From: a virus
Virus record (IMG/VR): IMGVR_UViG_3300017613_000224
Span: 1 to 26,348 of that record
DNA length: 26,348 bases
Reading direction: 5' to 3' (one strand)
The notes beneath the pieces were generated by a model. That model was not told where the DNA came from, searched no databases, and saw nothing but the letters and a program-made list of their open reading frames with translations. Below are positions 1 through 26,348 of this stretch, in pieces; positions within the stretch are counted from its first letter, which is position 1; each line of letters starts with the position of its first letter. The translations under genes were made by a program, and so were the position numbers.

Positions 1-1140
1 AATGGTTCTTCAGCCGTTTGCATAACAAGCGTTTCAGCAGTTACTCTGAACACCAACTTTGAAGTTTATATTACTGATGAAGAAACTGATACTATCATTG
101 ACACATTAGACAGTTCAGATGGTTATTTCAATTTTCAAGATGGTTATTTCACTGCTTCAATAGATTGGGAAACAAGGGCAATACCTGAAGGCTGTTATTC
201 AATAGGCGTGTTTGACCCTTGTCCATGTAGTCAGGGCGGCATCATTGCCTTAGATTTTAAAACAGGCGTTCACAACTGGACTGTTGGAACGAATTGGACA
301 CTTAGCGGAAACGGATCTGCTGACTTCAGTGGTTCAACATCTTCTGAAAGCAATCTTGATCATGTGCTTTGTGCAGATACAACATACACTGTGACATACA
401 CATTGAAGTACTTGACAGGAAACGGTGAATTCAGGGTGCGTCTTGGTTCAACACTTGGCACGCTTCGCACTGCTGATGGCATATATACAGAAGACATCAC
501 AGCAAATTCAACAGGTTTCTTCATGCGTGGAAGTTCATCAAGTGGTGCAGCTACATTCAGCATTCAAGAAATGTCAATTGAAATTGCAGACAAGACAGCA
601 ACCTATTCATCAAATACCATCTATGTGAACAACGCTGATTTCGGTTGTAAGACATACAATCTTGCATTGTGTAATGACCATGATGGTTTAGGCTTTGGCT
701 TTGCGAATACAGGCTTCAGACCTAATTTCAGAATTGATTGTTCATTGTCAAGAGGTCAGAAGGTAGGTGACCGACAAGCGTATAACTATTCAAACGGAAT
801 TAAGAAAACAACGTGGTCAACGGCTCGGATTGGGCGTGAATTGGGTGGTGACTTTCCTAGTCACTTGATTTATTTCATGATGCTGACACCTGATGCTGAC
901 CATTTCTATGTTGATGATGTTGAGTATTTCGTTGAAGATGATGAATTTCCGACACCTTCATGGGATGATAACGCACATCAAGGCGGTTTCACATTGAATA
1001 TAAGTGAGAAACAACAACTGATTGAAAATAGAAGATTGACAAGCGTTTCAGTTGGTTGTTTACCTGATGGCAATCCTATTGGAAGCAGCGCAACAATCGG
1101 CATTGCAGATGAACAAGGCAGACAAATAACGGATGGCTAA
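1..1140 (+). CDS. Tail/fibre-type structural protein, 5'-truncated
   Basis: The frame is open from base 1 to the TAA at 1138-1140, so only the C-terminal 379 codons are present and the start lies upstream. An internal ATG or GTG start is possible but unlikely because the reading is continuous. The protein is rich in Thr, Ser, Gly and Asn with alternating hydrophobic residues, as in beta-sandwich fibre or carbohydrate-binding modules. One segment (CADTTYTVTYTLKY, about codons 123-136) looks like a jelly-roll carbohydrate-binding-type strand pattern. Paired Cys residues (CPCS) occur near codon 75. There is no signal peptide or membrane segment in the visible part. It precedes another small structural gene and a terminator, so it ends a late tail operon. 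Role as a distal tail or host-recognition protein is inferred from composition and position; no catalytic motif was seen. Confidence 0.6.
   Translation, partial: NGSSAVCITSVSAVTLNTNFEVYITDEETDTIIDTLDSSDGYFNFQDGYFTASIDWETRAIPEGCYSIGVFDPCPCSQGGIIALDFKTGVHNWTVGTNWTLSGNGSADFSGSTSSESNLDHVLCADTTYTVTYTLKYLTGNGEFRVRLGSTLGTLRTADGIYTEDITANSTGFFMRGSSSSGAATFSIQEMSIEIADKTATYSSNTIYVNNADFGCKTYNLALCNDHDGLGFGFANTGFRPNFRIDCSLSRGQKVGDRQAYNYSNGIKKTTWSTARIGRELGGDFPSHLIYFMMLTPDADHFYVDDVEYFVEDDEFPTPSWDDNAHQGGFTLNISEKQQLIENRRLTSVSVGCLPDGNPIGSSATIGIADEQGRQITDG
118..159 (+). repeat. Two-copy 21-base tandem repeat inside the fibre gene
   Basis: The 13-mer GATGGTTATTTCA occurs at 118-130 and again at 139-151, a period of 21 bases. 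It encodes a repeated Asp-Gly-Tyr-Phe in frame. It is most likely a small duplication within a beta-structured protein and has no obvious regulatory meaning. Confidence 0.6.
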
Positions 1141-1161
1141 TATCACATGGCTTTTAATATT

Positions 1162-1169
1162 TAACTTTA
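1162..1169 (+). promoter_or_regulatory. Promoter-like box TAACTTTA just before 1175 ATG
   Basis: TAACTTTA followed by C fits the Bacteroidota -7 element TAnnTTTG at seven of eight positions and matches the TTTAC form seen elsewhere in this window. It ends 5 bases before the ATG at 1175. No TTG at -33 is visible, so this may be weak or fortuitous. Confidence 0.35.
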
Positions 1170-1174
1170 CAATT

Positions 1175-1705
1175 ATGGCAACAAATCAATTTTCAGATTA
1201 TCCAGTAGCAGGTTCAGCAGATTATGCAGATGGAACAACATTTTTAATTCAGAATGAAGATGGTGAAACCAAGTTGGCTGATTTAGAGAACTTGAAAAGC
1301 ACGTTCTTTTGTGAAACGCTATGCACAACGGTAACAATAACATCGGCCGAAGTGTTAGCACTTAATTCATCACCTCTTGAAATAATAGCAGCACAAGGTG
1401 CAGGAACAGCCATCCAATTGATTGGGGCTGTTCTAAAGGTTGATTTTAATTCGGCAGCTTATGCATCAGCAACAACGCCATATTTGGGAACGCTCACTTC
1501 ATATGATGATGGAATGCAATTCAACGCATTCTTAGCCGCTTTGTCAACAACAATGGCTTATGGTGCATTTGTAGATGCCGCACCATCAGCAGGGGCAGAC
1601 ATTATTGAAAATGAAAGCATTGTTCTTGGAACAGCAGCAGCAGACCCAACGGGCGGTGATAGTGACTTGCAAATTTGGGTGTATTACCGAATAATTGCAG
1701 TTTGA
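1175..1705 (+). CDS. Small phage structural protein (fibre/decoration-like)
   Basis: This 176-residue protein begins MATNQFSDYPVAGSADYA, a Gly/Ala/Asp-rich N-terminus typical of virion attachment segments. The middle has a run with the pattern TITSAEVLALNSSPLEII, and the C-terminus ends in a beta-strand-like stretch with Val-Tyr-Tyr-Arg. I recall this start-and-end pattern from adhesin-like tail proteins of Bacteroidota phages, but that is from memory. An in-frame ATG at 1133 would overlap the upstream gene by 8 bases. I prefer 1175 because the extra 14 residues are hydrophobic and unlike the rest, and because a promoter-like box sits just upstream of 1175. It is the last gene before the terminator at 1728. 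Exact function unknown. Confidence 0.65.
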   Translation: MATNQFSDYPVAGSADYADGTTFLIQNEDGETKLADLENLKSTFFCETLCTTVTITSAEVLALNSSPLEIIAAQGAGTAIQLIGAVLKVDFNSAAYASATTPYLGTLTSYDDGMQFNAFLAALSTTMAYGAFVDAAPSAGADIIENESIVLGTAAADPTGGDSDLQIWVYYRIIAV

Positions 1706-1727
1706 CAAAACCAACATATTGATTGAC

Positions 1728-1760
1728 AGCCCTGAATTTAATTGTTCGGGGCTTGTTATT
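1728..1760 (+). terminator. Rho-independent-like terminator after the tail operon
   Basis: AGCCCTGAA (1728-1736) pairs with TTCGGGGCT (1745-1753), nine base pairs with one G-T wobble and an 8-base loop. A T-rich tail (TGTTATTTATA) follows. It lies 23 bases after the stop of the preceding gene and just ahead of the next promoter. Confidence 0.7.
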
Positions 1761-1789
1761 TATATATATATGTTTAGTAAGTTTACACC
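1753..1789 (+). promoter_or_regulatory. Promoter for the 1790 head operon
   Basis: TTG at 1753-1755 lies 22 bases before TAAGTTTACACC at 1778-1789. This fits the TTG-N17-23-TAnnTTTG layout known for flavobacterial promoters and the TTTACACC motif repeated in this window. A second possible box, TATGTTTA at 1769-1776, is less well spaced. The ATG at 1790 follows directly, so transcription would start at or next to the start codon. Confidence 0.55.
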
Positions 1790-2005
1790 ATGCAAAAGAA
1801 TGGACAAGTAATAGTATTGACAGATAAGAACGGAAATCATGAAGCATGGGGTTCACTGGTTGAACTATGCAAGGAGCATGTATTAAGCCACAACTATCTG
1901 AAGAAAAAGAAATATCCCTTTGATTATCGGGGTGTGAAGTTTGAACGGTTAAAGTTCAGGCAGAAACCTGATGTTGGTCATGTTACCTTTGAGGTTAAGA
2001 AATGA
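1790..2005 (+). CDS. Small basic protein, possible DNA-binding helix-turn-helix
   Basis: A 71-residue Lys-rich protein. Residues about 20-40 (WGSLVELCKEH then HNYLKKKKYPF) look like two helices of a helix-turn-helix, followed by beta strands (DYRGVKFERLKF). This resembles small DNA-binding modules of the NUMOD/intron-endonuclease type, but the similarity is weak. It is the first gene after the promoter at 1753 and overlaps the next gene by ATGA at 2002-2005, implying coupled translation. There is no signal peptide or membrane helix. A regulator or packaging-associated protein is possible; function unknown. Confidence 0.6.
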   Translation: MQKNGQVIVLTDKNGNHEAWGSLVELCKEHVLSHNYLKKKKYPFDYRGVKFERLKFRQKPDVGHVTFEVKK

Positions 2006-2199
2006 AAAAGAATGAACCTATTTCTGATGGGAAAGTTCATGAAGCAATTCCTATCAGAAGCAACGAATATCAAGAGCCAATTGGGGAAAGTGAAAATGAA
2101 ATGGTAATTCCAAGTTCATTTACGGTTTGCTCAACAGATGACTTGGCTGATAGAATGGTAAAAGATGTTTGGGCTTATCATGAAAGTAGAAAGAAATGA
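2002..2199 (+). CDS. Hypothetical small protein in the head operon
   Basis: Sixty-five residues, acidic in the middle and with a short amphipathic C-terminus (LADRMVKDVWAYHESRKK). No Cys pair, signal peptide or membrane segment is seen. It overlaps both neighbours by ATGA (2002-2005 and 2196-2199), which strongly supports it as a real gene translated together with the MuF-like gene. Function not recognised. Confidence 0.65.
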   Translation: MKKNEPISDGKVHEAIPIRSNEYQEPIGESENEMVIPSSFTVCSTDDLADRMVKDVWAYHESRKK

Positions 2200-3824
2200 G
2201 CATTATCAGTGACAAAGTAGAAGCATTGACAACCGTACCTGATGAATGGGCGGCTGCAATATTTGACTTTCAACCAAAGCTGTTGAACCGTTTAACGAAA
2301 CTTTCATCAGAACTTACTTTGACCAGTGAAGGGTTGATTGAAATGACTGCACAAAATCTGACAAGGATTGAAGCAATCATGGCTGACCTGAAACAATTCA
2401 TGACTTCAGGTGAATACCGTTCAATGGTTCAAAAGTTAGATCAACAATTTATTCAGCAGCAGGTTAATACAGTAGCATATTTTGAAAGTTCATTTGGCTC
2501 TGCACCTGCAACATCATTTGCATCTACTCTTTACAATGTCAACAGGGTTAAAATGCTTGAAACCGTTATTGGTGATGCAGGTCTTGATGCCTTATTGTAT
2601 TCATCAGTTCGTGATACTTTACTGGATGGCGTTGCTTCAGGTGCTTCATATTCTGATATGATTGACAACCTTGAATTGATTAGTGTAGGGCGTGACGATT
2701 TAGAAGGCCGTTTGATGCGTTATTCAAGGCAATTGGTATCTGATACCCTTGCAACAACAGATAGGCAATTCACGCAGATAATAGGCAATGAATTGGGGCT
2801 TGAATGGTATAGGTACGTTGGCGGTAAAATGAAAACAACACGTTGCTTCTGTAATGAACGCAATCAGGGTTATTACCATCATAATGAAGTTCGGGCATGG
2901 GGTGCAGGAAGTAAAAAGGCAATCGGTCAATGCTATGATAAGAAATACACTTGGCAAGGAAGGTTCAGAGGCACAAACGAAGAAAACATATTTGGTTGGG
3001 TTGGCGGTTACAATTGCCAACATTCTCTATTGCCAATATCAGAATTTGATGTTCCTCAAAAGGATGCTGAAAGAGCCGTTTCTTTGGGATATTACAAACC
3101 GACCAAGACAGCGAAAGAACACTTTGGATTTGATGGTGCTTCAGGTTCATCAGCAACTTCATCGAATGTTAAAACATCATATCAGAGCAAAGCAATAATT
3201 GAGCAGGAAATAAAAAAGATTGTTCCTGATGCAAATCTTACTGGATGGAGTGTTTCTCAAAGCTCAACGATGCTTGACACACTGCAAACAATTCCTGCTG
3301 TTGGGCGGCCAAATTTTGTAGGTTCAGGCGCGCAATTTGCAAAAGCAATGGGTAGGCCGTTAGGCAGAAAAGCTAATCAATGGTATGGTGTAGCCAATAC
3401 TACACAGGATTATTCTTTTGCTAAGAAAGCAACAGTAACAACAAGGGGTGTTGGCATAAACGTTAGGCAATTCAAAAATGTAGATGACATTACCAACGCA
3501 AAAATATCAGCACAAGCAAGGTATAAATCAAAAACGGGTAGAAATTATTTTTACAACACTGATGGCAGATTGACACATTTTCATGAAACAGGTCACATAT
3601 TTGACCAAAGATTTGGCAAAGGCAGCGAATGGAAAAGTAAGGTGAATAAATGGAGAAGTGAGCAGCCTTATGATATACTTAAATCTGATAATGAAGCATG
3701 GGCTGAAGCATGGGCGGATTATTTCGGAAACGGTTCAAAAAGAATACCTGATTACGTGAAAACATATATTGAAGAAAGGTTGGTATTAGCAGAAAGCATT
3801 GGTAATAGATTTGATAATTTATAA
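2196..3824 (+). CDS. MuF-like head protein with C-terminal HExxH metallopeptidase domain
   Basis: This 542-residue protein starts with long helices (1-200), then a segment resembling the MuF/SPP1 gp7 minor head protein fold with Cys at 217, 219 and 274 and a conserved-looking GGYNCQHSLLPIS. After a Ser/Thr-rich linker (about 300-330) comes a second domain. It holds HETGH at residues 463-467, the HExxH zinc signature, followed by E500 and E504 in NEAWAEAWADYF, a suitable third ligand as in gluzincins such as the anthrax lethal-factor-like family. MuF proteins are minor capsid components that can be delivered with DNA, and MuF fusions to toxin domains are known from temperate phages. Here the second domain could process virion proteins or act in the host cell; both are inference. 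ATGA overlap with 2002. Confidence 0.75.
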   Translation: MSIISDKVEALTTVPDEWAAAIFDFQPKLLNRLTKLSSELTLTSEGLIEMTAQNLTRIEAIMADLKQFMTSGEYRSMVQKLDQQFIQQQVNTVAYFESSFGSAPATSFASTLYNVNRVKMLETVIGDAGLDALLYSSVRDTLLDGVASGASYSDMIDNLELISVGRDDLEGRLMRYSRQLVSDTLATTDRQFTQIIGNELGLEWYRYVGGKMKTTRCFCNERNQGYYHHNEVRAWGAGSKKAIGQCYDKKYTWQGRFRGTNEENIFGWVGGYNCQHSLLPISEFDVPQKDAERAVSLGYYKPTKTAKEHFGFDGASGSSATSSNVKTSYQSKAIIEQEIKKIVPDANLTGWSVSQSSTMLDTLQTIPAVGRPNFVGSGAQFAKAMGRPLGRKANQWYGVANTTQDYSFAKKATVTTRGVGINVRQFKNVDDITNAKISAQARYKSKTGRNYFYNTDGRLTHFHETGHIFDQRFGKGSEWKSKVNKWRSEQPYDILKSDNEAWAEAWADYFGNGSKRIPDYVKTYIEERLVLAESIGNRFDNL

Positions 3825-3825
3825 T

Positions 3826-4008
3826 ATGGAAGCAAATTTAATTTGTGTGAATTGTAAGCACTTTGAAGGCAAATCATTTAGTTGTAAGGCTTACCCAAAC
3901 GGCATTGATAATGATGACATCATTTCAGGTGAAAGCGACCACAGCAAAATAATGTCAGATCAACAGTCTGAAGTAGTGTTTGAAGCAATTGAAGCAGATG
4001 AAGATTAG
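3826..4008 (+). CDS. Small CxxC protein next to MuF gene
   Basis: Sixty residues; start chosen at 3826, two bases after the upstream stop, because the longer reading would start inside the MuF-like gene. The N-terminus has Cys at 6, 9 and 18 (CVNCKHFEGKSFSC) followed by a Pro-Asn-Gly-Ile turn and an acidic tail. I recall similarly patterned short Cys proteins just downstream of portal/minor head genes in many phages, where they are usually left as hypothetical. It overlaps the next gene by 11 bases. Possible zinc-binding structural protein. Confidence 0.65.
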   Translation: MEANLICVNCKHFEGKSFSCKAYPNGIDNDDIISGESDHSKIMSDQQSEVVFEAIEADED

Positions 4009-4675
4009 CATGATTACAGGCGTTTGGAAACGACCTGAAGTTTTCAAGATGTTTGCAAAGGGCGTTCATCATTTAAACGCTGAAATCAATGTGATTGTTG
4101 CAGGTTCAGAGGGTGACAAATCAAGAAAGATGGTTGAGGCTGAAGGTTTCCAGTATATCGAAATACCAAACCAACCGTTGGCATTGAAGATGAACACAAC
4201 AGCATTGGCAGCCGTTGACAGTGATTACACTATTTGTATGGGTTCTGATGATATTCTTTCACCTGAATTATTTGACCATTATCTGCATTGGATGGGTAGG
4301 GGCTATGACTTCATCGGTTGTCAGGACTTCTATTTTTATGACATCAAAAGCGGTAAATCAGCCTATTGGGGCGGTTATCGGGATAGAAGGCGCAGGATGC
4401 ACACAGCAGGTGCAGGAAGGTGTATTTCAAAGCGTTTAATGGATAGATGGGGTTGGAGGCCGTGGAAAGTTGGCGATGATGCTATGCTTGACAATTCAAT
4501 GCAAGGAAACATCAGAGGCAAACAGCGTATTGTGAACCTGAAGAAAGAGGGCTTGTTTGCTTTGGATATTAAAAGCCCAACCAACATGACACCCTTTAAA
4601 CTTTGGGATAACACAAGATTTATTGACAGCGATATTATCAAACAACAATTCAACTATCTATTTGAAAAAGCGTAA
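3998..4675 (+). CDS. GT-A-fold glycosyltransferase (family 2-like)
   Basis: The 225-residue product begins MKISMITGVWKRPEV, a typical nucleotide-sugar-binding strand-turn of GT2 enzymes. It has Asp-Asp at 84-85 in MGSDDIL, matching the metal/nucleotide-binding DXD-type site. The C-terminal half has a Trp/Gly/Arg-rich acceptor-type region and a KVGDDAML motif (around 156-163) that may be the catalytic base. There is no membrane helix, so it should be cytoplasmic. The start at ATG 3998 overlaps the Cys protein by 11 bases; a TTG at 3980 or ATG at 4010 are alternatives. It opens a run of four sugar-modification-type genes. It probably transfers a sugar to a glycan, lipid or virion protein; substrate unknown. 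Confidence 0.75.
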   Translation: MKISMITGVWKRPEVFKMFAKGVHHLNAEINVIVAGSEGDKSRKMVEAEGFQYIEIPNQPLALKMNTTALAAVDSDYTICMGSDDILSPELFDHYLHWMGRGYDFIGCQDFYFYDIKSGKSAYWGGYRDRRRRMHTAGAGRCISKRLMDRWGWRPWKVGDDAMLDNSMQGNIRGKQRIVNLKKEGLFALDIKSPTNMTPFKLWDNTRFIDSDIIKQQFNYLFEKA

Positions 4676-5998
4676 ATGTGCGGAATAGCAGCAGTTATAA
4701 ATGGAACAGTCGGTGAAGCTCAATCAATGGCTCATGCCATCAGAAGGCGTGGCATCAACACCAAAACAACTGTTCTGAATGAATTGACCGTTTCGTTTGT
4801 TCATTTGCCTATTGTAGATGATATTCCACAACCTGCAACATCAGGTGAAACAACTGTTTGGTTGAATGGCTTTATAAGCAACTGGAAAGAACTTTGTAAA
4901 AAGTACGATGTCAAAGCAAAGAATGACACTGAATATCTTGCGTGGCATCTGAATAACAAGAAACCCAAAAGCGAATTAAACGGCTTCTTTGCCGTTATCT
5001 ATTACAACGGGGCTGTTCATACATTCACAGATAGATATGGCATCAAACAGCTTTACAAGTACAAGTACAGAGGCACAACATATATCTGTTCAGAGGTAAA
5101 AGGATTGAAAGCGGTTATTGACCTGAAGATTGATTTTGATGCGATGGCTGATTGGGAATACAGTCTTGGCGTAATGACTGACCACACAATTTATCAGGGC
5201 GTTGAAAGGGTTGAATGTTTGCCTTTTGTGAAGCCTGAAAAGTTGGTTGAAGGTCAGATTGATTATTACACAGCACAGGTTGAATTGAAAAGACTTTGGC
5301 AACAATCGATTGAAAGAAATAAGTACATGGATGCAGGTGTTTATTTATCAGGTGGCATTGATAGTGGTTTGATTGTGCGTTCATTGGGGTGCTATAGTTT
5401 TTCAGTTGATTACCTGAATGAAAAAAGTGAAATTGACAACATCAAACTGAATACAGCAGGAAATCACTATACACTGATTTGTAATGATTTTACCGAAAGT
5501 CATTACCCTGAAGAAACATTGTTTGCCCTTGATGATTTCAAGGTTGGTTCATGTTATACCAATTTTGCAATTGCTGAACTTGCTTCTAAATTCTGCAAAG
5601 TGATGTATTCAGGTGCAGGAGGTGATGAAGTCTTTAACGGTTACACGCACAGATATGATAAACCTATCAATCAGGTCATTAAACGCACACAGAGCGAAGA
5701 ACGGCGTGAATATGACATAACACACAAAGAATATGATTGGAGGTACTTAAAAGGGATATTGGTTGTTGAAGATAGAATGAGTGGTTTTCATACAATGGAA
5801 ACACGCTATCCTTTACTGGACAATGATTTTGTTGATTTTGCTTTGTCGTTACCTGATGAATATTTGAACAACAAACGTATCTTGAAAGATATTTCAGGGC
5901 TTCATCCTGATGTTATCAATGGAAAGAAACGGGGCTTTTCAAATCCTCACTTCACCAATGATGAATGGGTTGAATTTTGTAAAGAAAGTATTGAATGA
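4676..5998 (+). CDS. AsnB-like glutamine-dependent amidotransferase
   Basis: The protein begins MCGI, so Cys2 becomes the N-terminal nucleophile of a class II glutamine amidotransferase after Met removal. Residues 225-231 read SGGIDSG, the PP-loop ATP-pyrophosphatase signature, and GGDE lies at 315-318, both hallmarks of asparagine synthetase B. At 440 residues it is shorter than typical bacterial AsnB (about 500-640) but both domains look complete. AsnB uses Gln and ATP to amidate Asp. AsnB-like enzymes in O-antigen loci (for example WbpS) instead amidate sugar carboxylates. Sitting between a glycosyltransferase and an acyltransferase, a sugar-amidating role is plausible; making Asn for virion protein synthesis is the alternative. 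Start abuts the upstream stop; overlaps 5995 by ATGA. Confidence 0.88.
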   Translation: MCGIAAVINGTVGEAQSMAHAIRRRGINTKTTVLNELTVSFVHLPIVDDIPQPATSGETTVWLNGFISNWKELCKKYDVKAKNDTEYLAWHLNNKKPKSELNGFFAVIYYNGAVHTFTDRYGIKQLYKYKYRGTTYICSEVKGLKAVIDLKIDFDAMADWEYSLGVMTDHTIYQGVERVECLPFVKPEKLVEGQIDYYTAQVELKRLWQQSIERNKYMDAGVYLSGGIDSGLIVRSLGCYSFSVDYLNEKSEIDNIKLNTAGNHYTLICNDFTESHYPEETLFALDDFKVGSCYTNFAIAELASKFCKVMYSGAGGDEVFNGYTHRYDKPINQVIKRTQSEERREYDITHKEYDWRYLKGILVVEDRMSGFHTMETRYPLLDNDFVDFALSLPDEYLNNKRILKDISGLHPDVINGKKRGFSNPHFTNDEWVEFCKESIE

Positions 5999-6129
5999 TA
6001 ACACCATTGAACAAGTCACAACAACCTTTGAGCCGTTGGAGATTTACCATTGATGGCAAGACAAAACATCTATTTGCTTTGAACAGAAAACACGCTGAAC
6101 AGAAGGCTAAAAAGAACGGTTGGATATGA
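5995..6129 (+). CDS. Small basic protein (44 aa)
   Basis: This short gene is supported by ATGA overlaps with both the amidotransferase (5995-5998) and the acyltransferase (6126-6129). The product is Lys/Arg/Gln-rich: a strand-like part (RWRFTIDGKTKHLFA) followed by a helix (NRKHAEQKAKKNGW). The strand-then-helix order recalls a small AP2/integrase N-terminal-type DNA-binding fold, but it is too short to be sure. Function unknown. Confidence 0.5.
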   Translation: MITPLNKSQQPLSRWRFTIDGKTKHLFALNRKHAEQKAKKNGWI

Positions 6130-6662
6130 CAAGCGAAGAACTTTATTCTGATGAATTTATCAACCTGAATGGCAACTACATTCACAAGACTGCAATCATT
6201 TATTCAAACGTTGAAATTGGCAAAGGGAATATCATCAGAGCCAACACGGTCATTGGTTCAAATGGCGAAATGCGAAAGCCTAAAGATTACGAAGGCACAA
6301 ACATTGACTTTCAGAAGTCATTCAAAGGGCGTGTGATAATAGGCAGCCACAATGTAATTTCTGAACACGTTACAATTCAAAGGCCGTATGATGAAAACGC
6401 TGCTACCTACATTGGAAGCAACAACATAATCATGGCGCATTCGCACATTGGTCATGATGCCATCATTGCTGATGATTGTGAAATCTGTACTGGAGTAATT
6501 ATTGGCGGTTATTCAATCATAAAAAGTCATGTGAAGTTGAAGTTGGGCGTAACCGTTCGCAATCGCTTAACCATTGGCAGGGGTGCTTTGGTTGGTCTTG
6601 GCGGTGTAGTTGTCAAGGATGTTGAAGATGGTGAAGTTGTTTATGGAAATCCTGCTAAATAA
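6126..6662 (+). CDS. Left-handed beta-helix acyltransferase (LpxA-like)
   Basis: The 178-residue protein shows hexapeptide repeats from about residue 17 (IHKTAIIYSNVEIGKGNII) onward, the left-handed parallel beta-helix of sugar acyltransferases. MAHSHIGHD at 103-111 matches the LpxA region holding the catalytic His. The C-terminus VVYGNPAK is the usual end of this family. LpxA makes the first acyl-transfer step of lipid A; shorter relatives N- or O-acetylate nucleotide sugars. It lacks the LpxA C-terminal helical domain (LpxA is about 260 residues), so I favour a sugar acyl/acetyltransferase acting on the product of the neighbouring genes. The start at ATG 6126 gives an ATGA overlap; the TTG two codons upstream is less likely. 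Confidence 0.82.
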   Translation: MTSEELYSDEFINLNGNYIHKTAIIYSNVEIGKGNIIRANTVIGSNGEMRKPKDYEGTNIDFQKSFKGRVIIGSHNVISEHVTIQRPYDENAATYIGSNNIIMAHSHIGHDAIIADDCEICTGVIIGGYSIIKSHVKLKLGVTVRNRLTIGRGALVGLGGVVVKDVEDGEVVYGNPAK

Positions 6663-6795
6663 TATTTTCATCTTGAAAGATGTATTCAACAACCTGATGA
6701 AGCAGTTTACACAGCCAAATATGATGTTGAAACCCATTCTCAATAATGAATTGGTCAACCTTTTCTTTATTGTTCATTCAATAAAAATAGCATGA
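6643..6795 (+). CDS. Possible small hydrophobic protein (50 aa)
   Basis: A reading frame starting at ATG 6643, inside the end of the acyltransferase gene, runs to a TGA that forms an ATGA overlap with the next gene at 6792-6795. It fills the otherwise empty 130 bases. The product is hydrophobic in parts (MEILLNNIFILKDVF and NLFFIVHSIKIA) and could touch a membrane. A shorter start at 6697 is possible. It may equally be leftover spacer. Confidence 0.35.
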   Translation: MEILLNNIFILKDVFNNLMKQFTQPNMMLKPILNNELVNLFFIVHSIKIA

Positions 6796-7424
6796 AAACC
6801 ATCATTGGAATAACATGGATTGCAAGATTGCGTGAATACTTTCCTAAGTCTATAAAGACCGTTGACCATTCTGATGTTATAATCTATCCTGATGGTCAGG
6901 AGTTCAAATTTCCAACACCTTTTCAAGTTAAAAACTTAGGTGAAAACGTTGGTTGTTTCAAACACTATTACAGGGTTTTAGAAGATTTATGTAACACTGA
7001 TGCAGATGTTGTTGGTGTGTTCGCTGATGATATTCTGTACAAGAAAGGTTGGATTGATAAGGCGGTTGAAAAGCTGCAAGATGAAAGCGTTGGTTTTGTT
7101 GCCTGTTACACGCCAAAAGGATTAGCAATCAGAAACAAGTTCAAAGGCGGTTGGAATGAGATCAATGGCGGTTTTGCATCCAGTTGGGGCGGTGGTTACT
7201 TAATGCGTAAAGAAGTAGCAGCGCAAGTATTGACCCATCATTTTATATTAGACCATTTAGAGAATTACAGTAAGAACCAACAAATTGATCATGCTGTACC
7301 TGAAGCAATTCATCAAATGGGATTGCGGCAACTGTTTCACGTTCCAAGTTTCATTGACCATATTGGATTGAAATCAACGATTGGTCATAAACATCAAAGT
7401 TGGGATAGGGGCGTTGGTTGGTGA
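6792..7424 (+). CDS. GT-A-like glycosyltransferase
   Basis: A 210-residue protein starting MKTIIGITWIAR, with Asp-Asp at 79-80 in VFADDILY, the probable metal/nucleotide-sugar site. A Gly/Trp-rich segment (GGFASSWGGGYLMRKE, about 126-141) resembles the acceptor-loop region of GT2 enzymes. Near the C-terminus, PSFIDHIGLKSTIGH resembles the conserved His-Ile-Gly-x-x-Ser end of several small glycosyltransferases. It differs from the 3998 enzyme enough to suggest a different donor or acceptor. There is no membrane segment. It ends the sugar island; the next gene has its own promoter-like boxes. Substrate unknown; assignment from motifs only. Confidence 0.68.
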   Translation: MKTIIGITWIARLREYFPKSIKTVDHSDVIIYPDGQEFKFPTPFQVKNLGENVGCFKHYYRVLEDLCNTDADVVGVFADDILYKKGWIDKAVEKLQDESVGFVACYTPKGLAIRNKFKGGWNEINGGFASSWGGGYLMRKEVAAQVLTHHFILDHLENYSKNQQIDHAVPEAIHQMGLRQLFHVPSFIDHIGLKSTIGHKHQSWDRGVGW

Positions 7425-7450
7425 ATTAGAAAAACCCTTGCATTTTGCCT

Positions 7451-7482
7451 TATATTTACTTAATTCAAAACGCTTAACTTTG
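7451..7482 (+). promoter_or_regulatory. Promoter-like boxes upstream of portal operon
   Basis: TATATTTACTT at 7451-7461 resembles the window's repeated TAtnTTTAC motif, and TAACTTTG at 7475-7482 is an exact TAnnTTTG -7 box ending 5 bases before the ATG at 7488. No well-spaced TTG is visible for either. This is the only sizeable gap between the sugar island and the portal genes. Confidence 0.5.
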
Positions 7483-7487
7483 CAGGT

Positions 7488-7613
7488 ATGGCATCCAAGA
7501 ATATCAAGATAAGACCAAAAGACGATTTGAAAAAGAAGTTTGATAATCGTTGTGGTGGAAAGAAAGGCGGCTGTCAATTAACAGATTTTTACATTATCGC
7601 AAAGGCAGCATGA
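7488..7613 (+). CDS. Small Cys/Lys-rich protein before portal gene (41 aa)
   Basis: A 41-residue frame from ATG 7488 to TGA 7611-7613, overlapping the portal start by ATGA. It is basic (MASKNIKIRPKDDLKKKFD) and has Cys at 22 and 29 around Gly-Gly-Lys-Lys-Gly-Gly. The promoter-like box just upstream and the coupled overlap support translation. Function unknown; it may serve mainly to couple portal translation. Confidence 0.55.
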   Translation: MASKNIKIRPKDDLKKKFDNRCGGKKGGCQLTDFYIIAKAA

Positions 7614-9454
7614 CACAAGATGAAGTACTTGGATTGGTTCAGCAGATTGTTGAAAAGGAAAAGACAGCAGGAAACACATCTGTTCAAAGTATCATAACAA
7701 GAGCCGACAAAAAGAAGGTTGTTGACTACAATTCAATATATGTTGATGCTCTTATGCAATCGCAACGCATAAAGGTTCATGCCGACCCTGATTTTTTTCC
7801 TGAAAGGTTATTCAATAAGCGTTCACCAAATCAGACTGATGAACAGTTTGATTACGTTAAAGAAAACTATCAATGCACAACAAACCCTGTTTGGATAGAC
7901 TATCAATCTGTAATTGGTCGTTCTTTTATTGATAGCAACTGGAATATCATTTGGCCTGAAGAAAGTGATGAAGTTAATGACTTCAAAAAATACACTTCAA
8001 AAGGAGTTCCTATTTATGGAAGCGTTGAAAATTTCGTTACAAACGTTTTGCCGAATATCAAAGGGCAAGATGCAAACGGTGTAATTGCTGTCAGACCTTA
8101 CAGGTTCAAACTTGCTGAAGATGCTGAAGGCAACATGAAGATTGATGACCAAGAGCGTTTTGAGCCGACCATATATTATCATCCATCAAAGAATGTATTG
8201 CTTTCTGAAGATAATTTCACGCTTTGCATTGATGATGAATTAAGCGTTGTGAATGTTGGAAAACGAAAGGTGAAAGAAGGCAGGGTTCTGTACTTATACA
8301 CCAATCAAGGCATTTTCAAGATCATTCAGACAGGTCAAAAGAGTAAGAACATTTATGTTGTTGCGTGGGAATATGAACACGCTGAAGGCGTTGTTCCTGC
8401 AACCAAATTGAAGGGCGTTCCAATCATCAATTCACATGGTGTGATATATTGGGTTTCACGCTTTTACTATGCTGTTCCATTGCTTGATTTAGCATTGACA
8501 AACAGGAACATTCTGCAAGTATCAATCAATTCATCTGTTTTCCCGTTCAGGGTAATGATGGCCTCTGAATGTGATTTTTCAGATGATAGGGGTTCATGCT
8601 CAAATGGTCAATGGCAGTTGATTGAAAGCGGTGAAATAAGCGGTACTTGTCCGAAATGTAACGGTTCAGGGCAATCAGTACCAATCAGCCCATTAGGTCA
8701 ATACGAATGGCAACAACCTTCAATCATTGATGGAAGCGGTTCATTTCCTGCAAAGCCTGTTGAATACATTTCACCATCAAACGAACCTTTGAATTTTGTT
8801 CGTGAACAAGTTGAGGTTGATACCGACAAGGCAAAATCAATCCTTCATTTGCATCGTTCCAATTCTAAAGTAACGGGCGCAGATAGCAAGACAGCAACGG
8901 GTGAAGGTATTGAGCAATCAGAGAAATTCAGTTTTGTAAGGGGTGAAAGCAATCAGTTATTTGACCTTTGGGAATGGATATTGAACAGAATGGCGTGGCA
9001 ACGATATGACAACTATGATGCTGTTCCTACCCTTATCAGACCACAAACATTTGACTTCAGAACTGAAGCTGATATTTGGAATGAAATAGACAAGGCAAGG
9101 AACGCTGATGCACCTCCTTTTATTATTCATCAATTGTTTATCCAGTTGCTCAATAACCTTTATGCAACCGACCCAAAAACGCAGAAGGTATTTGAAACGA
9201 TTGTGAACGCTGACAAGCTGTTTTCTTTAGGCCAACAGGCGATTGCATTGCGTAAAGCATCAAACACAGTTGAGAATTGGGAATTGGGGCTTCATGATAG
9301 TTCATTGCAGCTTATCAATGAGATCATGCGTGAAGATGAAAAGTACATTGACAAACCATTATCTGAAAGGGTAACTGAATTAGTTGACAAATCGAAAAGT
9401 GCTATATTTACACCATCGAACAACTTAATTGACAGCTTACTAAATCAGACCTAA
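7610..9454 (+). CDS. Portal protein
   Basis: I call the 614-residue product the portal from its size, position before SAP-like, scaffold and capsid genes, and a helix-rich C-terminal half as in portal stem/clip regions. A longer frame exists from 7550, but ATG 7610 gives an ATGA overlap with the small gene upstream. A striking insert has Cys at 321, 330, 347 and 350, including CPKCNGSG like a DnaJ-type zinc knuckle. I recall such an insert from Bacteroidota phage portal annotations. Portals form the dodecameric channel for DNA packaging and join head to tail. The last codons contain a promoter-like box for the next genes (9403). There is no terminase beside it, unlike the usual order. Confidence 0.68.
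   Translation: MTQDEVLGLVQQIVEKEKTAGNTSVQSIITRADKKKVVDYNSIYVDALMQSQRIKVHADPDFFPERLFNKRSPNQTDEQFDYVKENYQCTTNPVWIDYQSVIGRSFIDSNWNIIWPEESDEVNDFKKYTSKGVPIYGSVENFVTNVLPNIKGQDANGVIAVRPYRFKLAEDAEGNMKIDDQERFEPTIYYHPSKNVLLSEDNFTLCIDDELSVVNVGKRKVKEGRVLYLYTNQGIFKIIQTGQKSKNIYVVAWEYEHAEGVVPATKLKGVPIINSHGVIYWVSRFYYAVPLLDLALTNRNILQVSINSSVFPFRVMMASECDFSDDRGSCSNGQWQLIESGEISGTCPKCNGSGQSVPISPLGQYEWQQPSIIDGSGSFPAKPVEYISPSNEPLNFVREQVEVDTDKAKSILHLHRSNSKVTGADSKTATGEGIEQSEKFSFVRGESNQLFDLWEWILNRMAWQRYDNYDAVPTLIRPQTFDFRTEADIWNEIDKARNADAPPFIIHQLFIQLLNNLYATDPKTQKVFETIVNADKLFSLGQQAIALRKASNTVENWELGLHDSSLQLINEIMREDEKYIDKPLSERVTELVDKSKSAIFTPSNNLIDSLLNQT
9403..9414 (+). promoter_or_regulatory. Promoter box inside the end of the portal gene
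   Basis: TATATTTACACC matches the window's repeated motif exactly, with TTG at 9384-9386, 16 bases upstream. It lies within portal codons and would give a leader of about 35-40 bases to the ATG at 9455. It could boost scaffold and capsid expression. Confidence 0.5.
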
Positions 9455-9892
9455 ATGGCAGACAATACACTAATCAGAGTGGTAACGGGTGCAATAAAGC
9501 CTATTCCAAGACATTTCACATTCAAGGCATTAACGGGCAAATTTTACCATAGACTTGAAAAAGTACATGGCAAAGTTGAAGTGACCGAAATATGTGTTTC
9601 AAATAGTACAGGCCAACAATCAACCATATATGATGAACTTTCAAAAGAAGAACTGACTGTACTGGTTGCAGCGTTTCCGCATTTGAAACCATCAGGTGAG
9701 TTGCCTCCAGAGCCAAAGCCTTTGAAGAAAAAGGAATTGAAGATTGAGATTGAAGAAGCTGCTTCAGATGATTATTCTGAATGGTCGGTTGAGCAGTTGA
9801 AAGAACTTCTATCAAACAACAATGTCAAGTTTGATGGCAGAAAGAAAAAGAAAGAATACTTTATTGAATTAGTAACAAACAACATCAAGTAA
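9455..9892 (+). CDS. Small head-operon protein with SAP/HeH-like C-terminus
   Basis: A 145-residue protein. The N-terminal 75 residues are mixed alpha/beta; residues about 80-100 are a Pro/Lys/Glu-rich linker. The C-terminus (YSEWSVEQLKELLSNNN then VKFDGRKKKKEYFIELV) has the helix-extended-helix pattern of SAP or HeH/LEM domains, which bind DNA or nucleic-acid complexes. It sits between portal and scaffold, starting right at the portal stop. Phages often place a short SAP/HeH protein here; its role (head-tail joining or DNA binding during packaging) is not settled. No SD sequence is seen. Confidence 0.65.
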   Translation: MADNTLIRVVTGAIKPIPRHFTFKALTGKFYHRLEKVHGKVEVTEICVSNSTGQQSTIYDELSKEELTVLVAAFPHLKPSGELPPEPKPLKKKELKIEIEEAASDDYSEWSVEQLKELLSNNNVKFDGRKKKKEYFIELVTNNIK

Positions 9893-9893
9893 A

Positions 9894-10676
9894 ATGGCAA
9901 AAGAAGAAATCAAAGTTGAAGATGTGTTGGGGTTCATCGGCATTGCAGGTGATGACCTTGATGCTTTAAAAACATCGTTTAACGAAAAGTATGTTCCAAC
10001 CGAAACTCACAACAAAACGTTGGGTGAAGTAAATGGAAAAGTGACACATTCATTGAAGAAACAGTTCAAAGGAATTGGCATTGAATTGACTTCTGATGAA
10101 GTGAAGGATGTTCATACTGTTGACCTTCCTGAATTGTACGCTGCAAAAGCAAAGGCAAAGTTTGATGCTTTTGAAAGTGATAAGAACTTGACGAATGAGC
10201 AGCTTGAAACAAAGTATGGTGATGACATCAAGAAATACAAGCAGCAGTTGGCAGACCTGAATGAATTGAATACTGGTTTAAAAACAGAGTACGATACATT
10301 TAAAACACAGGTTGAAACTGACAAGAAGAATTTTGATGTGAACACCCGTTTGGAAAATGCCAAATCAACTTTGAAGTTTTCTGACCAATCAAGTGAGTTT
10401 GAAAAGATTGGTTTTTTCACATCTATTGAAAGCGGTTTTGATATGACCGTTGAAGATGGAAAAGAGATTGTTCGCAAGGATGGTCATATAGTTATGAGCA
10501 AGACAAACGCAGGAACATCAGCCGATTTCAAGGAAGTTTTGACTGAAGAATTTAAGGCAACAAAATTGGGTGCAGTAGCAGATACGAAAAAAGTTCGTAC
10601 TTTTACAGCAAGTGCAGGTGCGACACCTCCAAATGGCGGTGAAACTGTTAAAAGGGAAACCGCGCCAAGACACTGA
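9894..10676 (+). CDS. Capsid scaffold-like protein
   Basis: A 260-residue, Lys/Glu/Asp-rich protein with a predicted coiled coil around residues 85-150 (for example KKYKQQLADLNELNTGLK) and a flexible Thr/Gly/Pro-rich C-terminus ending in basic residues (VKRETAPRH). This is the usual build and position of a scaffolding protein, located immediately before the major capsid gene. Scaffolds guide capsid assembly through a basic C-terminal tail that contacts the coat and then leave or are degraded. No protease signature is seen in it. The gene starts two bases after the 9455 stop. Assignment is from composition and position. Confidence 0.65.
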   Translation: MAKEEIKVEDVLGFIGIAGDDLDALKTSFNEKYVPTETHNKTLGEVNGKVTHSLKKQFKGIGIELTSDEVKDVHTVDLPELYAAKAKAKFDAFESDKNLTNEQLETKYGDDIKKYKQQLADLNELNTGLKTEYDTFKTQVETDKKNFDVNTRLENAKSTLKFSDQSSEFEKIGFFTSIESGFDMTVEDGKEIVRKDGHIVMSKTNAGTSADFKEVLTEEFKATKLGAVADTKKVRTFTASAGATPPNGGETVKRETAPRH

Positions 10677-10705
10677 TAAATTTCTGAAGCTGACCCTTCT
10701 TAAAG

Positions 10706-10765
10706 GTCTTTAGGGCTACATCAACAGCCAATAGTTGAACAAAAAAATTGTTAAACTCTAAAGAC
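10706..10765 (+). promoter_or_regulatory. Structured leader of the major capsid gene
   Basis: GTCTTTAG (10706-10713) pairs with CTAAAGAC (10758-10765). Inside it, GGCT/AGCC (10714-10717 with 10726-10729) and AACAA/TTGTT (10738-10742 with 10748-10752) form two hairpins, giving a three-way junction that ends 8 bases before the ATG at 10774. An alternative GACC/GGTC hairpin (10692-10695 with 10705-10708) would break the outer stem. Stems are short and A/T-rich, so chance is possible. It could stabilise the capsid mRNA or control its translation. Confidence 0.4.
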
Positions 10766-10773
10766 TAAAAAAA

Positions 10774-11847
10774 ATGTCAGCAGGATTATGTGAAATTATT
10801 GATTGTCCAACTATGCAGAAGCATATTGACGACACTTTCAGGGCTGGAAATATGCGACCTGAAAAGCTACCTTTTCTTTCTTATGTAATGTCAGAAGCGA
10901 ACAGAAACGCTTCTTCATTCGAGATTGCAGACAAAGGTAAAGTGCGACCAGTTCAGGTTGTTTATGACCAACCATTATTGACTTCAGAAGTTGGTTCTGA
11001 TGGTTCAGGTTGTTCAGCTTCAACAGAAGAATGTGATACATACCAAACGTATGATTTTGATACAACTGCAAACCGTTATTCAGAATTCACAGTTGGTTTG
11101 ACTGACTTGGTTGGAACGTGTGAAGAAAATTCAGCGTTCATTGCAAGGAAAATCCAAAAGCGTATTAACGCAATCAAAGAAGCCGTTTCAGAAGATTTGG
11201 CTGATGCAGCAACTTCAGACAGGGGTAATTGGTCTGTTGATACTGCAAACGTTGATGGAACGAATTTGAACGCTACTGATGTACTTGAAGTGAATACTTT
11301 ACTTACAGCAGGAACGCCAAGCATTCCAAACGCTGCAATCTTTGAGCAGTTAAGAACTGCAATGGAAATGAGCCGAATTGAAGAAGCAGGTATCTTTGGA
11401 GGCAATGACCTTGCTTCAGCAGTACGCAGAGCAATGGCAGGTGGAGTTGATAGCTTAGGTTACAACTTGGCAACCATGCTTGAAAGATACGGTGTTGCAG
11501 CAATGTATGACCGACACTTGACTGACAGCCTAACGGCAATCAATGCAACCAACCTTGCAGTTGGTATTGGTTCAATTGTTCCAGTAGGGTTCAGCCTTTA
11601 TGAAGCTGATGGTGCTTCCGTAAATAACGGAACTGATATTGCTCAAACGATGTTTGACCCTGAAACGGGAATGAAGTTTGACCTTCGTGTACAGCGAGTC
11701 TGTGACGATTGGAATTTCAATATCAGAGCCACATACCAATTTTACACTTGGCCTGATGATTTGTATCAGTCAGGAAGTAACTTTGAGGGCGTTAAAGGTC
11801 TTGCAGCTGTTGAAGTTGTATGTGATGACCTTCAGGCTTGTGCCTAA
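10774..11847 (+). CDS. Major capsid protein
   Basis: A 357-residue protein directly after the scaffold-like gene and before a strong terminator, the position and length of an HK97-type major capsid protein without an attached protease domain. The N-terminus (MSAGLCEIIDCPTMQ) is short; the middle is Asp/Thr/Ala-rich with alternating helices and strands; the C-terminus (FYTWPDDLYQSGSNFEGVKG) resembles capsid P-domain endings. No membrane or catalytic motif is present. It is preceded by a structured A-rich leader instead of an SD sequence and followed by two hairpins, consistent with an abundant, stabilised mRNA. The HK97 fold is inferred, not visible in sequence. Confidence 0.75.
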   Translation: MSAGLCEIIDCPTMQKHIDDTFRAGNMRPEKLPFLSYVMSEANRNASSFEIADKGKVRPVQVVYDQPLLTSEVGSDGSGCSASTEECDTYQTYDFDTTANRYSEFTVGLTDLVGTCEENSAFIARKIQKRINAIKEAVSEDLADAATSDRGNWSVDTANVDGTNLNATDVLEVNTLLTAGTPSIPNAAIFEQLRTAMEMSRIEEAGIFGGNDLASAVRRAMAGGVDSLGYNLATMLERYGVAAMYDRHLTDSLTAINATNLAVGIGSIVPVGFSLYEADGASVNNGTDIAQTMFDPETGMKFDLRVQRVCDDWNFNIRATYQFYTWPDDLYQSGSNFEGVKGLAAVEVVCDDLQACA

Positions 11848-11863
11848 TATGATAAATGTCTGA

Positions 11864-11927
11864 TCAGAAGTCGTTCTGACGATGTTGTTTGTTGAAAGGG
11901 TGGTCATTTGGCTACCCTTTCTTTTTT
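11864..11927 (+). terminator. Tandem hairpins and strong terminator after capsid gene
   Basis: A first hairpin, TCAGAA/TTCTGA, spans 11864-11879 with loop GTCG. The second, GAAAGGGTGG (11894-11903) with CTACCCTTTC (11912-11921), has ten pairs including one wobble and is followed by six T at 11922-11927. This is a textbook intrinsic terminator, and the first hairpin may protect the mRNA end. Confidence 0.85.
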
Positions 11928-11934
11928 AACTTTA
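11907..11934 (+). promoter_or_regulatory. Promoter for the neck operon
   Basis: TTTG at 11907-11910, in the terminator loop, lies 16 bases before TAACTTTA at 11927-11934, close to the Bacteroidota -33/-7 pattern. The box ends 4 bases before the ATG at 11939, so the transcript would start at about the start codon. Confidence 0.45.
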
Positions 11935-11938
11935 TTGC

Positions 11939-12931
11939 ATGGATTGTTTAGCAGAAATTATTGGATTGAAAGGCGGTTGTGAAGATATTTCAACTGCATC
12001 TGAAATTTACCTTGATACTAAGGTCAAGTACAGTGAACTTGAAAAGTATGTTGACCAAAATGATGTGGCAACCAATACCGTTGCAAAATTGTTTTCTTCT
12101 TTACGAAGTCAAGCAGCAATTGAATTGATTGATGAAATCAACGCACACATGGCATCAGGTTACATTGCCAAGACCGTTGTCAAGAGTTCATTCATTGGTG
12201 ATGCAGGAACAACGTTGAATGATAGTTTGCAATCAGCAGTATTAAAAGGCGTTCGATTAACACAGTCAAGTTCATATCCTTCATACGCTTACAGGATTAG
12301 CCGTGTTGGCTTTATTGGTAATTATACAGGGAACGTTGCCGTTTTATACTATGATGGGCTTACAGGTCAGCTTTTAGCAACAGATACAATTGCAGCAGTT
12401 GCCAACACAAGGGTTGAAGTTGATGTGAACAGACAGTTCAGAAGTGAAATCATTTCCATTGTATATGATGCAACAGTCATTGATGGCTACAAAACAACCT
12501 TGAAAGGTTCGGGTACTTGCTTGAATTGCAGGGATGCAAACAAGGTGAACGGCTATTGTACAGGTCAGGCAATTACAGCAACAATCGGTACACCTTTGAC
12601 CTATTCCACAACCAATGAAATGGGCGGTTTGAGTGTATCACTTGCAATTGAATGTGACCATCAGAGTTGGATATGTAGATTGAAGCAGCAGTTGGGCGTG
12701 GCAATGCTTTACAAAACGGCTGAACTTTGCATGGAATACGCATTGAACAACACCGAAAGGGAAAACACCGAAACCATAAGAGATTATGAATTGATCGGTA
12801 ATAGGCAACAACAATATCATGAGCAGTATTCAGACAGCATTACAAGGGCATTGAAGGCCGTTAAATTGCCGCAAGACCCGAATTGCTTTCACTGTAATAG
12901 AAGAAACCGAATTGCGGTATCAATCCCATGA
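11939..12931 (+). CDS. Neck/connector-region structural protein
   Basis: A 330-residue protein after the capsid terminator. Helical ends flank a Ser/Thr/Val-rich beta middle. Cys pairs occur in CLNCRD (around residue 198) and CFHCNRRNRI near the C-terminus, plus CDHQSWIC (around 238), suggesting metal binding or disulphides. I recall hypothetical proteins with this Cys-x-x-Cys tail after the capsid gene in Bacteroidota phages. Position suggests a head-tail connector or head-associated protein; the family is not recognised with certainty. The start follows a promoter-like box directly, and no alternative Met is nearby. It ends in an ATGA overlap with the next small gene. Confidence 0.55.
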   Translation: MDCLAEIIGLKGGCEDISTASEIYLDTKVKYSELEKYVDQNDVATNTVAKLFSSLRSQAAIELIDEINAHMASGYIAKTVVKSSFIGDAGTTLNDSLQSAVLKGVRLTQSSSYPSYAYRISRVGFIGNYTGNVAVLYYDGLTGQLLATDTIAAVANTRVEVDVNRQFRSEIISIVYDATVIDGYKTTLKGSGTCLNCRDANKVNGYCTGQAITATIGTPLTYSTTNEMGGLSVSLAIECDHQSWICRLKQQLGVAMLYKTAELCMEYALNNTERENTETIRDYELIGNRQQQYHEQYSDSITRALKAVKLPQDPNCFHCNRRNRIAVSIP

Positions 12932-13029
12932 TATTATTGAAAGGACATAAAGAGTATTTGACAATCTGCAAATTTTGCCCTTTGTTCGGTGGTTATCAGA
13001 ATAGCATCTTTGAGATATGGCTCAACTGA
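12928..13029 (+). CDS. Possible 33-residue CxxC peptide
   Basis: Starts at ATG 12928 in an ATGA overlap with the upstream stop and ends at 13029, overlapping the next gene by 13 bases. The product contains CKFC and is rich in aromatic residues. It fills the 85-base gap between two structural genes. Coupling supports it, but it is short and could be only a translational bridge. Confidence 0.4.
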   Translation: MILLKGHKEYLTICKFCPLFGGYQNSIFEIWLN

Positions 13030-13574
13030 CAGCAAAACAATGGACTGCAAAAATGCGTAATCAACTGAAGAAAATTCAGGAGGGCATACCATTGGCAATT
13101 GCAGCGCAATCAATTCACGCAGATAGAATGGTTCGCATCTTTGACACTGGTTCAGTTTCAAGGGGTTACAATAAGACCAAAGAAATTTGGATTGAAAACA
13201 AGTTGGTTCGGGGCGGTGCAACAAATTCAGGTAAAACAGGCCGAGCCAAGAAAACAAGTTATTTCAAGAGTTACTTTGATGCAAAGGGCAAGATGGGTTT
13301 CAATAATAGCCATGTTAACTTCAGACTGACAAACGACCTGCAAATGGATTTAGCCAATTCACAGATTAATCCTGATACTGGTAAAGTGAATGTTGGAAAG
13401 GTCATAAAAGTCAGCCCGTTGTTGTATGTTGAGAAACTAAGGCGTGAAACAAATCAGGACAAGTTGAAAGGGTTGATTAAGCGTTTCGGTGATTTTACAA
13501 GATTTACACAGGGCGAAAGGGATAAATTCGACAAGATAATTTTCAAGGAAACTGTCAAATTGTTAGAAGCATGA
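13017..13574 (+). CDS. Neck / head-tail joining protein (gp10-like)
   Basis: A 185-residue basic protein. Its N-terminus is a long amphipathic helix (TAKQWTAKMRNQLKKIQEG), followed by strands and a Lys-rich C-terminus. Length, basic charge, long first helix and position between the capsid/connector genes and a tail-completion-like gene fit the HK97 gp10/tail-completion group, which closes the neck and meets the tail. No sequence signature proves this. It overlaps the next gene by ATGA at 13571-13574, so the two are probably translated together. Confidence 0.5.
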   Translation: MAQLTAKQWTAKMRNQLKKIQEGIPLAIAAQSIHADRMVRIFDTGSVSRGYNKTKEIWIENKLVRGGATNSGKTGRAKKTSYFKSYFDAKGKMGFNNSHVNFRLTNDLQMDLANSQINPDTGKVNVGKVIKVSPLLYVEKLRRETNQDKLKGLIKRFGDFTRFTQGERDKFDKIIFKETVKLLEA

Positions 13575-15271
13575 TAAAAGTGATTGTTGACATATTGAAC
13601 GCAAGGTTGGAAACAACAGGCCGAATTGATAGGCGTTATTGTTTGGCTGAAAATAGAGAACGCTCAAAAGACAAAGCATCTATTCCTTATGCGTATCAGG
13701 GCAAAGGTGAACTGAAGGCGGTTGACATTGGAAACCCTTCTTTGAGTTGGTGGAAATTGACCGACAAAGCAAGTTTCACAGAAGCACCAACAACTGCATC
13801 AGTCAATAAGATGGTTGGCACATATCCTTTGCGGTTGGTTGTTATGTTCAGGCGAAAGGATAGCACGAAAGATGACAGCTTCTCACCTTCATGGTTGGCT
13901 GAAGATATTAGCCAATTATTGACCTTTTCAAATGGTGACCTGAAAACAGCGTTAAAGGCTTCTGATGTGCGTGTGAATGTATCTTCAACAGATTTCAACA
14001 CAACATCTGTTTGGAATGAAGAATTTGAGAATTTACAATTCACTGACCCAAAGTACAAGACAGCTTTGGTTGCTTTGGAATTATCGGTTGTTGTAACTGG
14101 ATTGAAATCATGTTGGGAAAATGAATGTGATTATGACAATGACATTCTGCACATCTTTGACTTCTGCAAACAAGGCGTTGTTGATAGGCTGACAGATGCA
14201 CAACAACAATGCTTGATTGATGCTTTATGTACTTGCGCTGATGCAAGTATCGAGATCAATGGAACACCATTCACAACAGTTGCAAGTGGTGCAACGTATG
14301 ACCAAGCGATACACGATAGCGCGGGTTCTGACGTAGGAACTAACGCTAACCCTTCGGTAGTTTCGGATACAACAGTCCAGAATAACGCAACACCAACATG
14401 GTCAGATACGGTTGAAGCTGAAGGAACAATAACACTGGCACAAGCTAAAGCGTTAGATAGTGACGGCTCAACCGATCTACTGGCTAATTATATTCCTTCG
14501 GCTGACGGTCATATGTTTACTTGTACTCCTGCAACAGCAGTACCTTATGAAAGACCAAGTGATTGGCTTGACCTTCCATCAATAGAGGCTTCAGACCAAC
14601 AGTTTTCAGCCTTAGTTGCAGTTTGGGATGCGTACGGTAACCCTTTGACATTTAAGTTCACTTGTGATAGTGGCGATTATGATGTTGATTGGGGTGACGG
14701 GAATACTGAAACCGTTACATCAGGAACGTGGGCAGAGCATATTTACGATTATGCTGATGTGGATGATCTAACGAGTAGAGGTTATAGGCAAGCCATTGTA
14801 ACCGTAACACCAACAACTGGTGGCAGCGTATTCACTGCCGTTAATCTAAACCAGAAACACACTGCACTTGCAAATGCCATAAGGTATTCTACACCGTTAT
14901 TAGATATTCGCATGGCAGGTAGTTCTATCAGTTCTTGGACTGTAAGAAACATTAACGGAAATACAGGTATATACTTTGATTATTTAGAGCAATTTGAATG
15001 GGTAGGGGCTAACTCAATTACTAATGCTCAATATTTTTTCTTCATCCTGCGAGTGCTAAAAAAAGTAGTGGCATTAGATACTTCTAATTTCACATCGTTC
15101 AAACAGTTTCATTACGATAATCGGTTATTAGTAGAAACTCCAACGTACGATACATCTAGCGCAAATGATCTTAGTTCAATGTTTTATCTCTGTTATTCAA
15201 TACCAGTGGTAAAAGTGACTGATATGTCGGGAGCAACAACAATTAAATCTATGTTTTTAAGTACATACTGA
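13571..15271 (+). CDS. Tail-completion-like protein fused to PKD/BspA-like adhesin; ends at in-frame TGA
   Basis: Residues 1-190 form a compact alpha/beta domain fitting a tail terminator/completion protein. Residues about 210-300 are a Gly/Ser/Thr-rich stalk. Residues about 330-420 include DVDWGDGNTETVTSG, a PKD-like beta-sandwich strand. From about 440 come BspA-like (DUF285) repeats with MF-x-x-C units. The TGA at 15269-15271 breaks one of these repeats; the same frame then continues without another stop to 15706. TGA is a real stop elsewhere here, so this is a nonsense change, programmed readthrough, or a sequence error. The 3' part from about 14280 has different codon habits from the flanking genes, suggesting acquisition. 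Neck domain plus adhesin suggests surface-exposed whiskers or a receptor-binding appendage. Confidence 0.6.
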   Translation: MIKVIVDILNARLETTGRIDRRYCLAENRERSKDKASIPYAYQGKGELKAVDIGNPSLSWWKLTDKASFTEAPTTASVNKMVGTYPLRLVVMFRRKDSTKDDSFSPSWLAEDISQLLTFSNGDLKTALKASDVRVNVSSTDFNTTSVWNEEFENLQFTDPKYKTALVALELSVVVTGLKSCWENECDYDNDILHIFDFCKQGVVDRLTDAQQQCLIDALCTCADASIEINGTPFTTVASGATYDQAIHDSAGSDVGTNANPSVVSDTTVQNNATPTWSDTVEAEGTITLAQAKALDSDGSTDLLANYIPSADGHMFTCTPATAVPYERPSDWLDLPSIEASDQQFSALVAVWDAYGNPLTFKFTCDSGDYDVDWGDGNTETVTSGTWAEHIYDYADVDDLTSRGYRQAIVTVTPTTGGSVFTAVNLNQKHTALANAIRYSTPLLDIRMAGSSISSWTVRNINGNTGIYFDYLEQFEWVGANSITNAQYFFFILRVLKKVVALDTSNFTSFKQFHYDNRLLVETPTYDTSSANDLSSMFYLCYSIPVVKVTDMSGATTIKSMFLSTY

Positions 15272-15706
15272 TTAAAAAACATAGAATACACTGTCCCAAT
15301 ATCATCTACTTGTACATCAATGGCTAATGCGTTTAGAGAAAGTGGTATAAATATATTGCCTACCGATTGGGATACAAGCGCAGTCACTACCATATCAGAT
15401 ATGTTTAGGCAGCAAGCAAAGTCGAAATCATCATCTATAATTCCTGATTGGGATTTTAGCGGAGTAACAACCGCACCTTCGTTCAACACATTTAATGGTA
15501 AAAATATGAAACGCTTTTTAGCCACTGGACTAACTAAAACATTTACTATTAATTCTAACCTAATGGGAGAAGATGAGATAAATGAAATGTTCACCAATCT
15601 AGGCGATGGTGGTGGAACGGAAACCGTAACGGTGACAAACAATATTGGTTCAGCAACTTGTGACCCAACAATAGCGACAGCTAAGAATTGGACAGTAGTA
15701 ACATAA
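15272..15706 (+). CDS. C-terminal BspA-like (DUF285) part after the in-frame TGA
   Basis: The same frame as the 13571 gene continues from 15272 to TAA 15704-15706, adding 144 residues. The first codons (LKNIEYTVPISSTCTSM) complete the repeat cut by the TGA. Further units (DWDTSAVTTISDMF and IPDWDFSG) are typical of DUF285 leucine-rich-like repeats, and the end (ATAKNWTVVT) is the usual final strand of this fold. A separate start at ATG 15320 is possible, but no promoter or SD is seen, so readthrough or loss of expression is more likely. These repeats bind host surfaces in bacteria; here probably the outer end of a phage adhesin. Confidence 0.6.
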   Translation, partial: LKNIEYTVPISSTCTSMANAFRESGINILPTDWDTSAVTTISDMFRQQAKSKSSSIIPDWDFSGVTTAPSFNTFNGKNMKRFLATGLTKTFTINSNLMGEDEINEMFTNLGDGGGTETVTVTNNIGSATCDPTIATAKNWTVVT

Positions 15707-15710
15707 TATC

Positions 15711-16022
15711 ATGGAAGGATTTTACAAGCAACAACCAGATGGTTCGTGGAACTATGGAAAGAATGTGTATAATAAGAATTATACATTGACAGAAGCCGAC
15801 CACGAAGAACATGAATACCCTGTTGATGGTTGGGTTTGGCATGATGAAGCGCCAAGAGAGGCTATTGTGTTACTTCATGTAAATGACAACATTGAAGAAA
15901 GTTCATGTAGCGTGAAAATATATTTTTTGGGTGAGGAACTTCAGTTTGATGGCTTCACCTATAAAGATAACCATTGGACTGATGACATGGTGATTGATTG
16001 GGCGTGGGAAAAGTTGAAATAA
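15711..16022 (+). CDS. Hypothetical acidic protein after the adhesin
   Basis: A 103-residue acidic protein, rich in Trp, Tyr, Asp and Glu (MEGFYKQQPDGSWNYGKNVY at the start). It looks like a small beta-rich soluble domain, with no membrane or signal segment. It follows the adhesin by 4 bases and is probably cotranscribed. Position suggests a chaperone or assembly protein for the appendage, or a virion component; this is inference. Confidence 0.6.
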   Translation: MEGFYKQQPDGSWNYGKNVYNKNYTLTEADHEEHEYPVDGWVWHDEAPREAIVLLHVNDNIEESSCSVKIYFLGEELQFDGFTYKDNHWTDDMVIDWAWEKLK

Positions 16023-16059
16023 TATAAATCAGGAACATAACCATTGGAACGGTGTAATC

Positions 16060-16305
16060 ATGAATGAACAAGAAATGGAAGAGCTTAAAAAAGACATGAG
16101 CGACCTGAAAACCGATTTCAAAGAAGTGAAAACTGCATTGATCGGGAACAAAGAACTGATGCAAAGAGGCATCATTGATGATGTGCGTGACAATTCTGCA
16201 TACATCAAAAAGGACAAGCAGCACAAACAAAAGGCAGTTGGCATCTTTGTTGGTGTTCAATCTGCAATCGCTGCATTGCTTACGTGGATAAAATTTAAAT
16301 TTTGA
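16060..16305 (+). CDS. XhlA-like membrane protein of the lysis module
   Basis: Eighty-one residues: a charged N-terminal coiled coil (MNEQEMEELKKDMSDLKTD onward to about 55) and a single hydrophobic segment at about 59-77, ending in a basic tail (WIKFKF). This is the layout of haemolysin XhlA-like and similar phage lysis accessory proteins, which sit in the cytoplasmic membrane with the coiled coil inside. It starts the block 16060-17876 of membrane and lysis genes. It could be a holin partner or an antiholin-type regulator. Confidence 0.6.
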   Translation: MNEQEMEELKKDMSDLKTDFKEVKTALIGNKELMQRGIIDDVRDNSAYIKKDKQHKQKAVGIFVGVQSAIAALLTWIKFKF

Positions 16306-16308
16306 TAA

Positions 16309-16533
16309 ATGCCTGACACTGATATCCTGAAGCAAAAGAGCCTGAACACAGGTCAGATAATCGGGTTGGTCATGTTGGCTATTTCGTCAACTTTTGCAGT
16401 CACGAAGATTGTTCTTGACATTGAACATCAGAAAGACAAACTGAACTACACGAACGAGCGCATTGATAAGAAGCATAATCAAGCGATTCAGTATATTGAT
16501 GACAGATTTGAAGCGTTGAAGAATGATCAGTGA
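16309..16533 (+). CDS. Small single-pass membrane protein, lysis module
   Basis: Seventy-four residues with one membrane segment at about 15-37 (TGQIIGLVMLAISSTFAV) and a charged helical C-terminus. It begins 3 bases after the XhlA-like gene and overlaps the next gene by 11 bases. The build resembles the XhlA-like neighbour reversed, so the two could form a membrane complex. Function inferred from context only. Confidence 0.6.
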   Translation: MPDTDILKQKSLNTGQIIGLVMLAISSTFAVTKIVLDIEHQKDKLNYTNERIDKKHNQAIQYIDDRFEALKNDQ

Positions 16534-16792
16534 ACTGCGAAAAGGTGGACGAAAAGCAAACGCAACACTTCTTGTGATGGTGATCTTGACCGTTGTATAT
16601 CTGCTTCAATTTCCACAGATCACAGCGTTGATGGTGTTGGACTATAAAGACGTTTGCCTTGACATGACGTATGTGAACATGTTTCCACGAATGTCAACGA
16701 CTGAATATATTGCAGGAATGGTCACGCTGATCGGTCTGTTCGGTGCTTCAAATGCTTACACGTACAACAAAACAACAAGTGATGAAGGCTAA
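16523..16792 (+). CDS. Putative holin
   Basis: Eighty-nine residues with a short basic N-terminus (MISELRKGGRKAN), a first hydrophobic helix at about 15-36 and a second at about 62-80, joined by a loop with a Cys and several Met. Two helices, small size and position immediately before an M15 endolysin fit a class II holin, which would open the cytoplasmic membrane and release the endolysin. It overlaps both neighbours by 11 bases, supporting coupled translation. Holins share little sequence, so this rests on topology and position. Confidence 0.6.
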   Translation: MISELRKGGRKANATLLVMVILTVVYLLQFPQITALMVLDYKDVCLDMTYVNMFPRMSTTEYIAGMVTLIGLFGASNAYTYNKTTSDEG

Positions 16793-17171
16793 TTTCGATC
16801 TATACGCCAACTTTTCAAAGCATGAATTTGACTGTTCGCATTCAGGGAAGAATGAAATGCAACATGAATTCATGTCTAAACTTCAGGCATTGCGTACAGC
16901 GTATGGAAAACCTATGAAGATCACTTCAGGGTTTAGAGATTACTCACACCCGATTGAAAGCAAGAAGAAGCGAAAGAACGGGGCGCATCCAACAGGACTT
17001 GCAGCCGATATTTCCACTTCAAGAAAAGAAGCGTATGAAGTTTTGAAACTAGCTTTTGAACTAGGTTTCACAGGAATAGGCATCCAACAACGGGGTTCAG
17101 GTAGGTTCATTCATCTTGACATTATCAAAAGCAATCAGGAACAGCCACGACCAACGATATGGTCATACTGA
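16782..17171 (+). CDS. Peptidase M15 endolysin (D-Ala-D-Ala carboxypeptidase-like)
   Basis: The 129-residue protein has the zinc-binding M15 pattern: H69 and D76 in AHPTGLAAD, and H111 in FIHLDI with D113 after it. An early conserved-looking ITSGFRDYSH supplies the substrate-side Arg region. Such enzymes cut peptide stems of peptidoglycan. There is no signal peptide, so release should depend on the holin encoded just upstream. The start at ATG 16782 overlaps the holin stop by 11 bases; a GTG at 16743 would extend too far into the holin gene. It overlaps the next gene by 13 bases. Length is typical of minimal phage M15 endolysins. Confidence 0.85.
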   Translation: MKANFDLYANFSKHEFDCSHSGKNEMQHEFMSKLQALRTAYGKPMKITSGFRDYSHPIESKKKRKNGAHPTGLAADISTSRKEAYEVLKLAFELGFTGIGIQQRGSGRFIHLDIIKSNQEQPRPTIWSY

Positions 17172-17515
17172 CCTTCATCTACACCTATTGGAAACACATT
17201 CTAATCGCTGTCATTGTGCTTTTGCTTGCTTCTGCTGCACTTTCTTTCTTGTTTGATGGTATTGCATACAAAAAGCAATTGAACGCTTTAAACGAAGAAA
17301 AACGCGAACTACTTGATCAGCGTGAAGAATCAGAACGCTTGATCATTGAAGCATACCGAGACACGATCAGACTGAAGGATCTGCGAATTGACAGTCTTGA
17401 CATTGAAATTGCACGAAAGAAAGTTCACATAATAGATATACACAATGACATTCAACTGCTCAAAGGTGATAGTCTTGCTATTGCTGACGCACTTCAGCGC
17501 GTTTTCGCAAGATGA
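17159..17515 (+). CDS. Inner-membrane spanin-like protein
   Basis: A 118-residue protein with an N-terminal membrane segment at about 11-32 (HILIAVIVLLLASAALSFL) followed by a long, charged coiled coil to the end. This is the topology of an i-spanin: anchored in the inner membrane with a periplasmic coiled coil that bridges to the outer membrane. It follows the endolysin and contains, in another frame, the start of a gene with a signal peptide, an arrangement typical of Rz/Rz1 pairs. No sequence similarity was recognised; the assignment is structural. Confidence 0.55.
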   Translation: MVILTFIYTYWKHILIAVIVLLLASAALSFLFDGIAYKKQLNALNEEKRELLDQREESERLIIEAYRDTIRLKDLRIDSLDIEIARKKVHIIDIHNDIQLLKGDSLAIADALQRVFAR

Positions 17516-17876
17516 AGTCATCGTCATTTGGTACGAAGAACAAACGCGATACTGCATCACAGAAGAACAGGCACTTCTGACTGTTGAACTTGACAGCGTG
17601 AATGAAGGACACAAAGCGATCATTCTTGACTTGGAGTTTCAGAACGCTGAATTGAAAGCTGTTGCAGCAGCAAAAGACACGATCATTGAAGCAACGGAAG
17701 TGATCGCTGACATTGAAGTTGAACGACATGAAATGACCAAAAAGGAACTAAGGCAGCAAAAGAATAAAGCCATACGTGAATGGTTCAAGAACAATTCTGA
17801 AAAGCTACTTATCGGTGCAGGTGCTTTCACAGGCGGTTTTGCTTTTGGTATTGGTACAGGATATGGTGCAAGGTGA
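17445..17876 (+). CDS. Exported coiled-coil protein, partner of the spanin-like protein
   Basis: The 143-residue product begins with a signal-peptide-like segment (MTFNCSKVIVLLLLTHFSAFS) and probable cleavage before Gln-Asp. A coiled coil follows (about 50-110), then a Gly-rich hydrophobic end (GAGAFTGGFAFGIGTGYG) that could enter a membrane. The first 71 bases lie inside the upstream gene in a shifted frame. It lacks a clear lipobox, unlike classical Rz1; Cys5 is too early. It may be an outer-membrane-side spanin with a C-terminal anchor. The export signal within the overlap supports this start. Confidence 0.55.
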   Translation: MTFNCSKVIVLLLLTHFSAFSQDEVIVIWYEEQTRYCITEEQALLTVELDSVNEGHKAIILDLEFQNAELKAVAAAKDTIIEATEVIADIEVERHEMTKKELRQQKNKAIREWFKNNSEKLLIGAGAFTGGFAFGIGTGYGAR

Positions 17877-18075
17877 AACCGTTTACAAATCTGACAAGGG
17901 CCATGCTGTTTTTGAATGGTATCAATCCAGTGAACAACCTGATGAACTTTCAAAGATGTACCGAATATTTTTTGCTGATGGTAGGCAACTTTGGACAAAT
18001 ACAATGGACATCATAAAGAAGCAATTGGAACACAAAAAACCCAAATCAGAGGTTGTTCAATTGTCGATGTTCTGA
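17863..18075 (+). CDS. Hypothetical 70-residue protein at the end of the late operon
   Basis: Start chosen at ATG 17863, which overlaps the upstream gene by 14 bases; a longer frame from 17776 would lie almost wholly inside that gene. The product (MVQGETVYKSDKGHAVFEWY onward) is a small mixed alpha/beta domain with many aromatics and a Lys-rich C-terminus. There is no signal or membrane segment, so it is probably cytoplasmic and not part of lysis. Function unknown. Confidence 0.55.
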   Translation: MVQGETVYKSDKGHAVFEWYQSSEQPDELSKMYRIFFADGRQLWTNTMDIIKKQLEHKKPKSEVVQLSMF

Positions 18076-18094
18076 AATTATTTTCATCTTTTTT
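18073..18094 (+). terminator. Weak terminator-like hairpin after lysis module
   Basis: TGAAA/TTTCA (18073-18086, loop TTAT) is followed by a T-run at 18089-18094. The stem is only five A/T-rich pairs, so efficiency would be low. It sits at the boundary between late genes and the recombination promoter. Confidence 0.35.
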
Positions 18095-18104
18095 CTTGAA
18101 ACGC

Positions 18105-18138
18105 TTGCTTGTATTAATTTAATGCGTATGTTTACACC
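18105..18138 (+). promoter_or_regulatory. Promoter of recombination operon (best example of motif)
   Basis: TTG at 18105-18107, then exactly 19 bases, then TATGTTTACACC at 18127-18138. This matches the Bacteroidota TTG/TAnnTTTG spacing. Transcription should begin about 18139-18142, leaving an A-rich leader of about 25 bases to the ATG at 18166. Confidence 0.7.
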
Positions 18139-18165
18139 ATGCAAACAACGAAAAACATAGAAAAC

Positions 18166-18348
18166 ATGACAACTTACAAAGTAGAAAAAAACGAGAAGTA
18201 CGGAGATTACAGAGTAAATAAGTACGTAAATGGTGAATGGATGAACCAAAGAGATGGCAACTGGTCAAAGCATCAAGCAAACCAAAAAGCGAAAGCATAT
18301 AGACAAAGGACTGCAAAAGGGTTCAACACAATGACCGACAACTTTTAA
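18166..18348 (+). CDS. Small basic hypothetical protein, first early gene
   Basis: Sixty residues, start at ATG 18166, because the in-frame ATG at 18139 lies at the predicted transcription start. The product is basic and aromatic-rich (MTTYKVEKNEKYGDYRVNKY), with beta strands first and a Lys/Arg/Gln helix last. First position after the strongest promoter suggests an early-expressed factor, possibly DNA- or host-protein-binding. Function unknown. Confidence 0.6.
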   Translation: MTTYKVEKNEKYGDYRVNKYVNGEWMNQRDGNWSKHQANQKAKAYRQRTAKGFNTMTDNF

Positions 18349-18355
18349 TTAAACA

Positions 18356-18377
18356 GGGGCAACCATAAGAACGCCCC
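18356..18377 (+). promoter_or_regulatory. GC-rich hairpin in leader of 18402 gene
   Basis: GGGGC (18356-18360) pairs with GCCCC (18373-18377) around a 12-base loop. The run ATTAAAACAAACACAAACAAC follows before the next ATG. It lacks a T-run, so it may be a processing or stability element and not a terminator. Confidence 0.4.
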
Positions 18378-18401
18378 ATTAAAACAAACACAAACAACAT
18401 C

Positions 18402-18731
18402 ATGAATTTATTAGAAATTGAGAAACGGCTAACTGATAAACGTGACTACCTTTCACCTGATGCAAGGTCAGTATCACAACAACTTTTATCAACCTTGCGT
18501 TCATCAGACCATGACAGGGCTTTCACAACATCAAAAAGGGTGCTTGGCGAAATATGCCGAGCCTTACAAGTTGAAGCATCCAAAACCAAAGGCATCAATC
18601 AATGGTACATTTCAGCATGGAACAATTCAGACATGGAAGTTGCAGTAATGCTTTCATCTGATGTTTCCATTTTTGAAACCATTGCTGATGCGATCAATCC
18701 AATGAAAAACAAACAATATCTAAATCAATAA
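18402..18731 (+). CDS. Hypothetical helical protein before RecT
   Basis: A 109-residue, mostly helical protein (MNLLEIEKRLTDKRDYLSP at the start) with a Lys/Ser-rich middle and no Cys, signal or membrane segment. It begins after an A/C-rich leader and ends 2 bases before the RecT gene, so it is likely cotranslated with it. A recombination or single-stranded-DNA-binding accessory is possible by position only. Confidence 0.6.
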   Translation: MNLLEIEKRLTDKRDYLSPDARSVSQQLLSTLRSSDHDRAFTTSKRVLGEICRALQVEASKTKGINQWYISAWNNSDMEVAVMLSSDVSIFETIADAINPMKNKQYLNQ

Positions 18732-18733
18732 TC

Positions 18734-19594
18734 ATGACACAAACAACAGTTCAACTTTTCAGAAATGACAGCGTGAAGAAGCAATTTGATAAACTACTTG
18801 GCGCAAAGTCAGCAGGTTTTATGTCAAGTGTTCTTCAAGTAACATCAAACAATAAGTTGCTTGAAAAGGCAGACCCAATGACCATATTGAATGCGGCCTT
18901 GACTGCTGCTGCTTTGGATTTACCGATCAATCAAAGTCTTGGTTTCTCTTACTTAGTACCATTCAAAGGTCAGGCGCAATTTCAACTTGGTTGGAAGGGC
19001 TATGTTCAACTTGCTCAAAGAACTGGACAATATAAAGCAATCAATGTGATTGAGGTCTATTCCAACCAATTCAAATCATTCAATGCAATGACTGAAGAAC
19101 TTGATTGTGATTTTACGGTTGAAGGTTCAGGAAATGCGGTTGGGTATGTAGGTTATTTCAAACTGCATAACGGTTATGAAAAGACAACATTTTGGTCAAG
19201 GGATAAGGTGACCAAACACGCTAAAAAGTACAGCCAATCATACAAAAAAGGTTATGGTGTTTGGGCTGATGGTGAAGATGGCTTCACTGCAATGGCAAAG
19301 AAAACGGTTCTGAAGTTGATGCTTAGTCAATGGGGTATCATGTCAATTGAAATGCAAACGGCACAATTGGCGGACCAATCAGTGATGGCTAAGGAAGGTC
19401 AATACCAGTACGCTGATAACATCCATGACCAAGAAGAACAGAACGCAATTGAAGAAACCAAACGTATCAGTTCATTTCTTGATAAGTGTGACCGTTTAGA
19501 GGATGTTGAAACGCTTGAAGAAACATTGGCTGATGAAACACTTTCTGAAGGGGCGCAAGAAGCGATTGAGCAGAAGAAAATGGAGTTCACATAA
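18734..19594 (+). CDS. recT: RecT-family single-strand annealing protein
   Basis: The 286-residue product matches RecT in length and order. The N-terminus is helical. A segment PMTILNAALTAAALDLPIN (about 48-66) is the usual small-residue helix. SYLVPFKGQAQFQLGWKGYV (about 73-92) is the RecT core, followed by AQRTGQYKAI and an FTAMAKKTVLKLML segment. RecT coats single-stranded ends and anneals them to homologous DNA, working with a paired exonuclease. That partner is encoded next (19623), followed by a RusA resolvase, giving a complete phage recombination set. The acidic C-terminus (about 230-286) is typical. Start follows the 18402 gene by 2 bases. Confidence 0.9.
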   Translation: MTQTTVQLFRNDSVKKQFDKLLGAKSAGFMSSVLQVTSNNKLLEKADPMTILNAALTAAALDLPINQSLGFSYLVPFKGQAQFQLGWKGYVQLAQRTGQYKAINVIEVYSNQFKSFNAMTEELDCDFTVEGSGNAVGYVGYFKLHNGYEKTTFWSRDKVTKHAKKYSQSYKKGYGVWADGEDGFTAMAKKTVLKLMLSQWGIMSIEMQTAQLADQSVMAKEGQYQYADNIHDQEEQNAIEETKRISSFLDKCDRLEDVETLEETLADETLSEGAQEAIEQKKMEFT

Positions 19595-19598
19595 TTAG

Positions 19599-19610
19599 TA
19601 TCTTTACACC
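19599..19610 (+). promoter_or_regulatory. Promoter box before exonuclease gene
   Basis: TATCTTTACACC matches the repeated motif. It lies 5 bases after the RecT stop and 12 before ATG 19623, with a leader AAAACAAACAAC. No TTG at the right distance is visible. Confidence 0.45.
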
Positions 19611-19622
19611 AAAACAAACAAC

Positions 19623-20459
19623 ATGAAACGACAAATTGATTTTTCAAAGCACCTTTTCAGGGCATCATCATCAGGTAAATTGATGACAGGCGTGAAACCT
19701 AATCTAACGGCTAATCAAGCAAAGTTACTTGGTGACCTGAAGGATAAACAGGTTGATGGAAAGATTACCGACAAGCAACTGATTACGTTGGGCAATCTAC
19801 TGGATAAGCAACTTGCAAAACCGACCCTTTCAACAACTACAAAAACGTATTTGGAACAGCTTCATAAAGAAGTCATTTTTGATAAGGCTGCACCGCTTAC
19901 ATCAAAATATTTGGATAAGGGAATACAGGTTGAAGAAGCATCTATTTCACTTTATTCAGATGTTACAGATACGCTTTTCATCAAGAACAAGGAACGCAAG
20001 AACAATGACTTTCTAACGGGTGAAGCTGATAATGTTCAGGGCAAAATACGTGACATCAAGAGCAGTTGGGATTTATCAACCTTCCCAATGTTTGAAGATG
20101 AAATTCCAAACAAAGATTACTATTGGCAATTGCAATGCTATATGGAACTTTGGAACATTGATGAAGCTGAATTGATCTATTGTTTGGTTGATACACCATT
20201 GACATTGATTGAAGATGAAAAACGCAGAATGTCATGGAAAATGGGCTTCATTGACCTTCCTGATGATATGGCTTTAGAGATTGAAAAGAACATGATGTTC
20301 AATGATGTTCCTGCTGAATTTCGTTGCAAGGTCTATCATGTAAAAAGGGATAAGGCAGCAATGAAGCAGTTGCAAGACCAAATAGAACGGTGTAGAGCCT
20401 ATTTAAACGGCCTGTCAGAGGCTTTAGCTGATAAGTTGGCTATCAATGCAAACGCTTAA
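19623..20459 (+). CDS. PD-(D/E)XK exonuclease, RecT partner
   Basis: A 278-residue protein with the features of YqaJ/RecE-type nucleases: a Gly-Glu-x-Asp segment at 133-136, then D144-I-K146 (the D-x-K core) in RDIKSSWD, and a Gln/Tyr motif in YYWQLQCYMELW (about 166-177) resembling the QxxxY of exonucleases. The N-terminal third is helical with a Lys-rich region. Such enzymes degrade one strand of double-stranded DNA to expose ends for RecT. Adjacent RecT and RusA genes support this. It overlaps RusA by 14 bases. Confidence 0.8.
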   Translation: MKRQIDFSKHLFRASSSGKLMTGVKPNLTANQAKLLGDLKDKQVDGKITDKQLITLGNLLDKQLAKPTLSTTTKTYLEQLHKEVIFDKAAPLTSKYLDKGIQVEEASISLYSDVTDTLFIKNKERKNNDFLTGEADNVQGKIRDIKSSWDLSTFPMFEDEIPNKDYYWQLQCYMELWNIDEAELIYCLVDTPLTLIEDEKRRMSWKMGFIDLPDDMALEIEKNMMFNDVPAEFRCKVYHVKRDKAAMKQLQDQIERCRAYLNGLSEALADKLAINANA

Positions 20460-20772
20460 AATTAAGCCGTTATCAGTCAATGAAGCGTTTCGTGGAAGGC
20501 GTTTCAAAACACCAAAATACAGAGCCTTTCAGAAGATCGTTCTCTTATCGCTAAAACCTGTTAAAGTACCATCAGGCAAACTACATTTGAAACTGATATT
20601 CGGCTTTTCTTCAAAGGGTTCTGACATTGACAATCCAGTAAAGCAATTCACCGATTGTTTAAGCAAGAAATTCGGGTTCAATGACAATCAGATATACAGG
20701 TTGGAAGTGAGCAAAGAGATTGTTTCTAAAGGCCATGAATTTATTTCTTTTGAAATATTGCCTTTTGTATAA
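20446..20772 (+). CDS. rusA: RusA-like Holliday junction resolvase
   Basis: The 108-residue protein carries SDIDNPVKQFTD with D60, D62 and K66, the conserved acidic/Lys active-site segment of RusA, and a further Asp in GFNDNQIYRLEV that lines up with the third catalytic acid. Length (about 110-130 in the family) fits. RusA dimers cut four-way junctions made during recombination and replication. It follows and overlaps the exonuclease gene by 14 bases. The next promoter is just after its stop. Confidence 0.88.
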   Translation: MQTLKIKPLSVNEAFRGRRFKTPKYRAFQKIVLLSLKPVKVPSGKLHLKLIFGFSSKGSDIDNPVKQFTDCLSKKFGFNDNQIYRLEVSKEIVSKGHEFISFEILPFV

Positions 20773-20782
20773 CATAATTGCG

Positions 20783-20793
20783 TATGTTTACAC
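20783..20793 (+). promoter_or_regulatory. Promoter box before small-gene cluster
   Basis: TATGTTTACAC matches the motif. TTG occurs at 20758-20760 (22-base spacer) and 20765-20767 (15). It gives a leader of about 17-20 bases rich in AAACAAACAAC to ATG 20813. Confidence 0.5.
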
Positions 20794-20812
20794 AAACAAA
20801 CAACAAGAAAGC

Positions 20813-20983
20813 ATGAAAACTAAATTCGAAAAAGGGCAAAAAGTAAAGTATTTAGGACACGAAGCTAAAATTACATCAGTCATTGAAAGTTTTGGTGATG
20901 TGTTTTACAGCTTGAAATACTTTAAAGGTCAAACATTCTCTGTTCATTTTGTATCTGAAACTGATGGTTCAATAACTGAATAA
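20813..20983 (+). CDS. Small SH3/KOW-like hypothetical protein
   Basis: Fifty-six residues from ATG 20813, downstream of the promoter box; a longer frame from 20720 would overlap rusA. The product begins MKTKFEKGQKVKYLGHEAKI, a pattern of short strands with Lys/Gly turns like small SH3/KOW-type beta barrels. It overlaps the next gene at TAATG. Possibly nucleic-acid or regulator binding; unproven. Confidence 0.6.
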   Translation: MKTKFEKGQKVKYLGHEAKITSVIESFGDVFYSLKYFKGQTFSVHFVSETDGSITE

Positions 20984-21186
20984 TGGCAGATTATCAAACC
21001 ATATCACAGAAGGTTTATTGTGAAGATTGCGGTGTTGCTTATTATGACACTGATGGACATCAATGCGCCTATCATGAATGTGATACCTGCAATGAAATCT
21101 TTCATGACCCTGAAAGCATTGAATTTGAATGTGAAGATTGTGCAATGATACCTGATGAAGAAAAACCAATAAAAACAAAATCATGA
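20983..21186 (+). CDS. Small zinc-ribbon protein
   Basis: Sixty-seven residues with Cys-x-x-Cys pairs: CEDC near the start, CDTC in the middle (after CAYHE), and CEDC towards the end, with His residues between. This suggests one or two zinc ribbons/knuckles. It is acidic overall, so DNA binding is less likely than protein binding. It overlaps both neighbours (TAATG upstream, ATGA at 21183-21186). Possible early regulator or anti-host factor. Confidence 0.65.
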   Translation: MADYQTISQKVYCEDCGVAYYDTDGHQCAYHECDTCNEIFHDPESIEFECEDCAMIPDEEKPIKTKS

Positions 21187-21404
21187 GAATATTTCAAACA
21201 GTAAAGACAGAAAAACAAGCGCGGAAACTTCTTGAAGGCGATTATGTAAAATCAACCGAGCGCGGAACTTGTCAATGTGAGTGCGGTGAAACTGAATCCA
21301 TAATAGCTTATGGAAAGGTGGATTATTTAAAACTGGGGTCAATCGGAATCTGCGAAGGTTGCGGTGATGATGAACGACCATTTGGCGAAGTATTTTATTC
21401 TTAA
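21183..21404 (+). CDS. Second small zinc-ribbon protein
   Basis: Seventy-three residues; Cys-x-Cys-x-Cys (CQCEC, about 30-34) and CEGC (about 58-61) form a likely single zinc site around a beta hairpin. The N-terminus (MRIFQTVKTEKQARKLLEGD) is a helix. The ATGA overlap with the preceding zinc-ribbon gene suggests cotranslation and perhaps a joint function. No enzyme motif was seen. Confidence 0.65.
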   Translation: MRIFQTVKTEKQARKLLEGDYVKSTERGTCQCECGETESIIAYGKVDYLKLGSIGICEGCGDDERPFGEVFYS

Positions 21405-21421
21405 AAAAAACCAAAGAAAAC

Positions 21422-21592
21422 ATGAAAGAAGAAAAGAAAATTGACACATCAAGACCGATGGCTGAACACGTTCAGGATAGTATTGTTGCAGGGCTTACAG
21501 GTTCAGCCGTTTACACAGGTCAAGATATTTTGAACCTTATGGTGAAGCATCAAAAGGAGTACATCAACGAGTTGAAAAAACAGAACAAATGA
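21422..21592 (+). CDS. Small helical hypothetical protein (56 aa)
   Basis: A frame from ATG 21422, after an A-rich leader (AAAAAAAACCAAAGAAAAC), to TGA 21590-21592 in ATGA overlap with the next gene. The product is helical and charged at both ends, with a Gly/Ala/Thr-rich middle (SIVAGLTGSAVYTG) and a Lys-rich C-terminus. No function recognised; coupling and leader support a real gene. Confidence 0.6.
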   Translation: MKEEKKIDTSRPMAEHVQDSIVAGLTGSAVYTGQDILNLMVKHQKEYINELKKQNK

Positions 21593-21858
21593 ACCAAGAA
21601 ATATTTTTTCCAGTAGGTGAAACAGAAATTAAACTTGATGTTGAATTTTCACTTCAGAATGATGGCATTGGTTCGTATGAATGTCATGGTTTCAAAGGTT
21701 TTGATGCAGGTTCTGACTATCTTGAAATTGAAGATATTGTTCCTGTTTGGGATAATGAACCTGCTTTGTTGCGTTCAGCCTTTATGAAGCGTATTGACAA
21801 CGATTTTGAAAAACTATCTGAAGAAGTTGAACCATATTTAAAAAAAGAAAATGCCTAA
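21589..21858 (+). CDS. Acidic hypothetical protein
   Basis: Eighty-nine residues, very acidic (many Asp/Glu). It begins with beta strands (EIFFPVGETEIKLDVEFSL) and ends in a helix. Small acidic phage proteins sometimes mimic DNA or bind host enzymes, but nothing specific supports that here. It overlaps the 21422 gene by ATGA and the next gene by 8 bases. Confidence 0.6.
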   Translation: MNQEIFFPVGETEIKLDVEFSLQNDGIGSYECHGFKGFDAGSDYLEIEDIVPVWDNEPALLRSAFMKRIDNDFEKLSEEVEPYLKKENA

Positions 21859-22156
21859 GCCATCAACCGACAAAGCCAAAGTTCAATGGATATTAGAACG
21901 CTCACAGAAGGCAAGGAACAGCAATGTGATACTTTACAAGCTGATATTGAAACACTTCCTGAAGGTTAATTTGAAAGGCATTTCGGCCTTTGAATTGCTT
22001 ACTGGAATGAAGGAAAAGATTTATCCTGATTATTCTAATGTTGCAAGAGCATCAAGGAAACTGCAAGAACTTCATCCTGAATTGCGTGGCTCTGAATGGA
22101 AAAAACGACATGGATTGCAATCTGAAACGGTTGAGGATTTGAAAACTAATTTCTGA
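21851..22156 (+). CDS. Basic hypothetical protein, possible DNA binding
   Basis: A 101-residue basic protein with several helices (KVQWILERSQKARNS, VILYKLILKHFLKV) and a C-terminal segment resembling a helix-turn-helix (VARASRKLQELHPELRGS). It lies directly before a DNA methyltransferase gene, joined as TGATG at 22154-22158. It might be a regulator or origin-associated protein; not recognised. Confidence 0.6.
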   Translation: MPKPSTDKAKVQWILERSQKARNSNVILYKLILKHFLKVNLKGISAFELLTGMKEKIYPDYSNVARASRKLQELHPELRGSEWKKRHGLQSETVEDLKTNF

Positions 22157-22818
22157 TGGATAGAAGCAACATCAACATCAATCTAGGCGACTGCATGGAG
22201 GCAATGGCAAAGATGCCAGACAACGCTTATGATTTAGCTATTGTTGATGTTCCGTACGGCATTGGTGAAAGTTCAAACGATAACAAAAGCCGTTCTAAAC
22301 TTGGTAAATCAAAAGATTACGGTTGTAAGGATTGGGATGATAACGCACCAGAAAAGAGATACTTTACAGAACTAAAAAGAATTTCTACAAATCAGATAAT
22401 TTGGGGTGCAAATCATTTCATTGAAAGCATACCGAGTGCAAATGGTTCTTGTTGGGTTGTATGGGATAAGCAGAACGGAGAAAATGATTTTGCAGATTGC
22501 GAGCTTGCTTATTGCAGCTTCAAAAGTGCTGTGAGAAAAGTAGATTTAAGGTGGCACGGAATGCTTCAGCACGACATGAAAAACAAAGAAATCCGTATTC
22601 ACCCAACACAGAAACCCGTTAAACTTTACGAGTGGCTTTTAACTAATTACGCCAAAGAAGGTGACAAGATACTCGACACGCATTGCGGTTCGGGTTCAAT
22701 CGCTTTAGCTTGTTGGAATTTAAAATTCGATTTAGATGCTTGGGAACTTGACGAAGATTATCATGCTGCTTCTATTAAGCGTTTAGAGCAACACAAAAGA
22801 CAACTTCAATTGTTTTAG
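22156..22818 (+). CDS. DNA methyltransferase, beta class, DVPY motif
   Basis: A 220-residue N6-adenine/N4-cytosine-type DNA methyltransferase. The catalytic motif is D31-V-P-Y34, a variant of DPPY; the leading Asp favours N6-adenine. The SAM-binding motif comes later (DTHCGSGS, 174-181), after HPTQKPVKLYEWL, so the order is motif IV then I, as in the beta class. It is short, so the target-recognition region is small. No restriction enzyme gene is adjacent, so this is an orphan, perhaps protecting phage DNA or marking an origin. Codon choice in about 22250-22760 looks different from neighbours, suggesting separate acquisition. Confidence 0.88.
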   Translation: MDRSNININLGDCMEAMAKMPDNAYDLAIVDVPYGIGESSNDNKSRSKLGKSKDYGCKDWDDNAPEKRYFTELKRISTNQIIWGANHFIESIPSANGSCWVVWDKQNGENDFADCELAYCSFKSAVRKVDLRWHGMLQHDMKNKEIRIHPTQKPVKLYEWLLTNYAKEGDKILDTHCGSGSIALACWNLKFDLDAWELDEDYHAASIKRLEQHKRQLQLF

Positions 22819-22830
22819 TATATTTACACC
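22819..22830 (+). promoter_or_regulatory. Promoter box before replication genes
   Basis: TATATTTACACC, identical to the box at 9403, begins right after the methyltransferase stop. The leader to ATG 22870 would be about 38 bases. No TTG at a standard distance is seen. Confidence 0.5.
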
Positions 22831-22869
22831 CGTTCACAATGGTAAAGTGAACATCTTAAATCACATAGA

Positions 22870-22980
22870 ATGAAATTAACATTCAGAAAATCCGATTGGG
22901 TTAAAACATTCAAGCCGCTTCTATGTGTGCCGCTTGTTCGGGGTATTCCAGTACTCACCCAAACGGTATTTCTATCATGA
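22870..22980 (+). CDS. Possible 36-residue peptide before replication gene
   Basis: A frame from ATG 22870 ends at TGA 22978-22980 in ATGA overlap with the replication gene. The start is basic (MKLTFRKSDWVKTF) and the end hydrophobic. It probably acts as a coupled leader peptide; a function of its own is uncertain. Confidence 0.4.
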   Translation: MKLTFRKSDWVKTFKPLLCVPLVRGIPVLTQTVFLS

Positions 22981-23675
22981 ACGGTTACGACCTGTCAAGA
23001 ACTTGGTTCAACTTCTGTTTTGAAAACCCTGAAAAGATAAAGCCAAATCATACTGCTTTATACTTCTTTGCAATTGAACATTGTAATAGATTAGGATGGA
23101 AACAAAAGTTTGGATTGCCGACAACAATGGCAAAAGAGGCCATAGGAATTAAATCATACAACACCTATATCAATACCCTGAATGAATTGGTTGAATGGGG
23201 CTTCATCAAAATGCTTGAAAAGTCTAAAAATCAATATTCATCAAACATTATTGCCCTATCAAAATTTGATAAAGCACTTGACGAAGCACTTGATAAAGCA
23301 TTGATAAAGCACACGACAAAGCAAAGTGAAAGCACAGGCGAAAGCATTGATAGTATAGTTAAACAAGAAACAATAGAACCATTAACAACAAACAATGAAC
23401 AAGGGGTTGTTTATTTCCCAAACGAAGAATTGAATGATTGTTTTTCAAGATGGTTGCAGATGTGTAAAGAGAAGCGAAAGGAATATTCACAATCTTCAAT
23501 TGAAGCAATTCAGATGAAACTTTCAAGGCTTGGTGATGATGTTGCAATTTCACAGGTCAATCAATCACTTGAAAAAGGTTGGAAAACACTTCACGCAGTT
23601 GACGAAACACCTGCAAAGGTTGATACCGTTAAACTTGATGCAACCAATATTGAATACCCAAAAAACAATTTCTGA
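22977..23675 (+). CDS. Winged-helix replication organiser-like protein
   Basis: A 232-residue protein; ATG 22977 chosen for its ATGA overlap, and because the longer frame from 22923 adds a Cys-rich stretch unlike the rest. The first about 95 residues (MNGYDLSRTWFNFCFENPEK, then LPTTMAKEAIGIKSYNTYI and VEWGFIKMLEKSKNQYSS) form a winged helix-turn-helix as in phage replication initiators and DnaD-like proteins. A charged repeat-rich linker (ALDEALDKALIKH) leads to a helical C-terminal domain that may contact the helicase loader. It directly precedes a DnaC-like ATPase (TGATG junction), so I infer origin binding and helicase-loader recruitment, like lambda O. Confidence 0.68.
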   Translation: MNGYDLSRTWFNFCFENPEKIKPNHTALYFFAIEHCNRLGWKQKFGLPTTMAKEAIGIKSYNTYINTLNELVEWGFIKMLEKSKNQYSSNIIALSKFDKALDEALDKALIKHTTKQSESTGESIDSIVKQETIEPLTTNNEQGVVYFPNEELNDCFSRWLQMCKEKRKEYSQSSIEAIQMKLSRLGDDVAISQVNQSLEKGWKTLHAVDETPAKVDTVKLDATNIEYPKNNF

Positions 23676-24319
23676 TGGAAAGCATAGGACACTACATAAA
23701 AAACAGACTTCAGATCGATCTTCCTGAATGGCGCAAAGTATCTGTTGAGGACACAAGAACGCTTTGGCATCAGGCAGCTAAAACAATTTTACCATCATGG
23801 CAAGATTTAAACCATGAAGTAACTGAACAACTAATTCTGTTTATTGCAAGGAGTAAAGATTTCAAAGGTGACCTGAATAAAGGCATTCTGTTTGTTGGTG
23901 GCATCGGTACTGGAAAGACAAAGTATCTTCAAATACTTTCATCAATGGTTGGTTATATTCACAGATACAAGGCAAAAATATATTCAGGGTTACAGATGGA
24001 AGGGTGCTTTCGTATGAAAGAAACAGCCAAAGAACGCAAAGACCTTGAAACGGTTCTGAAACACAGAATGTTTGCCTTTGATGACATAGGTGAAGAACAT
24101 GAAAAAGTCAAGGTGTATGGAACTGACATCAATGTTGGTATTGAAGTATTGACCATCAGATACAATGAAATGCAAAGCAGGGGTTCACTGACCTTTGCAA
24201 CAACAAACCTGAACATGAAAATGATTGCAGACCGTTACGGTTCACGCATTGAAAGCAGATGTTTTGAAATGTTCAATATCATAACAGTTACGGGAAACGA
24301 TTTAAGAAAAACACCATGA
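23675..24319 (+). CDS. DnaC-like helicase loader (AAA+ ATPase)
   Basis: A 214-residue AAA+ protein with Walker A GGIGTGKT at 75-82, Walker B FAFDDIG with D136-D137, sensor-1-like TFATTNL near 168-174, and an Arg-containing box (DRYGSRIESRC) that can act as the arginine finger. This matches DnaC/IstB-type loaders. There is no helicase gene in the window, so it probably recruits the host DnaB. It follows the winged-helix replication gene and overlaps the next tiny gene by ATGA. Confidence 0.85.
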   Translation: MESIGHYIKNRLQIDLPEWRKVSVEDTRTLWHQAAKTILPSWQDLNHEVTEQLILFIARSKDFKGDLNKGILFVGGIGTGKTKYLQILSSMVGYIHRYKAKIYSGLQMEGCFRMKETAKERKDLETVLKHRMFAFDDIGEEHEKVKVYGTDINVGIEVLTIRYNEMQSRGSLTFATTNLNMKMIADRYGSRIESRCFEMFNIITVTGNDLRKTP

Positions 24320-24396
24320 TAGTATTAGCCATAATTTGCACATCAATTACTTTAGGAATAATCATAAAAGACTTAATCAAATCAAACAAACAATAG
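24316..24396 (+). CDS. Tiny membrane peptide (26 aa)
   Basis: Starts in ATGA overlap with the helicase-loader stop and ends at TAG 24394-24396, two bases before the next ATG. It is one hydrophobic helix (MIVLAIICTSITLGIIIK) plus a basic tail. Phages often encode such single-pass peptides; role unknown. Confidence 0.45.
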   Translation: MIVLAIICTSITLGIIIKDLIKSNKQ

Positions 24397-24397
24397 A

Positions 24398-24901
24398 ATG
24401 GAAACGACAACAGAAGAAGCAGCAAAAATCAAACGCAAGATCAATAAGAAAGTAATTGAACATTTGGCTGACAATGACCAATTGCGCAAGTTGGTTTCAT
24501 CGGTTATCCTTAGTGAGTGTGACCGCATCAGGAAAGAAATCAGAACTGAACTGACTGGACTAAATCCAACAGCAACAATTCAAAATCTGATTGAAATGAT
24601 AATCAAGGATTATGATATAACCTTTGACGAATTTCAATCAAAATCAAGGGTTGCCAATATTGTTGAGGCAAGGCAAATTTGCCATTGGCTGATAAGAAAA
24701 CAGGCAGTGACAAACAGGCTTCCATATATTGCAATCGGCAAACTTTCAGGAAATGCAGACCATTCAACGGTGCTCTATTCAGTCAATAAAATATCTGACC
24801 TGATTGAATATGATGTTGAACTGCGTGAAAGGGTAATGATGTACATCAACCGATTAGGAAAGCAATGTTCTTGGAATGGCTTTGAATTGATAATACAATG
24901 A
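24398..24901 (+). CDS. DnaA domain IV-like DNA-binding protein
   Basis: A 167-residue protein whose C-terminal half resembles the DNA-binding domain IV of DnaA. SRVANIVEARQICHWLIRK (about 82-100) corresponds to the family's SR-x-x-x-x-AR-x-x-x-x-L-x-R segment, followed by LPYIAIGKLSGNADHSTVLYS (about 109-129), close to the DnaA signature with HST. The N-terminal about 70 residues are helical and charged, with no ATPase domain. Free-standing DnaA-C proteins could bind DnaA-box-like sites at the phage origin, or compete with host DnaA. Located after the helicase loader, it is part of the replication module. Confidence 0.8.
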   Translation: METTTEEAAKIKRKINKKVIEHLADNDQLRKLVSSVILSECDRIRKEIRTELTGLNPTATIQNLIEMIIKDYDITFDEFQSKSRVANIVEARQICHWLIRKQAVTNRLPYIAIGKLSGNADHSTVLYSVNKISDLIEYDVELRERVMMYINRLGKQCSWNGFELIIQ

Positions 24902-25020
24902 ACCGACAACAGGCAATATTGAACGGCAACCGTTTGAAGGTTTACATCAAAATTCTGATACTTTCTTTGAATGCAATTTCAGTCATTGGGATTATCGGCC
25001 TTTATTTTTTACTGAAGTGA
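24898..25020 (+). CDS. Small single-pass membrane protein (40 aa)
   Basis: Starts in ATGA overlap with the DnaA-like gene. The 40-residue product has a short basic N-terminus (MNRQQAILNGNRLKVY) and one membrane helix (LILSLNAISVIGIIGLYFLL). It lies at the end of the replication block. Role unknown; possibly membrane anchoring or superinfection-related. Confidence 0.5.
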   Translation: MNRQQAILNGNRLKVYIKILILSLNAISVIGIIGLYFLLK

Positions 25021-25034
25021 TTGATTTAATTACT

Positions 25035-25042
25035 TATTTTTG
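25035..25042 (+). promoter_or_regulatory. Promoter-like box before tail-tube gene
   Basis: TATTTTTG fits TAnnTTTG exactly and leaves about 27 bases of leader before ATG 25073, with the A-rich run GAAAAAACTTTAAA. The nearest TTG (25021-25023) is only 11 bases upstream, so spacing is poor. It marks the change from replication to tail genes. Confidence 0.4.
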
Positions 25043-25072
25043 TTGTACTAGTTACAATGAAAAAACTTTAAA

Positions 25073-25642
25073 ATGAGCAATTGCGTATCATACGGATGCA
25101 CCGAAGTACCTGATCAGTTATTGAATGATTGTGGTGAAACTATTTCAGGCGGTGGTCAACAGGCTCTTGTCTTTCTTTGCGGTTCAGCAACAACTGAAGC
25201 AGATGATTTTGACAATGACACATTGGTTAATCAAGACATTGCAGCAGGTCTTGCAGCCTTATACAAGAATATCAAGGTTGGTTTACCTGCACCTTCTCCA
25301 GTAGATCAGGGTTCAACATACATTGCAGGTGCTTCACCTAAGACAGTGACCTATGATTGGTCAGGAACTTGGATGGATGAAAATGTGAATGAAACAAACG
25401 ATGTAAGCTATGACACGCTCAATGCAACATCAGGTTTCACGGCAGAAGCCATCTTGATTAAATTGGCTGATGATGACACAAAAGGCGAACTGATAAAAGA
25501 TACTTCAGCAGGTATTCTTTTCAAGGGCGGCAAAGTCATTCCTGATGATAACACTGATAGTATTCATTACGAATATGGTCTGACTTACAAGTCAAAATTG
25601 AGTTCAAAAAGACAAACATTGCCATCAGGCGTGTTCTCTTGA
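25073..25642 (+). CDS. Major tail tube protein candidate
   Basis: A 189-residue beta-rich protein. The N-terminus has several Cys (MSNCVSYGCTEVPD, then a third in LLNDCGE); the middle has strand patterns such as VTYDWSGTWMDENVNETND; and the end (IHYEYGLTYKSKLSSKRQT) resembles a tail-tube C-terminal strand. Size, composition and start of a new operon fit a siphovirus tail tube or sheath-like protein. No enzyme motif is seen. Position after replication genes would put the tape measure and remaining tail genes beyond the window end, joining the tail genes at the window start if the genome is circular or permuted. Confidence 0.55.
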   Translation: MSNCVSYGCTEVPDQLLNDCGETISGGGQQALVFLCGSATTEADDFDNDTLVNQDIAAGLAALYKNIKVGLPAPSPVDQGSTYIAGASPKTVTYDWSGTWMDENVNETNDVSYDTLNATSGFTAEAILIKLADDDTKGELIKDTSAGILFKGGKVIPDDNTDSIHYEYGLTYKSKLSSKRQTLPSGVFS

Positions 25643-25658
25643 TAAAATCTTTCATGGT

Positions 25659-26348
25659 GTGAACGTTTTATTGGTTGCGTTCGGAAAGCGAGGTTATGGG
25701 TTAATGACTCACAACCTCGCTTTGTCATTACGGCATCATTCGCCAAATGTCAAACTGCACCTGTTCATCAGTGAAGAACTAAAGCAGTATGTAAACTCTG
25801 AACACTTTGAGAACATCAGAACCATTGAATTTGATGATTTCAATGACCATCGGGGTGTTGCACCTGTAAAGATCAAAACACGTTTATATGAATTTGGGCG
25901 TTCTCTTGGCCTTAAGTCGTTTCTTTATCTTGATGTGGATGCGATATGTATGAACGACATAAGTCCTTTCTTAGAAGCTCTAAAAGGGCGCGACATAGCA
26001 ACAGAGATTATAGGGCAAGGCGGCAAGAACGACAATATCAATTATTCTATTTGGGCATCCAATCAAAAGATTTGGGATTTCTTCAACCTTGATGACGATG
26101 ATACGCTTTGCGGTATTCAATCCAGTTGGATGTATTTAGAGCAATCAGAGGTTTGTGATAAGTTGCAAGAGTATTTGAATTGGTATTCTTTAAAGGGTTG
26201 GCCTATCCATATGCTGAAACAAAAATGGGCGCATGGTTATCCTGATGAACTTTCCTATCAAGGCGTTTTTGCAAAGATGGGGTTGATGCCTCAACCACCA
26301 ATTACTGACAAGCACAGAATATTGTTTGGCAACAAGAAGAACAAAACA
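25659..26348 (+). CDS. Glycosyltransferase (GT8-like, DXD), 3'-truncated
   Basis: A frame starting at GTG 25659, 16 bases after the tail-gene stop, stays open to the window end (230 codons). No ATG in this frame lies upstream near the gene. The start (NVLLVAFGKRGYGLMTHNL) is the nucleotide-binding segment of small glycosyltransferases. D92-V-D94 in FLYLDVDAIC is a DXD metal/nucleotide-sugar motif, and the next residues (NDISPFLEAL) follow the usual family-8-like pattern. It differs from the two enzymes in 3998-7424. Being next to a tail gene suggests virion or host-glycan modification. A strong hairpin lies in codons 9-22. Confidence 0.72.
   Translation, partial: MNVLLVAFGKRGYGLMTHNLALSLRHHSPNVKLHLFISEELKQYVNSEHFENIRTIEFDDFNDHRGVAPVKIKTRLYEFGRSLGLKSFLYLDVDAICMNDISPFLEALKGRDIATEIIGQGGKNDNINYSIWASNQKIWDFFNLDDDDTLCGIQSSWMYLEQSEVCDKLQEYLNWYSLKGWPIHMLKQKWAHGYPDELSYQGVFAKMGLMPQPPITDKHRILFGNKKNKT
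25685..25723 (+). promoter_or_regulatory. Strong hairpin inside the start of the 25659 gene
   Basis: AAAGCGAGGTT (25685-25695) pairs perfectly with AACCTCGCTTT (25713-25723). After one A-C mismatch, TGGGT (25697-25701) pairs with ACTCA (25707-25711), leaving a 5-base loop. There is no T-run after it (GTCATTA follows). It could attenuate transcription after the tail gene or limit translation of the glycosyltransferase. Confidence 0.7.

Follow-up and report, generated by a model that had tools for sequence, protein, structure and literature searches.

Why should a phage carry two glycosyltransferases, an AsnB-like amidotransferase and an LpxA-like acyltransferase between a MuF-like gene and its portal gene? 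The question is raised by a linear IMG/VR virus record of 26,348 bases (here called the window, and analyzed over its whole length), in which these four genes occupy positions 3998-7424. An earlier, sequence-only reading proposed that together they build or tailor an amidated, acylated sugar on virion proteins or on host lipopolysaccharide. The idea of a sugar-building and tailoring set has held up, with the virion as the leading target, but amidation is an optional step and not a constant one. The reading favored here, at a probability of roughly 55%, is that the genes belong to a mobile phage cassette whose products act in the cytoplasm late in infection and assemble a short glycan on virion proteins.

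Cassette genes and their predicted products

All four genes named in the sequence-only reading are present as genuine open reading frames on the + strand, with matches by Pfam, PHROG or fold. GT1 (3998..4675, +), the core gene of the cassette, is assigned to the GT2-like glycosyltransferases of the GT-A fold on two grounds. Its match to Pfam Glycos_transf_2 (PF00535, 4.4e-5) reaches 23.9 bits, barely over the cut-off of 23.3, and its AlphaFold2 model (pLDDT 92) has a GT-A fold, with Foldseek returning GT-A enzymes of the PDB at E 6e-10 and TM 0.57 to 0.64. The model also resembles proteins of uncultured Caudovirales phages (TM 0.83), and a GSDD motif is kept among GT1 proteins.

The stop codon of GT1 directly adjoins the start of the AsnB-like gene (4676..5998, +), TAA being followed by ATG without a break. 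An ATGA overlap joins the AsnB-like gene to a small ORF of 44 codons (5995..6129, +), and a second ATGA joins that ORF to the start of the acyltransferase gene (6126..6662, +); the role of the small ORF may be solely translational coupling. Between the acyltransferase and GT2 (6792..7424, +) lies a gap of 129 nt that includes a second, tiny ORF (6697..6795, +), doubtful as a gene, whose stop overlaps the GT2 start. The genes had been described as linked by overlaps. The packing is indeed tight, but with one abutting junction, a small ORF in between and the 129-nt gap, the arrangement is not one of four simple overlaps. None of the cassette proteins of the window has a clear membrane segment (maximal 19-residue hydropathy 1.27).

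The acyltransferase, for which ATG 6126 is the best start, is predicted to be an LpxA-like left-handed beta-helix enzyme. Its hexapeptide repeats are recognized by Pfam Hexapep at 1.1e-18, its closest PDB relatives are 8e62 and LpxA chains, and with these it shares the left-handed beta-helix repeats and the LpxA-type catalytic histidine motif HxxHD, here as an invariant H-x-G-H-D. It differs from LpxA in scoring 78 to 81 bits against the family, below the cut-off of 226 to 231, and in lacking the C-terminal helical domain; PF13720 has no match in the window protein.

GT2, a second putative glycosyltransferase with an F-A-D-D motif, is recognized through PHROG: the window protein matches a "glucosyltransferase" family at 1e-4, and together with its relatives it matches PHROG 854 and 2835 at 6e-8 to 0.01. 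The Pfam search with GT2 gave no match and its assignment, resting on PHROG, is therefore weaker than those of the other three; the AF2 model was poor (pLDDT 45) and was left out of the fold search. A further glycosyltransferase candidate, the third, is truncated at the end of the contig (25659..26348, +). It was picked up by alignment and by the motif L(Y/F)LDVDA, with a DxD of the kind seen in GT8-type enzymes; it has no Pfam or PHROG match, and its relatives adjoin scaffold and capsid genes in three related contigs. Both the GT2 and the GT8-like assignments are weak. In some related cassettes GT2's place is taken by another putative GT-like protein, X3, for which profile comparison found no relation to GT2 and a weak match to GT1 (probability 25%).

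An amidotransferase apart from AsnB and WbpS

The AsnB-like protein, 440 aa long, matches Pfam Asn_synthase (1.4e-26) and GATase_7 (1.4e-10). Alignment confirms that Cys2, SGGIDS and GGDE are intact, as the sequence-only reading had it: the M-C-G-I start, with the Cys nucleophile of the glutaminase domain, the SGGxDS PP-motif and GGDE are retained in the AsnB-like members compared, as is a late lysine. The stretch TTIRAS of E. coli AsnB, whose TTIR we take to be aspartate-site residues, is replaced in the phage proteins by D-D-x-K-x-G-S-C-Y-T-N; the equivalent of E. coli E348 is Ala and that of R49 is mostly His. Since these last two positions are changed (to A and H, respectively), activity of the phage protein is not assured.

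Might the gene nevertheless be an auxiliary metabolic gene for asparagine synthesis or ammonia assimilation, with neighbors that are incidental? The domain family is the correct one, and viral asnB has been counted under ammonia assimilation (PMC9636769). Against this stand a score of 144.4 bits to the asparagine-synthase profile TIGR01536 (cut-off 267.1), the replaced TTIRAS stretch and the Ala at E348, a clade of its own at 100/100, and the finding that the AsnB-like gene is seen only within the glycosyltransferase cassette. Asparagine synthesis was rejected as its role on score, motif and tree; the cassette's "asparagine synthase" is probably not truly one, and the metabolic explanation has scarcely any likelihood left.

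The WbpS family was rejected as well, by score (79.5 bits to the WbpS-type profile TIGR03108, against a cut-off of 816.9) and by clade. In trees that represent the WbpS-type family by TIGR03108-like proteins, all window-type phage proteins form a single group (100/100). The AsnB proteins of Agrobacterium and of a Lawsonia plasmid adjoin this group, and a 100/99 split separates that side from E. coli AsnB, N-acetylglutaminylglutamine amidotransferase and the TIGR03108-like proteins. The phylogeny that had been proposed, against WbpS and true AsnB, was thus run with stand-ins for the former; the phage protein groups with neither, and the firm grouping with asparagine-forming enzymes that would have told against a sugar role was not seen. 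On these comparisons it belongs to a third subfamily.

The nearest cellular relative, WP_069044180.1 of Agrobacterium sp. MA01, lies inside a Wbp-like sugar locus. Its neighbors include TviB/WbpA-, Gfo/Idh-, aminotransferase- and N-acetyl sugar amidotransferase genes along with UDP-sugar genes, and judged by this content the locus appears to be a uronic-acid sugar pathway. The gene of the Lawsonia intracellularis plasmid is set in a DegT/radical-SAM cluster. The changed motifs SGGxDSG, G-x-S-[YW]-x-N and G-[AT]-G are common to the phage, Agrobacterium and Lawsonia proteins, but the latter two are cellular and 620 to 626 aa long, as against 440 aa for the phage protein. Because the Agrobacterium relative lies in a uronic-acid sugar locus, amidation of a sugar acid is the best guess, by analogy, for what the phage enzyme would do. 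With WbpS, WbqG and PGN_1234 (TIGR03108-like) it shares the AsnB-like domain layout and, probably, the conversion of a sugar carboxyl to an amide, whereas the TIGR03108-like proteins compared are longer by about 190 residues and their clade does not include it. Uronamide formation by WbpS-type enzymes rests on genetic evidence (PMC7468200). WbpS had been put forward as the known case of sugar-acid amidation; it is one such case but not the sole one, as WbqG and PGN_1234 of P. gingivalis also have genetic support as sugar amidotransferases (PMC7468200).

Recurrence, mobility and virion-gene neighbors

Related phages were searched for the same gene set. A scan with the AsnB-like protein, followed by an alignment scan, found it in 25 viral contigs at 47 to 74% identity, and wherever these contigs reach far enough GT1 adjoins it, mostly together with the acyltransferase. 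A GT1 scan of IMG/VR yielded 68 further contigs, or 69 GT1 loci including the window. Cassette content was counted, with profiles from the first set, in the 52 loci whose contig continues for 3 kb or more downstream of GT1: the acyltransferase is present in 48/52, GT2 or X3 in 44/52 and an AsnB-like gene in 34/52 (25 of window type and 9 more distant), these figures being counts of contigs, some of them near copies, and not of independent events. Overlaps of 4 to 30 bases are common between cassette neighbors. Recurrence of the cassette is far beyond chance. It is hardly ever met in cultured phages or cellular genomes: among 84,980 genomes of bacteria and archaea there was a single AsnB-like match, in a contig resembling a phage, and 50,697 phage records gave only four weak AsnB-like matches (22-26% identity) and none to GT1 or GT2. 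Matches to X3 at 25-26% occur among cultured phages in Lak megaphages.

In the window, the cassette is preceded by the tail-module proteins c6 and c7 (1..1705, +), recognized by synteny as constant upstream neighbors in this phage type and found after a tape-measure-like gene in six related contigs, and then by a MuF-like, head-maturation-protease-like protein (2196..3824, +). It is followed by the portal protein (7550..9454, +) and, farther on, by a candidate major capsid protein (10774-11847). The two flanks reported by the sequence-only reading are upheld, through relatives only. The MuF-like protein is 61% identical to L005:7905-8792, itself a match to phrog_595 head maturation protease (9e-7), and the portal protein is 58% and 38% identical to proteins of contigs L005 and L007, respectively, that match phrog_7376 portal. 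A search of viral contigs with the portal protein as query found none, though L005 and L007 carry relatives, which marks a limit of the pattern search.

Phages of the window's type generally have the cassette after the tail genes (here also after the MuF-like gene) and before the portal; in L007 it likewise follows the tail genes, with portal and MuF far downstream. In sheath-bearing phages it lies between the large terminase and tail sheath genes, in either orientation, and in most of them it is antisense to the structural genes and need not be co-expressed with these, a point against the virion reading. In a third backbone its neighbors are the portal gene at one end and, at the other, the genes for a ClpP-like head protease and the major capsid protein. 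Within 6.5 kb, 53/69 GT1 loci have a recognized structural gene, and 27 have one on both sides, where the flanks are sheath/TerL in 13, MCP/portal in 12 and tail c7/portal in 2. Virion genes thus border the cassette in three or more backbones that are unrelated to one another. A head-block site particular to the window's phage was considered and ruled out, given several virion loci and inversion in part of the sheath-bearing phages. The "unusual" head-module location had been taken to suggest virion glycosylation; closeness to virion genes is sustained as the relevant feature, but the head block as such is not, given the other loci and L007.

The GT1 tree requires at least 12 changes of backbone label, where 3 is the least possible, and groups the GT1 of the window with those of two contigs of other genome context and not with ten others of its own backbone. 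That the cassette moves between phages and yet keeps to virion gene blocks is the main reason for preferring the virion as target.

Variable tailoring and the likely target

Tailoring varies from one cassette to another. AsnB is absent from two contigs with the window's own backbone, and a third contig keeps just 76 aa of it as a remnant, lying between the GT1 and acyltransferase genes (E 4e-17). Four contigs have a sulfotransferase between GT1 and AsnB, another has a possible second sulfotransferase type, and one has a methyltransferase in the cassette; a further GT2-family gene, c8, lies upstream of GT1 in sheath-bearing phages. With the AsnB slot empty or holding a remnant, or with a sulfotransferase or methyltransferase beside it, amidation, sulfation and methylation would be optional end groups on a core that, to judge from gene content, consists of glycosyltransferases and the acyltransferase.

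For the substrates, the order of the steps, the acceptor and the use of the product we infer the following. GT1 and GT2, with the third, GT8-like enzyme encoded elsewhere in the genome, would draw on host nucleotide sugars as donors for sugar transfer; acylation of a sugar would be the task of the LpxA-like enzyme; and the AsnB-like enzyme would use glutamine and ATP to turn a carboxyl into an amide, most likely on a uronic-acid sugar. In related cassettes the amidation would be replaced by nothing, or sulfation or methylation would be added. The uronic acid is assumed to be host-derived, because no phage-encoded sugar-acid maker (UDP-sugar dehydrogenase, PF03720) was found in related records. 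Possible uses of the glycan include shielding and altered adsorption or particle stability.

An unlikely, though not negligible, explanation is that the target is a surface glycan of the host (LPS, capsule or the glycan of an S-layer). The cassette would then divert lipid-linked precursors and so remodel that glycan while infection proceeds, for instance to block superinfection or debris binding. O-antigen glycosyltransferases are likewise soluble, and a host-surface target is therefore compatible with the absence of membrane segments. O-antigen loci typically hold AsnB-like, LpxA-like and glycosyltransferase genes; the closest cellular AsnB relative lies in such a Wbp-like locus, and P. gingivalis WbpS forms a uronamide in a surface glycan (PMC7468200). 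The cassette itself, however, includes no lipid-carrier or membrane enzyme and is strongly tied to virion gene blocks. Lysogenic O-antigen conversion is unlikely, since among 30 records, none known to be complete, a GtrA flippase was found in 0/30 and an integrase in 1/30, with control genomes positive for both; some likelihood stays with a host-surface role in lytic infection. The Gtr O-antigen conversion cassettes of temperate phages also have phage-borne glycosyltransferases but differ from the present cassettes, which come without a GtrA flippase or membrane GT and with almost no integrases.

DNA is another conceivable acceptor. Phage glycosyltransferases can decorate DNA, and PHROG 854 and 2835 bear a "glucosyltransferase" label, but hypermodification of phage bases is rendered very improbable by the position of the cassette among virion and not replication genes, and by the finding of a thymidylate-synthase or hydroxymethylase homolog in 0/21 records, possibly fragments. 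A Tet_JBP search of related records gave no match, a weak test in which the control also matched nowhere. Somewhat less improbable, though still unlikely, is production of a small diffusible sugar compound or modification of some other cytoplasmic target, the virion-gene position being a convenient insertion site. In its favor, the cassette moves between phages and occurs in inverted orientation, and amidotransferase, acyl, sulfo and methyl steps are typical of secondary metabolites; yet nucleotide-sugar, export or peptide genes were not seen traveling with it, and it recurs at different virion loci of unrelated phages.

Virion glycosylation, the reading preferred here, has a precedent. Phage-encoded glycosylation of virions is already known, and in mycobacteriophages, as far as summarized in PMC12619734 (citing Freeman et al. 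2023), glycans are found on capsid and tail-tube subunits. Both systems have phage-encoded glycosyltransferases, which in the present cassette are predicted ones, lie within or beside virion genes and are conserved across phages. Compared with that summary, the present system is found in different phages and adds to its glycosyltransferases an amidotransferase, an acyltransferase and, in some cassettes, sulfo- or methyltransferases. What appears to be new is a set, conserved and mobile among uncultured phages, whose amidotransferase forms its own subfamily and whose end groups can be exchanged; a literature search largely without subscription journals found no paper describing such a cassette.

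A broader and more tentative version, to which we give rather less than even odds, would make the cassette a mobile "glycan printer" carried by uncultured phages, probably those of Bacteroidota. Its core, two to three glycosyltransferases and the acyltransferase, would be combined with swappable amidation, sulfation or methylation, or with no end-tailoring at all. It would pass between unrelated tailed phages and serve to vary virion surface chemistry, and the AsnB-like enzyme would represent a new subfamily of sugar amidotransferases so far counted as asparagine metabolism. If this holds, a transferable particle-decorating system with variable end groups is present in many tailed phages that are still uncultured, and through it particle recognition or surface binding could change. 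Some viral "asnB" and "lpxA" genes that have been listed as auxiliary metabolic genes, for ammonia assimilation or lipid A, would then belong to a pathway for virion glycans. The cassette family provides defined targets for testing virion glycosylation outside mycobacteriophages.

As to the host, a Peregrinibacteria MAG (L032) was considered as cellular host and set aside; it is not trusted because its contig has a VapE/primase protein, with a BT4734-like domain, and no near relative was found in 286 other genomes of its phylum. A Shine-Dalgarno-like motif precedes only 1/36 chosen starts in the window, and a pattern scan found after the cassette a single weak motif, TAACTTTGC (7475..7483, +), resembling the Bacteroidota-type -7 promoter element (TAnnTTTG). 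These two sequence features would fit a Bacteroidota host.

Variable parts of the cassette

In about a dozen phages, spread over several backbones (unrelated phage genome types that carry the cassette), the glycosyltransferase GT1 is joined to an N-terminal domain of ~55 residues; examples among the related contigs are at L003:9172, L005:9077, L007:9175 and L077:5836, and there are others. The domain has no Pfam match, was absent outside GT1 fusions when sought elsewhere in the fetched loci, and could be a targeting part. The GT1 of the window does not carry it. Another contig has additional genes inside the cassette: between GT1 and the acyltransferase lie one gene that may be nucleoside deoxyribosyltransferase-like and one that is sulfotransferase-like, possibly of a second type (L098:2657-3714).

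The AsnB-like gene

In a further relative, GT1 and the acyltransferase flank an AsnB remnant of 76 amino acids from the glutaminase region (L089:2238-2468), which shows the amidation step in decay. Viral asnB has been classed as an auxiliary metabolic gene for ammonia assimilation (PMC9636769), and under counting of that type members of the cassette AsnB family would be mistaken for ammonia-assimilation genes.

Genes outside the cassette

At window 25073-26348, a gene for a protein of family c24 precedes one whose GT8-like product bears an LDVDA motif. The pair recurs in L007, L013 and L014, where it has GT2 on one side and the scaffold and capsid genes on the other. The MuF-like protein of the window is 542 aa long, as against 295 aa in its L005 relative, and its extra C-terminal part (about 3560-3820) reads as containing an HExxH-like stretch, H-E-T-G-H, suggestive of a possible metallopeptidase. 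The replication part encodes a DNA N6/N4 methyltransferase (22156-22818; PF01555, 4e-12).

A contig binned as cellular

Contig L032 (CALMES010000119.1) was binned as Peregrinibacteria. Because it carries the cassette and also encodes a VapE/primase protein that contains a BT4734-like domain, it looks like a misbinned phage.

Follow-up and report, generated by a model that had tools for sequence, protein, structure and literature searches.

The leucine-rich-repeat proteins that most closely resemble the one described here are the BspA-like and DUF285 proteins, and the known BspA-like proteins are bacterial, including BACOVA_04585 of Bacteroides (PDB 4fs7). Surface proteins of the DUF285/TIGR02167/PARCEL type carry DUF285-type repeats of ∼25 residues, and DUF285 coding DNA is known for its dyad symmetry (PMC2996958). 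With respect to the loss of adsorption functions, the best-described case is that of phage lambda, in which the side-tail-fibre gene stf was mutated in 19 of 21 low-adsorption isolates, 15 of them by frameshift; loss of this dispensable gene lowers adsorption and can be selected, and its authors proposed that the gain and loss of fibres suits changing habitats (PMC2762979). Premature stops that may later revert have also been discussed for Bacteroides populations (PMC11379459). In the literature on natural nonsense alleles of phage fibres, or on inversions within phage genes, nothing directly relevant was found.

The stretch of DNA analyzed here (the window) is the whole IMG/VR virus record IMGVR_UViG_3300017613_000224, of 26,348 bases. 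An earlier, sequence-only reading had proposed that one TGA splits a neck-adhesin gene on the forward strand, and its coordinates proved exact: the frame from 13571 to 15706 is open except for the TGA at 15269-15271, the sole in-frame stop before the terminal TAA (15704-15706). The TGA is codon 567, preceded by 566 codons counted from the ATG at 13571 and followed by 144 open codons. Under the standard code, the 5' part (13571-15271) encodes 566 amino acids, of which residues 1-487 share 43% identity with the corresponding protein of the nearest relative, termed L002 (contig IMGVR_UViG_3300034073_000825), while the 3' part (15272-15706), in the same frame and ending at the TAA, encodes the remaining repeats and a conserved C-terminal cap. 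The upstream gene (13017-13574, forward strand), probably a head-tail gene, has a TGA stop of its own that overlaps the ATG at 13571, and its product is 60% identical in L002. A small forward-strand gene of unknown function (15711-16022) lies right behind the adhesin, as it does in the otherwise different phages L002, L007, L010 and L014, and shows where the adhesin gene truly ends on its 3' side.

The predicted modular organization of the protein was analyzed with an AlphaFold2 model of the read-through product, in which the TGA was read as Trp (code 4) for the purpose of folding only. Most of residues 325-711 were modelled with pLDDT above 90, in the order of a beta-rich PKD-like module, a single continuous leucine-rich-repeat solenoid and a closing C-terminal cap. 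The PKD-like beta-sandwich (approximately 14543-14858; RPsDWL...DVDWGDG...) is common to many members of the family, has a sub-threshold match to Pfam PKD and shows predicted strands with pLDDT mostly above 85. The solenoid (approximately 14859-15559) is interrupted by the TGA, which occupies a variable position in the MFxxCxxL turn of one repeat; residue 567 lies mid-solenoid in the model, with pLDDT above 90 on both sides of it. The cap (15560-15703, start approximate; ..NEMFTNLG..TIATAKNWTVV) was delimited by alignment and recurs as a capping module in 68 distinct viral genes among the best 80 of 170 viral loci.

The read-through protein belongs to the DUF285/BspA-like group, scoring 31.2 bits against Pfam PF03382 (curated cutoff 25). 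This is above the score of either part alone (25.1 bits for the 3' part, which is at the cutoff, and 14.2 for the 5' part, which is below it) and bears out the earlier claim that residues on both sides of the stop complete one repeat series. The solenoid aligned with PDB 4fs7 over 283 residues (VIA-align Z 15.7, rmsd 4.1), a likeness of fold at only 9% sequence identity. The whole read-through model had no match under E 0.001 in a Foldseek search of the PDB, probably owing to dilution of the model by its poor N-terminal half. The best match in BFVD was a phage "26-residue repeat" protein of 697 amino acids, aligned over 722 columns. The best-ranking structural matches in the viral library included A0A6J5NAQ5, a "Bacterial surface protein 26-residue repeat" of an uncultured Caudovirales phage (E 5e-22), and the PKD protein M4QPG4 of Synechococcus phage S-SKS1 (E 1e-12), which is also matched in sequence, at 32% identity, by the family member in L010. 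Both come from different phages and are listed as whole proteins. Two things set the window gene apart from the PARCEL proteins, with which it has in common the repeats and an inverted repeat within coding DNA: its repeats belong to a probable virion protein of a phage, alongside a neck-like N-terminus, a PKD-like module and a C-terminal cap, and inverted-repeat density is not raised in its phage family.

The N-terminal domain (13571-14290) is 57% identical to that of L002 and would be kept whole if translation ends at the TGA. Residues 1-240 were poorly modelled (mean pLDDT 43.5, from two sequences). Tail terminators and neck proteins made up most of the 50 best PDB matches of this N-terminal model, including lambda gpU and proteins of R4C, A-1(L), T5 and Chi, although each match was weak (best E 0.016); searches of Pfam, PHROG and the PDB with the sequence of the domain returned no convincing match. 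Judging by its position, the gene sits among or after probable head-tail genes. "Neck-adhesin" is a fair name, with moderate support, in which the "neck" label is predicted from the weak fold matches together with gene position. Across the family it is the N-terminal module that differs from phage to phage, whereas PKD-like module, repeats and cap are found again and again, a pattern that an exchangeable adhesin would be expected to show.

The 144 codons after the TGA are real coding sequence, carrying the conserved end of the protein. An open stretch of this length has a chance probability of 2e-5 given the base composition and of 2.5e-4 in a first-order Markov simulation. Codon usage past the TGA prefers the frame used before it (+0.16 bits per codon, versus -0.08 to -1.41 for the five other frames), and identity to the end of the L002 protein is ∼42% over the C-terminal 67 residues, compared with 43% before the TGA. 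A second stop would have an even chance of arising after about 18 random substitutions, yet the tail contains none; either the break happened recently, therefore, or selection still acts on the tail.

The sequence-only reading had also held that TGA is a normal stop in this DNA. It terminates 20 of the 40 other listed frames, and several of these ends agree with those of relatives in the L114 alignments; a reassigned code in which TGA is sense is ruled out by the many window genes that end with it. No tRNA gene, and thus no suppressor tRNA gene, was found in the 26 kb window. Insertion of selenocysteine was likewise rejected, since no suitable hairpin follows the UGA and the Cys position of the repeat is occupied by a different residue in the window. 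The locus is one ancestral gene with one stop, no further decay and the standard code.

The occurrence of such breaks was examined further among related genes. In L002 the syntenic gene is a single frame of 955 codons, preceded by the same upstream genes and followed directly by the same small gene; L002/L114 thus present the same protein in one frame, flanked on both sides by the same neighbours in unchanged order. A search with a profile of the C-terminal cap provided a wider sample, from which the best 80 of 170 viral loci, together with 19 loci in bacterial genomes, were taken. After removal of duplicates, the best 80 viral loci yielded 68 distinct genes, 53 of which are complete at the 5' side; a gene was scored as unbroken when it was open for at least 250 codons ahead of the cap motif. 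By this measure 52 of the 53, including L002, are unbroken and lack the stop. The earlier reading had named related phages with two clearly separate genes, each with its own start, as the case that would speak against a split gene; the relatives show one continuous gene instead.

The sole broken gene among the 53 belongs to an unrelated phage, L008 (IMGVR_UViG_3300035698_003454). It contains one in-frame TGA (5842-5844), which stands where the first canonical DUF285 repeat would have its Cys; beyond it, six further repeats and the cap are intact. A search for relatives of L008 outside the shared C-terminal module found none. In both phages the TGA is followed by T, and both breaks lie past the N-terminal and PKD-like modules. 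A stop-tolerant tblastn survey likewise returned just two breaks with good support in the family, those of the window and L008 (25 and 44 supporting alignments for the pair). Including the window, the frequency of broken genes is 2 of 54 (95% CI 0.5-13%) in the family as sampled from the best 80 of 170 loci, an initial estimate of how common such alleles are among these adhesins. Breaks that are rare and recurrent suit sporadic loss rather than a conserved device. Near-identical genomes were sought by exact pattern, phage megablast and tblastn, with none found, and the upstream gene, the N-terminal domain and the gene at 10774-11847, when used as queries, led to no contig other than that of L002.

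The three options originally offered for the break (nonsense mutation, readthrough and assembly error) had been left unranked, and the evidence now favours the first, while readthrough is unsupported. We consider it probable that the TGA arose naturally and recently as a sporadic nonsense mutation, or is a nonsense allele that segregates in the population, and that the adhesin domain it affects is dispensable. The frame 13571-15706 would then be one gene for a virion protein comprising a neck (tail-terminator-like) domain, a linker, the PKD-like module and a capped DUF285/BspA adhesin, whose translation would end mid-solenoid at codon 567. Placed on the read-through model, termination at this point yields an uncapped half-adhesin with the neck-like N-terminal domain whole: the truncated product would retain the front, presumably the part that assembly requires, but would be missing the cap and about half of the solenoid. 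The phage may still assemble, losing only accessory binding, with an accessory adhesin that is weakened or absent. On this reading the stop would be real in the population, and the phage with the truncated protein would be viable, with adsorption lower or altered as in the lambda stf mutants. The second, unrelated phage with the same kind of break suggests that such alleles recur at low frequency. Two features sit less comfortably with a nonsense mutation: both family breaks read TGA then T, as a small readthrough signal could also give, and the TGA of the window lies inside a rare inverted repeat, which a plain point mutation does not predict.

The lambda and Bacteroides precedents may apply to the window gene by analogy. 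The likeness to stf would be that a single small mutation is enough to disrupt an adsorption gene that the phage can do without (PMC2762979). The stf mutants, however, are mostly indels in homonucleotide runs and were observed in the laboratory, whereas the window genome is environmental and has a single nonsense codon in the gene; its adhesin, unlike stf, is fused to a probable neck domain. Were the stop real, it would provide a natural example beyond lambda in which an accessory adhesin is given up while the neck part of the same protein is kept, and would support the view that phages lose adsorption genes and regain them when conditions change.

Among the alternatives, an error of assembly or consensus fares best, although we regard it as unlikely; here the population would have a sense codon, and the TGA would be a wrong base or a minority variant kept by the assembler. 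In favour of such an error, the source is a single metagenomic contig, 52 of 53 relatives are intact and intact homology runs on past the TGA. Isolated wrong bases are, however, uncommon in consensus contigs. Moreover, no comparable in-frame stop interrupts those other genes of the window that could be aligned to L114 on the coding strand, which argues that the contig is not generally poor. As a separate observation, the first part of the window gene at 2196-3824 (542 amino acids) matches a frame of only 296 amino acids at L114:1125-2012, the relative's gene being shorter or split.

Programmed readthrough, in which a fixed share of ribosomes would read the UGA and place short and long adhesins on each virion, appears improbable. 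It would account for a downstream part that is intact and in frame, and for the similar single TGA within the repeats of L008. There is precedent in a reported UGA readthrough of ∼6% in B. subtilis and in length variants of phage structural proteins made by frameshifting (PMC6316719). The stop is nevertheless not conserved, being missing from L002 and the other unbroken relatives, and in both phages the RNA beyond the stop folds more weakly than shuffled sequences (z +1.0 to +2.3). The base at +4 is U in the window and in L008, an efficient context for termination, rather than the leaky C. A regulated extension would be expected at a domain boundary, whereas this stop falls in the middle of the solenoid, and the window provides no tRNA gene for its decoding.

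The inverted repeat at the TGA was noticed post hoc, during the RNA-folding test. Its perfect 11-bp arms (left, 15248-15258; right, 15275-15285; positions on the forward strand) enclose a 16-nt loop that holds the stop. The 26 kb window has no more than two perfect inverted repeats in which the arms measure 11 or longer and the loop 3-30, against expected counts of 0.39 per window and 0.018 in the adhesin gene; the other, with a 17-nt loop, lies at 25685-25723, within the final open frame, which runs from 25659 to the end. When the 16-nt loop is flipped the frame is kept and, by inspection, is free of stops. The loop might invert between its arms, either when the polymerase switches templates or through the action of a recombinase, making and undoing the stop and thereby switching the adhesin between full and truncated forms. 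Spacer inversions between arms of more than 9 bp arise by template switching in yeast coding sequence (PMC8604942), and gut bacteria contain invertons with repeats of 10-40 nt (PMC11892184); shared with these systems are short inverted repeats inside coding sequence and a flippable spacer. In contrast, the loop of the window is known from one contig in one orientation, an orientation-free pattern scan having returned no further contig, and its 16 nt exceed the spacers of 2-5 bp in the yeast cases (PMC8604942).

Several results make such a switch very improbable. When synonymous codons were shuffled with the protein fixed, the TGA fell in such a loop 3.2% of the time, and the genes of the family are poorer in these repeats than their flanks (0.017 versus 0.059 per kb). 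The residue profile shows no preference for the flipped orientation, and L008 has no inverted repeat at its TGA. The dyad symmetry known from PARCEL DNA offers an ordinary explanation for the inverted repeat. Should the loop flip, this virus would carry an invertible switch of very small size.

The weakest alternative, to which we give almost no credence, is that a truncated neck protein cooperates with a C-terminal cap fragment re-initiated at the first in-frame ATG (15320-15322, forward strand), which lies 48 nt past the stop, in hosts of a type that may not need Shine-Dalgarno sites, but which occupies the place of a repeat residue and resembles a repeat Met rather than a dedicated start; initiation inside the repeat would give an uncapped half-solenoid, and none of the 5'-complete viral relatives, L008 aside, is split.

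For the other long genes of the same loci, the alignments were too few per gene to serve as a baseline nonsense rate, and no excess of stops in the adhesins is claimed. Two minus-strand alignments of long genes, at L047:2587-3244 and L070:3122-3779, contain 8 and 9 in-frame TAG/TAA codons, respectively, and could reflect a stop-recoded phage, an alignment in the wrong frame or a decayed gene. On a contig of Flavobacterium supellecticarium (L101), two related adhesin genes of the family are present ∼4 kb apart, at 5143-6333 and 10413-11675.
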